Notes under the pieces: generated by a model
What the model was told of the DNA's origin: nothing
The model's input: the letters and a program-made list of their open reading frames with translations, nothing else
Database searches by the model: none
Part shown: one piece after another, positions 1 through 64,000 of the stretch
How positions within the stretch are numbered: the first letter of the stretch is position 1
Layout: each line of letters begins with the position of its first letter
Source of the DNA: Acidobacteria bacterium SCN 69-37
GTDB lineage: Bacteria > Acidobacteriota > Vicinamibacteria > Vicinamibacterales > SCN-69-37
Direction: 5' to 3'
DNA: 64,000 nucleotides
Assembly: GCA_001724025.1 (NCBI GenBank)
Contig: MEDJ01000005.1
Coordinates: 1-64,000, forward strand
Position numbers and translations under genes: made by a program

Positions 1-354
1 GGGCGCCTCGCCCATCAACTCGCGCACCTGGACCTCGTGATCCTCGACGAACTGGGGTATTTCCCGTTTTCCCAGTCGGGTGGGGCGCTCCTCTTTCACC
101 TACTCTCGAAGCTGTACGAGCACACCAGCGTGATCATCACCACGAACCTGGTCTTTGCCGAATGGGCCAGCGTCTTCGTCGACCCCAAGATGACCACGGC
201 GCTGCTCGACCGCCTGACGCATCACTGTCACATCGTGGAAACGGGCAACGAGTCCTATCGCTTTCGTCACAGCAGCCACACGGCCAAGACGCGCATCAAG
301 GCCCGCGAACAGGCCCGACGCCACGCACAGGAGGACGCCACCGACCCGAGCTGA
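1..354 (+). CDS. istB: IS21-family helper ATPase IstB, C-terminal part (5' end outside window)
   Basis: The frame is open from base 1 and ends at a TGA at 352-354. The visible 117 residues hold the IstB hallmarks VILDELGY (Walker B region), [21 protein letters not shown] and [16 protein letters not shown]. IstB is the AAA+ helper that works with the IstA transposase in target selection for IS21 elements. Only the C-terminal half lies in the window, so whether istA and the rest are intact cannot be judged. The family match is very strong. The basic tail ([15 protein letters not shown]) is usual. Confidence 0.95.
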
Positions 355-452
355 CCAGAGTAGAATCACCGCCGCCGGGCTGGGTCCGACGGCGTCGTGC
401 CCTGGTCAATTTTCACTGAGCAGAGATGGTCAGTTTTCGGTCAGCGCCAACA
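1..452 (+). mobile_element. Right end of an IS21-family insertion sequence (partial)
   Basis: The istB end is followed by two near-identical direct motifs, TGGTCAATTTTC at 403-414 and TGGTCAGTTTTC at 427-438, 24 bases apart. IS21-type ends carry such repeated transposase-binding motifs and terminate in CA. The likely outer end is the CA at 451-452. The left end is outside the window, so the inverted repeat and the target duplication cannot be checked. Confidence 0.7.
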
Positions 453-771
453 CTCTGAGCGTTAGAACGGATCCCAAGATATCGCGCGTGAAACTTCACG
501 ACGCGTCCTAGGCCACGACGACACCACATCCTGAGCTGGAACGGACGTCCCTTCCCCACACGGCGAACGAGGCGATCCCTTACGCGATCAGCGTAAGTCA
601 CCGATCTCAGACAACTGGCACTCGCACTGACTACCTATCGACAGGTCCCAAACGAATATTTTCCTACTGTTCAACGTTACACTTCGACAACTGACTTACG
701 GACTCCGTTCTGATAGCGTTTGCCTCTCTGAACGATTCTGGTCGGCGCACTTCTTTCAGGGAGCGTGTCTG
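453..771. other. Lower-GC intergenic segment next to the IS end
   Basis: No convincing gene or RNA was seen. Base composition is clearly lower than the rest of the window: 30 of 60 bases are G or C in 601-660. It leads into the equally atypical 5' part of the sigma-54 regulator gene. It may be remnant imported DNA next to the IS; no convincing promoter box could be assigned. Confidence 0.4.
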
Positions 772-3432
772 ATGGTCCTACGTCGGGATTCCGTCGAAGA
801 AGCGTTGTATTGGCAAGGCCACCTTCACGAGGCGTCGGCCAGTTGCCAAGATCGACTTTCGGGCGACTTGCCACCGGAAGAGGCCATCTCGCTTCTCGTC
901 GTCCAAGGCATGTCCGACTTCGATGCAGGCTTTGTTACAAAATCGATCGACGCCTTGACTCGGGCTGCCTCCCTAGCTGAGGCCTCTGTTCCCGACCAAC
1001 TCTTTGGTTGTCGAATCGCGCTCTTTTCGAGAACGTCACAGTACGCGCCTGCCGCCTCAAACGTCGGCCCCCTCTCTGAAGTTCGCCAACTCGCTCACGC
1101 CACAGGCACAATTGAAGCGCTAGGGGCAGTCCACCTTGTCGTAGCGAGGCTCGAAGCGACGCGAGGTCTCTGTGTCAACGCAAGGCGTCATCTAGAGATC
1201 GCGAAACGACTGTTGGTCGGTGCGAATGCAAGCATACAGAGCGGCATATGCCAGATCGACTCTGGTCTGGAGTCCTACGCAGGTAATCTCAGATGCGCGA
1301 GATTATCCGCATCAAAGGGACTCGAACTTGCGCACGTACACCATCTGAAGCCAATAGAGGCCGGGTGCCTCACGAACCTCGGATCGATCCTGGTGATGGC
1401 GGGAAGGCACGAACGAGCCAGAACGGTCCTAGACCGCGCCTTGGACCTGTGCAAAGAGTTCCCGACGATCCGCGGGTGCGCGCTGGATGCTATCGCCCAA
1501 CTCTGCCTTCTTACGAGTGGACCAGCAGAATCAGTTGGATTTCTCGACTTGTGCACTGAAGTCCACGCGTCCCAGCACCTCCCCGCCAGATCCTGGTACG
1601 ATCTGCAACACCAGATCACGCGATGCAGCTATCACGAGCGCCTTGGGGACTGGGACGAGATCGTGGCCATCGTCGACGAGGTTGCGCCGGAGGCAGCGCG
1701 ACGACAGTACCGGGCGCTGCATACGGCGGTGTTGTGCGCGCGGGCACGCGCGCGGGCTCACCAGGGACGGCACCAGGACGCCGACGACGATCTCGCCCGC
1801 GCCGTCCGCGCCTGCCCGCGCAGTGCCGTCGATCCCCTCATCGTGCTCGAGGCGTCAAAGGGCCTCTGCGCCACGCTGCGGGGTCAGACGCGAGACGGTG
1901 ACCTGCACTTCGAGCGAGCCGCGGCCGGCTGCAGCGCCATCGGCCATCGCTATCACGAGAAATGGATCGGAGAACTCCGTGCCGGGGCCACGCCGCGCGA
2001 TCGCGTCGCCGTCACGCGTCGCATGGAACTCGACACCACCGAGGCAGCCTTCGTCCTGAACGACGTGGCCACCATCCTCGGCGCAGGGCACTCGCTCGAC
2101 CTGATGGCCCACCGCATCGTTTCGCTGCTCGAGAGCACGGGCCTGCGGTCGCGCGTCACCATCGAACGCGAAAGCGATTGCGAGTATCAGCCGGATCCTT
2201 CGGCCTGCTGCGAGACCGCCGCCGACGGCAGCCTGCAGGTCCGCCTACGCGGCTCCGATCGCCGTATCGACATCCGTGTCGCCGAGGTCCGCTCGATCGA
2301 GGAATTCTCCTTCCTCAAGAGCCTGACGGATCTCGTCCATGCCGCGGTCCATCGCACCGTCGAAACCGAACACGAAGACAGCGACCAGAACCTCTGGCCG
2401 CTCACGGCCGGCTCCTCCACCGACGACGCCGTGTTCCGGTCGCCGCGCATGATCGAACTGATCCGCATCGCCGTCCGCCTGGCCAGCACCGACCTGCCCG
2501 TGCTGATCACCGGCGAGACCGGGACCGGCAAGGAAATATTCGCGCGGCTCATCCACGACAACAGCCGCGTGAAGCGTGGGCCGTTCATCCCCTTCAACTG
2601 CGCCACAGTGCCGCGCGACCTCGTCGAGAGCCAGTTGTTCGGCCATCGTCGCGGCGCCTTCACCGGCGCGAGCGAAACGTTCGGCGGCGTCGTCCGATCT
2701 GCGGAGCGCGGCACGCTCTTCCTCGACGAGGTCGGCGATCTCGATCTCTCCGCGCAGCCGAAACTGCTCCGCTTTCTCGAGAATGGCGAAGTGCAGCCGC
2801 TGGGCGAAGCGCGACCGCAACAGGTGAACGTCCGGCTCGTCGCCGCGACCAACGCAAACCTGGAAGCGCTCGCGCGCGAGGGGCGATTCCGCCAGGATCT
2901 GCTCTATCGCCTGGGCGTGGCCGTCATCGTCCTGCCGCCGCTGCGCGAACGCAAGGACGAGATCCCGGCCCTGGCCTCATTCTTCCTCGCCCGCTCGGCC
3001 GCCGAGTGCGGCCGCGCCGGCGTCCGACTCGCCGATGATTTCGTCGCGGCCCTGCTGCTCTACGACTGGCCCGGCAACATCCGCGAACTCGCCAACGAGA
3101 TCCGGCGCGCCGTGGCGCTGGCCGACGACGGGATGGTGCTCGGGGCGCGCCATCTGGCCCCGGACATCGCGCGGCCGTGGCACACGCGGACCGACACCGA
3201 ACCGGTGCCGGACACGGGGTTCCCGGAGATCCGCGTGCGACTCGATCAGTCGCTCGCGCAGGCGATGAGCACACTCGAAGATCAGTTCATCGGCCACGCG
3301 CTCCGGGCGACGGGCGGACGCATCGCCGACGCGGCCCAGATGCTGGGCCTGTCGCGGAAAGGCCTCTTCCTCAAACGCCGACGACGTGGGCTCGTCCCAC
3401 CAACGGACGAGCCACACGTCGCCGATGCGTGA
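772..3432 (+). CDS. Sigma-54-dependent transcriptional activator with N-terminal TPR-like region
   Basis: This 886-residue protein is a bacterial enhancer-binding activator. The N-terminal ~430 residues look like TPR-type helical repeats, followed by a possible GAF-like stretch (about 430-530). The AAA+ domain has Walker A GETGTGKE near residue 581, the sigma-54 contact motif GAFTGA near 628, Walker B LFLDEVGD near 648 and the WPGNIREL region. A Fis-type helix-turn-helix lies near 850-875. It should hydrolyse ATP to open sigma-54 promoters in response to a signal sensed by the TPR part. The start is supported by AGGGAG at 759-764. Composition changes within the gene: 36/60 GC in 1021-1080 against 47/60 in 1741-1800. 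No receiver domain is present, so it is not a phospho-response regulator. Confidence 0.9.
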   Translation: MVLRRDSVEEALYWQGHLHEASASCQDRLSGDLPPEEAISLLVVQGMSDFDAGFVTKSIDALTRAASLAEASVPDQLFGCRIALFSRTSQYAPAASNVGPLSEVRQLAHATGTIEALGAVHLVVARLEATRGLCVNARRHLEIAKRLLVGANASIQSGICQIDSGLESYAGNLRCARLSASKGLELAHVHHLKPIEAGCLTNLGSILVMAGRHERARTVLDRALDLCKEFPTIRGCALDAIAQLCLLTSGPAESVGFLDLCTEVHASQHLPARSWYDLQHQITRCSYHERLGDWDEIVAIVDEVAPEAARRQYRALHTAVLCARARARAHQGRHQDADDDLARAVRACPRSAVDPLIVLEASKGLCATLRGQTRDGDLHFERAAAGCSAIGHRYHEKWIGELRAGATPRDRVAVTRRMELDTTEAAFVLNDVATILGAGHSLDLMAHRIVSLLESTGLRSRVTIERESDCEYQPDPSACCETAADGSLQVRLRGSDRRIDIRVAEVRSIEEFSFLKSLTDLVHAAVHRTVETEHEDSDQNLWPLTAGSSTDDAVFRSPRMIELIRIAVRLASTDLPVLITGETGTGKEIFARLIHDNSRVKRGPFIPFNCATVPRDLVESQLFGHRRGAFTGASETFGGVVRSAERGTLFLDEVGDLDLSAQPKLLRFLENGEVQPLGEARPQQVNVRLVAATNANLEALAREGRFRQDLLYRLGVAVIVLPPLRERKDEIPALASFFLARSAAECGRAGVRLADDFVAALLLYDWPGNIRELANEIRRAVALADDGMVLGARHLAPDIARPWHTRTDTEPVPDTGFPEIRVRLDQSLAQAMSTLEDQFIGHALRATGGRIADAAQMLGLSRKGLFLKRRRRGLVPPTDEPHVADA

Positions 3433-3451
3433 GGCGCCGTGCTACGGCGCC
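3433..3451. terminator. Bidirectional hairpin between convergent genes
   Basis: GGCGCCG (3433-3439) and CGGCGCC (3445-3451) form a perfect 7-bp stem with loop TGCTA. It lies directly after the activator stop codon and overlaps the stop codon of the minus-strand gene, so it can serve both. There is no T-run, as with the other hairpins in this window. Confidence 0.6.
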
Positions 3452-4314
3452 GCTGGTGCCACCAGGTCCACGCTCTGATCGATCCGGACGCGCAGAATGG
3501 TTCCGGCAGGCAGATCGACATCCGTGCCATCGGTCGCCGCGATGGTCCCGCCGCCCCCGACGAGTACGCCCAGCAGGGCTCCCCGCCCGCCACCGATAAT
3601 TCCGCCGAGAATGGCCCCGGCCACGGCGCCGGCTCCGATGCGTCGCGTGTCCTCTCCGAACTTCGCGTCAATGGCCTCGGTCACCGCCGCGCGCACACGA
3701 TACGTGCGATCGCCGATCCGCAGTTCGTCGAACGAGAGCGTCAGGCTGCCGCGCCGATCCACACGTCCGGCCGCCCGCACCGAACTCACGAATCCGCGCA
3801 TCAACGACCCGGCAGGCACCACGACCGTGCCGTCCACCTGGTAATCGAGCACCGTCGTCGCCTCGAACCGCTGCTCGACCTTGGCGGTACTCGAATTGAG
3901 CGACGTCTGCAGCCGCACGTCGAACTCGGTGCCGACCGGTACGTTCGCGATCGATGACGTCTCGGGCGCACCGAGCACAGGTTGCGCCGATACCGTCGGG
4001 CCCTCGGCGCGCACACGCAACGTCTCGAGCTTGTCGCGCACCGAGGCGTACTCGTCGCGCGTCACGCTCCCCTCGCGCCGCAGTTTCACGCGCAGGTACG
4101 TCACCTCGTCGCGCAGGTCGTCGAGCGACGTCGAGATGTCAGCTGCCAGCGTGGCGTCGGCCTGACGCAGCGTGTCGAGCCGGCCCGCGATCTCCTCGGC
4201 GGTCGACTCCAGCCGCGTGATGTCGGCGGCCGTCACCGCCGACTGGGCCAACGCACCGCCAGCCGCCAGGACCACAGCCAGAACGGTCACGAACCCGTAT
4301 CGGATCGTACGCAT
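3442..4314 (-). CDS. Exported protein with glycine-zipper segment, function unknown
   Basis: A 290-residue protein with a signal peptide (hydrophobic VTVLAVVLAAGGA, cleavage after ALA). A charged helical, probably coiled-coil region spans about 30-95. A beta-rich core follows, with motifs VPVGTEFDVRL and VVPAGSLMRGFV reminiscent of the TrbI/VirB10-type barrel pattern. A glycine-rich membrane-prone stretch (GAVAGAILGGIIGGG) lies near 235-265, and the C-terminus again has LPAGTILRVRID. I start at the ATG at 4314, because MRTIRY gives a normal signal peptide and is preceded by GGGAGG; an in-frame ATG lies at 4329. It is probably periplasmic or envelope-associated. The TrbI likeness is weak and no conjugation genes are nearby. 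Confidence 0.7.
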   Translation of the reverse strand: MRTIRYGFVTVLAVVLAAGGALAQSAVTAADITRLESTAEEIAGRLDTLRQADATLAADISTSLDDLRDEVTYLRVKLRREGSVTRDEYASVRDKLETLRVRAEGPTVSAQPVLGAPETSSIANVPVGTEFDVRLQTSLNSSTAKVEQRFEATTVLDYQVDGTVVVPAGSLMRGFVSSVRAAGRVDRRGSLTLSFDELRIGDRTYRVRAAVTEAIDAKFGEDTRRIGAGAVAGAILGGIIGGGRGALLGVLVGGGGTIAATDGTDVDLPAGTILRVRIDQSVDLVAPAAP

Positions 4315-4503
4315 GAATGTGCCTCCCACCCATCTATTCTAGTGGCCTGATTCAGGGATTGGTGGAGATATTCCGGAGCGCGGCGCCCGGGCTCACGAGG
4401 CGCGGGGCGTGAAAAATGGCGGGATGCGTCTGCGCACTGCCCCGCCCGCCCACGGGCCGTCGCCCCCTCGCCGCCGGCGCGCCGCCGTGGCATCATGATC
4501 GAC

Positions 4504-5751
4504 ATGTCCCAGCCGCTCCATTTCCACCGAACCGTCCCGGTCCTCGTCGGTCACGTGCAGGTCGGCGGCGGTGCTCCGGTCGTCGTCCAGAGCATGACCA
4601 TGACCGACACGGCCGATGCCCGCGCCACGGCGCAGCAGTGCATCGAGTTGGCAGAGGCGGGCTCCGAGATGGTGCGCGTCACGGTGAACACGCCGGAAGC
4701 TGCCGCCGCGGTGGCCGAGATCAAGCAACGGATGCTCGACGCCGGCTGCCGTGCCCCGCTCATCGGCGACTTCCACTACAACGGACACCTCCTGCTCACC
4801 CGCTTTCCCGACGCCGCGCGCGCCCTCGACAAGTACCGCATCAATCCCGGCAACGTCGGCACGGGCAAGCGACGCGACGAGCAGTTCACCACCATCTGCA
4901 AGGTCGCCGTCGATCACGGCAAGCCGGTGCGCATCGGCGTCAACGGCGGGTCGCTCAACCAGGAACTGGTCATGGCCCGCATGCAGGAGAACACCGATCG
5001 CGAGCAGGGCCTGACATCCGACGAGATCATCAACGAGTGCATGGTGCTTTCGGCGCTGCAATCGACGGATCTCGCCCTCGAGGCCGGGCTGACGCGCAAC
5101 CAGATCATCATCTCGTGCAAGCTGTCTCGTCCGCGCGACCTCATTGCCGTGTACCGCGATCTCTCGAAGAAGACGTCGCAGCCGCTGCACCTCGGGCTCA
5201 CCGAGGCCGGCATGGGTATCAAGGGCCTGGTCTGGTCCGCCTCGGCGCTGGCGATCCTGCTCAACGAACACATCGGCGACACGATCCGCGTTTCGCTCAC
5301 GCCACGCCCGGGCGGCGATCGCCGCGAAGAGGTCTACGCCGCGTGCGAGATCCTCCAGGCGCTCGGCCTCCGATCGTTTTCCCCGTCGATCACGGCGTGT
5401 CCCGGCTGCGGGCGCACCACGTCCACCACCTTCCAGGCACTCGCCGAGCTGATTCAGGGCTACGTGCGGACGATGATGCCGGTGTGGAAGGAAACGCATC
5501 CCGGCGTGGAGACGATGACGGTCGCGGTGATGGGGTGTGTCGTCAACGGTCCGGGAGAATCGAAGGCGGCCAACATCGGGATCTCGCTGCCCGGAACGGG
5601 CGAGTCGCCGAATTGTCCCGTGTTCATCGACGGGCAGCACACCACCACGCTGCGCGGCACGTACGACGAATTGGCCACCGCGTTCCAGCAACTCATCGAC
5701 GACTACGTCGCACGCACCTATCGCCAGCCCGATCCCGTCGGGCATCACTGA
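4504..5751 (+). CDS. ispG: 4-hydroxy-3-methylbut-2-en-1-yl diphosphate synthase (IspG/GcpE)
   Basis: IspG converts 2-C-methyl-D-erythritol 2,4-cyclodiphosphate to HMBPP in the MEP isoprenoid pathway, in the cytoplasm, using a [4Fe-4S] cluster and reduced flavodoxin or ferredoxin. The N-terminal TIM-barrel part is clear ([28 protein letters not shown]). The cluster ligands are CPGC (Cys299 and Cys302), Cys345 in GCVVNGPGE, and Glu352, numbered from the ATG at 4504. It is the short, two-domain bacterial form of about 415 residues. An in-frame ATG lies at 4495, but a possible -10 box (CATCAT, 4491-4496) overlaps it, so I prefer 4504. It stands alone rather than in a MEP operon. Confidence 0.95.
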
Positions 5752-5868
5752 TCTGCCGCGCTGGCCGTGCGTCGCAGGATCCGGCGCGAACGCGGTATCG
5801 TATGGACGCGCTGGCCCCGGTCCCGTCCTCAACGGGGCCGGACGGTTCGTGCGCGTGGAGGACTCACG

Positions 5869-6852
5869 ATGAAGCGAGCATTCAGCCTGTGTGCCGCAGC
5901 GCTGGCCGTGGCGATCGCCGCACCCGCGGTTCACGCCGACGTCAAGACCCGCGAGAAGACGACATTCACGCTGGAAGGATTCCTGGGCGGCGTGGTCCGC
6001 GTGTTCGGCGGCCGTGCGGCACGCGAGGGCATCGAGTCGACGGTCGCTGTCAAGGGCGATCGCAAGGCCTCGATCAGCGGCAATACCGGTCAGATCGTCG
6101 ATCTGTCCGCAGAGAAGGTCTACAACCTCGACCTCCGTCGTCGCGAATACCGCGTGACGACCTTCGCCGATCTGCGGGCCGAATTCGAGAAGGCGAAGGC
6201 CGATGCCGAAAAGCAGGCCGAGAACGCCAAGCCCGAGGACAAGGAGCAGATGGAGCAGGCGTCGCGCGAACTCGAGTTCGACGTCGACGTCCGCGAGACG
6301 GGTGAACGCCAGACGCGCCTCGGGCACCAGACCCGCGAGGTGATCCTCACCATCACGGGCCGCGAGAAGGGACGCACGCTCGAGCAGGGCGGCGGCTTCG
6401 TACTGACCAACACGCTCTGGCTCGCGCCGCGCATCGCCGCCCTCGACGAACTGACAGCGTTCGAGCTGCGATACGTGAAGGCCGTGTACGGCGAGTCGAT
6501 CCTCGGCGATGTCCAGCAAATGGCCGGCGTGATGGCCATGTATCCGGCCTTTGCCGGCATGGCGTCACGGATGCAGGAAGAAGGCCACAAGCTCGACGGG
6601 ACGTCGCTGTCGACGACGATGACGTTCGAGGCGGTAAAGAGCGAGGAGCAGATGAAGGCCGCGGCCGGGAGTCAGCAGGACTCGGGCGGTGGCGGCATCG
6701 GCGGGATGCTGGGTCGCCGCATCATGGGGAACCGCGGCGAGCCACAGGCCCGCACCAAGGTGCTGACCACGACGCACGAGATGCTGTCCGTCGATACGAC
6801 GGTGACCGACGCCGACGTGGCGATTCCCGCCAATCTCAAGCTGAAGGATTGA
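5869..6852 (+). CDS. Exported protein of unknown function
   Basis: A 327-residue protein. The signal peptide is clear: MKRAFSLCAAALAVAIAA with cleavage after VHA near residue 23. The mature part begins with a lysine/threonine-rich strand, and has a strongly charged helical section near residues 105-130 rich in K, E and A (EFEKAKADAEKQAENAKPED). A glycine-rich patch (GGGGIGGMLGRR) lies near residue 275. The start ATG is fixed by GGAGG about 8 bases upstream. It follows ispG but with more than 100 bases between. It is likely periplasmic. No enzyme motif was recognised. Confidence 0.75.
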   Translation: MKRAFSLCAAALAVAIAAPAVHADVKTREKTTFTLEGFLGGVVRVFGGRAAREGIESTVAVKGDRKASISGNTGQIVDLSAEKVYNLDLRRREYRVTTFADLRAEFEKAKADAEKQAENAKPEDKEQMEQASRELEFDVDVRETGERQTRLGHQTREVILTITGREKGRTLEQGGGFVLTNTLWLAPRIAALDELTAFELRYVKAVYGESILGDVQQMAGVMAMYPAFAGMASRMQEEGHKLDGTSLSTTMTFEAVKSEEQMKAAAGSQQDSGGGGIGGMLGRRIMGNRGEPQARTKVLTTTHEMLSVDTTVTDADVAIPANLKLKD

Positions 6853-6869
6853 TCGGCGGCCGCCGGCTA

Positions 6870-6894
6870 CCGGCTACCGCCTGTCGGTAGCCGG
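6870..6894. terminator. Hairpin between convergent genes
   Basis: CCGGCTACCG (6870-6879) pairs perfectly with CGGTAGCCGG (6885-6894) around a 5-base loop. A second copy of the left arm sits at 6863-6872. It lies between two convergent genes and probably ends transcription from both. Confidence 0.65.
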
Positions 6895-6904
6895 TCGTCC
6901 ACGC

Positions 6905-7426
6905 TCAGGATCGGACGATGCGCACGGACTGCATCACGACAGGCGTCTTCGGCCGATCCTGCGGGCCCGTCTGTACGCGGCCGATCGCCTCGATGACATC
7001 CATGCCTTCTGTCACGGCGCCGAAGATCGAGTGGCGCCGATCGAGGTGCGGCGTGGGGCCGAGCGTGATGAAGAACTGGCTGCCGTTCGTGTTCGGTCCG
7101 GCGTTCGCCATCGACAGGAGGCCGGCCCGATCGTGTCGCAGCGACGGGTGGAACTCGTCTTCGAACTGATAGCCGGGACCGCCATATCCCTGCCCGAGCG
7201 GATCGCCCCCCTGGATGACGAAGCCGCTGATGATGCGGTGAAAGATGATGCCGTCATAGAACGGCTTCCGACTCTTTTCCTTGGTACCCGGATGGATCCA
7301 CTCCTTCGACCCCTCGGCGAGGCCCACGAAGTTGGCCACGGTCTTCGGGGTCTTGTCTTCAAACAGCTCTACGGTGAAATTCCCGAGCGATGTCTCGAAC
7401 TGTGCGTGCAATGCCATGGGAGACAT
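6905..7426 (-). CDS. Peptidyl-prolyl cis-trans isomerase, cyclophilin type (cytoplasmic)
   Basis: A 173-residue cyclophilin catalysing cis-trans isomerisation of proline peptide bonds. The active-site pattern is intact: [17 protein letters not shown] with the catalytic Arg, [16 protein letters not shown], and [10 protein letters not shown] short insertion after NFVGLAEG ([13 protein letters not shown]) is common in bacterial PpiB-like enzymes. No signal peptide is present, so it is cytoplasmic. The start may be the ATG at 7426 or the one at 7417 (MALHAQF), which fits homologue length better. A second, exported and degenerate cyclophilin lies at 9654. Confidence 0.93.
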
Positions 7427-7457
7427 TCTATGGCGGACGGACAGCCGGCCACCGCCG

Positions 7458-7703
7458 TCAATAGTCGCGCCTGGCGACGTAGACGACGGCCGCGAGCGTG
7501 ACGACGAAGCAGGCCCAGGCGACCCAGCGGAGCGCGGGACGACGCGGCGCCAGGATGAGCAGGATCAATCCCGCCCCGAGTCCCACGAGCCCGGCCACTT
7601 CGAACCAGTTGTGACGCGTGGCCTGATAGATGGCAACGCCGAACGCGGCGACGATGGCGAAATAGCGGCTGACCGACGGCTGGCGGACGGATGGCGACGT
7701 CAT
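7458..7703 (-). CDS. Small three-helix membrane protein
   Basis: 81 residues with three hydrophobic segments: about 14-26 ([13 protein letters not shown]), 36-52 ([17 protein letters not shown]) and 58-76 ([19 protein letters not shown]). The ATG overlaps the stop of the upstream gene by 4 bases (ATGA), so the two are translationally coupled. The family was not recognised. The coupling and the clean membrane pattern support a real gene. Confidence 0.65.
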
Positions 7704-8377
7704 GGATCCTCGATTGTCAGGCGTTCGTACACACGGTCGACTCCCACGGGCGGCCGCCCGCGCGCGGGGCTCCCCACGCGGATGATGAGAAAGAGGCGGC
7801 TGGCGTCGGCACTCAGGTAGTACGTCTCGGTCATCCGAAAGCCGAACGAGCCCTCGATCTCGCGGCGCAGGCGATCGTCGTCCCAGCGCACGCGCGCGAA
7901 GAACTCCGACGCCCCCAGACGGTATCGCTGACGACGGTTGTCGACCGGATACGTGCGGGCGCGCTCGAGATCGTCAGTAATCGTCACCGCGTCGTCCGTG
8001 ATCGCGAACTCGAGCGTTTCCGCGATCTCGAGCAGATCGCGCGTCAATTCGCGGGCTTCGCGCAGCGCGTAAGGCGAGGGCGCGAACGGCGACGTACGAT
8101 CGGCGGCTTCCGGTGCGTCGGCCGGACGCTCAGGCGCCCGAGGCGACACGATCGCGCGCGGCGGCGCAGCCCCACGCGCGCCGCGCTCGGGACGCCCCGT
8201 GGCCATGTTCCGGCTGTCCTCCGCGACGTAGCGCCACAGTCCGACGAAGCGATCGCGTGACGCGTCGTGCGGTCCGGCAGGCATCGGTTCCTGCGCCAGC
8301 AGAACGCCCGACGCCAGGCACACAGCAGCCAGGGTCACGCGGACGGGACGACGGCCAGATGCACGTTCGACGAGCAC
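7700..8377 (-). CDS. Exported protein of unknown function
   Basis: 225 residues from a GTG start. The N-terminus has a positively charged region and hydrophobic core (VRVTLAAVCLASGVLLAQ), consistent with a signal peptide cut near residue 29. The mature part starts with DRFVGLWRYVAEDSRN, a pattern seen in small extracytoplasmic lipocalin-like or DUF domains. A Pro/Ala/Arg-rich linker (about 65-100) follows, and then a helix/strand domain ending LFLIIRVGSPARG. It is the first gene of a two-gene operon with the three-helix membrane protein. No function can be assigned. Confidence 0.65.
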   Translation of the reverse strand: MLVERASGRRPVRVTLAAVCLASGVLLAQEPMPAGPHDASRDRFVGLWRYVAEDSRNMATGRPERGARGAAPPRAIVSPRAPERPADAPEAADRTSPFAPSPYALREARELTRDLLEIAETLEFAITDDAVTITDDLERARTYPVDNRRQRYRLGASEFFARVRWDDDRLRREIEGSFGFRMTETYYLSADASRLFLIIRVGSPARGRPPVGVDRVYERLTIEDP

Positions 8378-8446
8378 GATGGCTCATTATCGATCAAGCG
8401 TCCGGCGGCGTTCGTCCGCCGCGTGTCGCCGGAGATTCCGCCCGGT

Positions 8447-8475
8447 TTGCGCCGGCCCGGGACGTCCGCTATGCT
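8447..8475 (+). promoter_or_regulatory. Predicted sigma-70 promoter of the first RRM gene
   Basis: TTGCGC (8447-8452) and TATGCT (8470-8475) are separated by 17 bases. This would place the transcription start near 8482 and give a leader of about 163 nt before the ATG at 8645. The same TATGCT box lies at the matching distance before the second RRM gene. Confidence 0.55.
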
Positions 8476-8481
8476 GCCAAA

Positions 8482-8644
8482 CGGGGGAACCAAGTAGCTT
8501 GCCGCCGCTGGTATCGTCAGGAGCCGATCGACCATCGCTCGGACCTCGTTCGTTCCTGCTGCAGTTCGTGGATGGTCCACAGGCTGGGTTCGCCGGTCGC
8601 CGCCCCGCGCGGCACGCCCGCTCACGCGGACGAAAAGAGGATGC
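8482..8644 (+). ncRNA. Long 5' leader of the first RRM gene, conserved with 12227-12386
   Basis: This untranslated stretch resembles the leader of the second RRM gene in length and in ordered blocks. These are GCCGCTG, GATCGA, TGCAG, a hairpin GTGGA-TGG-TCCAC (8568-8580), and a pre-start block GCGGACGAAAAGAGGATG (8626-8643) that matches its partner at 16 of 18 bases. A cis-acting control RNA is likely (cold or auto-regulation would be typical for RRM proteins). The mechanism is not shown by the sequence. Confidence 0.5.
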
Positions 8645-8992
8645 ATGAATCGCAAGTTGTTCGTCGGAAACCTGCCCTTCTCCACCGAAGAAAGCACGCT
8701 CCAGGACTTGTTTTCGGAGGCGGGTCCCGTTGACTCGGTCCGCGTGATGCGCGATCAGGCCACGGGACGCTCGCGCGGCTTCGGCTTCGTCGAGATGGGA
8801 ACGGAAGAGGCGGCCCAGGCGGCCATCGATCGGTTCAACGATACGGATTTGGGCGGCCGGCGCATCGCGGTGAACGAGGCGCGACCGCCGGCGGCCGGTG
8901 GTGGCCGCGGATTCGGCGGGGGCGGCGGGTTCGGTGGTGGAGGTGGCAACCACGGCGGCGGCCGCGGCGGGCGGCGCGAACCGCGCTGGTAG
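8645..8992 (+). CDS. Glycine-rich RRM RNA-binding protein (copy 1)
   Basis: 115 residues: a single RNA recognition motif (about 1-80) followed by a glycine-rich tail (about 85-115) ending GRREPRW. RNP2 is LFVGNL and RNP1 is RGFGFVEM, both with the aromatic residues that stack on RNA bases. Such proteins bind single-stranded RNA in the cytoplasm; in cyanobacteria the Rbp family is cold-induced. SD AGAGGA lies just before the ATG. A paralogue with the same tail end (RREPRW) is at 12387. The long conserved leader suggests post-transcriptional control. Confidence 0.95.
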   Translation: MNRKLFVGNLPFSTEESTLQDLFSEAGPVDSVRVMRDQATGRSRGFGFVEMGTEEAAQAAIDRFNDTDLGGRRIAVNEARPPAAGGGRGFGGGGGFGGGGGNHGGGRGGRREPRW

Positions 8993-9005
8993 CTCCCTCG
9001 GACGG

Positions 9006-9051
9006 CCGCGGCGATTCCCCGGGATCCTCCTCCACCCCGGGGACGCCGCGG
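9006..9051 (+). terminator. Strong hairpin after RRM gene 1
   Basis: CCGCGGCG plus TCCCCGGG on the left pairs with CCCGGGGA plus CGCCGCGG on the right, with a small internal bulge and an 11-base loop. It lies 14 bases after the stop codon. RRM gene 2 also has a strong hairpin just after its stop. Confidence 0.65.
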
Positions 9052-9097
9052 CGCCTGCCCGATCGTCGGCGTCACGCGGCCGTTGGTACCCGAGCAG

Positions 9098-9508
9098 TCA
9101 GCGGGGTCGTTTCAGCAACACACGGGTGCCGCCGTTGGCGGCAGCGATCACCCCCACCGCTTCCCAGCCCTCGATGCCGGCGACCACCAGCGCCTCGGCC
9201 GGATCCTCGCCGGTCGCGACGGACACGGATCGATACTCCCAGCCCTGCCGCCCTGCCCGGGCAATGACCACCGGCTCTCCCACGACGGTCACCGACGACG
9301 TGCCGACCACGGTCACGGGCTGCGTCTGGCTACCACCCGCCACGACGACCGGTAACGGCTCATTCGGGCCATTCACGATCACGCTCCGTCCCACGACCGG
9401 CATGCCCGGCACGTTTGCCGCCGGCGGCGCCTGCCGCGCCAGCACGCCCGACGACAGCACGATGGCGATGCCTATCCCGATTCCGGCCCCGAGTATCGCT
9501 CTGGTCAT
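9098..9508 (-). CDS. Exported protein with DUF4177-like C-terminus
   Basis: 136 residues. A signal peptide or N-terminal anchor (AILGAGIGIGIAIVLSSGVL) is followed by a Pro/Val-rich stretch. The C-terminal pattern WEYRSVSV...LVVAGIEGWEAVGV is the WEY...GWE arrangement seen in the small DUF4177-like domain. It is probably periplasmic or membrane-anchored. Function unknown. It is divergent from the exported cyclophilin-like gene at 9654. Confidence 0.65.
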   Translation of the reverse strand: MTRAILGAGIGIGIAIVLSSGVLARQAPPAANVPGMPVVGRSVIVNGPNEPLPVVVAGGSQTQPVTVVGTSSVTVVGEPVVIARAGRQGWEYRSVSVATGEDPAEALVVAGIEGWEAVGVIAAANGGTRVLLKRPR

Positions 9509-9653
9509 GACCGCACCTCGCCAGACAGCTTATCGTCACGGCCGAAAGGGCGTAGACTGACGAACTGCCAGCGGATTCGGAGATCTCTGCCCGACATTCG
9601 GGGAGTTCTTCGTGTGTCGGGTTCGGATACGCAGGCACCCATGGAGGTGTCAG

Positions 9654-10205
9654 ATGCTGCAGCCCCGCGTGATCCTCGCGCTCGTCGGCCTGTTCGCGGC
9701 CACCGGTCTTCTTCAGGCCACGCCACAGGCGCCCCCCACACAACCGCCCACCACGCTCGTGATGACCACGGTGCAGGGCGTTGTCGAAATCGAGCTCCTG
9801 CCGGATGCGCCGCGATCGGTGGCACGCGTGCTGGAACTGGTTCAACGCAACTTCTATCGCGGCCTCCGAATCCACCTGGCGCAGCCGAACCTGATCCAGT
9901 TCGGCGATCCGGCCACGCGCAACATGGAGACCATGTCCTCGTGGGGCCACGGCGGCAGCCATCAGCAGCTCGGCTTCAGCGAGGTGGGCAAGCGCCCCTT
10001 CACACGCGGCATCGTCGCGTACGGCTATCCCAGGGGTGAAGGGCCCGAGGCCGCGGACAGTCAGTTGTTCATCCTGCGCGCGAACGCGCCGGCGATGACG
10101 GGGAAGTACGTCGTGATCGGCCGCGTCACGTCGGGCATGGACGTGGTGGACAAACTGAAGATGACCGACATGATCCGGAACATCACGGTCAAGCCGGCGG
10201 CGTGA
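9654..10205 (+). CDS. Exported cyclophilin-like protein with altered active site
   Basis: 183 residues with a signal peptide (VILALVGLFAATGLL). The cyclophilin fold is recognisable: TTVQGVVEIELLPDAPRSV, the FGDP segment, DSQLFI and VIGRVTSGMDVVDKL. The FHR motif that carries the catalytic arginine is IHL here (Leu75), so isomerase activity may be weak or absent. It may act as a periplasmic chaperone-like domain. GGAGG at 9643-9647 selects the ATG at 9654. The next gene begins 6 bases after the stop, so they form an operon. Confidence 0.85.
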   Translation: MLQPRVILALVGLFAATGLLQATPQAPPTQPPTTLVMTTVQGVVEIELLPDAPRSVARVLELVQRNFYRGLRIHLAQPNLIQFGDPATRNMETMSSWGHGGSHQQLGFSEVGKRPFTRGIVAYGYPRGEGPEAADSQLFILRANAPAMTGKYVVIGRVTSGMDVVDKLKMTDMIRNITVKPAA

Positions 10206-10211
10206 TCGACA

Positions 10212-11198
10212 GTGGCGCTGCGCGCTGACGTGCCGGCGGCGTGCCCCGGCCTGCCCGGACAGTTCTTCCGCGGCGCGAACCTGCCGTGGGTGCGGTACGG
10301 CGGGGACTTCGGCGCCAATATCTGGTCACCGGCGGGCGGTGTGGCGACGCGGGGGATACCGGACCACATCCGCGAGACGCTCACGCGCCTTCGCGACGTC
10401 GGCGTTCACTGGCTGCGCTGGTTCGTGCTCTGCGACGGCCGTGCGGGCATCCGGTTCGATGCGCACGGCCTCCCGCTGGGTCTCGACGCGCACGTCCGTC
10501 ACGATCTCGACGCCGCCCTCGCGTACGTCGACGCGCTCGATCTGGTGATCGTGCCCGTCCTGTTCGACTTCCACTGGTTCGCGCGGCGACGGATCGTGCA
10601 GGGTGTCCAGACCGGCGGCCGTCGCGCGGCCATCGCCCGCGCGGCACGACGCCGGGCCCTGCTCGATCGCGTCGTCAGCCCACTCGCGGCGCACGTGGCC
10701 GGGCACCGGGCCGTGGGTGCCTGGGATCTGATCAACGAGCCGGAGTGGGCGACGTTCGGCCTTGGCAGCTGGAACCCTTTCACGACGATCCGCCGGTCGG
10801 TCATGCGGCGCTTCATCACCGAGGCCGCGGCCGTCGTCAGGGCGCACAGCAGGTCGCCGGTCACCGTCGGTCTGGCGCAGGCACGCGGGCTCGACCTGGT
10901 GGCCGGTCTCGGGCTCGATTTCTACCAGGTGCACTGGTACGACACGCACAGCGACGACAGGCCACTCGATCGGCCCGTCGAGGCGCTGGCACTCGATCGC
11001 CCGGTCGTGCTCGGTGAGTTCCCGACGCGGGGGTCGCGACGCAGCCCCGAGGCGATTGTCGACGCCGCGCGCGCCGCCGGATATGCTGGCAGCTGGTTCT
11101 GGTCCGTCCAGGCAGGCGATGCCGCCACCGACTGCGCGGCGGCGTTGACGGCCATGACGTGCGCAGCGTCCGCCACACCCCGGTCGCCGGAGGGATGA
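10212..11198 (+). CDS. GH5-like (clan GH-A) glycoside hydrolase
   Basis: 328 residues from a GTG start. The TIM-barrel glycosidase features are GVHWLRWFVLCD near the N-terminus, WDLINEPEW with the probable acid/base Glu176, FYQVHWYDTH, and VVLGEFPT with the probable nucleophile Glu269. This is the arrangement of cellulases and mannanases of clan A. No signal peptide is visible, so the enzyme appears cytoplasmic. That is odd for a polysaccharide hydrolase and may indicate intracellular oligosaccharide use. It directly follows the exported cyclophilin-like gene and precedes a DUF4126 gene by 3 bases. Confidence 0.85.
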   Translation: MALRADVPAACPGLPGQFFRGANLPWVRYGGDFGANIWSPAGGVATRGIPDHIRETLTRLRDVGVHWLRWFVLCDGRAGIRFDAHGLPLGLDAHVRHDLDAALAYVDALDLVIVPVLFDFHWFARRRIVQGVQTGGRRAAIARAARRRALLDRVVSPLAAHVAGHRAVGAWDLINEPEWATFGLGSWNPFTTIRRSVMRRFITEAAAVVRAHSRSPVTVGLAQARGLDLVAGLGLDFYQVHWYDTHSDDRPLDRPVEALALDRPVVLGEFPTRGSRRSPEAIVDAARAAGYAGSWFWSVQAGDAATDCAAALTAMTCAASATPRSPEG

Positions 11199-11201
11199 TC
11201 G

Positions 11202-11843
11202 ATGCCCGATGTCTCGACGAACGAACTGCTGGCCCTGGCGATCGCGATCAGCTTCGCGGCCGGGTTGAACCTGTCGGCGGTGATCGTCACGCTCGGCCTG
11301 CTCGCGCAGACGGGCCTGCTGACGCTGCCCGGTCCCATCGCCCTCGTGGGCGAATGGTGGGTCATCGGCACGGCGGCCATGCTGTTCGCTGTCGAATCGT
11401 TCGCGGACAAGGTTCCGGCGTTCGATCTGCTGTGGAACGCGCTGCTCACGTTCATCCGGGTGCCGGCGGGCGCGGTGCTCGCGTTCGCGGCCACCGACGC
11501 TCTGTCACCGGGCCTGCAACTGACGGCCGCCCTGGCGGGCGGCGGGGCGACGCTCGCGGCACACAGCGGAAAAATCGCGCTTCGCAGCACGGCCACGGCC
11601 TCGCCCGAGCCTTTCTCGAACCTGTTCCTGAGCCTGGTCGACGACGTGGCCGCCGTCGGGCTGACGTGGTTCGCGGTCGAACACCCGTACGTCGCGGCCG
11701 GCGTGGTGATCGGTCTCGTCGTGCTGACGGTCCTGCTCGTGCGCTGGGTCTGGCGCGCCGCGCGGGCGCTGTTCAGGGGGGCGGCGCGGCAATGGGCGGG
11801 CGATGCCCCGGCCGCGGGCCCTCCGGCACCGGCGGCACGATGA
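11202..11843 (+). CDS. DUF4126 family membrane protein
   Basis: 213 residues with about five or six hydrophobic segments. The family signature is visible: AAGLN near the start, then FAVESFADKVPAFDLLWN and a conserved glycine-rich ALAGGGATLAAHSGK. DUF4126 proteins are inner-membrane proteins of unknown role. The start is 3 bases after the glycoside hydrolase stop, so it is the third gene of the operon. The C-terminal tail is rich in Ala, Pro and Arg and probably cytoplasmic. Confidence 0.85.
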   Translation: MPDVSTNELLALAIAISFAAGLNLSAVIVTLGLLAQTGLLTLPGPIALVGEWWVIGTAAMLFAVESFADKVPAFDLLWNALLTFIRVPAGAVLAFAATDALSPGLQLTAALAGGGATLAAHSGKIALRSTATASPEPFSNLFLSLVDDVAAVGLTWFAVEHPYVAAGVVIGLVVLTVLLVRWVWRAARALFRGAARQWAGDAPAAGPPAPAAR

Positions 11844-11861
11844 CATCTGGCGTCGTCTGAG

Positions 11862-12110
11862 CTACGACCGGCCCTCGTCTTCCTCGCTGTCGTCGCTTTC
11901 CGCGTCGTCGACGAGGTCGTCGTCACCCCAGGGGGAGGGCTGGGGACCGGGCACGATCCCGGCGATATCCGGATCTTCTCCAGGCGCGAGCGGCACCCCG
12001 GAGTCGCGGCGACCGCGATTCTCGAGGCGACGCGCTTCCTTCTGCTGCCGCTTTTCCTGACGCGCGCGCTCACGCGCCCGCTTGTTCTGCGTGGGACGAG
12101 ACTTCTGCAC
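11862..12110 (-). CDS. Small highly charged protein, function unknown
   Basis: 82 residues with an extreme charge split. The first ~36 residues are almost all basic/polar (KRARERARQEKRQQKEARR), a proline-glycine middle follows (EDPDIAGIVPGPQPSPWG), and the last ~18 residues are acidic (DDDLVDDAESDDSEEDEG). No signal peptide or membrane segment is present. The middle motif looks conserved-protein-like. It may bind nucleic acid or ribosomes through the basic helix. It is convergent with the DUF4126 gene. Confidence 0.55.
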   Translation of the reverse strand: MQKSRPTQNKRARERARQEKRQQKEARRLENRGRRDSGVPLAPGEDPDIAGIVPGPQPSPWGDDDLVDDAESDDSEEDEGRS

Positions 12111-12214
12111 GGGGCCTCCAACTGCGACGTGCCCTGACCGAACCCTGACTGCCCGGCAGGCCTTCGCATGGTAGTCGATCCAGCGGCCGGTAGCGAATCG
12201 TGACCCGGAACGGG

Positions 12215-12220
12215 TATGCT
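12215..12220 (+). promoter_or_regulatory. Predicted -10 box of the second RRM gene
   Basis: TATGCT lies 166 bases before the ATG at 12387, compared with 169 bases for the same box before RRM gene 1. The -35 region is weak (TAGCGA with an 18-base spacer). The start point would be near 12227. Confidence 0.4.
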
Positions 12221-12226
12221 GGAGGG

Positions 12227-12386
12227 GCTTGAGCTAACCTGCCGCTGACAACGACCTGAGACGATCGAGCACTCTCTCGCTTCCCTCTTGACCTTGCAGC
12301 AGTCTGTGGTGGACGGTCCACCAGCTCATTTCCTGGACGCCACGTCGTGGCGATCCGTCCGTGACTGCGGACGAGAAGAGGGTGTT
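12227..12386 (+). ncRNA. Long 5' leader of the second RRM gene, conserved with 8482-8644
   Basis: It contains the same ordered blocks as the first leader: GCCGCTG, GATCGA, TGCAG, then a stronger hairpin TGGTGGA-CGG-TCCACCA (12307-12323) with the same GTGGA-nGG-TCCAC core, and GCGGACGAGAAGAGGGTG (12367-12384). The flanking pairs of the hairpin differ but remain complementary here. This fits a conserved RNA structure with a regulatory role. Confidence 0.5.
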
Positions 12387-12740
12387 ATGGGTCAGAAACT
12401 GTACGTCGGAAATCTTGCGTTCTCCACCGAGGAGAACGCCATCGAAAGCCTGTTTGCCGGGGCTGGACCGGTCCAGTCGGTCAGCCTCGTGCGTGACAGG
12501 GCCACGGGCCAGTCGCGCGGGTTCGCCTTCGTCGAGATGGAGACCGAAGAGGCGGCGCGTGCCGCCATCGATCAGTTCCACGAGCGCGAGTTCGAGGGAC
12601 GCCGTCTCACGGTCAACGAGGCCCGTCCGCAGGAGCCGCGTGGCTTCGGCGGCGGCGGTGGCCGTCCTGGTGGCGGTGGCGGCCGCGGTGGCTACGGCGG
12701 CGGTGGCGGCGGCAACCGTCGGCGCGAGCCGCGCTGGTAG
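12387..12740 (+). CDS. Glycine-rich RRM RNA-binding protein (copy 2)
   Basis: 117 residues: an RRM (LYVGNL as RNP2, RGFAFVEM as RNP1) and a glycine/arginine-rich tail ending RRREPRW. It is a paralogue of the protein at 8645, with about two thirds of RRM residues the same by eye. It is a cytoplasmic RNA-binding protein, probably an RNA chaperone. The ATG at 12387 is chosen because the RRM starts at once and AAGAGGG precedes it. An upstream in-frame ATG at 12288 would translate the conserved leader. Confidence 0.95.
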   Translation: MGQKLYVGNLAFSTEENAIESLFAGAGPVQSVSLVRDRATGQSRGFAFVEMETEEAARAAIDQFHEREFEGRRLTVNEARPQEPRGFGGGGGRPGGGGGRGGYGGGGGGNRRREPRW

Positions 12741-12754
12741 TCACGGTGCAGACA

Positions 12755-12784
12755 GCCGGCCCGGGGTCATCACCCCGGGTCGGC
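12755..12784 (+). terminator. Strong hairpin after RRM gene 2
   Basis: GCCGGCCCGGGGT (12755-12767) pairs with ACCCCGGGTCGGC (12772-12784) over 13 bp with one G-T pair and a CATC loop. It starts 15 bases after the stop. Confidence 0.7.
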
Positions 12785-12843
12785 ATCCGGCCGGCTCCGG
12801 GCACGATGCCCGCGCCGGCCGGTGACGATCAGGGAGGATCCTC

Positions 12844-13077
12844 GTGAAGCTGTTCACCAAAGGCAACCGCGTGTCCCAGGCCACCTATGGCACGGGAACG
12901 GTGGTGTCGTCCGACGAACGCTACACCGTCATCGAGTTCGACAACCACGGCCGCCGGGTCTTCATCACCGACATGGTGACGCTCGGGAAGACGGACGAAC
13001 CGGCACCGAACAAGCCGGCCAAGGGCCGCCGCAAGAAGGCGGTCAAGGTCGAGGCCGAGGGAGCGGACGAAGCCTGA
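12844..13077 (+). CDS. Small SH3/KOW-like domain protein
   Basis: 77 residues from a GTG start with SD GGGAGG at 12832-12837. The pattern GNRVSQATYGTGTVVSSDE...VIEFDNHGRRVF is like the tudor/KOW-type beta-barrel at the C-terminus of UvrD-like helicases and the DUF3553 family. A basic tail (GRRKKAVKV) could contact nucleic acid. It is cytoplasmic and lies after the RRM2 terminator, so it is probably transcribed separately or by read-through. Function unknown. Confidence 0.75.
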   Translation: MKLFTKGNRVSQATYGTGTVVSSDERYTVIEFDNHGRRVFITDMVTLGKTDEPAPNKPAKGRRKKAVKVEAEGADEA

Positions 13078-13087
13078 CGGCTTCGTA

Positions 13088-13117
13088 CGGTCCGTCCGCC
13101 GTCACGGGGACGGACCG
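13088..13117. terminator. Hairpin between convergent genes
   Basis: CGGTCCGTCC (13088-13097) and GGACGGACCG (13108-13117) form a perfect 10-bp stem with a 10-base loop. It is placed between the small KOW-like gene and the end of the YceI gene. Confidence 0.65.
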
Positions 13118-13137
13118 CCCCGGCGCGCCCGCGCCGA

Positions 13138-13680
13138 TCAGGCCGCCGAGGCCTGCGCCGACACGCTGATCGTCACCTCGTCGCCCACGAGGAATCCGCC
13201 GGCCTCGAGCGCCGCGTTCCACGTCAGCCCGAAGTCCTTCCTGTCAATCGTCGTCTCGAGTTCGAAGCCCAGCTTCTCGTTGCCCCACGGGTCCTTCGCA
13301 CTGCCCAGATAGCTCACCGGCAGCACCACGGCTTTCGACACACCGTGCATCGTCAGCGTCCCGGCCACGTTGTAGCGGCCGTCGCCCCCGGATGTGATGC
13401 CCGTGCTCTCGAACGCCAACGTCGGAAACTGCTCTACGTCGAAGAAGTCGGCCGACCGCAGGTGCGTGTCGCGATCGGGCTGATTGGTATCGATGCTGGC
13501 CGCCTGAATCGTCAGGCGCACCGATGACAGTTCCGGTGCATCGGCGCTGAACTGGATGGCGCCCTCGAAGTCCGAGAACCGTCCGCGCACCTTCGAGAGC
13601 AGGTGCCGGACTTGGAACATCACTTCGGAGTGGGACTTGTCGATCTGGTAGGTGCGCGTCGTTCCCTGGGTCGTGGTCAT
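13138..13680 (-). CDS. YceI family protein
   Basis: 180 residues. It is a lipocalin-like beta-barrel that binds isoprenoid/polyisoprenoid-type ligands. The typical motifs are YQIDKSHSEVMFQVRHL, RDTHLRSADFFDVEQFP, GTLTMHGVSKAV and DFGLTWN. Unlike E. coli YceI it lacks a signal peptide, so it is expected in the cytoplasm. It is transcribed after the MarR gene with 43 bases between, and is probably controlled by that repressor. MarR-YceI pairs are common. Confidence 0.92.
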   Translation of the reverse strand: MTTTQGTTRTYQIDKSHSEVMFQVRHLLSKVRGRFSDFEGAIQFSADAPELSSVRLTIQAASIDTNQPDRDTHLRSADFFDVEQFPTLAFESTGITSGGDGRYNVAGTLTMHGVSKAVVLPVSYLGSAKDPWGNEKLGFELETTIDRKDFGLTWNAALEAGGFLVGDEVTISVSAQASAA

Positions 13681-13723
13681 GGATGAATCCTCGATAGTGT
13701 TCGCCTGCCCGGCCGTCCCGGCG

Positions 13724-14191
13724 TCAGCCGGCGCTCCTGACGGTTTCGAGCAGGTGAATCAGCGTGGTCAGGGCGCCCTCGTCGAGCGAGGCGAGGCGGG
13801 TCCTGTGAAAGTCGCCCATCGGGCCGTCAATCCGCGCGAGCAGCGCGAGGCCGGCGGCCGTGATGCCCGTTGTGACGTAGCGCCGATCCGCATCGCGGCG
13901 CCGACGCACGATCAACCCCTGTTCCTCGAGGCGGTCGAGCAGGCGGGTGACGTCGGGCACCCGCCGGATGAGCCGCGTCGATACTTCGTGTCGGCACAAC
14001 CCGTCGTCCCCCGCGCCGCGCAGGATGCGAAGGACGTTGTACTGCGTGGGCGTGACGTCGAACGCCTTCAGCATGCGGGCCAGCGCATGGTCGAGCACGG
14101 CCGCGGTGCGCGCGATGTTCAGGGCTGCCTCTTCCTGCCGACTGGCCCAGGGCCTCGTCTGCCGAATCTCGTCCTGGAGGCGCGCGGCCAT
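13724..14191 (-). CDS. MarR family transcriptional regulator
   Basis: 155 residues with the winged helix-turn-helix: LKAFDVTPTQYNVLRILRG, RLIRRVPDVTRLLDRLEEQGLI and the wing RRDADRRYVTTGIT. MarR dimers usually repress their own operon until a small ligand binds. A consensus promoter with a palindrome between the boxes lies immediately upstream. The -10 box ends 7 bases before the ATG at 14191, which argues for this start and a leaderless transcript; a TTG at 14197 is the alternative. The YceI gene is the likely co-regulated partner. Confidence 0.92.
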   Translation of the reverse strand: MAARLQDEIRQTRPWASRQEEAALNIARTAAVLDHALARMLKAFDVTPTQYNVLRILRGAGDDGLCRHEVSTRLIRRVPDVTRLLDRLEEQGLIVRRRRDADRRYVTTGITAAGLALLARIDGPMGDFHRTRLASLDEGALTTLIHLLETVRSAG

Positions 14192-14198
14192 GACCAAG

Positions 14199-14227
14199 AA
14201 TATATGTGTTCAAACACGCATTGTCAA
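14199..14227 (-). promoter_or_regulatory. Consensus promoter with MarR operator candidate
   Basis: On the minus strand, TTGACA (14227-14222), a 17-base spacer and TATATT (14204-14199) form a consensus sigma-70 promoter. The spacer contains the palindrome GTGTT-TG-AACAC (14206-14217). A repressor bound there would block polymerase, as expected for MarR autoregulation. The predicted start point falls at or within a few bases of the start codon. Confidence 0.75.
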
Positions 14228-14368
14228 GCCCGTGACGCGGCGCGCTCGGTTGGCGGCGACTGGCGCCATCGAGCCGGCGACCGGCGGTTGATGGCGGACA
14301 GCCTGGCGGGTAACCGGCAGCCCGTGACCGATCGCGACCTGTGTAGCGCCACATTCCAGGTGTGTGAA

Positions 14369-14398
14369 TTGACAGACCACGCGACCGGCTCGTATGTT
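14369..14398 (+). promoter_or_regulatory. Predicted promoter of the GMC oxidoreductase operon
   Basis: TTGACA (14369-14374) and TATGTT (14393-14398) are separated by 18 bases. The start would be near 14405, giving a leader of about 88 nt. The rest of the MarR-GMC gap (14228-14368) shows nothing else I can name. Confidence 0.6.
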
Positions 14399-14492
14399 TT
14401 CCCCGGGATTCCCACAGTCCGACTCCCGCAGGACCTGTCACGCGCCGCATGGGGCCGGAGGTCAGTGCCCGGGGCCGGGAGGTGTTCGTCAC

Positions 14493-16196
14493 ATGAGTCT
14501 TCTCAACATCACGGGCCAGGCCCGGCACACCTACGACGCCATCGTCATCGGCTCGGGGATCAGCGGGGGCTGGGCCGCCAAGGAACTGTGCGAAAAGGGC
14601 CTCGAGACCCTGGTGCTCGAGCGCGGGCGCATGGTCCGGCACGTCGACGATTACCCGACGATGCACGCCGATCCGTGGGATCTGCCGGGCGCCGGCGCGC
14701 TGACGGCGCAACAGGCGCGCGAGCAGCACATCCAGCGGCGGACAGGCTTCGTCGACGCGACCAACGCACACTTCTTCGTCAACGACGTCCTGCACCCGTA
14801 CACCGAGGTCCAGCGGTTCGACTGGATTCGCGGCTATCAGGTCGGCGGCCGATCGCTGACCTGGGGCCGGCAGTGCTACCGCTGGAGCGATCTCGACTTC
14901 GCCGCGAACGCGCGCGAGGGCATTGCCGTCGACTGGCCCCTGCGTTACGCGGACGTCGCCCCGTGGTACGACTACGTCGAGCGCTTCGTCGGCGTGAGCG
15001 GCGAGAAACTGGGCCTGGCGCACCTCCCCGACGGCCAGTTCCTGAAGCCGATGGAACTGAACTGCCTGGAACGCCATGCGCGCGAGCGGATCGAACAGGC
15101 CTTTCCGGGCCGCCACCTGACGATCGGACGCGTCGCGCACCTGACCGAGCCAATCAACGGCCGGGGCGTCTGTCAGTCGCGCAATCGCTGTGGTCGTGGT
15201 TGTCCGTACGGCGCCTACTTCAGCAGCAACGCCGTCACGCTGCCGGCCGCGGAAGCCACGGGCCGCATGACCCTGCGGCCCGATGCCATCGCGACGACGA
15301 TCCTCTACGACGAGGAAACGGGCCGCGCCACCGGCGTGCGCGTGATCGATGCGGCCACGAAGCAGGTAACCGAGTATTTCGCGCGCGTGATCTTCTGCAA
15401 CGCCTCGACGGTGGCCACCACCGCCCTGCTGTTGAACTCCACGTCGGATCGGTTCCCGTCGGGCATGGGCAACGACAGCGGTGAACTCGGCCACAACATG
15501 ATGGACCACCACTACTTCGTCGGCGCGATGGGCAGCTACGACGGCTTCGACGACGAGTACTACAAGGGACGACGCCCCAACGGGGCCTACATTCCGCGGT
15601 ACCGCAACCTCGGCGATCGCCGGGACGGCAACTTCCTGCGCGGCTACGGGTATCAGGGCGGCGCGGGCCGAGGCAGTTGGGGCGACGGCGTCAACGCGCC
15701 GGGGTTCGGTGCCGCGTTCAAGGACGGCCTGTTCCAGCCGGGCGGCTGGAGCATGATGCTCAACGGCTTCGGCGAGGTCCTGCCCAATCACGACAACCGC
15801 ATGTATCTGAACCACGACGTCACCGACCAGTGGGGCCAGCCGACCGTGGCATTCGACTGCACCTTCGGCGAGAACGAACTGGCGATGCGCAAGCAGATGC
15901 TGACCGATGCGGTCGAGATGCTGGAAGCGGCCGGCGTCCGCGACATCCTCACGTTCGACTACATCGGGGGCATGGGCAAGGGCATCCACGAGATGGGAAC
16001 GGCCCGTATGGGCCGCGATCCGAAGACCTCGGTCCTCAACGCCAACAATCAGCTGCACGGCGTGCCGAACGTGTTCGTCACCGACGGCGCCTGTATGACG
16101 TCGTCATCGTGCGTCAATCCGTCGATTACCTACATGGCGCTGACAGCGCGCGCCTGCGCGTTTGCCGTCGATCAGATGACGAAGGGCAACCTGTAA
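14493..16196 (+). CDS. GMC family FAD-dependent oxidoreductase (pair 1)
   Basis: 567 residues. The N-terminal dinucleotide fold is GSGISGG (20-26) with LVLERG. The GMC-type C-terminal part has HEMGTARMGRDPKTSVL and DGACMTSSSCVNPSITYMAL. It oxidises sugars or alcohols using FAD. A cysteine-rich segment (CQSRNRCGRGCPYG) may hold a metal or Fe-S centre for electron transfer, as in the large subunit of membrane gluconate/sorbitol-type dehydrogenases. GGGAGG at 14477-14482 fixes the ATG. No signal peptide: export would depend on the Tat signal of its partner, encoded by the next gene, whose ATG overlaps this stop (TAATG). Confidence 0.92.
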   Translation: MSLLNITGQARHTYDAIVIGSGISGGWAAKELCEKGLETLVLERGRMVRHVDDYPTMHADPWDLPGAGALTAQQAREQHIQRRTGFVDATNAHFFVNDVLHPYTEVQRFDWIRGYQVGGRSLTWGRQCYRWSDLDFAANAREGIAVDWPLRYADVAPWYDYVERFVGVSGEKLGLAHLPDGQFLKPMELNCLERHARERIEQAFPGRHLTIGRVAHLTEPINGRGVCQSRNRCGRGCPYGAYFSSNAVTLPAAEATGRMTLRPDAIATTILYDEETGRATGVRVIDAATKQVTEYFARVIFCNASTVATTALLLNSTSDRFPSGMGNDSGELGHNMMDHHYFVGAMGSYDGFDDEYYKGRRPNGAYIPRYRNLGDRRDGNFLRGYGYQGGAGRGSWGDGVNAPGFGAAFKDGLFQPGGWSMMLNGFGEVLPNHDNRMYLNHDVTDQWGQPTVAFDCTFGENELAMRKQMLTDAVEMLEAAGVRDILTFDYIGGMGKGIHEMGTARMGRDPKTSVLNANNQLHGVPNVFVTDGACMTSSSCVNPSITYMALTARACAFAVDQMTKGNL

Positions 16197-16795
16197 TGCT
16201 GACGCGACGCGAAGTTCTCAAGCGCGCTTCCGTGGCCCTGGGCTACGCGGTCACCGGTTCGTCGGCGGCTGCCGTACTCAGCGGCTGTCAAATCGATCCG
16301 TCGGCCGCCTGGTCGCCGCGCCTGCTCAGTGCTCAACAGGTGATTACCGTGCGCTCCATGGCCGATCACCTGCTGCCGGCCACCACCACGCCGAGCGCCT
16401 CGGAGGTGTTCGTCGAGCGGTTCATCGATCAGGTGTTGCGCGACTTCACGCCGGAAGCCGATCAACAGACGTTCCTGACCGGCCTCACCGCGTTCGAGAC
16501 GACGTGCCAGACACAGTTCGGCCGCAGTTTCACGGCGCTGTCGTTCGAGGAACGCGATCAGATCTTCCAGCGGTACGAAGCGGATTCGCCCTCGCTGGCG
16601 CCCAACGTCTGGGGCGGACAGATCACGGACGAGGTTGAACCGCCCAGCTTCTACCGGATGTTCAAACAGATGGCGCTGACCGGCTATTTCGCGTCGGAGC
16701 GCATCGGCGAGGAATTCCTGGCCTACGACCCCATTCCCGGGCCATTCGAGGGCTGCATCCCGCTCTCGCGCGTCGGCAAGGTCTGGTCGCTGTAG
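16196..16795 (+). CDS. Gluconate 2-dehydrogenase subunit 3 family protein (pair 1)
   Basis: 199 residues. The N-terminus TRREVLKRAS has a twin-arginine pattern, followed by a hydrophobic stretch ending in a lipobox-like LSGC, so it is probably a Tat-exported lipoprotein. The rest matches the small subunit of GMC-type dehydrogenases (SMADHLLPATTTPSASE, FIDQVLRDF, FKQMALTGYFASE). In known complexes this subunit is needed for export and maturation of the FAD subunit. The start overlaps the GMC stop codon, so the two are translated together. Confidence 0.88.
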   Translation: MLTRREVLKRASVALGYAVTGSSAAAVLSGCQIDPSAAWSPRLLSAQQVITVRSMADHLLPATTTPSASEVFVERFIDQVLRDFTPEADQQTFLTGLTAFETTCQTQFGRSFTALSFEERDQIFQRYEADSPSLAPNVWGGQITDEVEPPSFYRMFKQMALTGYFASERIGEEFLAYDPIPGPFEGCIPLSRVGKVWSL

Positions 16796-16819
16796 GGGCG
16801 ACGCATGCATCGCCCCTAC
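16792..16819. terminator. Shared hairpin between the two GMC modules
   Basis: GTAGGGGCGA (16792-16801) and TCGCCCCTAC (16810-16819) make a perfect 10-bp stem. It includes the stop codons of both convergent subunit-3 genes, so a single hairpin ends both operons. Confidence 0.7.
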
Positions 16820-17394
16820 GCCAATCCCAGTTTCTCCAGCACCTCGCGCGGGGGGCCTTCCCACACCGTGGGTCGATTGCCCGTGTAGCCGAGGTCGTCG
16901 ACGCCCATGCGGCTCGACCAGAATCCGGCGGCCACGAGATCGCGCAGGCTCGTGAAAAAGCGCACGCCGTGGCTCATCTCCGGCCGCGCCTTTGCCGGAT
17001 ACGCGATGTCGTCGAGCACCTGACGGCGCTCGGCGTCCGCGCACTCGAGGAACGCCTTGTCGAAGCGGCGCCGGCACTCAGAATCGAGCCAGACGAGCCC
17101 GCCCCGCATCGGCGTCTGCCGATCGGGCTGCTCCGCGACGATGTAGTCGATGAATTCGTGAGCGCCTGAATCGGTTGCGCTGCCCGAGCGCCCGTCGCGC
17201 GGGATGATCATGTCGGCCAGTGCCCTGATCGTCGCGTCCTCGCGGTCGGTGAAGAACCGACGCTGATACGGCTGCGCTGCCTGCGCACGGGCCGCGACAT
17301 AGGCCTGCACCGTGCCCGGGGTGAACGACACGGCCGCCGCCACCGGCGCCGTGCCGAGCACCGTCAACATCGTCCGTCGATTGATCCCGCTCAT
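16816..17394 (-). CDS. Gluconate 2-dehydrogenase subunit 3 family protein (pair 2)
   Basis: 192 residues. It has a Tat signal (NRRTMLTVLGTAPVAAAVSF), and then FFTDREDATIRALADMIIPRDGRSGSA and a C-terminal FWSSRMGVDDLGYTGN, the usual ends of this subunit in bacterial GMC dehydrogenases. The ATG at 17394 is 2 bases after the stop of the upstream GMC gene, so they form one operon. It is only distantly similar to its counterpart at 16196: the two modules are not a recent duplication. The likely role is export and electron transfer partner of the FAD subunit in the periplasm. Confidence 0.88.
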   Translation of the reverse strand: MSGINRRTMLTVLGTAPVAAAVSFTPGTVQAYVAARAQAAQPYQRRFFTDREDATIRALADMIIPRDGRSGSATDSGAHEFIDYIVAEQPDRQTPMRGGLVWLDSECRRRFDKAFLECADAERRQVLDDIAYPAKARPEMSHGVRFFTSLRDLVAAGFWSSRMGVDDLGYTGNRPTVWEGPPREVLEKLGLA

Positions 17395-17396
17395 GA

Positions 17397-19106
17397 TCAG
17401 AGGCTCCCCTTGCGCCGCTCGTCCGCCAGGTACTCGGCCGTCCGCCAGGCCAGGGCCATGATCGTCCACGTCAGGTTCTTGTCGGCCTGCGAGACGAACG
17501 GCCCGCCGTCGGCCACGAAGAGGTTCTTCACGTCGTGCGCCTGGCAGTGGCTGTTGAGCACCGACGTCTTCGGATCGTTGCCCATGCGCGTGGCGCCCGC
17601 CTCGTGGATGATCAGGCCGCCCACGGCCAGTCCGTAGTCCTGGTTCGGTCCCGGCATCGTGCCCATGGGCGTCCCGCCCATCTCGGTGATGATCGACCTG
17701 AAGGTTTCCTGCATGTGCTTCGCCTGGAGCCGCTCGTGGTCGCTCCACGTGTGATTGAAGCGCAGCACCGGAATGCCCCACCTGTCGGTGACGTTCGGAT
17801 CGATCTCGCAGTAGCAGTCCTCGCGCGCCACCTGCTCGCCACGGCCGGCGAAGTTCACGAACGCCCCGTAGTAGCGCCGGTATTCCTCCTTCAGCGAGGC
17901 GCCGTATCCGCCGCCCTGGCTCATGGGGAAGTTGTGGATGCCGCCGCTGAAGCCGTAGCCCGGCATGCCGAAGCCGCCGCCGAGTTCCACGTGATAGCCG
18001 CGCGGGAATCCGAGCGCCGCGTTGTCGCCCCACCACGGGATGTACAGGTGCATCCCACCCGTCCCGTCCGAGTTGTATCGCGGGGTATCGAGGAGCGTCG
18101 GGACGAATCCGCTCACGCTCAAGCCCGTCGAGTCGGTCAGGTACCGGCCGACGACACCGCTCGAGTTGGCGAGCCCATCGGGGAACAGGGTCGACTTCGA
18201 ATTCAGCAGCAGGCGCGCCGACTCGCAGCAGCTCGCGGCGAGCACCACGACGCGCGCGCGAATCTGGTGTTCGGTATTCGATTGCGTGTCGATGTAGGAC
18301 ACGCCGGTGGCCAGACCGTCGGCGCCGACGGTCACCTCGCGCGCCATGGCATTGGCGACGATCGTCAGGCGACCGGTCTGGAGTGCCGGCGGCAGCATCA
18401 CCGACACGCTCGAGAAGTTGGAATGTGTCGAACAGCCGCGGCCGCACTGGCCGCAGTAATGGCAGGCCGGACGGCCGTTGATCGACTGCGTGAGAATCGA
18501 GAGCCGCGACGGCACGACCGGGATCTTCATGCGGTCGCACGCCCGCTTGATCAGCAACTCGTGCGCGCGCGGGGCAGGCGGCGGCTGGAAGACGCCATCC
18601 GGTTCGTTGTGCAATCCGGTCTCGCGGGCGTGATTGGTGCCGAAGATGCCGACGAAGCTGTCGAGCTTGTCGTAGTACGGCTTCATCTCGTCGTAGGTAA
18701 CCGGCCAGTCGTCGCCCAGGCCGTCAATCGACCTGCGACGGAAGTCGTCCGGACCGAACCGCAGTGAGATGCGGCCCCAGTGGTGCGTCCGTCCGCCGAG
18801 CATCCGGCCGCGGAACCATCGCCACGCGCCGCGCCCCACGGTGTAGGGCTCGCCCTCGATGTCCCATCCTCCGAGGCAGCCGTCATACACGCCGAACGGC
18901 TTGCGATCGCCGCCCCATCCACGCGTGGGCGACTCGTAGTTCCAGGCGAACATCGCGCTGTCGGTCGCCGAATCCCACATCGGTCCGCCCTCGAGCATCA
19001 CGACGTCGGCGCCGGCCTCGGTCAGAACCTTGGCGGTAGTCCCGCCGCCCGCGCCCGATCCGACGATGCAGACGTCGTAGACCTTTGGTGAACGGATGAT
19101 TTGCAT
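17397..19106 (-). CDS. GMC family FAD-dependent oxidoreductase (pair 2)
   Basis: 569 residues. FAD fold GSGAGGG at 16-22, with VMLEGG. The Cys-rich segment HYCGQCGRGCSTHS resembles that of the pair-1 enzyme. The C-terminal GMC signature is HEAGATRMGNDPKTSVLN and ADKNLTWTIMALAWR; the usual NP before the last helix is NL here. It is probably exported through its subunit-3 partner and oxidises sugar or sugar-alcohol substrates. The substrate cannot be told. The start ATG at 19106 gives MQIIRSPKVYDVCIVGSG, a normal beginning. Confidence 0.92.
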   Translation of the reverse strand: MQIIRSPKVYDVCIVGSGAGGGTTAKVLTEAGADVVMLEGGPMWDSATDSAMFAWNYESPTRGWGGDRKPFGVYDGCLGGWDIEGEPYTVGRGAWRWFRGRMLGGRTHHWGRISLRFGPDDFRRRSIDGLGDDWPVTYDEMKPYYDKLDSFVGIFGTNHARETGLHNEPDGVFQPPPAPRAHELLIKRACDRMKIPVVPSRLSILTQSINGRPACHYCGQCGRGCSTHSNFSSVSVMLPPALQTGRLTIVANAMAREVTVGADGLATGVSYIDTQSNTEHQIRARVVVLAASCCESARLLLNSKSTLFPDGLANSSGVVGRYLTDSTGLSVSGFVPTLLDTPRYNSDGTGGMHLYIPWWGDNAALGFPRGYHVELGGGFGMPGYGFSGGIHNFPMSQGGGYGASLKEEYRRYYGAFVNFAGRGEQVAREDCYCEIDPNVTDRWGIPVLRFNHTWSDHERLQAKHMQETFRSIITEMGGTPMGTMPGPNQDYGLAVGGLIIHEAGATRMGNDPKTSVLNSHCQAHDVKNLFVADGGPFVSQADKNLTWTIMALAWRTAEYLADERRKGSL

Positions 19107-19274
19107 AGCGCCTCAGGGATGGCAGACGCGTGGGGATCCCGGCACGACGCTGGACCGGCCCTGGTCCGAACGGCCGATCGGGCGCACGTGCGCCCGCTTG
19201 CCGGAACGCCCCCCGCTGACTGTCATCGTGGTGTGCGCATGTTAGCACGGCACCCGAGCGGCTATGCTGGCCTC

Positions 19275-21860
19275 GTGCGCGCCCACGCCGCCTTCGTCGT
19301 CCTGGCCCTGCTCGTCGCCACGGGCGACGCGCCCCGCGCGCAGATCCTGCCGGCCGATGGTGCCGCGCCCCTCATCGCGCGCCTGACCGAGGCACTCGAG
19401 ACACGCACCGTCGATCGCCTGCTCGACGAGATCGCGCCGCACCTGCCTGCGGACGAACGACGCTGGCTGATCGGCATGGCGCCCCCGACCGCGACGGCCC
19501 CGACAGTCATTCTCCACCCACGCGCCCGCACCGCCGACGCCCTCGCGGTCGATGCCATGGTGATCCGCGACACCCGCGCCACGGTTGCGAGCTGGCGCTT
19601 CGGCCTGGCGACGACGGCAGGGACCGTAACGCTGACGTCGGTCATCGAGACGGCGCGCTTCGACGACCTGGTACGCCTCGACCTCGCTCCGCAGCCGCTC
19701 GCCGTGCGCGATCTGACGATCCAGGCACCCGACTTCGAACTGACGCTCGCGTCCGGCATGGCCTTCGCCAGCAGCGTCGATGGCGCGTACAGCGCGCTCG
19801 TGCTGCTCGGCCGCTCGTCGATCCGCTTCGCGCCCCGCGGCGCCACCGAACAGGGGCAACTCCGGATCTTCACCGGCACGCCCGGCCTGGCGGTGACGTC
19901 GGACGAGGTCTTCGTCCGTATCAATCCGCTCGATTCCGGCACGACGGTTCGCGGCACCTTCACGCCGCTGACGCGTGCGGCCGACGACGCGCGGGTGCGG
20001 GCCGCCCGGATCTTCGACGAGCGCGTGGCGCTGGGCCACGTCGTCGATTCCGGCCTCGCGGCGCCGGGCCGCTGGGGCCTGGCCCCCGTGCAGGACAGTC
20101 TGTTCGTCGACTTCCGGACGCGCCGGCACGGCTGGTTGACCTACACGCGCACGCCGAACGCCGCCGAGGACGTGTCACTCGCGCAGGGGGCCCGCCGCCT
20201 GCAGATTGCGCGCTACTCGTCCCGCCCCCCGATGCGGGACGCCTCACGCCTGTCCGTGACTGTGCGGGATCAGCCGCTCGCACACACCGATCTCGACGTG
20301 GCCTTCGATCCCGATCGTCAGTGGCTGCACGGGCGTGTCTCGCTGCGCCTCCACGTGTCGGCGGACACGCCCGCCATTCCCCTGCGGCTGGCGGCGGCCC
20401 TGCGCGTCACCTCGATCATGTCCCCGCAGCTCGGCCCCCTGCTTTTCGTACGGTCGGCCGCTGACGAGGCGGTTGTCGGTCTGCCGCGTCGCCACGACGA
20501 CACGCCGGTGACGATCGTCATCGACTTCGAGGGCACGCTGCCGCCGCACGTCCTCGACGACGACACGCCGACGGCGAGACGCGCCGCCGATCTGCCCGAC
20601 GCGCTGGGCGTCGAGCCGCGGTTCCTGTACAGCGGCGCCATTGCGTGGTATCCGCAGCCGGTCGCGGCCGGCTACGCCACGGCGACCATGCGCGTCACGG
20701 TACCGGCCACCTTCGATGTGGTCGCCACCGGTGAGCGCCGCGCCGATCGGATCTCGTCCGTGTCCGATGCCGTACCGGGCAGCGCGCAACGACCGGCCAG
20801 GACCGTGGCATTCAACGCCGACCGGCCCGTGCGGTATCTGGCCTTTGTCGTCGCCCGGATGACGACCGATGCCGCGCCGCGCCCCGCAGAGCCCGGGCAG
20901 CCTGTGGTCCACGTCGTCCCGGGACCCGGCGCCAGGCTCTCGCAGGAACCCACACCGGACCGCGTCAGCGCCATCATCCGCTACTACACCGACCTGCTCG
21001 GTGGCCCCGCGTATCCGACGTTCACTGCCGTGTCCCTGCGCGATCACCTGCCCGGTGGCCACAGTCCCGCGTATTTTGCCCTGGTGAACACGCCGGTGCC
21101 GACCACGCCGTACGTGTGGGATCGCGATCCGCTCGCGTTCACGGATGAACCGGACTTCTTCCTCGCGCACGAGATCGCGCACCAGTGGTTCGGCCAGTCC
21201 GTCGCCGGTCGCGATTATCACGAGCAGTGGATCAGCGAAGGCTTCGCGCAGTACCTGGCGTGGATGTACGTCACGTCTGTCCGCGGCGATCAGGCCGGCC
21301 AGCGCCTGCTCGAGCGCATGCGCGCCTCGATCGCGGGTCTGGAGGCAGAGGGCCCGATCAGGCTCGGCCCGCGGCTCGGCCACCTGCGCGGCGACAGGCG
21401 CGTGCAGCGCGCGCTCGTGTACAACAAGGGCGCGCTCGTGCTCCACATGCTCCGTCGTCTCATCGGCGACGACGCCTTCGTGGCCGGACTCCGCGATCTA
21501 CTCGCAAGTCACCAGTACGCGTTCGTGAGCACCGGCGACGTCGAGCGCGCCTTCCAGCGGCACACCACGCTCGCGCTCGCACGGTTCTTCGAGCGATGGA
21601 TCGATGACGCCGCCACGCCAACGCTGCGATTCTCATGGGCGCGCGAGGCCGATGGTCACGACGTGGCCATCACCGTCACCCAGGCAGAGCCCGTCTTCGA
21701 TCTCCCGCACACGGCGGTGATTCACTACGCCGATGGACGGCGCGATCGCGTGCCGGTCGCGATCACTGGTCCTACGACGCGAATCATCGTGCCCGTGGAC
21801 GGTGCCGTACGTCGCGTGGAGCTGTCGGATTCGACGATCCCGGCGCGTCTCCGGCGCTGA
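19275..21860 (+). CDS. M1 family metallopeptidase, exported
   Basis: 861 residues from the GTG at 19275. The zinc site is HEIAHQW (His632, Glu633, His636) with the third ligand Glu655 in WISEGFAQY, the gluzincin pattern of M1 aminopeptidases. The N-terminal ~330 residues are an extra domain of unknown fold, followed by the M1 beta-saddle. A signal peptide (AAFVVLALLVATGDAPRAQ) begins just after the GTG, and TATGCT (19263-19268) lies 6 bases upstream, so I prefer this start; the in-frame ATG at 19239 is the alternative. It is expected in the periplasm, trimming peptides. It is convergent with the carboxylesterase gene, 3 bases apart, with no hairpin seen. Confidence 0.9.
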   Translation: MRAHAAFVVLALLVATGDAPRAQILPADGAAPLIARLTEALETRTVDRLLDEIAPHLPADERRWLIGMAPPTATAPTVILHPRARTADALAVDAMVIRDTRATVASWRFGLATTAGTVTLTSVIETARFDDLVRLDLAPQPLAVRDLTIQAPDFELTLASGMAFASSVDGAYSALVLLGRSSIRFAPRGATEQGQLRIFTGTPGLAVTSDEVFVRINPLDSGTTVRGTFTPLTRAADDARVRAARIFDERVALGHVVDSGLAAPGRWGLAPVQDSLFVDFRTRRHGWLTYTRTPNAAEDVSLAQGARRLQIARYSSRPPMRDASRLSVTVRDQPLAHTDLDVAFDPDRQWLHGRVSLRLHVSADTPAIPLRLAAALRVTSIMSPQLGPLLFVRSAADEAVVGLPRRHDDTPVTIVIDFEGTLPPHVLDDDTPTARRAADLPDALGVEPRFLYSGAIAWYPQPVAAGYATATMRVTVPATFDVVATGERRADRISSVSDAVPGSAQRPARTVAFNADRPVRYLAFVVARMTTDAAPRPAEPGQPVVHVVPGPGARLSQEPTPDRVSAIIRYYTDLLGGPAYPTFTAVSLRDHLPGGHSPAYFALVNTPVPTTPYVWDRDPLAFTDEPDFFLAHEIAHQWFGQSVAGRDYHEQWISEGFAQYLAWMYVTSVRGDQAGQRLLERMRASIAGLEAEGPIRLGPRLGHLRGDRRVQRALVYNKGALVLHMLRRLIGDDAFVAGLRDLLASHQYAFVSTGDVERAFQRHTTLALARFFERWIDDAATPTLRFSWAREADGHDVAITVTQAEPVFDLPHTAVIHYADGRRDRVPVAITGPTTRIIVPVDGAVRRVELSDSTIPARLRR

Positions 21861-21863
21861 GAC

Positions 21864-23600
21864 TCAGCTCTCGAACAGCTCCCGCGCCTCGCGATCGCCA
21901 TTGCGGCTGACCATGCACCTGTTGTCGAACACCATCGTCGGACAGTCCGCGTCGGTGAAGATCGGCCAGGCCGGCAGGTCTGGATGATCCGGCGAGCCCG
22001 TGTGCGCGAAGGCGATCCAGGCGTTGGCCATCTGGGCTTCGAGCGTCCGGGCGTCGCCGCCTCCGCCCGTCATCGCCGCGCACCTGTCGGCGTTGGCGAA
22101 CACGAACGGCAGTTCGGCACAGTGATACGCGCGCGGCCGGCCGTCGAGCACAGGGGTGGTCCACTGGAAGAGATAGAGGAACGCCGGTGCGCTGCGCTGT
22201 GCCGCCTTGAGCGACGCCTGGCGCACGGCGTTGATCCGCCACGACAGGCCCGATGCACGACACACGATCTCGGCCGGTGAGATGCCGCGCACCTTCTGCT
22301 GGAACAGATCGATGATGGCCTGCGCCTTCTCGCCGTACGACGCGGACAGTCGCGCCTGCGCCTCCTCGAAACTCATCGCGTCGAGCGCGGGATCGCCGGA
22401 CTGGACGCTGTTCCCGAACTCGTGCAGCGTGGTGCCGATGATCATCGGCACGGCCGCCGTCACCTCGGGGGCAGCCGAATTCCAGACCGGCTCGGGCACG
22501 GCGCGACCATCGACCGTCGGTCCCCAGTTGATGGCTCCCGGCGTACCCGGTGGCGGTGTCACCGGCTGCAGCCGCTGTCGCGCGCGGAGCCCCGCACGGA
22601 TGATCTCGTCGACGGCGACGTGCTGCAGGCGATCGACCGACGCGCGGCCGATCCCGAGCTCGCGCAGGGTCGCGTCGGCCAGCGCCGCCGACTGGTCCGG
22701 CGTCGCCTGCCGCATGATCGATCCGCTCTGCACGATCGCCCGGTGAAACAGGCCACGCGCGGCCGGCATGCCCATCAGCGTGCTGATCTTGCCGCCGCCA
22801 CCCGACTGGCCGAACACGGTGACGTTCGACGGATCGCCACCGAAGCGATCGATGTTGTCGCGCACCCACTCGAGCGCCGCAATGATGTCGAGCTGGCCGA
22901 GGTTGGCGGCGTCGGCCCATCGCGCGCCATAGCCGATCAGGTTCATGTACCCGAGCGGCCCCAGCCGATGATTCAGGCTCACGACGACGACATCGCCGCG
23001 ACGCGCGAGGCTCTCGCCGTCGTACATCCGCAGTTCGCCGGCCGATCCGCTCGTATAGTCGCCGCCATGGATCCAGACCATGACGGGACGCCTGTTGATC
23101 GCATCGAGCCCCGGCGTCCAGACATTGACGCACAGGCAATCCTCGCCGGGACGGCCGTCGTCCCACTCGAACATGAAGGCTTCCTCGTCGTGGCTCCAAC
23201 CCGCCCGTCGTCCCTCCGGCACGTGGAAGGGCTGCGGACACGCGAGGCCCAGCGCCATGGCGCTGCGCACGCCGTCCCACGGCTCGGGAATGACGGGAGG
23301 CACGAAGCTGTTCGCCCCGGCCGTCGATGCGGCGTACGGCACGCCCTTGAACGTGAAGATGCCCTGGCGCACGAACCCTCGTACGCGGCCCGACCGGGTC
23401 TCGACCGTGTTGCCGTCGTTGGGCGCGACGATGATCGGGCCGCTCGTCGCGGCCGGTACCGCCGGTGACGACGACGGCTCGGATGACGCGCAGGCGCCGG
23501 CGAGAAGTGGCACGGCGGCGCCTCCGGCCAGCGTCGCCGTCTGCCTGAACCAGTCGCGCCGGTCCAGACGATCCGGCCGTTCGGGTGTACGTGCGGACAT
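21864..23600 (-). CDS. Type-B carboxylesterase/lipase family protein, exported
   Basis: 578 residues. Alpha/beta hydrolase with the nucleophile elbow FGQSGGGG (Ser266), oxyanion region VMVWIHGGDY and EDCLCVNVW. The likely acid is Glu in TTLHEFG, and the likely catalytic His is in AYHCAELPFVF. The N-terminus has a Tat-like DRRDWFRQTATLAGG followed by LLAGAC, so it may be a Tat-exported lipoprotein. It hydrolyses carboxylic esters (p-nitrobenzyl esterase-like). The substrate is unknown. It lies near oxidoreductases acting on organic compounds. Confidence 0.9.
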   Translation of the reverse strand: MSARTPERPDRLDRRDWFRQTATLAGGAAVPLLAGACASSEPSSSPAVPAATSGPIIVAPNDGNTVETRSGRVRGFVRQGIFTFKGVPYAASTAGANSFVPPVIPEPWDGVRSAMALGLACPQPFHVPEGRRAGWSHDEEAFMFEWDDGRPGEDCLCVNVWTPGLDAINRRPVMVWIHGGDYTSGSAGELRMYDGESLARRGDVVVVSLNHRLGPLGYMNLIGYGARWADAANLGQLDIIAALEWVRDNIDRFGGDPSNVTVFGQSGGGGKISTLMGMPAARGLFHRAIVQSGSIMRQATPDQSAALADATLRELGIGRASVDRLQHVAVDEIIRAGLRARQRLQPVTPPPGTPGAINWGPTVDGRAVPEPVWNSAAPEVTAAVPMIIGTTLHEFGNSVQSGDPALDAMSFEEAQARLSASYGEKAQAIIDLFQQKVRGISPAEIVCRASGLSWRINAVRQASLKAAQRSAPAFLYLFQWTTPVLDGRPRAYHCAELPFVFANADRCAAMTGGGGDARTLEAQMANAWIAFAHTGSPDHPDLPAWPIFTDADCPTMVFDNRCMVSRNGDREARELFES

Positions 23601-23707
23601 GAGAGCCTCCGACGTGCTGACTATAAACGCGGATCGCTACCGTGCGTCACGGCGGCGATGTCGCTGGCTGGCAGGCCCGTACGTGCGGACGCGTGAGACG
23701 GAGGCGC

Positions 23708-25807
23708 TTACGGCTGCGGAAGCGCGAACGCGACGTACATGCCGCCCGACGGTCCCGTCGTCTTGCCGCTGCCCGCGGCGACGACGATGAACTGGCGGCC
23801 GTTCACCTCGTAGACCGCGGGTGTGGCGTTGCCGGAGAACGGCATGACCGTCTCGTACAGCAGTGTGCCCGTCGCCTTGTCGTACGCGCGGAACTTGCGA
23901 TCGTGGTTCGAGGCCGCGATGAACAGCAGCCCGCCGGCCGTCACCACCGGACCGCCGTAGTTCTCGCTGCCGGTGTTCGTCAGGCCCTCTGCGACGAGTT
24001 CCGGGTATTCGCCGAACGGAATCGACCAGCGGTACTCGCCGGTGTTGAGATCGATGGCGTTGAGCGTGCCCCAGGGCGGCGCCGTGGCGGGATAGCCGTC
24101 GGGATCGAGGAACTTCCGATAGCCCGTGAAGCGATACGGCAAATCATCAGGCGATTGGCCGCTCGGCCCGGCGGGTCCGTGCTGGCCGGTGACCAGGTAA
24201 TCGGCAATGGCCGCGGTGGCCTGCGGCCCCAGGTTCGGGAATCCCGGCATGCGCCCGGCCCCCTGCTGGATGGTCGTCCGGATCGCGCTGGCGGTGCGGC
24301 GCTGCCCGATGTCGACGAGCGACGGAATCGACGGCGGCGTACCGCGCAGGTCGTCGCGATGACAGCTCGCACACTCGCGGAGATACACGTCACGCGAGCT
24401 CTGCCCCACGTTGTTCGGCGCCAGCCCGCCGGTCCACGCCAGATCGTTCGCGTTCACGTAGAGCACACCCGTCGTCGGATCGCCTGCCGATCCCCCCCAC
24501 TCCGCCCCGCCGTCGAACCCAGGGAACACCACCGTCTGGCGGTCGAGGCCGAGCGGCACGAACTGGCCCTCGCTGCGGAACGTCTGGAACTGCTCGCGGG
24601 CCCACGCCGCACTCGCGGGCGTGCGCGTCGTCAACAGATCGGCTGTCAACTGCTGCCTGGCGAACGGACGCGGCAGGAGCGGAATCGGCTGCGTGGCCGC
24701 GGTGGCCTCGCCGGGCACGTCACTGGCCGGAAAGGGCCGCTCCTCGATCGGGAACAGCGGCGCACCGGTCTCGCGATCGAACACGAACACATAGCCGTGC
24801 TTCGTTGTCTGCGCCACGGCATCGATCCGCCGGCCGTTCCGCTCGACGGTGATCAGCGTCGGTGGCGACGGCAGATCACGATCCCAGATGTCGTGGTGGA
24901 CGAACTGAAAGTGCCAGCGACGCTCGCCCGTGGCAGCGTCGAGCGCCAGCAGCGAATTCGCGAACAGGTTGTCGCCGAGTCGATTCGCCCCGTAGAAGTC
25001 GGAGGCTGCCGATCCGGTCGGCACGTAGACGAGGCCCCGGGCTTCGTCGAGCGCCATCCCGGCCCAGCTGTTGGCGCCGCCATTGACGCGGTACGACTCG
25101 GGCGACCACGTCTCGGCCCCGAATTCACCAGGCACGGGGATCGTGCGGAACCGCCAGCGCTGCGCCCCCGTACGCACGTCGAACGCGCGGATGTCGCCAG
25201 GTGAGGCGGGCAGCCCCTCCGATACACGACCGCCGACGATCACCAGGTCGCGATAGACGACGCCCGGCGACGTGAGCCGCACGCTCTGTTGATCGCGCGG
25301 GCGCTCCAGCCCGTCGCGCAGATCGATGCGCCCGGCGGTGCCAAAGCTTTCGATCGGCCGGCCCGTGCGCGCGTCGATCGCATACAGATACTGATCGACA
25401 GCCGAGAACAAGCGCTGGTCCGTGCCATCGGTCCAGTACATGAATCCGCGATTGGGGCCCTGCCCGTGCAGGCCCGAATCGAAGGTCCACCTCGCCTGCC
25501 CCGTCGCCCCATCGAGGGCCACGGTCTTGTGCGTGGGCGTGTAGACAAAGACCACGCCATCCACCACGAGTGGCTGCGTCTGCAGCCCGCCGGCCTCGCC
25601 GCTGTCCCAGGTCCAGGCAACCTGGAGGTTCTTCACGTTGTTGCGATTGATCTGATCGAGACTCGAGTAGCGGAGCTGCTCGGGCCCGCCGCCGTACCCG
25701 GACCAGGTGCGGTAGTCGCGTTCAGGCGCGCGGCGGAGGGTCGCAACGATCAGGACACCCGCCAGGATGACGATGGCGATGACGACAACGGGCACGAGTC
25801 GCTTCAT
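23708..25807 (-). CDS. PQQ-dependent dehydrogenase with embedded cytochrome c domain
   Basis: 699 residues from the ATG at 25807. One N-terminal membrane anchor (VVVIAIVILAGVLIVATL) leads to an eight-bladed quinoprotein propeller (YRTWSGYGGGPEQLRYSS, VFVYTPTHKTVALD, HHDIWDRDLPSPP). A haem-binding CASCH (Cys479, Cys482, His483) sits in an insert within the propeller before the last blades (GGPVVTAGGLLFIAAS). It oxidises an alcohol or aldose in the periplasm and passes electrons through its haem c to the respiratory chain. The 48 bases between an in-frame upstream ATG (25855) and 25807 would add residues before the membrane helix, so I use the inner ATG. No clear SD precedes it. Confidence 0.92.
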   Translation of the reverse strand: MKRLVPVVVIAIVILAGVLIVATLRRAPERDYRTWSGYGGGPEQLRYSSLDQINRNNVKNLQVAWTWDSGEAGGLQTQPLVVDGVVFVYTPTHKTVALDGATGQARWTFDSGLHGQGPNRGFMYWTDGTDQRLFSAVDQYLYAIDARTGRPIESFGTAGRIDLRDGLERPRDQQSVRLTSPGVVYRDLVIVGGRVSEGLPASPGDIRAFDVRTGAQRWRFRTIPVPGEFGAETWSPESYRVNGGANSWAGMALDEARGLVYVPTGSAASDFYGANRLGDNLFANSLLALDAATGERRWHFQFVHHDIWDRDLPSPPTLITVERNGRRIDAVAQTTKHGYVFVFDRETGAPLFPIEERPFPASDVPGEATAATQPIPLLPRPFARQQLTADLLTTRTPASAAWAREQFQTFRSEGQFVPLGLDRQTVVFPGFDGGAEWGGSAGDPTTGVLYVNANDLAWTGGLAPNNVGQSSRDVYLRECASCHRDDLRGTPPSIPSLVDIGQRRTASAIRTTIQQGAGRMPGFPNLGPQATAAIADYLVTGQHGPAGPSGQSPDDLPYRFTGYRKFLDPDGYPATAPPWGTLNAIDLNTGEYRWSIPFGEYPELVAEGLTNTGSENYGGPVVTAGGLLFIAASNHDRKFRAYDKATGTLLYETVMPFSGNATPAVYEVNGRQFIVVAAGSGKTTGPSGGMYVAFALPQP

Positions 25808-25966
25808 AGGAGGATCCGGATGGCCTATGGTAGCGGTGTCTGCCCGTTCTGGCACTCACTGGCGCGTGGTCCGACGCTCACCCGCCGCTCACCAGGCAAA
25901 TGCCGCGTGGCCATCGACTTGGAGCGGCGGCGTCTGGAGGGTGCGCACGCCGTCGACGCGAGGTCC

Positions 25967-26959
25967 CTACGTCGTCTGCTGGCGAATCGTGGCGTAGACC
26001 TGATCCATGAGCCGCTGATCTTCCAGCGCGCGCTCGAGGCTCATCTCCGGCTGGCCGCCCCGGCGGATCGACGCTGCGAAGTCCGCGTACATCGCGCGGT
26101 AGCCACGAATGTCCCTGAAGCCGGGCATCATCAGCCGCGGCCCCCGCCGGCCGCGTGCGAGCAGCACCACGCCGTTGGACTCGAACGAGATGACGCCCTT
26201 GCGCCCCATCAGCTTGGAAATGCGCAGCCCACGGAAGAGCGACGGGATCTCCCGCGAGTAGTAGAGCGAACCAACGGCGCCGTTGTCGTAGGCGAACGAC
26301 ACGAGCATGCTCTTCACGCGCCTGTCCGGCCCCTCGTGCGACGGCGCGGGCTGGAACCCGTGGATCGTCGTGATGCGCGGCCCGAGACTGCCGGCAATGT
26401 GCAGCCAGTGGATCCCTTCCTCGAAGAAGGCATCGCCGCCGGCCATGCTCTCGTCATTGCGCCAGTCATCGGCGGTCTTCAGCCGCAGCGCCACCGTCAT
26501 GAAGTGCCCGAACACCATCTCGCCGATCGTGTCGTCGGCCAGCAGGCGCCGCAGGCAGATGGCCAGCGGTTTGTAGTGATCGTTCTCGCCGACGAGCACG
26601 GTGCGACCGGCCTGATCGCGCTGCGCCATGACCGAGAGATAGTCCTCGGTGCGCAGGAACGCCGGCTTCTCGACGAGCACGTGCTTGCCGGCCGCCAGCG
26701 CGCGTTCGGTGAGGTCGAGATGGAAACGTGGCGGAATCGCGATGACGACGGCGTCCACGCCGGGATCGGCGATCGCTTCTTCGTAGCTGCCGTAGGCCTT
26801 CCGTCCCCCGAACCGGCGGCGGAATTCCTCAGACTTGGCGCGGTCTCGACTGGCGTAGCTGGGGACGATCGTGCCCGACAGCGCTCCCTTCAGGTAGGGG
26901 CTGTGGACCCCGGTGATGAATCCACACCCGAGGAACGCAACATGTAAGGGCTCAGACAT
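25967..26959 (-). CDS. Gfo/Idh/MocA family oxidoreductase
   Basis: 330 residues. The NAD(P)-binding Rossmann fold begins VAFLGCGFITGVHSPYL, the catalytic EKP lies in HVLVEKPAF, and the central domain has GGDAFFEEGIHWLHIAGSLG with the usual GIH motif. It has no signal peptide: cytoplasmic. It acts on sugars, inositols or related polyols; the exact substrate cannot be told. An in-frame start at 26995 adds 12 residues that do not belong to the fold, so the ATG at 26959 is used. Confidence 0.9.
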   Translation of the reverse strand: MSEPLHVAFLGCGFITGVHSPYLKGALSGTIVPSYASRDRAKSEEFRRRFGGRKAYGSYEEAIADPGVDAVVIAIPPRFHLDLTERALAAGKHVLVEKPAFLRTEDYLSVMAQRDQAGRTVLVGENDHYKPLAICLRRLLADDTIGEMVFGHFMTVALRLKTADDWRNDESMAGGDAFFEEGIHWLHIAGSLGPRITTIHGFQPAPSHEGPDRRVKSMLVSFAYDNGAVGSLYYSREIPSLFRGLRISKLMGRKGVISFESNGVVLLARGRRGPRLMMPGFRDIRGYRAMYADFAASIRRGGQPEMSLERALEDQRLMDQVYATIRQQTT

Positions 26960-27087
26960 ACACCTACCCGGTTCGGGCCGTTCGTATCGATTCAATCGGG
27001 AGAATCCGGGAGTCCCGCCCCCCGGGCCGCGTCGTTGCGACCGGGGAGCGGAACCTCCCGGGCGTCAGCAGGGAGGATGACGTGCGA

Positions 27088-27552
27088 TCAGCTCTTCTTG
27101 GCGGTGCCGCCAATCTGGAAGCCCGAGTCGTTGAAGTCGAACCACGCCGCCAGATCGGGCCCCTTCGGCGTCAGCGTCAGGACCATCGAGACCGGCCCGG
27201 AGTACGCGGTGAGCGCCCCCGAGTACTCCGTCGAAGCCTTGAGCGTGACGACCTGGCCCGACTTGGTGATGTCGGTGATCTTGTGCTCGGGGAACTGCGG
27301 GGCGCTGACGCCCGCCACGACCTTGCCATTCTCGACACGGAAGACGAGGCTGGCCACGAGCCGCCCGGTGGGCGTCTCGAGCGGAATCTGCCACCGGCCC
27401 ATCAGCGGCGCGGCGTCGGCCGGCGTCAGCGGCGTTGCCGCTGGCCTTGCGGCGGCCTGACCGGCGGCGGACACGTCGGTCCGCGCCACGAAGGGCGAAC
27501 CAGCGGCCACGAACGCGGCCAGCAACAGGAACATCGGAACTCTACGACGCAT
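27088..27552 (-). CDS. Exported protein of unknown function
   Basis: 154 residues from the ATG at 27552 (MRRRVPMFLLLAAFVAAG, a signal peptide). The mature part reads like a small beta-barrel: GRWQIPLETPTGRLVASLVFRVE, TDITKSGQVVTLKAS, YSGPVSMVLTLTPKG. It resembles the short lipid/ligand-binding domains that often follow metal-dependent hydrolases in this type of genome. An upstream in-frame ATG at 27588 is possible. It stands alone downstream of the ADOP-type permease. Confidence 0.7.
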   Translation of the reverse strand: MRRRVPMFLLLAAFVAAGSPFVARTDVSAAGQAAARPAATPLTPADAAPLMGRWQIPLETPTGRLVASLVFRVENGKVVAGVSAPQFPEHKITDITKSGQVVTLKASTEYSGALTAYSGPVSMVLTLTPKGPDLAAWFDFNDSGFQIGGTAKKS

Positions 27553-27603
27553 GAACAGAGCCTCCTGGAACGAATGTGGAGCCATCAATTATAACGTGTC
27601 CCG

Positions 27604-29985
27604 TCAGGCAGTCGGCGTGGTGCGCCGCGCGCCGACGAGAAACGCCACGAACGCGGTCACGAGAATCACGCCACCCGTGACGACGAGCGGCATGAGATCG
27701 GACGGCGTGATCGCGAGGTTGGTGAGGAACGACTCGATCACGCCGGCGAGCCGCATCCAGCCGGCCCACCCCGCGGCGACGCCGACGACGACCGCAGCCA
27801 GCACCAGCAGGCCGATCGCCATCAGCGACTGACGATGTGCGGCGCCGTAGGCGGCGAGCGCATAGACGCCCAGGCCACCGGCCACCAGCACGACCAACGC
27901 CAGGATGCCGAGCAGCGTTTCGGCATACTGCAGCAGGGCGGTCTGCCCCGCATCGAGATACGACTCGACAGTGCGAATCGCGGTCACGGGCACCGCCGGG
28001 TCGACGGACCGCACCTGCGCCCGGACCGCCTGTTCGAGCGCGCGCGGACTGCCCGTCGTCCGCACGATGAACGACATCACCGTCCGGCGGCCTTCGAGCG
28101 ACGCCCGCTGCAGCGTCGCCTGCTGCCGGTGCAGGATGTAGATCAGCGGCGGGACCTCCGACGCGCCCCGGAACGGCAGCGCATCGGCCACCACGCCGAC
28201 GACCTCCCGGGCCGGCTCCTCGTCGTTGGGGAAGAAGTTCAGCGTCACGTGCTGCCCGATCGGATCGCCATCGGGCCAGTGCTGTGCCGCGAACGTCTCG
28301 TTGACGAGGACCACCCACGACGAGTCCGGCTGATCGGCCGGCGAGAAGTCGCGGCCACGCACGAGCCGCATCCCCATCGTCTCGACGTAGTGCTCCGTCA
28401 CGGCCAGATATTGAGCCGCCACACGATTCTCGGGCGAATGCTCTGCGTCATCGATCCAGCACTGCACGAACGGGTTCGACGCAAACGGATGCGTGCCCAT
28501 GCCGGCGGCCTGCGTGACGCCGGGCGTGGCCTGCAGGGCCGCGCGAATGCGGTCGTAGAGCGCCGGGCCGGCCGGACTGAACTCGGCAATCTCGGCGTTC
28601 CCGCTCCCGGAAATGTTGCGCGTGACGTACGGCGTGCGCGGGAGGTACACATCAGCGCTCAGCAGCCCGCTCGGGTCCACGCCCACGTCGCGGCCGCGAA
28701 GGTCGCCGACGGCCCGCGTCGCCAGACTGGTCGCAGCGATCAGCACGAACGCCAGCGCCACCTGCACGGTCACGAGCACCGCCAGCGCCAGCGCACCGGC
28801 CCATCCCCGCGAGGCCGTCTCGGTCCGCGACGCACGCAGCGCCGGCAGCGCCCCCACCACCAGGGCGACGACGACGATGAGCCCGACGAGCCCGCTCACC
28901 AGGCCGGGACCGACACCGACATCACTCAGGCGCGGCAGCACGGTCGGTGTGATCTCGACGAGGCCCGGCAGGATCCACGCCACGAGGACACCGCCGAGGA
29001 CGCCGCCGCCCAGTGCGAGCAGCAGACTCTCGGCGAGCACCACACCCGGGCGCAGGTTCTTCGAGGCCAGCGCGCCCGATCGCTCGCCGAGGACCGTGCG
29101 GGCGCGCATCAGCACGGCCACGCTCACGCACACGAGGAACAGCAGCGCGCCGAGGCCCTGCAGCACGAGCATCAGCGGCTGGCGCAAGCCGCCAAATCGC
29201 GCCTCGCGCCACGGCGTGAGCTCGACGGTCCAGCCCTCGAGGCTCGGGTACTGCTGGACGTATTCGTCGAGCACGGTCTTCACGGCAGCGCGGGCCTCGT
29301 CCATCGAGACGCCGGCCTTCACGCGCGCGAGCGCACGCACGCTCCGCTGGGTCTCCTGGCCGGGCGCCGCCTCGAATCCGAACGTGAACCAGGCGTCAGA
29401 GGCATTGTCGAGGAGCCAGAAGCCCTGCGGCATGACGCCGAGGATTCGCGTGGGCTGGCCGTCGACCAGCGCCGTCTGCCCGACGACCTCCGCGCGACCG
29501 GCAAAGCGCCGCTGCCACACGGCGTAGCTGAGCACGACCGTCGGCTGAGCGTCGACTGCCTCGTCGGCGGCCTCGGGAAGCCGGCCCACCAGCGGATTGA
29601 CGCCAAGGGCCGCGAGGCCGCTGGCCGAAATCCGCTGGCCGGCCAGGCGCTCGGCCTGACCCTCGGCGTCGCCGGCGAGATTGGCCGCCTGTCCGCCGTC
29701 GAACGCGCCCACGGCCTCGAACGCCGCACCGGTCCTGTCTCGCAGCAACTGGTAGAGCGCCGGCGTCACCGGTCCCTTCGAGTCCGGGTTGTCGGGAGGC
29801 GCCAGGCTCACGTCCACGAGCCGATCGGGCTCCGGGAATGGCAGGGCCTTGAAGAGCACGGGACTGGTGAAGCTGGCGATCAGCAGGATGAGTCCCACGC
29901 CGAGGGCGAGCGACACGAGCGCGATGGCCGTGAATCCAGGCGTCGCCAGGAGGCGCCGCAGGGCGAGTCCGAATTGCTGCCTCAT
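27604..29985 (-). CDS. ADOP/MacB-type FtsX permease with degenerate coupling loops
   Basis: 793 residues. It has an N-terminal cytoplasmic/first TM part (LALRRLLATPGFTAIALVSLALGVG), a MacB-like periplasmic domain, a first FtsX TM set, a second periplasmic domain (YVETMGMRLVRGRDFSPAD, VVLVNETFA) and a second FtsX set. That is the two-unit layout of ADOP permeases common in Acidobacteriota. In both FtsX units the usual R..EIAIR.ALGA cytoplasmic segment, which touches the ATPase, is shortened or replaced: RARTVLGERSGALASKN in the first, AYGAAHRQSLMAIGLL in the second. No ATPase gene adjoins. The start ATG is at 29985; a further in-frame start is at 30033. Confidence 0.88.
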   Translation of the reverse strand: MRQQFGLALRRLLATPGFTAIALVSLALGVGLILLIASFTSPVLFKALPFPEPDRLVDVSLAPPDNPDSKGPVTPALYQLLRDRTGAAFEAVGAFDGGQAANLAGDAEGQAERLAGQRISASGLAALGVNPLVGRLPEAADEAVDAQPTVVLSYAVWQRRFAGRAEVVGQTALVDGQPTRILGVMPQGFWLLDNASDAWFTFGFEAAPGQETQRSVRALARVKAGVSMDEARAAVKTVLDEYVQQYPSLEGWTVELTPWREARFGGLRQPLMLVLQGLGALLFLVCVSVAVLMRARTVLGERSGALASKNLRPGVVLAESLLLALGGGVLGGVLVAWILPGLVEITPTVLPRLSDVGVGPGLVSGLVGLIVVVALVVGALPALRASRTETASRGWAGALALAVLVTVQVALAFVLIAATSLATRAVGDLRGRDVGVDPSGLLSADVYLPRTPYVTRNISGSGNAEIAEFSPAGPALYDRIRAALQATPGVTQAAGMGTHPFASNPFVQCWIDDAEHSPENRVAAQYLAVTEHYVETMGMRLVRGRDFSPADQPDSSWVVLVNETFAAQHWPDGDPIGQHVTLNFFPNDEEPAREVVGVVADALPFRGASEVPPLIYILHRQQATLQRASLEGRRTVMSFIVRTTGSPRALEQAVRAQVRSVDPAVPVTAIRTVESYLDAGQTALLQYAETLLGILALVVLVAGGLGVYALAAYGAAHRQSLMAIGLLVLAAVVVGVAAGWAGWMRLAGVIESFLTNLAITPSDLMPLVVTGGVILVTAFVAFLVGARRTTPTA

Positions 29986-30214
29986 CGAAGTATCCGTGTC
30001 CTCATCCGCAAACGATCGCGCTCGAACGCACACGACGATGCCCGGACCGTCGAGGCTCAGTAGGCGACTCTACCCTATCGGCCGGGCGAACGGTAAGGCA
30101 TCGTGACGTTTTTTCGTCGAGTGGACCGGACGTGGAACTGAGAGGGAGTTCAGCCGTTTTCCACGGGAACCAGGCGAATTCGTCACGGGCGCTGTGCCAT
30201 AATCCCGCGTTCCG

Positions 30215-30829
30215 ATGCATTACCTTTCAGAACTTCTCCAGCAGGTCATGGCGTGGATTCTCCCCGTGGCCGAGCGGCTCGGCGCACCGGGACTCGCCCT
30301 GATCGCGTTCCTCGATTCATCGTTCCTCTCGCTGCCGCAGGTCGGGGACGCACTCATCGTCGCCCTCACCATCCAGCACCCGTCACGCTGGATGCTGTAC
30401 AGCGCGGCGACGACGGTCGGGTCGACAGCGGGCTGCTTCATCCTCTACTCGATCGCCAGGAAGGGCGGCGAAGCGTTTCTCCGCCGACGGTTCACCGAAG
30501 ACCAGATCGAGCGGGCGCTGGGCCTGTTCCAGCGCTACGGCCTGCTCGCCGTGATCGTCCCGGCCATGCTGCCGCCGCCGACGCCGTTCAAGATTTTCGT
30601 ACTCCTGGCCGGGCTGGCCGGCGTGCGGCCGGTGGCCTTCATCGTCGGCATCGCCATCGGGCGCGGGTTCCGGTTCGGCGGGATCGGATGGCTGGCGTAC
30701 AAGTACGGCCCGCAGGCCACGCAGTACATCAAGGACAACCTCGCGACCGCGTCGCTCGTGGTCGCCGGCGTCGTCCTGATCATCGGCATTGCCGTGATCG
30801 TGGTGCGTCGGCTCCGCCAGCAGGCCTGA
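30215..30829 (+). CDS. DedA/VTT-domain membrane protein
   Basis: 204 residues with about five hydrophobic segments. Family features are GLALIAFLDSSFLSLPQVGDALIV, the re-entrant loop LPPPTPFKIFVLLAGLAG, and a glycine/arginine segment GIAIGRGFRFGGIGW. These proteins act as undecaprenyl-phosphate or phospholipid flippases/scramblases in the inner membrane and help keep envelope homeostasis. CATAAT (30198-30203) lies 11 bases before the ATG and may be its -10 box, giving a very short leader. Confidence 0.85.
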   Translation: MHYLSELLQQVMAWILPVAERLGAPGLALIAFLDSSFLSLPQVGDALIVALTIQHPSRWMLYSAATTVGSTAGCFILYSIARKGGEAFLRRRFTEDQIERALGLFQRYGLLAVIVPAMLPPPTPFKIFVLLAGLAGVRPVAFIVGIAIGRGFRFGGIGWLAYKYGPQATQYIKDNLATASLVVAGVVLIIGIAVIVVRRLRQQA

Positions 30830-30860
30830 GAAATCCCCAGCGGCCCCCCGGATACACGTC

Positions 30861-30889
30861 GGGCTCCAGGCCTGTGCGACCTGGAGCCC
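30861..30889. terminator. Hairpin between convergent genes
   Basis: GGGCTCCAGG (30861-30870) and CCTGGAGCCC (30880-30889) form a 10-bp stem with a 9-base loop, and the pairing extends outward with mismatches. It lies between the DedA-type gene and the end of the Gfo/Idh/MocA gene. Confidence 0.65.
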
Positions 30890-30913
30890 GAGGTGTCAAA
30901 CGAGTCGACGCGT

Positions 30914-32299
30914 CTAGATGGCCTTGGACGCGCGCGCGGCCGGATCCCAGCCCAGCACCTTGTTCGACTTCATCGCTTCGAGTGCGAGCAACGCGGGCAG
31001 AGCCGAGTTGTAACCGACTTCCATCGACGCGTTGGTGTTGCGGTTACCCGCCTTCAACTTGTCGAGAAAGTCACGCGTGTGCGCATGGAGAGGGTAATCC
31101 TCTTCGACGCCGCCGCGCGGGTTGATGTAAACCTCCAACGGCACGGCCTGGCCAGCGCCACGACCGCCGCCACGGCCGCCGCCCGGGCCCCCGGGTCCGC
31201 CGCCCATGCGACCACCACCGCCGCCGGCCGCGGGCGCCGCCGCCACGCCGGGCGCGGGCTCCGGCGGGACGCGGTTGCGCGTCTGACCCACGTTGGGCCG
31301 AAGGGCCCAGCCCATGCGGTTCACCTGCAGCGTGCCGGTGCTGCCGTAGAAGTAGACGCCCCAGCCTTCGATGTCCGGCGCCTTCGGATCGGCGAAGTTC
31401 GGCCGCGGGAAGACGTCGTTGGCGAACGACATGATGTAGTTGTCGTACTGCCACGCAATCGAGAACTGGCTGTACACGCACTCCGGATCGGTGTCCGGGT
31501 TCGAGTAGAAGCCGACGGCCGTCGTCTTCAGCGGCTGCTTCTCGTCGGCGTCCATGAACCAGTTCGCGACGTCGATGTGGTGCGCGCCCCAGTCACCTAC
31601 GAGACCGCTGCCGTACTCCCACCAGGCGCGGAACGACGTATAGCCGCGCTTGAACGCCTTCTTCGGCGCATCGACCTGCCAGGCGTCCCAGTCGAGACCG
31701 GGCGGCACCTCGGCCACGTCCTGCTTGACCTGCGAGTACCCGCCACCGTGCTGGATGAGCACGTGGGTCACGGGCCCGATACGCGCCATCTGCTTCTTGG
31801 CTTCGATGAAGTGATCCCAGCTCCGCTGCTGCGTGCCGACCTGCACGACCTGCTTCGGGGCCTTGTTGTAGGCGTCGAGCATCATGTTGATGCGCGCGAC
31901 GTTGTTCGAGATCGGCTTCTCGACGTAGACGTGCTTGCCGGCGGCCAGCGCGTCGGCTGTGATCCGGGCGTGCGAGAAATCGGGCGTCCCGATCAGCACC
32001 GCGTCGATGTCGTTCCGGTCCAGGACGCGGCGGTAGTCACCCACCACCTCGAGCTTCTGGGCAAGCGGACGATTCGCTCCCTGGAAGCTGGCCTGCCGGT
32101 TCTGGGCGACCTCGCACCCCATCGTGAACTGCACGTCGTCGTAGCGCGTGAGCGAGTCGAACACGCGTCCGGCACGATTGCCCATACCGATGACGGCCAT
32201 GCGCACGCGGTCGTTGGCCCCCTGCCACGCAAAGAGCGGCTTGGTGGCGGCTACAGTCAGCGCGATTGCGCCATTCTTCAGAAGCTCTCGTCGATGCAT
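30914..32299 (-). CDS. Gfo/Idh/MocA family oxidoreductase, probably exported
   Basis: 461 residues. AAGGAG precedes the ATG at 32299. The N-terminus MHRRELLKNGAIALTVAA looks like a Tat-type signal, as in many Gfo/Idh/MocA proteins of Planctomycetes and Acidobacteriota. The Rossmann fold (MAVIGMGNRAGRVFDS) and EKP motif (VYVEKPISNN) are clear, followed by WWEYGSGLVGDWGAHHIDVANW. A low-complexity stretch of Gly, Arg and Pro (about residues 367-398) interrupts the C-terminal part. It probably acts on a sugar derivative in the periplasm with tightly bound NAD(P). It is not closely related to the copy at 25967. Confidence 0.88.
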   Translation of the reverse strand: MHRRELLKNGAIALTVAATKPLFAWQGANDRVRMAVIGMGNRAGRVFDSLTRYDDVQFTMGCEVAQNRQASFQGANRPLAQKLEVVGDYRRVLDRNDIDAVLIGTPDFSHARITADALAAGKHVYVEKPISNNVARINMMLDAYNKAPKQVVQVGTQQRSWDHFIEAKKQMARIGPVTHVLIQHGGGYSQVKQDVAEVPPGLDWDAWQVDAPKKAFKRGYTSFRAWWEYGSGLVGDWGAHHIDVANWFMDADEKQPLKTTAVGFYSNPDTDPECVYSQFSIAWQYDNYIMSFANDVFPRPNFADPKAPDIEGWGVYFYGSTGTLQVNRMGWALRPNVGQTRNRVPPEPAPGVAAAPAAGGGGGRMGGGPGGPGGGRGGGRGAGQAVPLEVYINPRGGVEEDYPLHAHTRDFLDKLKAGNRNTNASMEVGYNSALPALLALEAMKSNKVLGWDPAARASKAI

Positions 32300-32460
32300 T
32301 ACTTCTCCTTGGGGCTCCGGCACCGGCGTTGGCGGCGCTCTGCGCACCTCGACCGCCCTGGCGGCAACGCCTGGAATGAACTTTGGCGCAGTCTACATCC
32401 GGACACCAGGGGTAGACAAGACTAACCCGGAGCATGACGGCGCGAGGTGAAGCGTCCTTC

Positions 32461-32527
32461 ACACTTCTGGCTTTCACCTTCCAACTTCCCCAAACTTCTG
32501 GCTTCTGGCTTCTCACTTCTGGCTTGC
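32461..32527. repeat. Degenerate tandem repeat ACTTCTGGCTT
   Basis: The sequence repeats CTTCTGGCTT-type units five or so times with gaps and changes. It lies in the gap before the ABC ATPase gene and is of unusual low-complexity composition for this genome. It extends in frame with the ATPase gene but is not likely translated. Confidence 0.6.
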
Positions 32528-32541
32528 TGTACCCTGCCCGC

Positions 32542-33615
32542 ATGCCCCCGAAAGTCCGTGTGTCGGATCTGCGCAAGCGATACGGCGCCCTGGAAGCGGT
32601 GGCCGGCATCGACTTCACGATCGAGGACGGTGAGATCTTCGGACTCCTGGGTCCGAATGGCGCCGGCAAGACCACGACGATCGAGTGCGTGCTCGGCCTG
32701 ATCCAGCCCGATGCCGGCACCATCGAGATCTGCGGGCTCGACGCGCGCCGCGAGCCGAGGGCCGTGCGCGAGAAGGTCGGTGCGGCGCTGCAGACCACGG
32801 CCCTGCCCGACCGGATCACGCCGCGCGAGGCACTCGATCTGTTCGGCGCGTTCTACCAGCGGCGCGAGTCGGCCGCCGCCCTGCTCGATCGGTTCTCGCT
32901 GACGACGAAGGCCGACGTGGCCGTCGACACGCTCTCGGGGGGACAAAAGCAGCGTCTCGCGCTGGCGCTCGCCTTCGTCAACGCGCCCGAGCTCGTCTTC
33001 CTCGACGAGCCCACCGCCGGACTCGACGCGCACGCCCGCCGCGAACTCCACGCCGAAATCCAGCAGATGCGCTGCGACGGGCACACGGTCCTGCTGACCA
33101 CGCACGACATGGACGAGGCGGCACTGCTCTGCGACAGGCTGGCCATCATCTCGAAGGGACGCGTGGTGGCCACGGGCCGGCCGCGCGACCTGATCGCCGA
33201 CTCGGCGCGCGTCCAGCAGATCACGTTCACCACCGCCCGGCCGTTTCCCGCGGCGCTGCTCGACGTGCTGCCTGGCGCGTCGGACATGTCCCCCGGGGCT
33301 GAAGCCCCGGGGCTCCGAGAAGAGGGAGACGTGTCCCGGCAGGCAGATCTCAACGGAGCTCCGAGGCTCCGACAGGACGGAGACAAGTCCCCGCAGGCTG
33401 ATCCCGACGGAGCCCCGGGGCTTCGGCCCCGGGGAGACACCGAAATCACTAGCGCCACGCTGCGAACCAGCACGCCGGGCGCCACGCTGCTGGCGCTCGT
33501 CACGGCGCTCGAGGCCCACGGCGTCGGTCTCGACGAACTGCACGTCCGCAAGGCCACGCTCGAGGATGTCTTCGTGGACCTGACCGCCACATCGACCACG
33601 GAGCCGACGACGTGA
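32542..33615 (+). CDS. ABC transporter ATP-binding protein with an in-frame repeat insertion
   Basis: 357 residues. The NBD is complete: Walker A GPNGAGKTT (about 37-45), signature LSGGQKQR, Walker B VFLDEPTAGLD and the His switch LLTTHDMDEA. It belongs to the CcmA/DrrA-type exporters. Between the NBD and its C-terminal part lies a 51-codon insertion (residues 248-298, bases 33283-33435) made of three tandem units of 15, 18 and 18 codons derived from the palindromic repeat found elsewhere in the window. The frame remains open and the C-terminal LHVRKATLEDVFVDLT region is intact. It is translationally coupled (GTGA) to the permease gene. Confidence 0.92.
   Translation: MPPKVRVSDLRKRYGALEAVAGIDFTIEDGEIFGLLGPNGAGKTTTIECVLGLIQPDAGTIEICGLDARREPRAVREKVGAALQTTALPDRITPREALDLFGAFYQRRESAAALLDRFSLTTKADVAVDTLSGGQKQRLALALAFVNAPELVFLDEPTAGLDAHARRELHAEIQQMRCDGHTVLLTTHDMDEAALLCDRLAIISKGRVVATGRPRDLIADSARVQQITFTTARPFPAALLDVLPGASDMSPGAEAPGLREEGDVSRQADLNGAPRLRQDGDKSPQADPDGAPGLRPRGDTEITSATLRTSTPGATLLALVTALEAHGVGLDELHVRKATLEDVFVDLTATSTTEPTT
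33283..33435 (+). repeat. Three tandem units of a palindromic repeat inside the ABC ATPase gene
   Basis: Each unit begins GACrnGTCCC (33283, 33328, 33382) and measures 45, 54 and 54 bases, all multiples of three. Unit 1 holds CCCCGGGGCTGAAGCCCCGG, and the same palindrome and flank recur in the intergenic region at 63060-63091. Unit 3 has a similar palindrome with CTTCGG in the centre. Confidence 0.85.
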
Positions 33616-35282
33616 ACGGCATCTGGCATCAGCTCCGGACCCACCTGACCCTGTATTTCCGGAACCGGATGGCCATGCTCTATGGCTACCTGTTCCCCTC
33701 GGTCTTCCTGCTCGCGTTCTACGTGCTCTATCGCTACGAACGCGTGCCGCTCGTGCGCCACATGGGCGAGTTGCTCACGGTCACCATTCTGGGCGGGGCC
33801 TGCTTCGGCCTGGCGACGACGCTCGTGAGCGAACGCGAGCGCGGGGTGTGGCGTCGGTACCGACTGGCCCCCATCGCCACCGGTGCGATCGTCGTCAGCA
33901 CGCTCGTCGCGCGCTACATCCTGCTGGTCACGGCCGGCCTGCTGCAGATTGCGCTGGCCATGGGCCTGGGCATGCCGCTGCCCGCCCACCCGCTTCATCT
34001 GGTCGTGGCCTTTTCGCTCGCAGCGTTCGCCTTCCTCGGCCTCGGCCTCGTCATCGCGATGCTCGCCGACAACGTGCCGGCCGTGCAGGCGCTCGGCCAG
34101 ACGATTTTCCTGCCGATGCTGATCATCGGCGGCGTGGCCGTGCCGCTGACGAGCCTCCCGGACTGGGCGCTGCACCTGTCGGCCTATTTTCCTGGCCGTT
34201 ACGCGGTCGAGGCGATCCAGGCGACGGTCAACGGCCCGGGACTCGGATCGGTCGGGTTCAGCCTGCTCGCGCTCCTGCTGATTGGCACCGCGGCATGCGT
34301 GGCCGGCGCCGGCATGTTCCGCTGGGACGCCAAGCAGCGATTCGCGACCAGCCACGGCAAGGGCTGGCTGGCCGTCGCGCTGGCCGGCTGGGTCGGCGTC
34401 GGACTGCTGGCCCAGTGGCAGCACCGGATCATCCCGATGGAACTGGCCGCCGAACGCGCAGCCATCGCAGCCGCGGCCAACCGGCCAGCGCCAGCGCCGA
34501 CCGTCCCGGCCGAGGAGCCACCGGCGCCCGCCGGCGCACCCGCATCAGGATCGGATCTCACAGCAGACGAGCACGCATCGGCCGACACGACACCAGCCGC
34601 GTCCCCTGCACCGTCGGAGCCCGCACCAGCGACGCCGGCCCCGACGTCACGCCCCACGCCCGCCGCCATCACGCCGCCGCCCGCACCCGAGCCGGTGCCG
34701 ACGCCGCGCCCAACGGCGCCGTCAGCCCCAGCCGCGCCCACCCCCGCACCGGCCAGGCCCGCCGAATCCACCACGGCCGCTGAACCGGCGCCCTGGGAGA
34801 AGGTCACGCGCGATCAGGTGATGGCCGACCTCGTCTTCGATCGCCTGCCGCCCGATTCCGGCGTCGTCACGCCCATCGCGACGGCGGACCAGGAGCCGCC
34901 CGAGGAAACCTGGACCGATCTCGACGTCCTGTACAACGGGCTCCAGACCTGGGCACCCGGTCGCGTGCCGGACGTCCTCGAACGGACGCGGAATCTGCTG
35001 TTCGTGCCGTCCGTCATCGACGTGTTCCAGTTGCCGACCGAGCCGTACGTCCCGCAGATGGTCTACGACATCCTCGAGCGCGACATCGACAAGGACGTGC
35101 TGATCAAGGTGCTGTACTGGATTGCCGTCCATCCGGACGAAGGCAGCGATGCTGCGGTCGATCAGATGGCCCCGCTCGGCATTCCGAACGGCCCGAGCGA
35201 CATCCAGGAAGTGCGCGGCCGACTCGGGGTCTATGCCGTCAAGCTCATCGGCCGGCTGACAGGGGCGCGACCGGCACGGTGA
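33612..35282 (+). CDS. ABC-2 type permease with Pro-rich linker and extra C-terminal domain
   Basis: 556 residues from a GTG that overlaps the ATPase stop. Residues 1-290 are an ABC-2 (DrrB/YadH-like) permease with six hydrophobic segments and LATTLVSERERGVWRRYRLAP. One more hydrophobic helix follows (WLAVALAGWVGVGLLAQW), then a ~110-residue linker almost only of Ala, Pro, Thr and Ser (about 295-400). The ~155-residue C-terminal domain (VTRDQVMADLVFDRLPPDSG, IDVFQLPTEPYVPQMVYDIL) is unlike ABC-2 permeases. The helix plus linker suggests that this domain sits in the periplasm. Its function is unknown. Confidence 0.88.
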   Translation: MNGIWHQLRTHLTLYFRNRMAMLYGYLFPSVFLLAFYVLYRYERVPLVRHMGELLTVTILGGACFGLATTLVSERERGVWRRYRLAPIATGAIVVSTLVARYILLVTAGLLQIALAMGLGMPLPAHPLHLVVAFSLAAFAFLGLGLVIAMLADNVPAVQALGQTIFLPMLIIGGVAVPLTSLPDWALHLSAYFPGRYAVEAIQATVNGPGLGSVGFSLLALLLIGTAACVAGAGMFRWDAKQRFATSHGKGWLAVALAGWVGVGLLAQWQHRIIPMELAAERAAIAAAANRPAPAPTVPAEEPPAPAGAPASGSDLTADEHASADTTPAASPAPSEPAPATPAPTSRPTPAAITPPPAPEPVPTPRPTAPSAPAAPTPAPARPAESTTAAEPAPWEKVTRDQVMADLVFDRLPPDSGVVTPIATADQEPPEETWTDLDVLYNGLQTWAPGRVPDVLERTRNLLFVPSVIDVFQLPTEPYVPQMVYDILERDIDKDVLIKVLYWIAVHPDEGSDAAVDQMAPLGIPNGPSDIQEVRGRLGVYAVKLIGRLTGARPAR

Positions 35283-35287
35283 GACCT

Positions 35288-35584
35288 CAGGTACGACGGG
35301 TACGACGGGCGACAGGAACCTGATCCTTGCCTTCTTTAATTTAGTGGCGGGCGGTCGATGTTCGCCCGCACAAACGCGCCGGACGTAACGCGGATCCTTG
35401 CTCACTTCAATTAGATGGCGGGTGCTCGATGTTCACCGGCACAAGCGTGCCGGACGTGACGCGGATCCTTGCCCGCTTCATTGATGGTGGACGCTCGATG
35501 TTCACCGGTACGACCGGCGATCACCGCGCGACCCTGCCTGCCAGTTGAAGGTGGTATGTGTCAGGTTCCTGTCGCCCGTCGTAC
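35288..35584. repeat. Inverted-repeat element A with 71-bp tandem repeats inside
   Basis: The outer arms are GTACGACGGGCGACAGGAAC plus CTGA (35300-35323) and its exact complement (35561-35584), a 24-bp perfect inverted repeat. Inside are two 71-bp direct repeats starting GATCCTTGC at 35322 and 35393, and a partial third at 35464. Unit 2 includes the hairpin CCGGCAC-AAGC-GTGCCGG. This fills the gap between the ABC permease and the ECF sigma gene. No ORF in it looks real. Confidence 0.85.
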
Positions 35585-35619
35585 CTGTCGCACCCGTGTC
35601 CTTGTATCATTACCCCCGC

Positions 35620-36243
35620 GTGCCCCTGGTTCCGCGCTTCGAATTCGATGCGGCGTACGTCGAACGCCTCACCAGCGGCGACGAGACGACCGAGCGTCAT
35701 TTCACGGAGTATTTCGGCGATCTCCTCGCGATCAAACTGCGCTCGCGCCTGCGCTCGCCCGCCCTCATCGATGACGTGAAACAGGAGACCTTTCTGCGCG
35801 TGCTGACGACGCTGCGGCGCAAGGGGGGCCTGGTGTCGGCCGGCGGCCTCGGCGCATTCGTCAACACCACCTGCAACAACGTGCTGTTCGAAACCTACAG
35901 GGCCGAAACGCGCCGCCGCCAGAACGTGCCCGAGGACGAGACGCCGCTCGAAGCCCCGACCGCCAGCGTCGAGACGGTGATGCTCGATGCCGACGAGCAC
36001 GCGCTCGTGCGCCGGGCGATCGCCGAATTACCCGCGAAGGACCGCGACCTGCTCCGCTCGCTCTTCTTCGAGGAACGCGACAAGGACGAACTCTGCCGGA
36101 CGCTGGGCGTCGACCGGCAGTACCTGCGCGTGCTGCTGCACCGCGCCAAGGGCCGGTTCCGCACGGCGTTCGCGAGCCTCGACACGGGCGCCGTCGCGTC
36201 CGGCGGCCGCGGTGAAACGTCCGGCCGGGACGATGCACCATGA
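35620..36243 (+). CDS. ECF-type RNA polymerase sigma factor
   Basis: 207 residues from the GTG at 35620. Region 2 is seen around LIDDVKQETFLRVLTTLRRKG with GAFVNTTCNNVLFETYRAE; region 4 has LLRSLFFEERDKDELCRTLGVDRQYLRVLLHRAKGR as its helix-turn-helix. TATCAT (35605-35610) may be the -10 box, close to the start. An upstream in-frame ATG (35545) lies inside element A, so it is unlikely. The gene overlaps or abuts an anti-sigma gene (ATGA at 36240), the common pairing. The targets are unknown; the operon itself is the first guess. Confidence 0.9.
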   Translation: MPLVPRFEFDAAYVERLTSGDETTERHFTEYFGDLLAIKLRSRLRSPALIDDVKQETFLRVLTTLRRKGGLVSAGGLGAFVNTTCNNVLFETYRAETRRRQNVPEDETPLEAPTASVETVMLDADEHALVRRAIAELPAKDRDLLRSLFFEERDKDELCRTLGVDRQYLRVLLHRAKGRFRTAFASLDTGAVASGGRGETSGRDDAP

Positions 36244-36257
36244 AGGAGCAGACGTCC

Positions 36258-36905
36258 ATGGAACACGAAGACGCCGTTCGCACGCTGGCTCCGGAACGTT
36301 ACCTGCTCGGCGAGATGGACGAGCCGGAGCGCGACGCGTTCGAAGCGCACTACTTTGCGTGCGCCATCTGTGCCGAATCGGTGCGGACGGGGACGATCCT
36401 GGCCGACGCGGCACAATCCGGACACGTATCGCCCGGCGTCACCCAGTTCGTGACGGCAATCGCACGTCCGGCGCCGCGGCGCTCGCGCGCGTGGATGCCG
36501 CTGGCCGCGGCCGCCGCGCTCGCGCTCGTCACCGGCTACCAGACGTTCGTCACCATCCCCGGTCTTCGCCGCGCCCTGGACGCCCCGCAGGCGTTGGCGC
36601 CCATCGCTCTGGCGCCTGCGAGTCGCGGCGAGGGGGCGGTCGTCACGCGCGATCGGACGATGGGCAGCATCGCGCTGGCCCTCGACATCAACGCCGATGC
36701 GGCGGCCTCGCGGCTGGTCTATGATTTGCGCACCGACGATGGCGGCGTCGTCCTGTCCGGGCAGGCCCCGGTCCCTCCCCAGGGCACGCCACTGCTGTTG
36801 CTGATACCTGGCACTTCACTGACGTCAGGCCAGTACGTGATCGTCGTACGAGAGGCCGATGCGCCCGGTCGCGAGATCGGGACCTATCGATTCATCGTGC
36901 GATGA
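36258..36905 (+). CDS. Zinc-finger (ZAS-type) anti-sigma factor, membrane-anchored
   Basis: 215 residues. The N-terminal anti-sigma domain has the zinc motif H-x3-C-x2-C (EAHYFACAICAESV). One membrane helix (WMPLAAAAALALVTGYQ) is followed by a ~115-residue periplasmic part ending in a beta-sandwich-like SGQYVIVVREADAPG and TYRFIV. It should hold the ECF sigma factor inactive at the membrane until a periplasmic signal arrives. AAGGAG at 36243-36248 favours the ATG at 36258; an ATG at 36240 overlaps the sigma stop. It is the second gene of the cassette that ends in a CHAT lipoprotein. Confidence 0.85.
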   Translation: MEHEDAVRTLAPERYLLGEMDEPERDAFEAHYFACAICAESVRTGTILADAAQSGHVSPGVTQFVTAIARPAPRRSRAWMPLAAAAALALVTGYQTFVTIPGLRRALDAPQALAPIALAPASRGEGAVVTRDRTMGSIALALDINADAAASRLVYDLRTDDGGVVLSGQAPVPPQGTPLLLLIPGTSLTSGQYVIVVREADAPGREIGTYRFIVR

Positions 36906-36930
36906 CCGTGCTGGCTCAAAAGGAGCCCGC

Positions 36931-37719
36931 ATGGACCTCGCACGCCGCTTCCTGTTCAACGGTTACGCCTGCGCCTACAGCGGCCGCGTGTACCGGCCGA
37001 AGGACATCACGATCCCGTCGCCGGCATCGGCGGCCCTGTCGGTGGCCGGCGGGTTGTCGACCGCCGAGGGCAAGCGTCAGCGATTCCTGCCCTACCTGAG
37101 CGTCGGCAAGTCCGCCGCGTCGGCCAAGGGACAGTTCGACGAACGCAAGCGTGCCGTCGAGATGACACACGGCCGGATCGGCGAAGACGCGCTGACGTCG
37201 TCGACCGTCTGCACGGCCACCACCGAGGATATTTCGATGGACGACGGGCGCTTCAAGGTGAAGTACCTGCACGCTGTCGTCCACGCCTCGAGCCCGTCGG
37301 CGAACAACGAGCCCCCGATTCGTCTGGGCCGGCAGACGGTCATTCGCGGCGTGTCAATCGATGGACACGAACTGGCGGTGACGATCGATCAGAGTTTTCT
37401 GGCCGTCCGATCGTTCGACGCGATCGTGAAGACGGTCGATCGCAAGCGCGCCCCCGTGTTCGAGGCGTCGAAGGAGTGCATCTACACGTCGGTCGTGCGC
37501 GGACTGACGTGGGTCGATCGGCCGCACCCCGACGCGGTGATCGACGGGCACCTGATCCAGGTGCCGGACTTCGGCCGCGTGTACTTCGGCGAGTTGTTCA
37601 TCCAGCGCGCGTCGTGGCGGATGACGCTGCTGCGGGCGCACCTCGGGTCACCCATCGGTCTGCGCGTGGGCTTCGTCGACGTCGGCGCCAACGGGTCGTG
37701 GTACCCGCCCACGACATAG
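36931..37719 (+). CDS. Unidentified 262-residue cytoplasmic protein of the CHAT cassette
   Basis: I do not recognise this protein. The ATG at 36931 has AAAGGAG just upstream. It has no signal peptide or membrane helix. The N-terminal part is RFLFNGYACAYSGRVYRPKD; the rest looks mostly beta-stranded (FKVKYLHAVVHAS, LGRQTVIRGVSIDGHELAV, HLIQVPDFGRVYFGELFI). It ends with LRAHLGSPIGLRVGFVDVG. Its place between the anti-sigma gene (26 bases) and the CHAT gene (3 bases) suggests that it works with them, as a substrate, adaptor or reporter. That is inference only. Its composition is like that of the neighbours. Confidence 0.75.
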   Translation: MDLARRFLFNGYACAYSGRVYRPKDITIPSPASAALSVAGGLSTAEGKRQRFLPYLSVGKSAASAKGQFDERKRAVEMTHGRIGEDALTSSTVCTATTEDISMDDGRFKVKYLHAVVHASSPSANNEPPIRLGRQTVIRGVSIDGHELAVTIDQSFLAVRSFDAIVKTVDRKRAPVFEASKECIYTSVVRGLTWVDRPHPDAVIDGHLIQVPDFGRVYFGELFIQRASWRMTLLRAHLGSPIGLRVGFVDVGANGSWYPPTT

Positions 37720-37722
37720 GCG

Positions 37723-40164
37723 ATGCGGGTCTTCGTCGTGCTGGTCTGGCTGCTCGCCTCGGCGTGCGGCCGGACGACCGTGCCGGACGCAACGCAGACG
37801 TACGAGTCGGCGCGGACGGCCGTGCTGCGCGGCGACCTGCAGTTGGCGACTGCCCTGACCACGCAGGCCCTCGACGCCGTAACGGCCGACGCGCGGGCCA
37901 CGGCGCGACTTCACCTGCTCCAGGCGGAAATCGCGCTGATGCGGCGCGACGTGGACGGGGCCTCTCCGCTGATTGACGCGCCGCTGCCCTCGGGGCCCGG
38001 CTTCGAACCGCTCGAAGCCCGCCGCCTCTACCTGGCCGGATACCGACAGGTGGTGAGGGGCGACATCGCCGGCGCCGTGACCACGCTCGACACGGCCATG
38101 GCACGCGCGTCCGCTGCGGGTGCCGCAGACATCGGCCGCGACGCGGCCAACCTGGCCGGTCAGGCGCTGCTGCGCCTCGGGCGTTTCACGGACGCCGACG
38201 CCCGCCTGCTCGCGGCGCGGCAGGAGGCCCGAGCCGCGGGCGATCACCTGCACGAATCCCTTCTGCTCGGCACGCTCGGCATGGGTCAACTCGTGCGCGA
38301 GCGGTACGACGCTGCGCTCGGCTGGTTCGAGCAGGCCCTCGCCTTCCGCGAATTCGACACGTACATGAGTTACGCCGCCGTGCTGTCGAACGCCGGACTC
38401 TGCTACGCGCGGCTCGGCGAGTTCGATCGGGCGCTGGCCCTGCAGCAGCGCGCGGTGCTGCTGCACGAAGCGCGCAACGTGCCCGCGTACCTGGAGCAGG
38501 CGCTCGGCGAACTCGGCCACACGCACCTGCTGCGCGGCAATGCGGTCGAGGCCGTCGAGTTGCTCGGGCGCGCCCGCGAAGTGGCCATGAAAGCCGGACG
38601 ATCGACCGATGCGGCGCTCTGGCTCGACAGTTCGGCCGCGGCGCTCATCGACCTGCAGCGCTGGGGGGATGCCGACCGGCTCAACGAGGAAGCCGTGACG
38701 CTGAAGCGCCAGCCAGGCGCGTCGCTCGCCCCGAACCTGATCAATCGCGCGCAGATTGCCCAGGGACGCGCGGCGTACGACGAAGCCATCACCGGCTTCC
38801 GCGCGGCGCTTGCCGACGACGAAGCGCCACTGTGGGTGCAGTGGCAGGCGCATGCAGGGCTCGGCAGCGTCTTCATCGGGACGGGCCGGACGGACGAGGG
38901 GCTCCGACAGTTCGAGCAGGCGCTCGCAGCTGTCGACGGTATTCGATCCACGCTGCTCGAACCCGAATACCGCATCACGTTCCTGTCGCGGATGATGCAC
39001 TTCTACCGCGTGTACGTGGACGCGCTCGTCGACGCGCGCCAGCCGCAGCGCGCGCTCGAGGTGGCCGATGCGAGCCGCGCGCGCGTGCTCGCCGAACGCC
39101 ACGGCGCGTCACCGGGCGCGCGCTTGTCGGCTTCTGCCCTCGTGACGCGGACCCGACGCGCCGGCGCCACGGCCGTCGCCTATTGGCTTGGCCCCGCGCG
39201 GTCGTTCGCCTGGATCGTCGACGGCCGCGGCGTCCGGCTCGTCCCGCTGCCGCCGGCCGCGGAGATCGATCGACTCGTGGCGGCACACCGCGCGTTCATC
39301 GAGCGCAGCCTTGGCGATCCGCGCCGCGTCTCCTCAGCGCCCGGCGACGCGCTGGCCGCCGCCGTCCTGGCGCCGGTGCTGCCCTATGTCCCCACAGGCG
39401 GCCGCGTCATCGTGGTACCGGACGGCAGCCTCCATGGCGTCAACCTCGAAACGCTGCCCGTGGGCGCGGACCGCCGGTACTGGATCGAGGACGTCACGAT
39501 CACCGTGGCCCCCGCGCTCGCGCTGGCCGGCGCACCGCACGCCACGCCTCCGCCGTCGTCGATGCTGCTCGTGGGTGACGCGCTCGATGCGGGCCAGGGC
39601 CTGGGCCGACTGCAATACGCCTCCGCCGAAATCGACGGCATCCGCCAGGCATTCGCACACACGCCGATGGTCATCCAGCGCGGCGCCGACGCCTCGCCGC
39701 GGGCGTTCCTCGCCGGATCACCGGGCCGGTTCTCCGCGATCCACTTCACGGCGCACGCCACGCCGAACGCGCAGAGTCCGCTCGATTCGTCGATCGAACT
39801 CTCGCCGGGCCCCGACGGCATCTTCAAGCTCTACGCGCGCGACATCGCGCAGCTGGCACTCGGTGCCGACCTGGTCACGATCTCGGCGTGTCGCAGCGCC
39901 GGCGATCGCGCCTACAGCGGCGAAGGACTCGTCGGCCTGGCGTGGGCGTTCATGCGGGCCGGCGCCGGGCACGTGGTGGCCGGCCTGTGGGACGTCGACG
40001 ACCAGTCGACGGCCACGCTGATGACCGACACCTACACGCAGCTGGCCTCCGGCCTGTCGCCCGCCGACGCGCTGCGTGCCGCGAAGCTCCACCTCATCGC
40101 CGCCGGCGGCAACTTCGCCAAGCCGTACTACTGGGCGCCGTTCCAGGTGTTCGTCGCACGGTAG
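37723..40164 (+). CDS. TPR-CHAT domain lipoprotein (caspase-like peptidase)
   Basis: 813 residues. The N-terminus VFVVLVWLLASAC is a lipoprotein signal (lipid at Cys15). Residues ~30-450 hold about ten TPR-like helical repeats (YDAALGWFEQALAF, GEFDRALALQQRAVLL). The C-terminal CHAT domain (about 520-813) has the His of HFTAHA (His678) and the Cys of TISACRSAG (Cys723), the catalytic pair of this caspase-like clan. It ends with the usual LWDVDDQSTATLM and LIAAGGNFAKPYYWAPFQVF. It is expected in the periplasm, anchored to a membrane, where TPRs could recruit a protein to be cut. It is the last gene before element B. Confidence 0.92.
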   Translation: MRVFVVLVWLLASACGRTTVPDATQTYESARTAVLRGDLQLATALTTQALDAVTADARATARLHLLQAEIALMRRDVDGASPLIDAPLPSGPGFEPLEARRLYLAGYRQVVRGDIAGAVTTLDTAMARASAAGAADIGRDAANLAGQALLRLGRFTDADARLLAARQEARAAGDHLHESLLLGTLGMGQLVRERYDAALGWFEQALAFREFDTYMSYAAVLSNAGLCYARLGEFDRALALQQRAVLLHEARNVPAYLEQALGELGHTHLLRGNAVEAVELLGRAREVAMKAGRSTDAALWLDSSAAALIDLQRWGDADRLNEEAVTLKRQPGASLAPNLINRAQIAQGRAAYDEAITGFRAALADDEAPLWVQWQAHAGLGSVFIGTGRTDEGLRQFEQALAAVDGIRSTLLEPEYRITFLSRMMHFYRVYVDALVDARQPQRALEVADASRARVLAERHGASPGARLSASALVTRTRRAGATAVAYWLGPARSFAWIVDGRGVRLVPLPPAAEIDRLVAAHRAFIERSLGDPRRVSSAPGDALAAAVLAPVLPYVPTGGRVIVVPDGSLHGVNLETLPVGADRRYWIEDVTITVAPALALAGAPHATPPPSSMLLVGDALDAGQGLGRLQYASAEIDGIRQAFAHTPMVIQRGADASPRAFLAGSPGRFSAIHFTAHATPNAQSPLDSSIELSPGPDGIFKLYARDIAQLALGADLVTISACRSAGDRAYSGEGLVGLAWAFMRAGAGHVVAGLWDVDDQSTATLMTDTYTQLASGLSPADALRAAKLHLIAAGGNFAKPYYWAPFQVFVAR

Positions 40165-40166
40165 CA

Positions 40167-40520
40167 AGAGATCAGGTACGACGCGTGCGACAGGTACGAC
40201 GGGCGAGTGGAGCCCCCGGGGCACTCGCCCCGGGGGGACTATCAGGTCAGGGACGACAGACGTCAGGACTGAGCTGGGACACGACCGGTCATCGAAGATA
40301 CGGAGAACGCCATCACCGGTGACCGTGGATCCGTGCGCGCCGTGTGCGGCACTGCACACGAACAGCAGACGCGAGCAAGGACGGGCGACAGCCCCCATAC
40401 GGCGATCGTCCGGAGCAGCGGAATGGCCCCCCCGCAACTGAAAGACAGTCCCCCCGGGGCGAGTGCCCCGGGGGCTCCGGTCGCCTGTCGTCCCCGTCGT
40501 ACCTGTCGTACCTGATCTCT
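40167..40520. repeat. Inverted-repeat element B (74-base arms)
   Basis: The left arm 40167-40240 and right arm 40447-40520 are complementary: the outer 16 and inner 32 bases match exactly and the middle is diverged. The arms combine AGAGATCAGGTACGAC, GTACGAC-type units also found in element A, and a palindrome GGAGCCCCCGGGGCACTCGC. About 206 bases lie between the arms, with nothing coding. No transposase or clear target duplication is seen. The length of about 354 bp would suit a MITE. Confidence 0.85.
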
Positions 40521-40567
40521 CTGTAACGCCTCCGCGTCATGTCGCACTACACGTGCGAGGAGGCGAC

Positions 40568-40924
40568 GTGGTCCAGTTCAGGGCATCCAGCGACATCGTG
40601 GTGTGGACGGGCGGTCTGCGCAGCCAGGCACTGGCGGCCGATCTCCGCTCCCGCCGCCGCACGATTTACGCATCGACTCCCTGCTCACACTTCAGCGGAC
40701 GCGTGGTCGACGCGACGGGGCGCGCCATCGAAGACGCGACGGTGACCGTGCCGCGCCACGCGATGTCGGCGCGGACCGACGATGGCGGCCGTTTCCGGCT
40801 GCCGCCGCTGCCCACGCAGGAACCGACGACGCTGTGGGTCTTCGCGAACGACCGACAGCAGCAGTATGAAATCGTCCAGGCCGGCGGCCGGTCCGCTGGC
40901 GTGATCATCCAGTTCGATCAGTGA
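40568..40924 (+). CDS. Carboxypeptidase-regulatory-like domain protein
   Basis: 118 residues from a GTG with GAGGAGG at 40557-40563. The motif FSGRVVDATGRAIEDATVTV followed by ARTDDGGRFRLPPLP is the carboxypeptidase-regulatory (transthyretin-like) beta-sandwich. No signal peptide, so it is probably cytoplasmic. It lies right after element B. It may belong to the CHAT cassette, since such small domains are common next to CHAT and ECF genes. In-frame translation upstream would read through the repeat and is unlikely. Confidence 0.75.
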   Translation: MVQFRASSDIVVWTGGLRSQALAADLRSRRRTIYASTPCSHFSGRVVDATGRAIEDATVTVPRHAMSARTDDGGRFRLPPLPTQEPTTLWVFANDRQQQYEIVQAGGRSAGVIIQFDQ

Positions 40925-41035
40925 CCGCCGTATCGATCACCTGATCGTTCCGCCCGCAGCCCACCCCACGCGCCCTCCACCACCGCGGCGCCGGAGCCTC
41001 ACCATCCGGCGCTGCCCGCCCTTCGCGACACCGCC

Positions 41036-41110
41036 CCGTATCGTGGCCCTCGTAGCCTCGTGGCCCTCGTAGCCATCACAGTCTGCGTAGCCCAGTGGCC
41101 TTGTAGCCCG
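41036..41110. repeat. Degenerate CGTAGCC/CGTGGCC repeats
   Basis: The stretch is built of CGTAGCCTCGTGGCCC-type units, with at least six CGTAGCC or CGTGGCC copies. The same 16-mer occurs at 63105-63138, also just past the 3' end of a minus-strand gene. The rest of 40925-41119 holds nothing recognisable. Confidence 0.7.
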
Positions 41111-41119
41111 ACCTTTTCT

Positions 41120-42262
41120 CTACTGCACCCTCACGAAGGCCATGCCGTCCGGGTTGTCCTCGGCCGCGATCGTCTTCACGACCGTCCACGAGTCCGGATC
41201 GATGATGGAGATCAGATCGTGCGCCATGGCCGTCATGTAGACGCGACCATTGGCCGGGTTGACGAGCAATGCGCCGGCGCCGCTGCCGAGGTTCTCGGTG
41301 ATGGCGCCTACCACCGCGCGCGACGCCACATCGATCTTCCACGCCCGCAGGTTGCCGCCCACCGGCCCGCCGGGGACTGCGGCGGGAGCGCCCTGGCGTG
41401 CGCCACCCGGCGCGCCGGCCGCACCGGGACCGCCACCGCGGCGAGCCCCGCCCCCGCCACGCGGTCCGGCCGGTGCGGATCCCATCACGTAGACGAACCG
41501 TCCGTCGGCGCTGTAGGCGCTGACGAACGGACTGCCGTCCACGTCCACGGTGAAGTCCGGTGTGCCGTCGATGCGGAAGAACGCCACCTGACGCGCCTGG
41601 CCGAGGTTCGTCACGAACTGCTGCTGATCCGGGCTGATGACGATGCGCTGGTTGCTCGTCTCCGTGGGCACGGTCTTCGCCACGCGCCGGCCGGGCACGT
41701 CGACGATCGAGATCGTGCGTCCCATGACGTTGCTCGTGACGATGGTCCGCTCGTCGGCCGACAGCGCGATCATGTGTGTCGTATTCGAGCCTGTCGGGAC
41801 GGTGCCGGTGATCTGGCGCGTCTCGGGATCGATCACGAGGATCGATTCCTTCAGCTCGGCCGTCACGTAGATCGTGCCGCTCGTCCTGCCAACCTGCACG
41901 TGGTGCGGCCGCTTGTAGTCGCCCGTGTCGAGCGTGTAGACGGTCTGGCAGTCCGACGTGCGGATGAAGTGGATCTCGTGTTCGTCGGTGCCCGGCTGCC
42001 CGACGGCTGAACTGCCATACGTCGGCACGTACGCCATGCGGCCGTCGGGCGAGAACTCGCCCTCGTGCGGTGCCACGCCCAGGTTCGCGGAGCGGCAGTG
42101 CAGGCGATCGGTCTCGGCGTCGTAGAGCGCCATGCCAGGCTGCTGCTTCGAGACGACCATCAACAGATATCGCGGGGTTGGCGCGGGCGCCTGCGCGGCG
42201 GCAGACACGGTCGTGGCCACCAGGGCCACCCCGACCAATCCCAGGGTGAATCGTACGCGCAT
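41120..42262 (-). CDS. YncE-like beta-propeller protein, exported
   Basis: 380 residues with a signal peptide (VGVALVATTVSAAAQ). It contains several ~40-residue YVTN-type repeats (IYVTAELKESILVIDPETRQ, ALSADERTIVTSNVMGRTIS, RVYMTAMAHDLISIIDPDS). A run of Gly, Ala, Arg and Pro (about residues 266-300) interrupts a blade. Such propellers are periplasmic and often associate with quinoprotein or cytochrome systems. It may bind a ligand without catalysis. It is divergent from the GntR regulator. Start: ATG at 42262, or 42265 one codon upstream. Confidence 0.88.
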   Translation of the reverse strand: MRVRFTLGLVGVALVATTVSAAAQAPAPTPRYLLMVVSKQQPGMALYDAETDRLHCRSANLGVAPHEGEFSPDGRMAYVPTYGSSAVGQPGTDEHEIHFIRTSDCQTVYTLDTGDYKRPHHVQVGRTSGTIYVTAELKESILVIDPETRQITGTVPTGSNTTHMIALSADERTIVTSNVMGRTISIVDVPGRRVAKTVPTETSNQRIVISPDQQQFVTNLGQARQVAFFRIDGTPDFTVDVDGSPFVSAYSADGRFVYVMGSAPAGPRGGGGARRGGGPGAAGAPGGARQGAPAAVPGGPVGGNLRAWKIDVASRAVVGAITENLGSGAGALLVNPANGRVYMTAMAHDLISIIDPDSWTVVKTIAAEDNPDGMAFVRVQ

Positions 42263-42395
42263 CACAGCCTCCTGACGGGTGAGCGGACGAGCGTAGCAGA
42301 CGCACGCCGCTCAGCGCCAGCCATGGATCGTGAGTGCGGACAACACACGTGTGACGAATCCGTGGCTGGAACCGATTACATGCAGGCGGGCGCTC

Positions 42396-42401
42396 TATAC
42401 T
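42396..42401 (+). promoter_or_regulatory. -10 box of the GntR gene, implying a leaderless mRNA
   Basis: TATACT lies 5 bases before the ATG at 42407, so a start point 6-7 bases downstream falls at the codon itself. No good -35 hexamer was seen. Confidence 0.5.
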
Positions 42402-42406
42402 GCGGC

Positions 42407-43168
42407 ATGCCTCGGTCGAAGCTGCCTGCCCCGGGAAACCTGTCCGATCGCGTCGTTGCCCACCTGATCGACTACACGCGCAGACACCGGCTGAAGGAAG
42501 GAGACGCGGTCCCGTCCGAGGGCACGCTGAGCCGCGAGCTCGAGGTGAGCCGCGGCGTCGTCCGCGAAGCCTACCGGTCACTGAAGGCGGCCGGCGTTCT
42601 CGACATCGCCAATGGCCGCACGCCGCGCGTCGGCCGGCTCAACAACCAGGCCATCACGCAGTTCCTCCACCACGCGCTGCACACCGAGCAGGCCTCGGCG
42701 GTCCACGCGCTCGACGTGCGTCAATCGCTGGAAGTGCGCGCCGCGGAACTGGCGGCGCTGAACCGATCGGACGACGCGGCCGCGGCGCTGACAGAGGCAG
42801 CGGCCGCCATGTGCGCGTCACTGACCCAGCGACGCCGCTTCGTCGACGCTGACGTCCGCTTTCACGAAATCCTTGGCGGCGCCACGGGCAATCCGCTATT
42901 CGAACTGCTCGGCAACGCGCTGCGCGAGGTCCTCGACGTGACGATCCGCGCCGGTTTCGACAGCCGACGGACCCGCGCCGAACGCGCGCGCGTCGCCGAG
43001 ATCCACGTCGCGATTGCCGACGCCGTGACCGCGCGCAGCGCCACGCGGGCGCGACGCACGATGCTCGTGCATTTCCGGGAAGCCACGGCGTTCGTCGTCG
43101 ATCGCGCCGGCCGGCCGCAGCCGTCCGCGCCGCGACGCCGACGCGTTACTCGAAGCGCGAAAGTGTGA
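42407..43168 (+). CDS. GntR/FadR family transcriptional regulator
   Basis: 253 residues. The N-terminal winged helix reads GDAVPSEGTLSRELEVSRGVVREAYRSLKAAG. The FCD-type effector domain follows (VRQSLEVRAAELAAL, FHEILGGATGNPLFELLG, HVAIADAVTARSATRARRTM). Such regulators respond to small organic acids or sugars. The divergently encoded YncE-like gene is the nearest target candidate. The start is set by TATACT just upstream. The 3' end overlaps the convergent YjbQ-like gene by 23 bases. Confidence 0.9.
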   Translation: MPRSKLPAPGNLSDRVVAHLIDYTRRHRLKEGDAVPSEGTLSRELEVSRGVVREAYRSLKAAGVLDIANGRTPRVGRLNNQAITQFLHHALHTEQASAVHALDVRQSLEVRAAELAALNRSDDAAAALTEAAAAMCASLTQRRRFVDADVRFHEILGGATGNPLFELLGNALREVLDVTIRAGFDSRRTRAERARVAEIHVAIADAVTARSATRARRTMLVHFREATAFVVDRAGRPQPSAPRRRRVTRSAKV

Positions 43169-44228
43169 GGGTAATCTGGCGCGTCGTCCTGTGCGACGGC
43201 CGCCACTGCACCAGGATCGGCACCTGATAGGTGCCCTGGACAAGACGTCCCTCGCCCGGCGAGCCGGCATCCGAGATCGGGAGATCCACGGACCGCCGCA
43301 TGCGGATGAAGCGCGAGGCCGACACTTCGAGCGTGCGGGCGACGAGATGCTCCACGCGTGACGCGCCGAGCCCCAGCGCGTCGACCAGCTGGTTGAGCGC
43401 GCGCACCAGGTCGTATCGCGCGTAGGCCAGCGCCTTGGCCGGCACGGCCTTCGGATCGTTCCAGGCGTGTCGCGCCTTCTCAGCGGCGAACCCGAGCGGG
43501 TTGCGCAGCACCTCGACCAGGTCGTGCTGCATCAGCAGCGTTTCGTATTCATTGACGGTCAGCCCGGCGTGGTGCTCGTCGGGGCCGAGTTCAAGCCGCA
43601 CCCGCCCGTTCGTGACGCCGTGCGCGGCCACCCACGTCCGGACCTGCTCGTAGAGGCCGAGCTCCGGCTGCTTCAGGCTGATTGCATCGATCGGATGCCC
43701 CGAAACCGGCACCGTCAGCCGCGTCTCGGCCACGACTTCCTGATCGTTGTAGCCGATGATCGTCGTGCGCCGCTGCCGCGGCGTGCCCTGGTGGGTGCCG
43801 TCGAGATCGACGAAGTAGACCGGCATCGTCCGCCGCGCATCGTACGACACGCAGGAGTGCAGGCCGCCGGCGATGAACGCCAAGTGCGAGTCGGCGTTGA
43901 TCGGTTCGCGATCCCGCTGATCGGGGGGCACGTCCGTCCGCAGTTCGATCTGATCGTGGCGATACCCGGCGCGCTCGGGGAACACGGTGCCGAGCAGCTT
44001 GAGGTACGACTCGAAGGCCTGGGGCCGGCTGCAAAGCCGCGCCGCCAGACTCTGCGGCAGGTATCCCGCGGTCGTGTGGTGCGACGCGTACAGACGACGA
44101 CGATAGGGTTCGAGCGCCGCGCCGTGGAGACGGTTGACTTCCGCCCTGACGTCCAGCACATCGAGCCGACGTCTCGGCTCGAAATCCACTGCGATTCCGA
44201 TCGGCACGACCCGGTATTGTGCCACCAA
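43146..44228 (-). CDS. Extended YjbQ/UPF0047-like protein
   Basis: 360 residues. The first ~175 residues resemble YjbQ (UPF0047): SHHTTAGYLPQS, INADSHLAFIAGGLHSC, PVYFVDLDGTHQGTPRQRRT. The C-terminal ~185 residues (LGLYEQVRTWVAAHG, DEHHAGLTVNEYETLLMQ, RFIRMRRSVDL) are not in the short family and have no domain I can name. YjbQ proteins have been linked to a weak thiamine-phosphate synthase activity. No signal peptide. The start is uncertain: TTG at 44228, GTG at 44225, or GTG further in before PIGIAVDF. Confidence 0.65.
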   Translation of the reverse strand: MVAQYRVVPIGIAVDFEPRRRLDVLDVRAEVNRLHGAALEPYRRRLYASHHTTAGYLPQSLAARLCSRPQAFESYLKLLGTVFPERAGYRHDQIELRTDVPPDQRDREPINADSHLAFIAGGLHSCVSYDARRTMPVYFVDLDGTHQGTPRQRRTTIIGYNDQEVVAETRLTVPVSGHPIDAISLKQPELGLYEQVRTWVAAHGVTNGRVRLELGPDEHHAGLTVNEYETLLMQHDLVEVLRNPLGFAAEKARHAWNDPKAVPAKALAYARYDLVRALNQLVDALGLGASRVEHLVARTLEVSASRFIRMRRSVDLPISDAGSPGEGRLVQGTYQVPILVQWRPSHRTTRQITLTLSRFE

Positions 44229-44420
44229 ATTCCTCTATGCCCTAATCGGCACCACGCCCGCGCTCCCGTCCCCCGGGGTCCGACGGACGCCACGATGCCA
44301 ACGACGGGCCGCGCGCGCCCGCGGCCACGTCCCGGGAACGCGCCCCCGGGCTCGAGTCCCGAGGGCGTGGACGACGAGACCGCACGCCGGCGGCCTCGAC
44401 GTCCGCGACGATCGACGCGC

Positions 44421-47231
44421 CTACTGCGGCGCCTCGTAGAGTCGGAGGCGCTGCACCGCAAACGGCGGCGCGTCCGGCGCGGCCGGTGCGGTCTGCGTGA
44501 TCCGGACGAACTTCGCCTGCACCGGTGCAAACGTCGCCGTGGTCACGACACCGGCGCCGGCGCCCTGGGCGACCGGCTGACTCCAGCTCGTGCCGTTGGT
44601 CGACACCTCCACCTTGTAGCCGCGCGGGTAGCCCAGTTGTGGCGTTGGCCCACCGGCCGCGCCCCCGCGTCCACCGCCCGTGCGCGGCGGCGCACCAGGT
44701 ACGATCTCGCCGTCGACGGGGACGACCGGGCTGGTCTCGAACTGCACCTCGGTCAGCCTGACGGCCTGCGGCAGTTCGATCTGCAGCCACATGTCGGGCG
44801 CCTGCGGCACGCCCGACGTCCACGGCTGGATCGTGACCGCGTACTGCGCGATGCGCGGATTGTGGCTGGCGTCGAATTTCCACGACGAATCGAAGACGAC
44901 CTGTCGCGGCAGCGAGGCCGAGAGCTCGTCGAGCGTCCAGCTCGTCGTGCGATCCTTCGTGGCCTCGCGGACACGGGCCACCTCGGCCGGCGTGATGAAC
45001 GGGGCCCTGTTGCCGAACGCGTTGCGCACGTACGACCCGACCGCCGCGATCCACTCGTCGTTCTGCATCCCCATCGGAATCATGACGTCGAGGTAGCTGG
45101 TGCCATTGAGCGGTCCCGTCATGCCGTGCAGCAGGACCTTGATGACGTGATCGCGGTGTCCCGTCACGCGCGCGGATCCGGCCAGCGGCGGTGCCGACGC
45201 CGCCCCGCCGCCCTCGGCACGCTCGGCCCCGCGACCGTCGTCGCCGTGACACGAGAAACAGAGCTCGTTGTAGATCGTGGCGCCGCGCTCGAACAGGGCC
45301 GTTTCGGCCTCGGTCATCGTCGGGGCCGCACCGGCAGGACCGCCACCGCGTCCGGCCGCCGGCGGGTTGAGGATGCGATCGGCCACGAACTGCACGCCGC
45401 GCGCGGGATTGGCCGTCATCGTCGCCTTGATCGTCGCGTTGGCATCGGCCACCTTGAGCACGTTCATCGTGAGCACGGCCTGAACGACGACGTTGACGTC
45501 AGCGTCCTTCGCGGCGGTCGCGTAGTCGGCGGCAAAGGAGCGATCGCCGGCCTTGTAGAGCGTCTCGCTCACGCGGATGGCCGCCATGCGGATCTGCGGA
45601 TCGGCATCCTTCATCAGATCGCGCACCAGCGCGGCGTCGGCGCGGCTCAGGCCCTCGAGCGTCCAGAGCGCATGGATGCGCGCCAGCTGATTCGCGTGCG
45701 TCCGCGCCATCGTCGTGAGCGCGGGCACGACGGACGTGTCCTGTCGGAGGACGAGCAACTGCTGTGCGGTGTCGCGCCACCAGCCGTTCGGATCGGTCAG
45801 GTGCGCCACGAGCTGCGCGGGCGTCTCGTCGTGCATGCGCGGCTGATCGGTGCGCCGGCCCATGCCCTCGTACGTCAGTCGCCAGATACGGCCGTGCCGC
45901 ACGATCTTGTCGAGCTGATACTGATCGATGCGCGCGCGCAGGTACGTCCCCGGACCGGACCACTGGGATTCCTGGATGATCCCGCGGTACATGTCCGTGA
46001 TGTACATCGTCCCGTCCGGCGCCGTGGTCATGTCGACCGGGCGGAAGAGCGGATCGGTCGAGCGGATGAACTCGGACAGCGGATAGACGTTGCGCAGCTG
46101 CGTCATCCCCTCGATGTTCACGGGGCGCAGGCGCCGCACGACGCGACCGACGGTCTCGCCGTAGAAGTAGTCGCCGATCATGTCGGCCGGCAGGCGATCG
46201 CCGCGGTAGATGTCGTTACCCGCCGCACCCGTCGCGCGCGCGAGCGAACCGTCGGGCATGCGCACCGCGGCCATCCCGCCCTGCATGTCGGCAATCAGCA
46301 CCGGCGCGCCCCAGATGATGTTCAGGTCCGGCTCGAACTGATCGGGCTGCCAGCCGAAGTTGCCGTAGACCACGGGGAACTGGAAATAGCCGGGCATGCC
46401 GCTCGCCCCCGACTGGAACCAGGGCTTGCCGTAGTTGTCCTGCGTGACGCCCCACTGCGCCTGGTTGGCCCCCGTCGGCTCGCGCAGCACGCCGCCAGGC
46501 GTCCAGCGCACGCGGAACGCGTTGTAGGTGCTGTAAATCCAGTTGTCCATGCCCCACATGAAATGGGACTCCTGGTGCTCGACGTTGGCGAGCCGTCCCA
46601 TCCCGGTGGTGAACAACTCCTTGCGATCGGCCGCACCGTCACCGTTCGTGTCCGTGTAGAGCCACACTTCGTCGGCGTTCGATTCCTTCGTCAGGATCCG
46701 GTTCGGCCCGAACGGCATCGCCATGCGCGGGAACACGAGGTTGTCGACGAAGACGCTGTGCGTCTCGTAGACGCCGTCGCCATCCTTGTCCTCGTGCACC
46801 GAGATGCGCCCGTTCGGATCGAGCGTGCCGCCGCCATCGGCGTCCTGCATGTAGCCACGCAGCTCGAGCACGAACATGCGGCCGTTCCCGTCGAACGCAA
46901 TCTGCGCCGGCTCCTCGATCTGCGGCTCAGTCAATACCGGCTCGAGTTTGAAGCCGGGCGGCAGCAGGAAGCGCGCCTGCTCGTCGGCCACGCTCAGCGG
47001 CTGCACGGGCGGCTTCGCCGAGAAATCGGGTTCCAGCGGATTGGCGCCCCGGCCACGACCGCCAGGCGCCTGCGGCGCACCGCCGGGACCACCCGCCCGG
47101 GCCGGGCCCACGGCCGGCGGCGGCGGTCCGGCCGGCGATGCGGGCGCCTGCGCCAGAAGCGTCATGGTGGTGGTCATCGCCGCCACACCAGACAGGAGAA
47201 CCAACGACACACGTGAGCCACGGACGGACAT
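44421..47231 (-). CDS. Exported propeller-HEAT-cytochrome c-discoidin protein (PVC-type)
   Basis: 936 residues. It has a signal peptide (VSLVLLSGVAAMTTTMTLLAQ), a Gly/Pro/Ala-rich linker (about 30-75), and a PVC-type beta-propeller (FDGNGRMFVLELRGYMQDAD, DKDGDGVYETHSVFVDN, DTNGDGAADRKEL). HEAT-like helices lie at about 430-620, and a haem c site CFSCH at Cys658/Cys661/His662. The C-terminal ~160 residues form a discoidin-like (F5/8 type C) carbohydrate-binding domain (QIELPQAVRLTEVQF, KFVRITQTAP). It is probably a periplasmic sugar dehydrogenase. The ATG at 47231 is chosen since the signal peptide starts there; further in-frame codons run up to 47369. Confidence 0.88.
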   Translation of the reverse strand: MSVRGSRVSLVLLSGVAAMTTTMTLLAQAPASPAGPPPPAVGPARAGGPGGAPQAPGGRGRGANPLEPDFSAKPPVQPLSVADEQARFLLPPGFKLEPVLTEPQIEEPAQIAFDGNGRMFVLELRGYMQDADGGGTLDPNGRISVHEDKDGDGVYETHSVFVDNLVFPRMAMPFGPNRILTKESNADEVWLYTDTNGDGAADRKELFTTGMGRLANVEHQESHFMWGMDNWIYSTYNAFRVRWTPGGVLREPTGANQAQWGVTQDNYGKPWFQSGASGMPGYFQFPVVYGNFGWQPDQFEPDLNIIWGAPVLIADMQGGMAAVRMPDGSLARATGAAGNDIYRGDRLPADMIGDYFYGETVGRVVRRLRPVNIEGMTQLRNVYPLSEFIRSTDPLFRPVDMTTAPDGTMYITDMYRGIIQESQWSGPGTYLRARIDQYQLDKIVRHGRIWRLTYEGMGRRTDQPRMHDETPAQLVAHLTDPNGWWRDTAQQLLVLRQDTSVVPALTTMARTHANQLARIHALWTLEGLSRADAALVRDLMKDADPQIRMAAIRVSETLYKAGDRSFAADYATAAKDADVNVVVQAVLTMNVLKVADANATIKATMTANPARGVQFVADRILNPPAAGRGGGPAGAAPTMTEAETALFERGATIYNELCFSCHGDDGRGAERAEGGGAASAPPLAGSARVTGHRDHVIKVLLHGMTGPLNGTSYLDVMIPMGMQNDEWIAAVGSYVRNAFGNRAPFITPAEVARVREATKDRTTSWTLDELSASLPRQVVFDSSWKFDASHNPRIAQYAVTIQPWTSGVPQAPDMWLQIELPQAVRLTEVQFETSPVVPVDGEIVPGAPPRTGGGRGGAAGGPTPQLGYPRGYKVEVSTNGTSWSQPVAQGAGAGVVTTATFAPVQAKFVRITQTAPAAPDAPPFAVQRLRLYEAPQ

Positions 47232-47411
47232 GGACGTCTTCCTCGAGAAATCGGGGTCAGGGAATTGTCGGAAAAGTGTATGCCACTCTACGGCGGCAGG
47301 CCGCGTCGCCGCAAGGCTGGACGGCAGTACCCGCAGGCATGCACCGACGCAGGGGGCGGGTCGGTCCACGCGGACACGCGGTGGGACAGACGGCGGGGCT
47401 GCACAGATTTT

Positions 47412-47491
47412 CGGAGCCCTGAGGCTTCAGCCTCAGGAGAAGGTGGGTGGGAACGATGCGTTTCCCCGAGGCTGAAGCCTCGGGGCTCCGA
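47412..47491. repeat. Pair of inverted REP-like palindromes
   Basis: CCTGAGGC and GCCTCAGG (47418-47437) form one hairpin; CCCCGAGGC and GCCTCGGGG (47464-47485) the other. The outer CGGAGCC and GGCTCCG are also inverted. The structure is as in 63044-63091. The rest of 47232-47533 shows nothing else coding. Confidence 0.75.
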
Positions 47492-47533
47492 GCCCCCGCG
47501 TGCCGCCGTGCCGCCCGCCGCCGTGCGGCCCGT

Positions 47534-47830
47534 CTACGGCCAGGTCCGATAGACGACGAGCCAGGGACCGATGGCCATCAGGCCGTAGAGCGCCGTCAGC
47601 CCGGCGAGCAGGCGGTGCATGCCGCGGGTGTAGACGAACACGCCTGCGGCCGCGGCCACGAGCTTGGCGGCAAAGAGCGTGGGGCCCGGTCCGAGCAGGT
47701 TCATCCAGGCTGCCAGAATCACGTTGCCCTCGGCGTGCGTGCCGACGGCACTGACCGCCACGTAGGTGAACAGCCCGTCGAAGAGTTGAGCCGCAAGGAA
47801 CAGCAGGAGGACCAGTCGAGACACGCGCAT
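47534..47830 (-). CDS. DUF5658-like small membrane protein
   Basis: 98 residues with three membrane helices: LVLLLFLAAQLFDGLFTYVAV, then TLFAAKLVAAAAGVFVY, and LLAGLTALYGLMAIGPWLVV. The pattern FDGLFTYVAVSAVGTHAEGN fits the DUF5658 family (Asp...Thr then Glu-Gly-Asn). Function unknown. The ATG at 47830 gives a normal length; in-frame codons continue to 47887. Confidence 0.7.
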   Translation of the reverse strand: MRVSRLVLLLFLAAQLFDGLFTYVAVSAVGTHAEGNVILAAWMNLLGPGPTLFAAKLVAAAAGVFVYTRGMHRLLAGLTALYGLMAIGPWLVVYRTWP

Positions 47831-48004
47831 GGCTGTACCAGCCATGTGCAAGGAGCTTGCCCTGATAAGTGACTGAAAATACATCACTTACGCCTCAACT
47901 AGTCTTCCTGTTGGATACCTTTGATCTGCCTGGCGGCGCCTCGACCCGCCGTCATCGTCGGTCGCCCGGCTCCGCACATGAGAGCACCGGCTTCCAGTCA
48001 CCAT

Positions 48005-48781
48005 CTATCGACTGAGCCCGTAGATGACGTAGTTGATCATGAACTTGTACGCCTCGTTCGTCGGCTCGAACTGGTACGCGCGGCCGCTCTGCGCCCACTC
48101 GACGTAGTCGCCCAGGTCCATCTGATAATTGATGACCGCCGCCAGCCGCTTGCTCGGATCGTTGTCCTGATAGATCCCGTAGAACTCGCCGTACTGGTTG
48201 TACGGCTCGACGTCCGGTACGTGGAGCGTGGCGATCTCGAAGAAGCTGTTGAAAATCGGGTGGTCGCGATCGAGCGGGACGATCTTCGCTTCCGGCCACG
48301 CCTGCCGCAGGCCGTACTCGAACACCGCCCACTCACGCGGATTGTGGAAGTCGTCGAAGATGATGAACCCGCCCTTGTCGATGAAGGTGCGGAGGCCGCG
48401 CGCTTCCTCGGGCGTCGGCTGCCAGTAGCCGGGCTCGGTCAGGTAGATGACCGGGTACTTCAGCAGTTCGGGATCGTCGAGCGTGAAGACATTCGGATCG
48501 TCGACGTTCACGCGGATCGCAGTGATCTCGTGGAGCATCTCCATGAGATTGCGTTCCATGTCCGGGTAGTCGGCGCGCCAGCTGCCGCCGCTCAGATACC
48601 GCACGCGCGGCAGGATGAAGCGGCCGTCGTAGGCCACGTTGGGCAGCACCCAGCCGCGGCCGCCGAACCAACGGCCGAAACCGCCGCCGCGCTGCGCCAT
48701 GGCGACCACCGGCAGCATCACGACCAGCAACCCTGCGAGCACCCACGCGATTCGGCGTGCGACCACGCCCCAGCCTCTCAC
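48005..48781 (-). CDS. DUF4159 domain protein, exported
   Basis: 258 residues from a GTG (an inner GTG at 48766 is possible). A signal peptide (AWVLAGLLVVMLPVVAMAQ) is followed by a glycine-rich stretch and the DUF4159 domain: FILPRVRYLSGGSWRADYPDM, LKYPVIYLTEPGYWQPT, LRTFIDKGGFIIFDDFHN. DUF4159 has a class-I glutamine amidotransferase-like fold, and is often encoded with MoxR and von Willebrand domain proteins in aerotolerance-type operons. Those neighbours are absent here. Confidence 0.88.
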   Translation of the reverse strand: MRGWGVVARRIAWVLAGLLVVMLPVVAMAQRGGGFGRWFGGRGWVLPNVAYDGRFILPRVRYLSGGSWRADYPDMERNLMEMLHEITAIRVNVDDPNVFTLDDPELLKYPVIYLTEPGYWQPTPEEARGLRTFIDKGGFIIFDDFHNPREWAVFEYGLRQAWPEAKIVPLDRDHPIFNSFFEIATLHVPDVEPYNQYGEFYGIYQDNDPSKRLAAVINYQMDLGDYVEWAQSGRAYQFEPTNEAYKFMINYVIYGLSR

Positions 48782-48851
48782 AGCGGTCTCGACGACACAA
48801 TAGAAGACGCAGGTACCGCCCGCCAGGCGCGGCTGTTACGATCGATCTCCG

Positions 48852-49850
48852 ATGAGCGTCCCTTTCTCGATTCTGGATCTCTGTCCGGTGCCCGCCGGGG
48901 CGACGGTGGCCGACGCGCTGCACCATTCGGTGGACCTGGCGCGTCGTGCCGAGTCGCTCGGGTACCGCCGGTTCTGGCTGGCCGAGCACCACAACATGCC
49001 GGGTATCGCCAGCGCCGCCACGGCCGTCGTCATCGCGCACGTCGCCGCCGGTACGTCGACGATCCGCGTGGGTTCGGGCGGCATCATGCTGCCCAACCAC
49101 GCCCCGCTCATCATCGCGGAGCAGTTCGGGACGCTGGCCGCGCTGCACCCGAACCGCATCGATCTCGGCCTGGGCCGTGCCCCTGGGACCGACGCCGCGA
49201 CGGCGATGGCGCTCGGACGCAGTCCGGCCGCCGCCGACGACTTCCCGCGCGCGGTGCAGCAGCTCCAGTTCTACTTCCGCGATCCGGTGCCGGGCCAGGC
49301 CGTCCGCGCGGTGCCGGGAGCCGGCCTGCACGTGCCGATCTGGATCCTGGGGTCGAGCCTGTTCGGCGCGGAACTGGCGGCCGCGCTCGGCCTGCCGTAC
49401 GCATTTGCCGCGCACTTCGCGCCCGACGAACTGATGCGCGCGCTGCACGTCTATCGATCGCGGTTCACGCCGTCGGCCTCGCTGTCCCGCCCCTGGGCGA
49501 TGGCCTCGGTCAACGTCGCCGCCGCCGACACGGACGCCGACGCCCGCCGTCTGTTCACGTCGATGCAGCAGGCCTTCACGAACATCCGCACGCGCGGCGT
49601 GGCGGGACCGCTGCCGGCGCCGGTCGACAACATCGATCGCTGGTGGTCGCCGGCCGAAAAGGCGGTGGTCGATCAGGTGCTGCGGTACTCGTTCGTCGGA
49701 ACCGCCGACAGCATCACCGATCCGCTGCGCGCGTTCATCGAGACGACGAAGGTGGACGAAGTGATGATCACGGCGCACATCCACGCGCAGGCTGCGCGGC
49801 TGCGCTCGATCGAGATCGCCGCAGCCGTCCGCGATCGCCTCGCGTCGTAG
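48852..49850 (+). CDS. LLM-class flavin-dependent oxidoreductase (luciferase-like)
   Basis: 332 residues. TIM-barrel bacterial-luciferase family: [82 protein letters not shown]. The LAEHHN motif contacts the flavin. This is the F-group (YhbW/MsnO8-like) of monooxygenases that use FMNH2. The substrate is unknown. It has no signal peptide. TACGAT (48837-48842) 9 bases upstream may be a -10 box giving a very short leader. Confidence 0.92.
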
Positions 49851-49867
49851 ACGTCAGACCGCTGCGC

Positions 49868-49932
49868 ATCGGAGCCGCGAGGCTTCAGCCTCGGGCAACA
49901 CCCCCTGGAACTTGAAGCCCCAGGGGCCCACC
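49868..49932. repeat. REP-like palindrome pair
   Basis: CGAGGCTTCAGCCTCG and a second palindrome CCCCTGGAACTTGAAGCCCC AGGGG, close to each other and inverted, sit in the 3' gap between the luciferase-like and DUF411 genes. It is the same type as at 47412 and 63044. Confidence 0.65.
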
Positions 49933-49950
49933 GCGGGGATCGATTGGCGC

Positions 49951-50418
49951 TCAGTAGCGCGCGAACACCGTCGTGCGTCCGGCCTCGTCGAACGTGAGGA
50001 CCGAATACTGGTGCTTCACGTTGCCCTGTTCCATGCCGGGGGATCCCAGGGGCATACCGGGCACCGCGATGCCCTTCACGGCCGGCCGGCTCTTCAGCAA
50101 GCGCTTCACCTCGTCGGCAGGTACGTGGCCTTCGACGAGATACCCGTCGACCACGGCCGTGTGGCACGACTGCACGTGCGCCGGCACGCCGAGCTTCGCG
50201 TGCAGGGCCGGCATGTTCGTGGTGTCGGTGGCCGTCACGCGGAATCCCGCGCGCTCCATGTGTCCGATCCATAACGAGCAGCAGCCGCAGCTCGGATCCT
50301 TGTGGACGGTGACCGCCGGCAACGCCTGGGCCCCTTCTGCCCCCAGCGTGAACGCCGGCACCATCGCGGCCGCGGCCGTCGTCGTCACCCGCAGCCAGGA
50401 ACGCCTCGTCAATGTCAT
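49951..50418 (-). CDS. DUF411 (CopG-like, metal-binding) protein, Tat-exported
   Basis: 155 residues. N-terminal TRRSWLRVTTTAAAA looks like a Tat signal. The domain has all the hallmarks: VTVHKDPSCGCCSLWIGHM, GVPAHVQSCHTAVVDGYLVEG, HVPADEVKRLL and GIAVPGMPLGSPGME. The CGCC and SCHT residues suggest binding of copper or another thiophilic metal in the periplasm. An in-frame upstream ATG at 50460 is possible. It follows the bactofilin gene on the same strand. Confidence 0.92.
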   Translation of the reverse strand: MTLTRRSWLRVTTTAAAAMVPAFTLGAEGAQALPAVTVHKDPSCGCCSLWIGHMERAGFRVTATDTTNMPALHAKLGVPAHVQSCHTAVVDGYLVEGHVPADEVKRLLKSRPAVKGIAVPGMPLGSPGMEQGNVKHQYSVLTFDEAGRTTVFARY

Positions 50419-50463
50419 CGCACACCTCAGGTTCTTCGTCGCGTTGCGTCCGGCGTCCATGTC

Positions 50464-50829
50464 TTACGCCGTATCGCGTTTTCTCTGGTGAAACTTCGCC
50501 ACGCGCAGCGCCGCCTCGAGATGCTGCGGTTCCACGCGGCCGCCGAAATCCGCGCCGTCGTTGAGGATGAAGTTCTTCGACATGACCTGCCCGGTGACCA
50601 CCGCCCCGGGCCGGACGTCGACGACGTCGGTGGCAATCATCTGCCCCTCGACGCGGCCGAGAATCGTCAGATCGCGGGCGATGACATCGCCGACGATCGA
50701 TGCGGTCGGTGCGACGACCACCGCGCAGTCCTCACAGGTGAGCGGTCCCTCGATCCGCCCCTCGACCGTGAGGTCCTCGGTCGACCTCACTTCCCCCTTC
50801 ACCACCACGCTCCGGCCGAACACACCCAT
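50464..50829 (-). CDS. Bactofilin (polymer-forming cytoskeletal protein)
   Basis: 121 residues. The core consists of repeated short strands with G-xx-V/I spacing: VVVKGEVRSTEDLTVEGRIEG, IVGDVIARDLTILGRVEGQM, VDVRPGAVVTGQVMSKNFIL, the beta-helix of the bactofilin (DUF583) family. Bactofilins form filaments at the cytoplasmic face of the membrane, and often guide cell wall enzymes. The N- and C-terminal tails are short. It is divergent from the GH31 gene, with only 29 bases between. Confidence 0.92.
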   Translation of the reverse strand: MGVFGRSVVVKGEVRSTEDLTVEGRIEGPLTCEDCAVVVAPTASIVGDVIARDLTILGRVEGQMIATDVVDVRPGAVVTGQVMSKNFILNDGADFGGRVEPQHLEAALRVAKFHQRKRDTA

Positions 50830-50845
50830 GGAGTGATTCTACAGG

Positions 50846-50851
50846 TAGAAT
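50846..50851 (+). promoter_or_regulatory. -10 box of the GH31 gene, implying a leaderless mRNA
   Basis: TAGAAT is 7 bases upstream of the ATG at 50859. The expected start point is at the codon. There is no SD. Confidence 0.5.
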
Positions 50852-50858
50852 CCGGGCC

Positions 50859-52976
50859 ATGACGACACCACGCGTGCGGCGATCGCGGTTGTTCGGGGTG
50901 TGCCTTGTCGGGTCTGCGCTCTGTCTGATCGCGCCGCCCATGCGCGCGCAGACGCCCGGCCCGCCGTCAGCGCTCACGCTGGCGTTCCCGCGCCTCGCCA
51001 CCACGGCCGGTGTCGCGCGGACGCTGCAGCTCGACGGCCTGTTCGTGGAGACGCCCCAGGGGCGCATGGATCTCGCGGCACTGACCGCCGGCGCCCCCGC
51101 CACGCTGTCGGCCAACTGGTCCAATCGCACCACGCTCGCCGACGGCCGCGTCGTCACGATGACCGTCACGCGCCAGGGCGATCGCGCGCGGGTCGCCCTG
51201 CGGGCCGAACCGAGTACCGGCATCGTCCGCTGGGGTCTCGCATTCGACGTAGTTGCGGGCGAGTACTTCACAGGCATCATGGAACGCGTGGTCGATGGCC
51301 CGCAGCAGGCCTCGTGGGCTCCGGGCATCACCGCGGGCATGAACCTGCGCGGCCAGAAGGTCGATCTGCTCGTGAAGCCGACGACGTCGCTGTATGCACC
51401 GTTCTTCCTCTCGTCACGCGGTTACTCGGTCACGCTGGCGGGCACATGGCCGGGCACGCTCGACTTCGCCGCCACGGACGCCACGCGTCTGGCCCTGACG
51501 CTCGAAGGCCCCTCGTTCGAAATGGCCGTCAACACCGCTGCCACGCCCGCCGCCCTCGTGCGCGCGCACGCCCTCGAAGACGGCCCGCCGTTCGTGCCGC
51601 CCGCGTGGCTCTACTCGCCCTGGCGCTGGCGCGACGAACACACCCAGCGGACGACGTACTACGACGGCACGCCGGTCACCGGTCCGTTCAACGCGGAGGT
51701 GATGGAAGACGTGCTGATGATGCAGGCGTTCGGCATCCCGAACAGCGTCTACTGGATCGACAGGCCGTGGGGGCTGGGCGCACCGTGGGGCTACGACGAC
51801 TTCGAGATCGACCCCGATCGCCTGCCGAACTTCGGTCCCATGGTCCGCTGGCTCGACGAGCGCGGCGCAAAGACGCTGCTGTGGATCACGGCCTCCTTCT
51901 ACGGGAAGATGCAGGACGAGGCGCTCCAGCAGGGGTACGCCTACCCGGGCCAGGAACGGCCGGCCAACGGCAACAACTATCCGATGGTCGATCTCACCAA
52001 CCCCGCGGCACGCCGCTTCTGGCAGGACGGGATTGCCAAGCTGCTGAAGCAGGGCGTGGCCGGCTTCAAGCTCGACAGGGGCGAAGAGAACATTCCGGAC
52101 GACGGACCGTTCACCATGTTCGATGGCCGCCCGATCCGCGAGATGCGCAACGCCTACATCGCCCTCGCCACGAAGGCCGCGCACGACGTGGCTCGTCAAT
52201 ATCGCGGCAACGACTTCGTCGTCATGCCGCGCGCGGCGTACTCGAATACGTCGCGGTACGGCGTCTTCTGGGGCGGTGACATCGGCGGTACGCAGGAGGG
52301 CCTGCGCGCGTCGATCATCGCGGTCCAGCGATCGGCCGTGATGGGCTACGCGAACTGGGGATCGGACACCTGCGGCTACAACCAGCAGCTGATGGAACAG
52401 GAAGTGTGCGCGCGGTGGCTGGCCTTCAGCGCGTTCACACCCATCATGGAGGTGGGCCCCACGCGCAATCTCGGCTTCTGGAACCTGCCGCGCGATCCGG
52501 GCTACGACGAGGTGCTGATTGCAACGTGGCGGTTGTACGCGCGCCTGCACGCACGCCTCGCGGCGTACAGCTACGCGCAGGGTCAGGCGGCGCATCGCAC
52601 GGGCATGCCGATCGTGCGGCCGCTGTTCCTGGCCGATCCGGCGGCGCCTGCCGCGTGGACGCAGTGGTGGACGTACCTCTACGGTCCCGATCTGCTGGTG
52701 TCACCCGTGTGGGAGAAGGGCCAGCGCACGCAGGAAGTCTATCTGCCGCAGGGATCGCGATGGCGGGACGCCTGGACCGGCGGCGTCTATCCCGGCGGCC
52801 AGCAGGTGATCGTGCCAGCCGACGTCCACCAGATCCCGATCTTCGTGCGCGTGGGCTCGCGGCTGGATCTGGGCGACCTGAACCGCGAGTGGCAGGAGTC
52901 GAAGGCCGCCGCCGGGCAGCGCCCGGATCTGAAGACGCTCGACGCCGGCGTGGCCGCCTGGTTCGCCGCGCGCTGA
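50859..52976 (+). CDS. Glycoside hydrolase family 31, exported
   Basis: 705 residues with a signal peptide (LFGVCLVGSALCLIAPPMRAQ). The N-terminal beta-sandwich spans about 30-240. The (beta/alpha)8 barrel carries the probable nucleophile Asp406 in GFKLDRGE and the acid/base Asp503 in WGSDTCGY, both typical for GH31. A C-terminal beta domain follows (DLLVSPVWEKGQRTQEVYLP). GH31 enzymes are alpha-glucosidases, alpha-xylosidases or related; the fine specificity cannot be set. It is probably periplasmic, supplying sugars to the PQQ dehydrogenase encoded next. Confidence 0.93.
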   Translation: MTTPRVRRSRLFGVCLVGSALCLIAPPMRAQTPGPPSALTLAFPRLATTAGVARTLQLDGLFVETPQGRMDLAALTAGAPATLSANWSNRTTLADGRVVTMTVTRQGDRARVALRAEPSTGIVRWGLAFDVVAGEYFTGIMERVVDGPQQASWAPGITAGMNLRGQKVDLLVKPTTSLYAPFFLSSRGYSVTLAGTWPGTLDFAATDATRLALTLEGPSFEMAVNTAATPAALVRAHALEDGPPFVPPAWLYSPWRWRDEHTQRTTYYDGTPVTGPFNAEVMEDVLMMQAFGIPNSVYWIDRPWGLGAPWGYDDFEIDPDRLPNFGPMVRWLDERGAKTLLWITASFYGKMQDEALQQGYAYPGQERPANGNNYPMVDLTNPAARRFWQDGIAKLLKQGVAGFKLDRGEENIPDDGPFTMFDGRPIREMRNAYIALATKAAHDVARQYRGNDFVVMPRAAYSNTSRYGVFWGGDIGGTQEGLRASIIAVQRSAVMGYANWGSDTCGYNQQLMEQEVCARWLAFSAFTPIMEVGPTRNLGFWNLPRDPGYDEVLIATWRLYARLHARLAAYSYAQGQAAHRTGMPIVRPLFLADPAAPAAWTQWWTYLYGPDLLVSPVWEKGQRTQEVYLPQGSRWRDAWTGGVYPGGQQVIVPADVHQIPIFVRVGSRLDLGDLNREWQESKAAAGQRPDLKTLDAGVAAWFAAR

Positions 52977-53084
52977 ATCCCGGGTACCGGCCCGGGCCCG
53001 AACCGACATAATGGACCGTGCCGCGATCCGCCTCGTGGCATCCGTGAGTGCACGTGATGCCGGGATGATTCCGGGAGGAGAACG

Positions 53085-54317
53085 ATGAAGGTCTTATCGA
53101 GTACGGTACTGCTGCTGGCGCTGGTCGCGCCGACGGCCCAGGCGCAAATCAACGCAGGCAACAAGGCGGCCGAGGCCAGCCTGCCATTCACGCTGACGCA
53201 GGTGGCGACGTTCAACCTGCCCTGGCGCATCGCCTTCCTGCCCGATGGGCGCATGCTCATCACCGAAAAGGTCGGCCCCGTGTGGCTCGTGACGCAGCAG
53301 GGGCAGAAGACCCCGGTGGCGAACGTGCCGGCGGTTCTGGCCCAGGGACAGGGTGGCATGCTGGGGGTGTACCTCTCCCCCGACTACGCCACGACCCGCC
53401 ACGTGTATCTCACCTATGCGGAACCGGCGACGGAGCCGGGTGCCGCAGGATCGAGCCTGTCGCTGGCGCGCGCCACGCTGACACTGACGAACGCGGCGGC
53501 CAGCCTCGACGGGCTCGAGGTGCTGTGGCGCGAGATGCCGAAGGGCCGCGGCGGCCAGTTCGGCGGGGCCATCGCCTTCTCGGCCGACGGGCAGTACCTG
53601 TTCCTGTCTGTCGGTGATCGCCAGCGCATGACGCCCGCGCAGGATCCGAACACCGAGCTCGGGAAAATCCTGCGGCTGACGCTCGACGGCAAGCCGGCGG
53701 CCGGCAATCCCCGGGCCGGACAGACGGGCGCTTCGACGCGTCCCCTGATCAATCCGCCCAGCGATACCGAGGTCGCGAAGACCGCGCCGGTGATCAGCAC
53801 CTACACGATTCCGGGATCGAACCTCGCGCCGGCCGAAACCTGGAGCACCGGCCACCGCACGCCCTACGGGCTGGCGTTCGGCCCGGACGGCCGGCTGTGG
53901 GAACTCGAGCACGGGCCTCGCGGCGGCGACGAACTGAATCTGATCGAGCCGGGCAAGAACTACGGCTGGCCGCTGGTGTCCTACTCGACCAACTACAACG
54001 GCACGCCCATCCCGAGCCCCGATACGCGGACGGATCTCACGAAGCCGGTCATCTACTGGACGCCGGTCATCGCACCGGGCAACCTCACGTTCTACAAGGG
54101 CGCGATGTTTCCCGCGTGGGAGGGCTCCGCGCTGATTGGCGGCATGGCGAGCAAGACGCTCAGCCGGGTGACGTTCGACGGCAAGGGCGGTGCGACGCCC
54201 GCCGAGCGCTGGGACGTCGACCATCGCGTGCGCGACGTGGCCGTGGCGCCCGACGGAGCCGTGTGGCTGCTCGAGGACGCCAATCCCGGCGGCCTCTTCC
54301 GCGTGACGCCGCAGTAG
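53085..54317 (+). CDS. PQQ-dependent sugar (aldose) dehydrogenase, exported
   Basis: 410 residues. It has a signal peptide (VLSSTVLLLALVAPTAQA) and the six-bladed propeller of the soluble glucose/aldose sugar dehydrogenases: LPWRIAFLPDGRMLITEKVG, QGGMLGVYLSPDYA, STGHRTPYGLAFGPDGRLWELEHGPRGGDEL, NYGWPLVSY, VIAPGNLTFYKG. The HRTP and EHGPRGGDE motifs form the catalytic/PQQ site. It oxidises aldoses to lactones in the periplasm. SD GGGAGGAG lies before the ATG. It follows the GH31 gene on the same strand. Confidence 0.93.
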   Translation: MKVLSSTVLLLALVAPTAQAQINAGNKAAEASLPFTLTQVATFNLPWRIAFLPDGRMLITEKVGPVWLVTQQGQKTPVANVPAVLAQGQGGMLGVYLSPDYATTRHVYLTYAEPATEPGAAGSSLSLARATLTLTNAAASLDGLEVLWREMPKGRGGQFGGAIAFSADGQYLFLSVGDRQRMTPAQDPNTELGKILRLTLDGKPAAGNPRAGQTGASTRPLINPPSDTEVAKTAPVISTYTIPGSNLAPAETWSTGHRTPYGLAFGPDGRLWELEHGPRGGDELNLIEPGKNYGWPLVSYSTNYNGTPIPSPDTRTDLTKPVIYWTPVIAPGNLTFYKGAMFPAWEGSALIGGMASKTLSRVTFDGKGGATPAERWDVDHRVRDVAVAPDGAVWLLEDANPGGLFRVTPQ

Positions 54318-54334
54318 CCGATCCGCGACACACA

Positions 54335-54362
54335 CAGCACGGGAGCCCTCGCTCCCGTGCTG
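54335..54362 (+). terminator. Strong hairpin after the PQQ sugar dehydrogenase
   Basis: CAGCACGGGAG (54335-54345) and CTCCCGTGCTG (54352-54362) form a perfect 11-bp stem with loop CCCTCG, before the end of the convergent VOC gene. Confidence 0.7.
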
Positions 54363-54393
54363 CCCCACCATGAACCCGCACGCGCCCGTAGGC

Positions 54394-54783
54394 CTACCAC
54401 GCAGGCTGCGTCAGCTGGATCAGATTGCCGCAGGTATCGTCGAGCACGGCCCTCGAGCCCCAGTTTTCCGTGGTGAGCGGCACCGTGAACGTCACGCCGA
54501 GCCCGGAGAGCCGCTCGTACTCACGCGAAAGATCGGCCGTATGAAAGATGGTCGCGGGCTGCCCCTGCTGGAACAGCGCCTGCTGATAGGCTCTGGCCGC
54601 GGGACTGTCGTTGAGCGCCAGCTGCAGTTCGACGCCTTCAGGTTCTTCCGGCGACACGACGGTCAGCCAGCGATAGCCGCCGTGCGTCACATCGCCCTTC
54701 TTCACGAAGCCGAGCACGTCCGTATAGAAACGCAGCGCCTTCTCATGGTCGTCCACGTACAGGCTCGTCAGTTTGATTCTCAT
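54394..54783 (-). CDS. VOC (glyoxalase-like) family protein
   Basis: 129 residues, two beta-alpha-beta-beta-beta modules: LTSLYVDDHEKALRFYTDVLGF, GVELQLALND, ATIFHTADLSREYERLSGLGV, and AVLDDTCGNLIQLTQ. Metal-dependent or ligand-binding VOC enzymes of this length often act on small metabolites or antibiotics. It is transcribed away from an ECF41 sigma gene, and a sequence matching the ECF41 promoter consensus precedes it, so it is the likely target of that sigma. Confidence 0.9.
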   Translation of the reverse strand: MRIKLTSLYVDDHEKALRFYTDVLGFVKKGDVTHGGYRWLTVVSPEEPEGVELQLALNDSPAARAYQQALFQQGQPATIFHTADLSREYERLSGLGVTFTVPLTTENWGSRAVLDDTCGNLIQLTQPAW

Positions 54784-54837
54784 CGATTCCCTCGCATGGT
54801 CTGGTCACGTTCGCGGGCGGTCGCCCGTCTTTACCAT

Positions 54838-54864
54838 GACGGGCCGCGAGGGAGAAATGTGACC
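54838..54864 (-). promoter_or_regulatory. Predicted ECF41-type promoter of the VOC gene
   Basis: On the minus strand GGTCACA (54864-54858) is followed by a 16-base spacer and CGTC (54841-54838). The known ECF41 consensus, as I recall it, is TGTCACA-N16-CGTC, so it matches in 10 of 11 positions and the exact spacing. The distance to the VOC ATG is about 55 bases. It lies directly before the ECF41 sigma gene. Confidence 0.7.
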
Positions 54865-54865
54865 G

Positions 54866-55753
54866 ATGGCCACGCCTGAGCTGCTCGCCGGTCTGTTCGA
54901 GGAGCATCGACCGCACGTCCGGGCGATCGCCTATCGCATGCTCGGCTCGCTCGGGGATGCCGACGATGCGGTTCAGGACACCTGGATCCGGATGAGCCGC
55001 GCCGACACCAGCGGCGTCGACAACCTGCGCGCGTGGTTGACGACGGTCGTCTCGCGGGTGTGCCTCGACATGCTGCGCGCGCGGGCGGCGCGCCGGGAGG
55101 AGTCCCTGGACACGCACGTGCCCGATCCAATCGTCACTCGTGCACGGAGGGACGAGGGGCCCGAGGCCGAGGCGCTGCGCGCCGACTCGCTCGGCTTGGC
55201 GCTCCTCGTCGTCTTCGACACGCTCGACCCGGACGAACGGCTGGCGTTCGTGCTCCACGACGTGTTCGGCCTGACCTTCGCAGAGATCGCGCCCATCGTG
55301 GATCGATCAGTTCCCGCCACGCGCCAGCTCGCCAGCCGCGCCCGCCGCCGGGTCCGCGGCCAGGCTCCTTCACCAGATCCCGACCTGCGGGCGCAGCGTC
55401 GAGTGGTCGAGGCCTTTCTCGCGGCGGTCAGCGACGGTGACGTCGACGCGCTCGTCGCGGTTCTGGCCCCGGACATCGTGCTGCGGGCCGATGGCGGTGC
55501 CGCGAAAGGCCTGTCGCGCGTGGTCCGCGGCGCTCAGGATGTCGTGTCTCAGGCGGCGATGTTCTCGAAGCTCGCGCTGTCGAATCAGATCGTGCTGGTC
55601 AACGGCCACATCGGCGTGGTGTCGCGGCTGCCCGACGGACGCCCGTTCTCGGTGATCGGCTTCACGGTCTCGGGCGGCCGGGTCGTCGAGATCGACATTC
55701 TGGCCGACGCGGATCGGATCGCCCGACTCGATCTGCCGACGGCCACGGACTGA
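54866..55753 (+). CDS. ECF41-family RNA polymerase sigma factor with SnoaL-like tail
   Basis: 295 residues. Sigma-2 region: LFEEHRPHVRAIAYRMLGS, DADDAVQDTWIRM, WLTTVVSRVCLDMLR. Sigma-4: LDPDERLAFVLHDVFGLTFAEIAPIVDRS. A ~110-residue C-terminal NTF2/SnoaL-like domain (VEAFLAAVSDGDVDALVAVLAPDIVLRADGG) is the hallmark of ECF41. Instead of an anti-sigma protein, the C-terminal domain regulates the sigma. The gene normally neighbours its target, here the divergent VOC gene. Confidence 0.93.
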   Translation: MATPELLAGLFEEHRPHVRAIAYRMLGSLGDADDAVQDTWIRMSRADTSGVDNLRAWLTTVVSRVCLDMLRARAARREESLDTHVPDPIVTRARRDEGPEAEALRADSLGLALLVVFDTLDPDERLAFVLHDVFGLTFAEIAPIVDRSVPATRQLASRARRRVRGQAPSPDPDLRAQRRVVEAFLAAVSDGDVDALVAVLAPDIVLRADGGAAKGLSRVVRGAQDVVSQAAMFSKLALSNQIVLVNGHIGVVSRLPDGRPFSVIGFTVSGGRVVEIDILADADRIARLDLPTATD

Positions 55754-55775
55754 CACGCCGGATCGCGGTGCGCGA

Positions 55776-56360
55776 TCACTCGTCATCCGTCGACGCGTGT
55801 GCCAGGCCACTTTGATCCTGGGCCAGCAGCGCCTCGACCGCAGTGACCAGGCGGGCGCCGCGCAGATCGATGGCGACCACACGGCCGTCGGGATCGATCA
55901 GCAGAGACATCGGCAAGGCACCCACGCCAAACTGCTCGGCCATCGGGCCGTCGTACCCGCCAGGCTCGCGGATCTGCGGCCAGGCGACACGATGACGATT
56001 GAGCCAGGAGACGAGCTGACGTCGATCCGTCACGTCAAGGCTGATGCCGATGACCTGGACGCGCGCGGGATCGAATCGCTCGTGGATGCGCCGCAGCCAC
56101 GGGATCTCGCGCCAGCAGGGCGGACACCACGTGGCCCAGACGTCCACGACGACCACTCGACCGCGCAGATCGGCTGCCGTCCAGCGGCGCCCCGTCATAT
56201 CCCGGGCATCGAACGCGGCAAAGGCGCGCGTCAGCGTGTCGAGCCGGTCCGCCTGGCCCGACGCGCGAGCGGACAGCGCGCCCGTGAGCACACAGACCGC
56301 CATCACCAGAGCGAATGCCCCGCCGCGCCCGCACCGGCCCCGCACGTCAGAACTCCGCAC
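55776..56360 (-). CDS. TlpA/ResA-type thioredoxin-like protein, exported
   Basis: 194 residues. It has a signal peptide or anchor (FALVMAVCVLTGALSARA) and a thioredoxin fold with the active site WATWCPPC, VQVIGISLD, a probable cis-Pro in VGALPMSLLIDPDG. It reduces or oxidises disulfides in the periplasm, for instance in c-type cytochrome maturation or copper-protein assembly. Its start overlaps the stop of the TonB receptor gene by 14 bases, so both are one operon. Confidence 0.9.
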   Translation of the reverse strand: MRSSDVRGRCGRGGAFALVMAVCVLTGALSARASGQADRLDTLTRAFAAFDARDMTGRRWTAADLRGRVVVVDVWATWCPPCWREIPWLRRIHERFDPARVQVIGISLDVTDRRQLVSWLNRHRVAWPQIREPGGYDGPMAEQFGVGALPMSLLIDPDGRVVAIDLRGARLVTAVEALLAQDQSGLAHASTDDE

Positions 56361-58638
56361 GCAGCCCGAGGCTCACCGAGCGCGGAAACCGCGGGCCGTA
56401 GACGTAATCCGAGTCGCGGAACGGGCCCTGATCGAGGTCCCGCTGATACGCGTTCGTCAGGTTCCGGCCAGCGAGCGTCACGGTCAGCCGCCGCGTGCTT
56501 CGCACGTACACGGGATACGCGGCGCTGGCATCGAGTGTCACGAAGCTCGGCGTAGTCTCCACCCGATCGCGATCGATGAAGCCGGCGTAGTGCGGCGCTG
56601 TCATCGAACCTGCGTATCGCAGCCCGACGAAGATCGTCCCGAGCCGTCCGGTCACCCAGCTCATCGTCAGGTTGGCGTAGCGGTTCGGCGTGCGGAAGAA
56701 GTTCCTGCTGCCGAAGTCGGGCTCGGCCTCGCCATAACGCGCCCGCTGGAACACGACGCCACCCTGCAGGACGAACGCGTCGCCGATTCCCCAGCCGGCA
56801 TTCGCTTCGACGCCATACACGCGCGCATCGCCGTGATTGATCTTCAGGAACTCGATGGCGTCGGTGACGGGATCGTCGTGCTCGTGAGCGAGAAAGAGAT
56901 CGCTCAGCCCGGTGTAAAAGCCATTGAGCTCGAACAGTGCCTGACCGATTCCCGCCTGCGGCCGCCACTCGCCGCCCAGCATGTAGTTCGTGGACCGCTC
57001 CTCGCGCAGACCAGGATCGAGACGGATGAGGCGCACGTCACCGCCGACCGAGCTGAGGTGCAGATCCTCGTCGAAGGCCTGCGGCGCGCGAAAGCCGCGC
57101 GCGATCGAGGCGCGGATGTTCGCGGACTCGGCAGGCGAGATCATCACCGCCACACGCGGTGACGCGACGACCCGATCGACGGCCGAGTGCTTGTCGGCGC
57201 GGAGGCCGTAGACGAGTTCCCATCCACGCGCAAACGCCCAGGCATCCTGCGCGAACAGCCCGACGTTGCGATAGACGTCATCCGTGAACCGATCGTAGGC
57301 CGGCTGCTCGTCCTGAAGGTCTTCCCACGTCGCCTGTGCGCCCCAGGTCAGCGTGTGCCGGCCGAGGTACTGATTCACCTGGGAATCGGCCAGGAACAGC
57401 CGGCTGTCGGTCACACCGAAGGCATTCGGATCCTGTCCCGTCCCGTAGTAGCTGTCGCGGTGGGTGTCGGCGACGGCGAGCGTGACGCGATAGTCCATCG
57501 ACGAGTTGACGCCATGAAACCAGGTCGTGCCCGCTCCTACCCGGCGCGTGTCGATCCACTCGGCGATCTCGGCCCGATCGGGCGGCAGGTGCAGTTGATC
57601 GCCGCCGCGACGTTCCTCACCGAGCATCGTCAGCTCGCCCGTGAGCTTCGCGCGGCCGTCGAGCAGATATCGACTGGCGCGGCCGCCGCCCGCACGCAGT
57701 TTCCTGTACGAGATTTCGGTGAAGCCATCACCGGAGAGGTCGATCGGGTCGACGTCGTCGATCTGCACGAAGCCTGTCGCGTTCGTCCGCCGATCGCTCG
57801 ACGCCCAGTCGATCGATCCGCTGTGGGAATAGTTGGCGTGCCCCTCGGTGACGTCCACGCGCGTCTCGAATCCCCCGGCCGGGCGTGACGGCTCGCGCGA
57901 GATGATGTTCACCACACCGCCGACCGATCCCGAGCCATAGAGCGCCGAGCCACCACCCTTGACGATCTCGATGCGCTCGATCATCCGGCTGGGAATCTGC
58001 TCGATGCCATAGACCTGTGCCAGCGACGAGACGACAGGCTGGCCGTCCATCAGGATCTGCGTGTACGGGCCGTCGAGCCCGAGGAGCCGGATCTGGGAGA
58101 AGTTGCAGTTCTGGCAATTCGATTCCACCCGCACGCCCGTCGTGTACTCCACCGCGTCGGCCAGCGTGCGCGCCGCGATCGCGTGCATCAACGTCTTGTC
58201 GACCACCTCCGTCCGCACCGGCACGTCCTGCAGACGACGGCTCGTGCGCGTGGCCGTGACGACGACGTCATCGCTGAAGCCCGCGGGTTGCAGCGGCACG
58301 TCGAGCGACGCGACAGTGCCCGGGGCTGGCATGTCCACCTGCCGGGTCTCGCTGCGGAAGCCGCTGAGTGAGGCCACCACGATGACGCGCCAGCCTGGCG
58401 TCAGGTTCGACAGACAGAAGCGCCCGTTCTCGTCGGTGACAACGTCCCCGCCAGGGGTCGCCGAGACAAGCACGCCCGGCAGCGGCAGGCCGGTGGCGTC
58501 GACCACGCGCCCGTCGATAGCGCACGCCACGCCGGTGCGTTCCTGCGCGGCGGCAGAGACGTCTGCCTCCGCAAGTGCCTGTAATGAGGGGAATAAGGTC
58601 AGGCTGACCACCGAGAACACGCCAAGAATATTTTGCAT
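56347..58638 (-). CDS. TonB-dependent outer membrane receptor
   Basis: 763 residues. A signal peptide, then a carboxypeptidase-regulatory-like domain (IDGRVVDATGLPLPGVLVSA, about 40-125), then a TonB box/plug: VVVTATRTSRRLQDVPV, ALYGSGSVGGVVNIISREP. The beta-barrel ends in SLGLRAEF, the final Phe typical of outer-membrane proteins. The plug contains NCQNCNFSQIRLLGLDGPY, whose CxxC is seen in some siderophore, haem or copper receptors. It should take up a metal chelate or similar ligand. The start ATG overlaps the predicted -10 box, so a later GTG at 58620 is possible. Followed by tlpA in one operon. Confidence 0.92.
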   Translation of the reverse strand: MQNILGVFSVVSLTLFPSLQALAEADVSAAAQERTGVACAIDGRVVDATGLPLPGVLVSATPGGDVVTDENGRFCLSNLTPGWRVIVVASLSGFRSETRQVDMPAPGTVASLDVPLQPAGFSDDVVVTATRTSRRLQDVPVRTEVVDKTLMHAIAARTLADAVEYTTGVRVESNCQNCNFSQIRLLGLDGPYTQILMDGQPVVSSLAQVYGIEQIPSRMIERIEIVKGGGSALYGSGSVGGVVNIISREPSRPAGGFETRVDVTEGHANYSHSGSIDWASSDRRTNATGFVQIDDVDPIDLSGDGFTEISYRKLRAGGGRASRYLLDGRAKLTGELTMLGEERRGGDQLHLPPDRAEIAEWIDTRRVGAGTTWFHGVNSSMDYRVTLAVADTHRDSYYGTGQDPNAFGVTDSRLFLADSQVNQYLGRHTLTWGAQATWEDLQDEQPAYDRFTDDVYRNVGLFAQDAWAFARGWELVYGLRADKHSAVDRVVASPRVAVMISPAESANIRASIARGFRAPQAFDEDLHLSSVGGDVRLIRLDPGLREERSTNYMLGGEWRPQAGIGQALFELNGFYTGLSDLFLAHEHDDPVTDAIEFLKINHGDARVYGVEANAGWGIGDAFVLQGGVVFQRARYGEAEPDFGSRNFFRTPNRYANLTMSWVTGRLGTIFVGLRYAGSMTAPHYAGFIDRDRVETTPSFVTLDASAAYPVYVRSTRRLTVTLAGRNLTNAYQRDLDQGPFRDSDYVYGPRFPRSVSLGLRAEF

Positions 58639-58665
58639 ATCAGAGTTTCATTTTTGAATAGTCAA
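58637..58665 (-). promoter_or_regulatory. Promoter and palindrome upstream of the TonB receptor gene
   Basis: On the minus strand TTGACT (58665-58660), 17 bases, then TGATAT (58642-58637). The perfect palindrome ATTTTTGA-ATAG-TCAAAAAT (58650-58669) overlaps the -35 box and is the most AT-rich stretch of the region, a good candidate operator for a Fur-like or other repressor. Confidence 0.5.
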
Positions 58666-58742
58666 AAATTAACTCACGACACAACAAAACACAAGCGCCG
58701 GCCCGCCCCCCGCCTCCCAGCCTGCCGCCTCCCCGCCCCCTG

Positions 58743-60188
58743 TCATTCCGTCCGCTGGCTCGCGAACGGCTGCTTTGTCATGGGATCGATCGGAACGGTC
58801 GGGGCGGCTTCCCACGCGGCGAGGCTCGGCACGACCAGCATCACCCCGTACATGCGGACCCAGTGGCCAGGAAACGTGCAGACGAAGACGTACTCGCCCG
58901 GAACCTCGGGTGCCACGAACGCGAGGCGTTCACTGTTGCCTTGCGTGATGAGCCTCGTGGCGTGAAGCACCTCGGGCAGGTCCGGCACGAATGGCTTGAT
59001 CCCCGGATCTGACGGCAACGGCATCTGGCCGCCCGCCGTGCCGATCCGCTCGAGCGATCCCGGCGCGCCGATCACGACGTTGTGCGGCATCGCATCGGGA
59101 TTGACGAAGACGAGTTGCACGGGCCTGTTCGCTTCGACGACGAACCAACGCAGGTCGAACACGACCTGCTCCGGACGCGTCTCGAGACGCACGACGCGCA
59201 CGCCGAGCGCGCGGAGTCCTGCGCGCAGGGTTCGCGCGCGGTCGGCCGGCAATGCTTCCGCGAGGCGCTCGCCGAGCGCCATGGCATCGGTTGCCGCCAC
59301 GCCTGTCCGGTCGGCAGCCGGCACGGCCTCGAGCCACGCGATCACCCGCGTCACCACCTCGTCGACAGGCGCGCCGGCCCAGGCCGCATCGGACAGCGTG
59401 AGCAACGCCGCGATGACGGCCGCCTGGACGTCAGGCGCCGTCCCGGCCGCCATCAGCGGCGCCAGGATCGAGACCGTGGTCGCGTGCGGACGCAATCGAG
59501 CGAGCGCCTGGACGGCGGCGACGCGCGCAGGCTCGTCGGCCGTCGTCCTGCGCACGACCGCTTCGACGCGGTCGCCGAGCGCCGGCGTCATCGCGTCGAG
59601 GCGGTCCGGTGGAAACGCCGACAGCGCCTGAAGCAGCGCCGCCACGGCACCCGGTCGCGCGTCGGCCAGTTGCCACACGCTGGCCGCCGGCTCCCCGCCG
59701 GCCAGCAGACCGGCCAGTGCGCCGCGCATCACCGGCGCCGGGACGTCGGGCTGTGCCAGATGGTCGATCGCGATCTGGCGATCGTCGCGGAAGCGATCGA
59801 TCGGCTGCTCGGCCATCATCGCGACAAGTCCCTCGGCGGAGCGCTGATCGTCGAGCGGCACGTGCCCCAACGCTTCGAGCAGCACGGCCACCGGCGATGC
59901 TCGGGAGAGCCGCGCCAGGGCGGCCAGCGCCTCGGCGCGATCGGCGCGCGGCAGGCCGGCGCGGAGCAGGATCGCCATGTACACCGGCCGGTATCGCTGG
60001 TCGTCGTCGCGCCGCTCGACGCGGAGCAGTTGATCGTCGCTGAGTCGCCGGAGCTGATAGTCGACGGCGCGGGGCGACTGATCGAGCAGGATACGCGGAG
60101 GCGGGGCGTCCTGGGCCGCGGACACGTGCGCCCCACCGACCATCAATACGATGACACCAATCAGCCGACCGAGACGGGCGAGACTCAT
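58743..60188 (-). CDS. HEAT-repeat protein with C-terminal cupredoxin domain, exported
   Basis: 481 residues. It has a signal peptide (GVIVLMVGGAHVSAAQ), helical HEAT-like repeats (about 30-330), and a C-terminal azurin/plastocyanin-type domain (about 345-460). The copper ligands are a His in DAMPHNVVI, and Cys and His in VFVCTFPGHWVRMYG with a Met nearby. It is a type-1 copper electron carrier. HEAT plus cupredoxin usually forms part of one large PVC-type propeller protein; here it follows such a protein as a separate gene. Confidence 0.88.
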   Translation of the reverse strand: MSLARLGRLIGVIVLMVGGAHVSAAQDAPPPRILLDQSPRAVDYQLRRLSDDQLLRVERRDDDQRYRPVYMAILLRAGLPRADRAEALAALARLSRASPVAVLLEALGHVPLDDQRSAEGLVAMMAEQPIDRFRDDRQIAIDHLAQPDVPAPVMRGALAGLLAGGEPAASVWQLADARPGAVAALLQALSAFPPDRLDAMTPALGDRVEAVVRRTTADEPARVAAVQALARLRPHATTVSILAPLMAAGTAPDVQAAVIAALLTLSDAAWAGAPVDEVVTRVIAWLEAVPAADRTGVAATDAMALGERLAEALPADRARTLRAGLRALGVRVVRLETRPEQVVFDLRWFVVEANRPVQLVFVNPDAMPHNVVIGAPGSLERIGTAGGQMPLPSDPGIKPFVPDLPEVLHATRLITQGNSERLAFVAPEVPGEYVFVCTFPGHWVRMYGVMLVVPSLAAWEAAPTVPIDPMTKQPFASQRTE

Positions 60189-60205
60189 GCGCTCTCTTTG
60201 GATCG

Positions 60206-60260
60206 GAGGCCAGGGGCTTCAGCCCCCCGGGCGACGTCCGCAGGGACTCACGCCCCTGCG
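60206..60260. repeat. REP-like palindrome
   Basis: AGGGGCTTCAGCCCCC (near 60214-60229), and a second GCAGGGACTCACGCCCCTGC. It lies in the 80-base gap between the SGNH-propeller gene and the cupredoxin gene, so it is within the operon rather than after it. Confidence 0.6.
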
Positions 60261-60268
60261 CGCCGACG

Positions 60269-63019
60269 TTACTTCATGAACGCGTCGAGCGTCGCCATCG
60301 TCTGGTCGAGCGTGTACGACAGGAATCGATCCTGCGGCAGATCGAGCGACGACAACGCGACGGCCGCCGCATCGGGTGTCTGGAAGAAGCTCGCCGCGCG
60401 CACGGCCTCGAGCCGGACGGCCGGGTGCGGATCGACGGCCAGTTTCGCCAGGCGTGCGAGCGGGTCGCGCACGCGATCGCGCCAGTAGCACAGCACGCGC
60501 GTGGCCGCCGCGCGCGCCTGCGGGTCGGGCGACGCGAGCACGCGATCGAGCAGCGCCTCGTCCACGCGGTTGTGCCACTGGTGGACCCAGAGCGCTTCCA
60601 TCAGGTGGTGCGCGTAGCCGGGCGCCGCGGGATCGAGCGCTGCCACCCACGCATCGAGCGCCGGCATCACCTCGTCCAAGGGACGCGCGCCGAGCTCGAT
60701 CTTCGCGCGATACCTGACGCGGTTCTCCGGCGACCTCAACAGATCGAGCAGGGCGGGCACCGGCGCGCCGGCAATCTGCGGCGGCGTGAGCAGGGGGCGA
60801 TCGACGGCCGTCACACGATACACGCGCCCGTGCAGGCGATCGCGCGACGTATCGCGCAGGTTGTGCTGCATGTGGCCGACCACGGGGTTGTACCAGTCGA
60901 GGAAGTACAACGCCCCGTCGGGTCCGACCTCGGCATCGACCGGGCGGAAGTTGGGATCGGCCGACTCGAGCAGCGGCGTCGACTCCTCGAACTTCAACCC
61001 CGCGCCGTCGTCGCTGAAGTGATAGCTCAGCAGCCCGCGGAAACCGATCGTGTTGAGCACGATGAGGTTGCCCTGCATGGATTCCGGAAAGTGCCGGCTC
61101 GACAGGATCTCGGCGCCGCCCACGGGCCGCACGCGAATCTCTCCGGGCCGCGGCGCCTTGGTGCTCTCCATCGCCGGGTAGTACTTCTTCGTCGAGAACG
61201 ACGGTCCGTAGTACGTCTGCCCGCCCGTGGCGTCGAAGATGAAGTCACGGCCCCACTGATCCCAGACGTGGCCGTGCGGGTTCGGGAAGTTCATCGGCAC
61301 GAACGTCTCGATCTTCCAGGTGCGCGGCTCGAAACGATAAACGCCGCCGTCGGCCTGCCGCAGCGTCGGCGCCCAGGGCGACTCCACCTGCGTGCGATGG
61401 AAGATGCCTTCCTGCATGTAGAGCGCGCCGCCCGGATCGAACGTGAAGCTGTTGATCGCGTGGTGCGTGTCGGCCGAGTCGAAGCCGTGCAGCACGATCT
61501 CCTTCACGTCGTACACGTCGTCGCCGTCGGTGTCCTTCAGGAATACCAGATTCGGCTGCTGGGCCACGAGCACGCCACCGTTGTAGAACTCGAAGCCGGT
61601 CGGGTTCTGCAGATCGCCGGCGAACACCGTGCGTTTGTCCGCCTTCCCGTCGCCGTCGGTGTCCTCGAGGATCAGCAGCTTGTCGTCGCGCGGCGTCTTC
61701 GGCCGCCAGTGCGGATAGTTCTTCCACGACGCGACCCACAGCCGCCCGCGCGCGTCGAACGCCATCTGCACCGGGTTGACCAGATCGGGAAACTCCGCCT
61801 CGGACGCGAAGAGATTCGCCGCCAGGCCGGGCGCCACTGTCATCTTCGAGACGGCCGCCTCGCCGGAGAGGAACGGATCGGACGCCTGCAGGTTCGTGCC
61901 CGCATCGACGAAGGCCGGGGTGTTGCTGTCACCGACAGGCGGCACCGCCGGTCCGGCAGGTCCGCCGCGCGCGATGCGCCAGATCCGCTCGTCGCGATTG
62001 CGCGTCATCACGTCGAGGATCGGCAGTTCGCGCTGGAGGACGTCGTAGTTGCTCGGCAGCACGTCTTCTCTCGGTGTGGCCGCGGCAACCTTGTCGTCGA
62101 CGTTGCGTGGGTTGCCACGCACGAAGGTGAGGAACGCGCGGTCGCCATAGGTCGAGTACCCGTCGGTGACGCGGTACCGCTGGAACCAGTGCACGTTGCG
62201 ATCGATCACCGCCTCGCGCAGCCGCTCGAGAAACGTCTCGTCATACCGCGGGGCAGGACCGCCGAACAGGGCGCCATCAATGGCCTGCGCCAGCCACCTG
62301 TTGCCGCGCGCGTTGAGGTGCACGCCATTGAGGGTCAGCGGCTCAGTCGACTCGCGGTATCCCGTCTCCGATGCCGAGAACAAATCCACGAACGTCACGC
62401 CCGCGGCCGCCGCCTCCTCGCGCATCGCCCGCGTGTAGATCGCCAGGCGCGCGTTGTTGGCCGATCCATCAGGCAGATCGGGAGTACCCAGATCCTCGTG
62501 CGCAATCGGCGAGAAGAGGACGACGCGCGGGACGCTGGTGCCGTTGTAGCGCTGCGCGAGCGTATGCGTCAGCCACGCGCGCAGATCGTTCCTGAACGCC
62601 GGCAGCCCGGCCTCGCCGGCGAACGACTCGTTGTAGCCGAAGAACGCGAAGATGACGTCGGCGGCCGTATTCGCCCCCTCGAACCGGTTGTCGGTCCGTC
62701 CCCCAATCGGATCGGCCTTGCCGCTCAGCCACTCGTCCGGGGAGCCGAAGCCCTTCGACCGCGTCCGGGTGGCCACCTCGTCGCCGCTGAAGCCGAGATG
62801 CCTGAACGTCAGGTCGTGCTCGGGGAACCGGGCGTGCATCATCGTCTCGAGCCAGCCGTCGTACTGGAGGCGCTCGGCCAGCGTGTTGCCGATGACGGCG
62901 ACGTGATCGCCCGGACGCAGATCGAACGTCTCCTGGCGACCGGCCGTGGGCGCAGCCGCCCACATCGCGAACAGCAGGGCGCCAACCAAGACAGCAATGG
63001 ATCGAAGTCTGGTGATCAT
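60269..63019 (-). CDS. SGNH hydrolase-PVC beta-propeller-HEAT fusion protein, exported
   Basis: 916 residues. It has a signal peptide (SIAVLVGALLFAMWAAAPTAG), an N-terminal SGNH/GDSL domain (about 30-265; GDHVAVIGNTLAERLQYDGW, FAFFGYNESF, HLNARGNRWLAQ), and a PVC-type propeller (about 375-735; FDARGRLWVASWKNYPHW, LEDTDGDGKADKRTVFA, HGHVWDQWGRDFIFDATGG). HEAT-like repeats make up the C-terminus. No CxxCH is present, unlike many such proteins. The likely role is periplasmic binding or oxidation of a glycan, with deacylation by the SGNH domain and electrons to the cupredoxin encoded next. In the SGNH part the canonical Ser of GDS is Asn in IGNTL. Confidence 0.88.
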   Translation of the reverse strand: MITRLRSIAVLVGALLFAMWAAAPTAGRQETFDLRPGDHVAVIGNTLAERLQYDGWLETMMHARFPEHDLTFRHLGFSGDEVATRTRSKGFGSPDEWLSGKADPIGGRTDNRFEGANTAADVIFAFFGYNESFAGEAGLPAFRNDLRAWLTHTLAQRYNGTSVPRVVLFSPIAHEDLGTPDLPDGSANNARLAIYTRAMREEAAAAGVTFVDLFSASETGYRESTEPLTLNGVHLNARGNRWLAQAIDGALFGGPAPRYDETFLERLREAVIDRNVHWFQRYRVTDGYSTYGDRAFLTFVRGNPRNVDDKVAAATPREDVLPSNYDVLQRELPILDVMTRNRDERIWRIARGGPAGPAVPPVGDSNTPAFVDAGTNLQASDPFLSGEAAVSKMTVAPGLAANLFASEAEFPDLVNPVQMAFDARGRLWVASWKNYPHWRPKTPRDDKLLILEDTDGDGKADKRTVFAGDLQNPTGFEFYNGGVLVAQQPNLVFLKDTDGDDVYDVKEIVLHGFDSADTHHAINSFTFDPGGALYMQEGIFHRTQVESPWAPTLRQADGGVYRFEPRTWKIETFVPMNFPNPHGHVWDQWGRDFIFDATGGQTYYGPSFSTKKYYPAMESTKAPRPGEIRVRPVGGAEILSSRHFPESMQGNLIVLNTIGFRGLLSYHFSDDGAGLKFEESTPLLESADPNFRPVDAEVGPDGALYFLDWYNPVVGHMQHNLRDTSRDRLHGRVYRVTAVDRPLLTPPQIAGAPVPALLDLLRSPENRVRYRAKIELGARPLDEVMPALDAWVAALDPAAPGYAHHLMEALWVHQWHNRVDEALLDRVLASPDPQARAAATRVLCYWRDRVRDPLARLAKLAVDPHPAVRLEAVRAASFFQTPDAAAVALSSLDLPQDRFLSYTLDQTMATLDAFMK

Positions 63020-63043
63020 GTGTCCTCGTGATCTGATACGCGC

Positions 63044-63091
63044 TGGAGCCCCGAAACGTGTTCCCCCGGGGCTGAAGCCCCGGGGCTCCGA
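63044..63091. repeat. REP-like palindrome (same family as in the ABC ATPase gene)
   Basis: GGAGCCCC at 63044 and GGGGCTCC at the other end are inverted, and inside lies CCCCGGGGCTGAAGCCCCGG. The stretch TCCCCCGGGGCTGAAGCCCC plus GGGGCTCCGA is shared with unit 1 of the ATPase insertion. Confidence 0.8.
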
Positions 63092-63104
63092 CAGTCGCCC
63101 GCAG

Positions 63105-63138
63105 CGTAGCCTCGTGGCCCCGTAGCCGTGTAGCCATG
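63105..63138. repeat. CGTAGCC/CGTGGCC repeats
   Basis: Several degenerate CGTAGCC, CGTGGCC and TGTAGCC units, the same as at 41036-41110, just after the stop of the ThuA gene (minus strand). Confidence 0.65.
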
Positions 63139-63142
63139 CCGC

Positions 63143-64000
63143 CTACCGCGGTATCGCCGCGTCCCACCCTGCCATGTCGGACGGCTTCACGCCCTGAATC
63201 CATCCGTCGAACGCATAGCGGGTCGGGTGATACGGCCCGACGAGGCTGACGTCATTCGTCCCGGCAATCGCGGACTCGAGTCCCGCAGCCCACAGGATGC
63301 CGTTGACCAGCAGACGACGGAATCCGTCGTTCTTCAGATCCTCCGACGCGCCGTGCGTGGTCGTGAACACCCGGCCGTCGCGGCCGGACGCGCTGTGGTA
63401 CATCCGCGTCCAGGCGACCGGCATCAGGGTCTTGTCGGCCGCGGCCAGCGAATCCGGCGTCATGCCGTTCAGCACCTGCCCGCGCGCGAGCACCGTGCTG
63501 TCGGCCTGGGGATCTGCCGTGTAGCCACCCGACTCGGCCCACGCGTCGGTCACGCCGCGGAGAATCGGATGCGACGCGTTGGCCGGCTCGATCACCAGCC
63601 GCGAACTCTGCTCGTGGTTGGTGCCATAGTGACTGACCCACGTCTCGCCGAGCACCTGCCGGCCGAAACCGCCCACGTACTGTGGATCCTTGTTGTTCCA
63701 GGTGTACTTGGCGAATGGCGAACCCGCGCGCTGGATCTGGAACGCGTGCGTGGCCGTTCGGATCCCGACGACAGGGCCGCCACGGTCGAGGTAGTCGACG
63801 AGGTGCTGCATCTCGGCGTCGGGGAACTCCTGGAACCGCGCGGCCATCACGAGCAGGTCGGCCGTCTTCAGCGCGTCGAGTCCGGCCATGTGCGAACTGC
63901 CCGGCTCGATGAACCCGGTCGCCGGGTTCGTCGTGATGAACACGCTGCAGCGGAACCCGTAGTGTCGCGCGAGAATCCGTGCCAGGGCCGGCAGCGTCTC
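63143..64000 (-). CDS. ThuA domain protein (5' end outside window)
   Basis: 286 residues visible; the frame is open to the window end at 64000 (starting ETLPALARIL). The ThuA domain is class-I glutamine amidotransferase-like: LKTADLLVMAARFQEFPDAEM, YLDRGGPVVGIRTATHAF, VLGETWVSHYGTNHEQSSRLV, HPILRGVTDAW, MPVAWTRMYHSASGRDGRVF, and GFRRLLVNGILWAAGLE. ThuA-like proteins are linked to trehalose and other sugar use; this form is usually exported and sits with PVC-type propellers. It is upstream of the SGNH-propeller gene and probably in the same operon. Confidence 0.9.
   Translation of the reverse strand, partial: ETLPALARILARHYGFRCSVFITTNPATGFIEPGSSHMAGLDALKTADLLVMAARFQEFPDAEMQHLVDYLDRGGPVVGIRTATHAFQIQRAGSPFAKYTWNNKDPQYVGGFGRQVLGETWVSHYGTNHEQSSRLVIEPANASHPILRGVTDAWAESGGYTADPQADSTVLARGQVLNGMTPDSLAAADKTLMPVAWTRMYHSASGRDGRVFTTTHGASEDLKNDGFRRLLVNGILWAAGLESAIAGTNDVSLVGPYHPTRYAFDGWIQGVKPSDMAGWDAAIPR

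Follow-up and report, generated by a model that had tools for sequence, protein, structure and literature searches.

Within the window, as we call the whole stretch of 64,000 nucleotides analysed here (positions 1 to 64,000 of contig MEDJ01000005.1, assembly GCA_001724025.1, Acidobacteria bacterium SCN 69-37), one gene encodes a permease of the ADOP family that lacks the major coupling helices of both its halves while both periplasmic domains are kept. We read its product as a pseudo-permease, a type VII ADOP resembling MacB and YbbP, that is uncoupled from ATP and serves as a scaffold or receptor, and we give this combined reading a probability of roughly 0.4. Its two components differ in strength: uncoupling from ATP is likely, whereas the passive role of scaffold or receptor in the periplasm is proposed tentatively. 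The features to which we refer are these:

27604..29985, minus strand: ADOP-family duplicated type VII permease without ATPase-docking coupling helices, 793 aa
29854..29940, minus strand: TM1, residues 16-44, from the AlphaFold model
29212..29820, minus strand: periplasmic domain 1, a MacB_PCD match, residues about 56-258, normal conservation
29056..29106, minus strand: site of the lost major coupling helix 1 between TM2 and TM3, residues 294-310, from alignment and AlphaFold
28795..28842, minus strand: minor coupling helix of half 1, weak, with a shortened linker between TM4 and TM5, residues 382-397
27970..28665, minus strand: periplasmic domain 2, residues about 441-672, normal conservation
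27805..27852, minus strand: site of the lost major coupling helix 2 between TM6 and TM7, residues 712-727, from alignment and AlphaFold
27607..27636, minus strand: truncated C-terminus without the VDPxxALRxE segment, residues 784-793
27088..27552, minus strand: next gene downstream, 154 aa, its ATG at 27552 preceded by AGGAGG

Coupling sites and periplasmic domains across the family

The first-pass annotation had placed an ADOP-type permease here, and the ORF is confirmed at those coordinates, on the minus strand: the gene runs from an ATG at 29985 to a stop at 27604-27606 through 793 intact codons, with a GTG at 30033 as an alternative start. The TIGR03434 profile matches the protein over almost its full length (profile positions 3-792 of 803; 472.5 bits, E 2.3e-141), albeit under the curated cut-off (472 vs 622.3 bits). 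Pfam recovers two MacB_PCD stretches, and the FtsX C-terminal domain weakly and in half 1 only (16.7 bits against a cut-off of 25.5). The tandem of MacB_PCD plus FtsX halves in one chain is nonetheless present, both halves being formed in the structure model. GC3 is 0.89 across the gene, 0.92 at site 1 and 0.78 at site 2, and the alternative frames at both major sites, read by eye for a hidden frameshift, contain no coupling helix. Genomes of acidobacteria and their neighbours carry many ADOPs each; the host genome (4.43 Mb in 25 contigs, listed as 100% complete with 1.82% contamination) holds 47 TIGR03434 matches, a count that includes fragments and MacB-type genes, and nine of them exceed the cut-off.

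We surveyed 285 full-length ADOPs, window protein included, aligned to an HMM that was built without it. They derive from the host genome (18 full-length open frames, the window protein among them), genome-search loci (65), contig loci (133, from 73 of the 80 named loci examined) and the regions of relatives (69); host-genome L009 and L011 are excluded from the counts. The first collection retained 202 of 226 matches, 201 of them distinct, by admitting only ORFs that span the profile and removing duplicates; a second batch contributed 17 full-length sequences (16 new), and a third, from relatives' regions, 81 of 87 (68 new). At both major sites we scored the conserved segment R-E-I-x-I-R-x-A-L-G-A, whereas minor coupling helices were assigned by our own reading, in analogy with MacB. 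Counting motifs without an alignment proved too noisy and was discarded.

That both coupling loops are changed, as the annotation had claimed, holds against this background, the window protein being the sole member of the survey disrupted at both major sites. Site 1 combines substitutions with a 5-residue gap between TM2 and TM3, and site 2 has a 15-residue gap between TM6 and TM7; gaps of at least three residues at both sites occur in no other of the 285 sequences, and at one site in L039 (site 1 only) and in L114 and L143 (site 2 only). The acidic residue of the segment is kept in 280/285 sequences at site 1 and again in 280/285 at site 2, and is absent from the window protein at both. The glycine is kept in 283/285 at each site, a figure that at site 2 includes the window protein because an isolated G happens to fall on that column. 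Region scores for the window protein are the lowest of the 285 at site 1 (z -8.3, rank 1) and next to lowest at site 2 (z -7.9, rank 2); the row below it at site 2 in the first pass of 201 sequences was L143, whose ORF lacks most of TM6 and the site itself. Equal divergence of typical ADOPs, which the annotation had named as what would speak against it, is not what the survey shows: on the 285-sequence scores the window protein stands at z about -8 at these sites.

The loss goes beyond what had been claimed, as the C-terminal minor coupling helix is gone too. The VDPxxALRxE segment that we take for this helix is present in other ADOPs and absent here (4.3 SD below the others, rank 4 of 285). 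In half 1 the minor coupling helix scores weakly (z -2.3, rank 7 of 285; -1.5 in the first pass). The 201-sequence pass gave the same overall picture, and in it the summed coupling score lay 5.9 SD below the value predicted from conservation in the rest of the protein. Another ADOP, L269 5808-8567, at first appeared to be a second case without coupling helices; re-alignment to the HMM and inspection recovered both helices and exposed an alignment artefact.

The periplasmic domains are, as annotated, kept, with z scores of -0.9 and -0.8 among the 285 ADOPs. When positions conserved in 80% or more of 217 sequences are considered, the window protein retains 18/22 and 19/22 in the two periplasmic domains and 5/14 and 2/10 at the coupling sites. 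The claim that the TM helices are likewise kept survives for the predicted fold and fails for the sequence, where TM2 scores z -4.4, TM1 -2.9, TM6 -2.6 and the others between -2.1 and -2.6. The N-terminal amphipathic helix, which in MacB connects TM1 and the ATPase domain, is also kept (z -1.3, rank 21 of 285).

Predicted fold and comparison with known systems

The AlphaFold model of the window protein (95 aligned sequences, mean pLDDT 88.3, pTM 0.86) forms eight TM helices and both periplasmic domains and contains no coupling helices. TM2 is joined to TM3 by a ten-residue low-confidence linker (303-312, with pLDDT under 50 at 305-307), TM6 to TM7 by a 4-residue turn (717-720). A canonical ADOP modelled likewise as a control (L145:863-3256, 977 bits) does form a short helix at each of the four major and minor sites (297-305, 391-396, 703-711 and 791-797), the second of them with low confidence (block pLDDT 57). 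Its gene sits between two ABC ATPase ORFs; a scan of one of them (103-813) places it with ATPases of the MacB/LolD/DarD kind.

Compared with known structures, the window model matches E. coli YbbP best (Z 20.1, rmsd 10.4, 578 aligned), followed by a pneumococcal MacB-like permease and then by MacB, BceB, FtsX and LolE chains. Foldseek agrees on YbbP and MacB with modest TM-scores, 0.33-0.41 in the case of YbbP. Fewer than a fifth of the listed matches reach past residue 692, though the YbbP alignment spans 3-793. Model and matches together display the fold of type VII permeases, with TM1, a periplasmic domain and three further TM helices in each half; the ATPase-docking coupling helices of that class are absent from the window protein in both survey and model.

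Other TIGR03434 ADOPs share with the window protein, which has eight TM helices in its model, two periplasmic domains and two FtsX-type halves, but they keep the major helices of both halves along with the C-terminal minor one, all three of which the window protein lacks. In MacB, the accessible part of PMC5985334 describes a major coupling helix between TM2 and TM3 that transmits movement between ATPase and membrane domain, and a C-terminal minor coupling helix that contacts the ATPase as well. The permease part of MacB (PF12704/PF02687; 5gko, 5nik) matches the first half of the window protein structurally and its isolated periplasmic domains match either half; MacB differs, by the same partial source, in having its own ATPase domain, which was crystallised as a dimer, and in possessing both kinds of coupling helix. 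The YbbP of YbbAP-TesA (9ge6, 9ge7) is, like the window protein, a type VII permease that is duplicated internally and has two periplasmic domains. In the available sections of PMC12646458, however, it has 10 TM helices and two coupling helices (TM2-3 and TM8-9) that contact two YbbA, compared with eight and none here. FtsX of FtsEX, likewise a type VII permease, acts on a partner in the periplasm and again matches the first half of the window protein, but requires for FtsE binding a coupling helix that the window protein does not have: as far as the accessible text of PMC7468199 goes, the peptide ISREIQIMRLVGA from the coupling site of pneumococcal FtsX has a Kd of about 82 nM for FtsE, and neither the I216K nor the V220K mutant of FtsX is viable. 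A search of the open-licence literature found no description of a coupling-less ADOP or of permeases without coupling helix or ATPase.

ATPases, relatives and neighbouring genes

The 'orphan' in the ADOP family name denotes the lack of an adjacent ATPase gene, and we know of no function for these proteins. The annotation had counted the missing nearby ATPase as evidence for action without ATP. It is not diagnostic, since this is the usual situation for ADOPs that still keep their coupling helices: 120 of the 133 contig-locus ADOPs are without a co-directional ABC ATPase ORF within 300 bp, by motif-based detection. The 13 paired with one lie in 8 of the 73 loci (L098, L101, L108, L111, L132, L145, L153 and L154), and pairings may have been missed because for 40/133 fewer than 1000 bases are available on at least one side. 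Coupling helices are equally well kept in paired and unpaired members of this set. In the second set, from relatives' regions, 2 of 81 ADOPs are paired (the 81 include 13 known from the first collections). Seven ATPases, from seven of the eight loci, scored best against models of DarD, then MacB, LolD or similar, all below cut-offs; with ATPases of this kind beside some ADOPs, the 'orphan' in the family name is not strictly true.

That no ATPase gene is near the window ADOP is true of adjacent genes only. The sole ABC ATPase that motifs identify in the window (32434-33615) lies 2.4 kb away on the opposite strand, and it is of the ABC-2 class: DrrA is the model that it fits best (247 bits, under that model's cut-off), and its gene overlaps with that of the ABC-2 permease belonging to it. 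The host genome has 82 ABC_tran matches, none of them within 2.4 kb of a full-length ADOP. Orphan ADOPs thus remain bound to a shape that fits an ATPase, presumably for ATPases encoded elsewhere, and the window protein has escaped that constraint.

Searches of 162 genomes of the order, 14 of the family, 193 of the class and a phylum sample of 396 (overlapping sets) found no ortholog, the matches listed reaching at most 285 bits and 30-37% identity. A distant ortholog could have been missed, since candidates scored per genome were the best six for the order, five for the class and two for the phylum, and nearly all for the family. A search of the contig set (query P0002) found no relative either. 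The proposal that the variant might be a clade of its own therefore finds no second member, and the protein is a singleton as far as searched. In a tree of 217 ADOPs with the coupling columns masked, it joins L007 of the host genome (support 0.89; deeper nodes are weak) on a terminal branch of 1.31 substitutions per site, rank 7, and has the longest root-to-tip path of all.

Turning to the locus, the product of the downstream gene has an N-terminus that looks by eye like a signal peptide and has no Pfam match; it is a possible partner of the window ADOP. Around its homologs (G000:C3, G003:C11, G001:C110) no ORF matches the window ADOP (blastp, 1e-6), although G000:C3 has two partial TIGR03434 matches about 3 to 5 kb from the homolog, and the neighbourhoods in G000, G001 and G003 thus lend no clear support to linkage. 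Four places examined in G001 and G003 contain homologs of flanking genes, some as neighbouring pairs, and no copy of the window ADOP. An ADOP in G003 beside an ABC-2 operon homologous to 32434-35282 was considered as a positional ortholog and rejected, its coupling helices being canonical and its identity 28%. A look for a sigma-70-like promoter or a terminator in 26900-30400 found neither. The ORF at 33612-35282 joins, by eye, an ABC-2 permease to a long stretch rich in Pro and Ala, beyond which the C-terminus continues with another part; its homologs have 69% identity in G001 and 55% in G003, and in G001 the homolog is followed by that of window ORF 35545-36243, which looks like a sigma factor by eye.

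Competing explanations and other unusual ADOPs

How might a permease without docking helices have persisted? With those helices deleted or eroded, an ATPase would be unable to drive the protein by the usual route and mechanotransmission would be lost. Selection may nevertheless have kept the pair of periplasmic domains on its membrane stalk, most likely so that the protein, static and anchored in the membrane, binds a lipid or a partner in the periplasm as a scaffold, receptor or decoy, much as YbbP holds TesA or FtsX holds EnvC, here without ATP-driven movement. In general terms the gene could exemplify a pseudo-ABC transporter, a type VII permease that lost the interface to its motor and was retained in the periplasm as a scaffold, receptor or decoy independent of ATP; we consider this conceivable, with the odds somewhat against it. 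Such a protein would be, with the same reserve, a membrane counterpart of pseudoenzymes. The argument for retention is that free decay along a terminal branch as long as 1.31 should have hit the periplasmic domains too, yet their conserved positions are kept. Several points count against it: the searched genomes yielded no ortholog by which purifying selection on this gene could be shown, general relaxation could explain the diverged TM helices and the longest root-to-tip path, the branch length may have accumulated before coupling was lost, and the N-terminal amphipathic helix is kept.

Relaxation is the core of a serious alternative, to which we would assign a sizeable minority chance: the protein could be a redundant ADOP paralogue under relaxed selection that no longer has a surface for the motor and is itself on the way to being lost, whatever function it still has being residual. 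Redundancy is easily imagined in a genome with 47 TIGR03434 matches, even if these include fragments and MacB-type genes and nine are over the cut-off, and the lack of an ortholog among 162 order and 14 family genomes (best candidates scored), the tree ranks (7 for the terminal branch, 1 for root-to-tip, of 217) and the diverged TM segments all fit. So does the state of other host ADOPs, L019, L017 and L018 being among the five lowest summed coupling scores and L001, L005, L012 and L020 lacking the acidic residue at site 1. If the gene were simply decaying, however, neither an intact 793-codon frame with coding-like GC3 nor periplasmic conservation equal to that of other ADOPs would be expected, and the loss would not be concentrated at the cytoplasmic interface. 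Moreover, L017-L020, with poorer periplasmic scores, still keep the coupling-helix core.

Alternatively, the protein might still work with an ATPase, or with some other partner in the cytoplasm, by way of a non-canonical interface, to which the N-terminal amphipathic helix and the short loops that remain could for instance contribute. The retention of that helix (z -1.3, rank 21 of 285) would fit, and the 82 ABC_tran matches imply that partners are available in trans. This is unlikely, though, given the absence of the major helices, through which MacB, FtsX and YbbP touch the ATPase, and of the C-terminal minor one, and given that the model joins TM6 to TM7 by a 4-residue turn. It is very improbable that the coupling segments were lost or altered through an error of assembly or sequencing: the sequence does come from a draft genome of 25 contigs and a single source, but the changes affect separate sites in each half without breaking the frame, no canonical helix is present in the other frames at either major site, and the genome is listed as 100% complete with 1.82% contamination.

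Having lost the docking helices, the window protein is a natural negative control for its family and may exemplify a transporter put to new use without its motor. Nearly all surveyed ADOPs have intact coupling helices, from which we infer that they use ATPases, mostly encoded elsewhere. Should several such cases be found, ATP-independent action of type VII permeases would become directly testable.

The survey also contained other unusual ADOPs. L114 1227-3848 has a 10-residue deletion at site 2 only, L039 1468-3918 a 4-residue deletion at site 1 only, and L143 952-3273 lacks most of TM6 together with site 2; these are possibly half-uncoupled members or sequence errors. The host paralogues L017, L018, L019 and L020 are strongly diverged, with low periplasmic and some low minor coupling scores, and their major coupling motif is still recognisable. 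Finally, one uninterrupted frame, L063 1462-5100, encodes 1213 aa in which three MacB_PCD and four FtsX stretches are recognised, perhaps fused or triplicated ADOP halves.

Follow-up and report, generated by a model that had tools for sequence, protein, structure and literature searches.

CHAT proteases are abundant in bacteria and, to our knowledge, few of them have a known partner. In the type III-E CRISPR system, the TPR-CHAT protease Csx29 cuts the inhibitor Csx30 and the sigma factor is freed (PMC10028731). In Myxococcus xanthus, the ECF sigma factor DdvS works with the transmembrane anti-sigma partner DdvA (structures 8rot and 8rw5); DdvS is freed upon inactivation of DdvA (PMC4374960) and controls an antiphage island (PMC12288465). 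In the full-text literature search, no paper was found that connects CHAT and ECF with Acidobacteria, and the four-gene system presented here is apparently undescribed in searchable text.

The window, which is the whole stretch of 64,000 nucleotides analysed, carries on its + strand four tightly spaced genes coding for an ECF sigma factor, a class I anti-sigma factor of the ZAS type, a 262-residue protein (U262) and a TPR-CHAT protein predicted to be exported. These genes are real and correctly placed, and the gene calls proposed by a sequence-only reading of the same DNA were confirmed. The sigma factor gene (35,620 to 36,243, GTG start, about 207 residues) matched TIGR02937 with an E value of 1.3e-13 and Sigma70_r4_2 with an E value of 6.9e-5. 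Its reading frame overlaps by 4 bases that of the anti-sigma factor (36,240 to 36,905, 221 residues), for which the zf-HC2 match (E 1.1e-4) was above the cut-off. The anti-sigma factor is made of an N-terminal zinc ZAS domain with the motif H37-x3-C41-x2-C44 (36,348 to 36,371), invariant in alignment A3, one transmembrane segment predicted by inspection at about residues 84-103 (36,489 to 36,548), where the hydrophobic stretch is conserved in the same alignment, and a C-terminal domain of about 115 residues. The locus has thus sigma regions 2 and 4 next to an HxxxCxxC membrane anti-sigma factor, as in an ECF sigma/class I ZAS pair. Two weak profile matches of the anti-sigma factor were also found, with the ZAS domain of RslA (3hug, E 0.006) and with CopC (E 0.002). 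The anti-sigma and U262 genes are separated by 25 bases, and the U262 and CHAT genes by 3 bases. The Rfam search gave no match, and the defence library returned nothing but one weak TPR match.

The TPR-CHAT protein (37,723 to 40,164, 813 residues) matched Pfam CHAT with an E value of 1e-48 and TPR_12 with an E value of 1.2e-13. It starts with a signal segment, MRVFVVLVWLLASAC (37,723 to 37,767), ending at the candidate lipidated residue Cys15, which is invariant in the six-sequence alignment A6. The N-terminus is hydrophobic in nearly all homologues; most have a cysteine at that site and a few resemble ordinary signal peptides. The putative catalytic residues His678 (codon 39,754 to 39,756) and Cys723 (codon 39,889 to 39,891), the pair conserved in the CHAT family (PF12770), were present in 26 of 26 CHAT proteins. 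The structural model is a good TPR-CHAT fold (AF2 pLDDT 82.8) and the dyad is intact, so that the CHAT domain looks catalytically competent as far as can be predicted from its residues. The Foldseek search with this model placed DdvA first (8rw5, E 1e-16, TM 0.46), followed by Csx29 (E 5e-15), and in a sequence search of the PDB the CHAT domain likewise matched a DdvA chain best (E 9.5e-4). The parallel with Csx29 drawn from the sequence is thus upheld at the level of the fold, DdvA being the closer one.

The order sigma, anti-sigma, U262, CHAT was kept, with the sigma homologue as first gene, in 22 representative loci that span several classes of Acidobacteriota, so that the neighbourhood that the sequence-only reading named as a check (U262 beside CHAT and ECF genes in other genomes) does recur; no recurring fifth neighbour was seen among 28 loci. 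In a sample of 396 genomes of the phylum, the 24 genomes positive for U262 were the same 24 that carry a CHAT protein of at least 485 bits, the next CHAT below this subfamily scoring 323 bits, with models that were built from linked loci and sampled genomes that are not independent. The occurrence is patchy at class level (11 of 193 genomes). The distances in the gene trees were correlated (r 0.60-0.85, the observed value being reached in 0 of 2000 permutations), and the four trees all group L089, from another class, with L054 (support 0.80-1.0). The genes for sigma factor, anti-sigma factor and CHAT were found without U262 in L151, L153 and L156, which is an independent sign of the link between these core genes. 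Since the same four-gene order is shared by many soil Acidobacteriota, the genes probably constitute one envelope-sensing switch.

We propose that the four genes form an envelope-to-transcription switch, in which the exported TPR-CHAT protein acts on the anti-sigma factor and the sigma factor is released, a reading to which we give about an even chance. At rest, the zinc-bearing cytoplasmic end of the anti-sigma factor would hold the ECF sigma factor at the inner membrane, the opposite end protruding from the cytoplasm. With its TPR superhelix, the exported and probably lipid-anchored TPR-CHAT protein would detect an envelope signal and then act on the anti-sigma factor at its outer domain, most probably through cleavage; as for RseA, a further intramembrane cut might follow before the sigma factor is freed. 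Cleavage of the anti-sigma factor by CHAT is spatially possible and plausible, the link between the two proteins resting on synteny and on the resemblance to DdvA, and no obvious cut site was seen in the outer domain. U262 would complete the switch as a dedicated fourth member, probably as a cytoplasmic partner or an output, with its conserved C-terminal tail recognised by another protein. Other observations also speak against this explanation. A conserved autoregulatory promoter was not found upstream of the operon, where ECF-type motifs appeared as weak pairs only, in 4 of 23 loci compared to 3 in shuffles, and these pairs are probably driven by close relatives. Moreover, U262 and the exported CHAT protein presumably reside in different compartments, since U262 has no signal peptide, and the switch leaves U262 unexplained.

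We found also that U262 (36,931 to 37,719), an all-beta, barrel-like protein (AF2 pLDDT 87.7) that the sequence-only reading had left unidentified, appears to be a distant relative of the choice-of-anchor P family (NF040603). U262 of the window itself did not match this model, and homologues in the same gene position matched its first two thirds with up to 39.7 bits against a cut-off of 27. Profile-profile comparison, in which the register was collinear, gave P values of 1.8e-6 (divergent set) and 4.9e-4 (set around the window). As judged from these matches, the U262 homologues are signal-peptide-less relatives of a secreted family: the 12 true acidobacterial members examined all have Sec-type signal segments, whereas a Sec signal peptide was absent from every U262 homologue, with no space for one upstream of U262 in L116 and L117, and the U262 proteins end in an NG...P tail. 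In the window this tail (N254-G255...WYP) lies at 37,690 to 37,716. Among 25 homologues, NG is present inside the last 13 residues in 18 and a proline among the last four in 19, despite an overall identity of about 30%. U262 is probably cytoplasmic and thus not an obvious substrate of CHAT. No clear match to its model was obtained with Foldseek (best E 6e-3, OMPLA, TM 0.18) or VIA (best Z 4.5), which does not prove a new fold, and the sequence gave chance matches only in the PDB. Homology of U262 with the anti-sigma factor was also considered, and none was found.

In another reading, possible but not the one that we favour, U262 rather than the anti-sigma factor is the substrate: it would leave the cytoplasm by an unrecognised route, CHAT would bind and cut its tail as in gasdermin-like or Csx30-like protease-substrate pairs, and the sigma and anti-sigma factors would merely control expression. 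This would fit with the position of U262 immediately upstream of CHAT in almost every locus, with the persistence of the U262-CHAT pair in L053 and L090, where the sigma and anti-sigma genes are missing or moved, with the conservation of the tail and with the secretion of the relatives of U262; in addition, TPR superhelices often bind C-terminal tails. The missing Sec signals and the lack of upstream space in L116 and L117 argue against it, as does the fold, which is not recognisably that of a gasdermin: neither Pfam nor PADLOC gave a gasdermin match, and the all-beta model has no clear PDB counterpart. More speculatively, and we consider this rather unlikely, the locus might be a new regulatory or self-recognition system of Acidobacteriota, with exported TPR-CHAT and U262 as a protease-ligand pair acting via the NG...P tail. 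The sigma and anti-sigma factors would then pass the result on to transcription, and U262, dedicated to this system, would derive from secreted surface proteins that lost their signal peptide.

Alternatively, the TPR-CHAT protein could be a non-proteolytic sensor, ligand binding by the TPR shifting its contact with the outer domain of the anti-sigma factor and the sigma factor being released allosterically. In DdvA the TPR-CHAT-type region belongs to the anti-sigma protein, so that CHAT may have the role of a sensor scaffold in that protein. However, neither the His/Cys pair nor its surroundings vary among all these CHAT proteins across classes, which is hard to explain without catalysis, and we regard this alternative as doubtful.

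The sequence-only reading had also suggested that the cassette moves as a unit bounded by inverted repeats. Both elements exist and do flank the genes: element A (35,288 to 35,597), with internal tandem copies of about 71 bp, has arms (35,290-35,339 and 35,545-35,594) that are 82% complementary, and element B (40,167 to 40,520) has arms (40,167-40,243 and 40,444-40,520) that are 88% complementary. The patchy occurrence and the grouping of L089 with L054, which is compatible with an ancient transfer of the complete cassette, would also agree with mobility. However, the repeats are dispersed: element B has 78 BLAST matches in the genome, and the 16-mer GTACGACGGGTACGAC is found in 25 exact copies, its reversed control in 0. 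At 25 other repeat loci no cassette gene was present, and U262 had no match on PLSDB plasmids. The comparison of borders in relatives, also put forward earlier, showed that the cassette occupies the same syntenic site in the congener G095, where both elements are missing, so that borders specific to the unit and an empty site in relatives were not found. The repeats as cassette borders are refuted; they are unrelated genomic clutter outside the system, a repeat-bounded mobile unit is very improbable, and an old horizontal transfer of the bare operon is possible. This genome has one RAYT (Y1_Tnp) transposase gene; since G094, with 68 matches to the repeat, lacks Y1_Tnp, the repeat is not tied to RAYT. 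Chance adjacency, conceivable because acidobacterial genomes contain many ECF, anti-sigma and CHAT genes, is already refuted by the identical order in the 22 loci, the lack of another conserved neighbour and the exact coincidence of the discrete CHAT subfamily with U262.

Compared with the known systems, the proposed switch shares with RseA/DegS and RsiW-type proteolysis the logic that an envelope protease targets the outer domain of a membrane anti-sigma factor, with CHAT, of clan CD, in place of the serine or other site-1 proteases. With Craspase (Csx29/Csx30/CASP-sigma), it has in common a TPR-CHAT protease whose gene accompanies those of an ECF-like sigma factor and a sigma inhibitor. In Craspase, however, CHAT is part of a cytoplasmic complex whereas it is predicted to be exported here, the inhibitor is Csx30 instead of a zf-HC2 ZAS membrane protein, and U262 has no counterpart. 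The statement of the sequence-only reading that there is no CRISPR here agrees with our search, in which no spaced repeat array was detected in 33.5-42.5 kb of the window and no extra neighbour was shared by the 28 loci. The likeness to DdvS/DdvA consists of an ECF sigma factor with a transmembrane anti-sigma partner and of a TPR-CHAT-type fold associated with the anti-sigma factor, strong in fold and weak in sequence. DdvA is one polypeptide including the TPR-CHAT-type module, whereas here, in all loci examined, the TPR-CHAT protein is encoded separately from the ZAS anti-sigma factor, which has a small outer domain of its own. In addition, the dyad of CHAT is conserved here and U262 is added. 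With DdvA and then Csx29 as the closest solved folds, the system looks like, on the basis of the models, a split DdvA-type switch with a predicted intact CHAT and a U262 module. Across a phylum, a sigma factor, the inhibitor of this factor and U262 are linked gene for gene to one discrete CHAT subfamily, and this makes the question of the CHAT partner directly testable. Together with DdvA and Csx29, this suggests that TPR-CHAT proteins have been repeatedly coupled to ECF sigma control, within a CRISPR system, fused to an anti-sigma factor and, here, in a stand-alone envelope switch.

The four genes of the cassette lie on the forward strand of the window, from a genome of 4.43 Mb, and code for an ECF sigma factor (35620-36243), a ZAS anti-sigma factor (36240-36905), the 262-residue protein U262 (36931-37719) and a TPR-CHAT protein (37723-40164); the identities and positions assigned to them in the sequence-only reading agree with our gene calls. 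The anti-sigma factor exhibits the ZAS motif H37-x3-C41-x2-C44 and one membrane segment; its outer domain is conserved and shows weak similarity to CopC.

These four genes form a real unit. Of 193 genomes from the class that were searched with U262, 11 were positive, and in most neighbourhoods of these genomes the proposed association with CHAT and ECF genes was recovered with the order sigma, anti-sigma, U262, CHAT unchanged. The relatives in named collections are Acidobacteriota MAGs, including Vicinamibacterales. In a phylum-wide sample of 396 genomes, the U262 profile was positive in 24, and exactly these 24 genomes contained a CHAT match of at least 485 bits, with a sharp gap to the best CHAT outside the set (323 bits); this co-occurrence is not to be read as a probability, because both profiles were derived from linked loci and the sampled genomes are not independent. 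Across 28 neighbourhoods the four genes were the sole families common to at least four loci, the remaining clusters being shadow ORFs, and the full order on one strand was found in 22 representative loci. Distances between pairs of loci in the four gene trees were correlated (r 0.60-0.85; 0 of 2000 permutations), and the joining of L089, a locus from another class, with L054 in all four gene trees suggests that the set moved or descended together.

Several loci depart from this arrangement. Two of them, L090 and L091, contain U262-CHAT-anti-sigma without an adjacent sigma gene, L053 contains U262-CHAT with neither sigma nor anti-sigma found, U262 is inverted in L106, and in L147 it is strongly diverged and was recognised by eye. 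L047, with U262 at 5980-6783 and a CHAT remnant at 6821-6895, and L050, with a U262 gene without partners at 9380-10198, probably represent cassettes in decay; alongside L050, its genome (G069) carries a complete cassette, L055. In three loci from other Acidobacteriota lineages (L151, L153 and L156), sigma and anti-sigma genes adjoin a TPR-CHAT gene and U262 is missing. They represent a broader set of ECF switches linked to CHAT, and the trio of sigma, anti-sigma and CHAT is therefore the core that is older or more widespread. In G146 another TPR-CHAT gene, larger than that of the cassette, was located immediately 3' of it (L046:12946-16422), and lower-tier CHAT loci of Acidobacteriota, L163-L174 among them, yielded numerous additional TPR-CHAT genes of large size (open frames of about 800-1300 codons) with no sigma neighbours.

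The inverted repeats beside the cassette, elements A (35288-35597) and B (40167-40520), had been taken as a hint of a mobile unit. The comparisons refute this reading on the ground that the sequence-only reading itself had named, a repeat spread over the genome with no link to the cassette. The elements belong to a dispersed GTACGACGG(n)-type family with 78 BLAST matches in the window genome, where the repeat 16-mer has 25 exact copies compared to 0 for the reversed control; none of the four genes was present in 25 further repeat loci of about 3 kb, some of which overlapped. The repeat is also common in G094, a genome from the same taxonomic family (68 matches, at most 1 mismatch), and was not found in the congener G095 or the other relatives tested. 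The repeats do not track Y1_Tnp genes, and a RAYT transposase was rejected as their explanation. In G095 the cassette sits between the same flanks, the upstream one matching window 33474-35283 and the downstream match beginning at 41135, with about 20 bases separating the ABC permease from the sigma gene and with neither A nor B at the site. It follows that the repeats do not define the unit, having come in separately from it unless G095 has lost them. At 35322-35516, element A contains a tandem array of a 71-bp unit, with two copies that are 80% alike and a partial third. Both outer flanks are syntenic between the congeners, and the flank just 3' of the cassette differs, window 40521-41130 containing a carboxypeptidase-regulatory-like ORF and its G095 counterpart (L045:6616-7508) small ORFs and a rhodanese-like gene.

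The AF2 model of U262 was confident (pLDDT 87.7), with a predicted all-beta, barrel-like fold and no clear match in the PDB. Homologues at the U262 gene position exceeded the curated 27-bit cut-off of the choice-of-anchor P family NF040603 (L090, 39.7; L105, 33.3; L117, 33.1; L093, 27.8 bits), and the NF040603 genome scan recovered homologues at U262 coordinates. When profiles of U262 were compared with that of 12 true acidobacterial members, the divergent U262 set gave P 1.8e-6 and the set grouped around the window gave P 4.9e-4, with alignments in collinear register. Since these true members carry Sec-type signal segments and no signal peptide was found in the U262 proteins, U262 is most simply explained as a cytoplasmic protein derived from a secreted family; in L116 and L117 three codons only separate the upstream stop from the U262 start. 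The C-terminus is unusually conserved compared to the overall identity of about 30%, with NG among the final 13 residues in 18 of 25 homologues and a proline among the final four in 19 of 25, and this tail may bind the neighbouring TPR protein.

At the N-terminus of the TPR-CHAT protein, a hydrophobic signal runs up to Cys15; a similar exported-type N-terminus was seen in nearly all homologues, and in most of them it ends with a Cys. His678 and Cys723 were invariant in all 26 CHAT proteins compared. Fold search with the AF2 model (pLDDT 82.8) placed DdvA first (8rw5, E 1e-16, TM 0.46), followed by Csx29/Craspase (E 5e-15) and separase; VIA-align with the Craspase TPR-CHAT gave Z 27 over 513 residues, and DdvA was also the best PDB sequence match of the CHAT domain alone (E 9.5e-4). 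The active site thus appears competent, judged by sequence and fold, a point on which the sequence-only reading depended.

To the observed gene identity, order, co-occurrence, dyad and fold, we add by inference export, sigma sequestration, cleavage, a signal and a role for U262. Most likely, by analogy, the exported TPR-CHAT protein would act on the anti-sigma factor at its outer domain and thereby free the ECF sigma factor. The main difficulty for this mechanism is that U262 appears to lie in another compartment than CHAT; U262 would either act on the inner side or be exported in a way that our analysis did not recognise.

No description of this gene combination was found in the open-access text searched, an absence which is not proof. 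Each component can be assigned to a known family, and the control logic is similar to that of known protease-controlled anti-sigma factors, so the cassette is a variation on a known theme. Csx29 cuts Csx30, an inhibitor of a sigma factor (PMC10028731). DdvS, which controls an antiphage island (PMC12288465), becomes active upon inactivation of DdvA, its anti-sigma factor (PMC4374960), and by gene content the cassette resembles a split DdvA with the CHAT intact.
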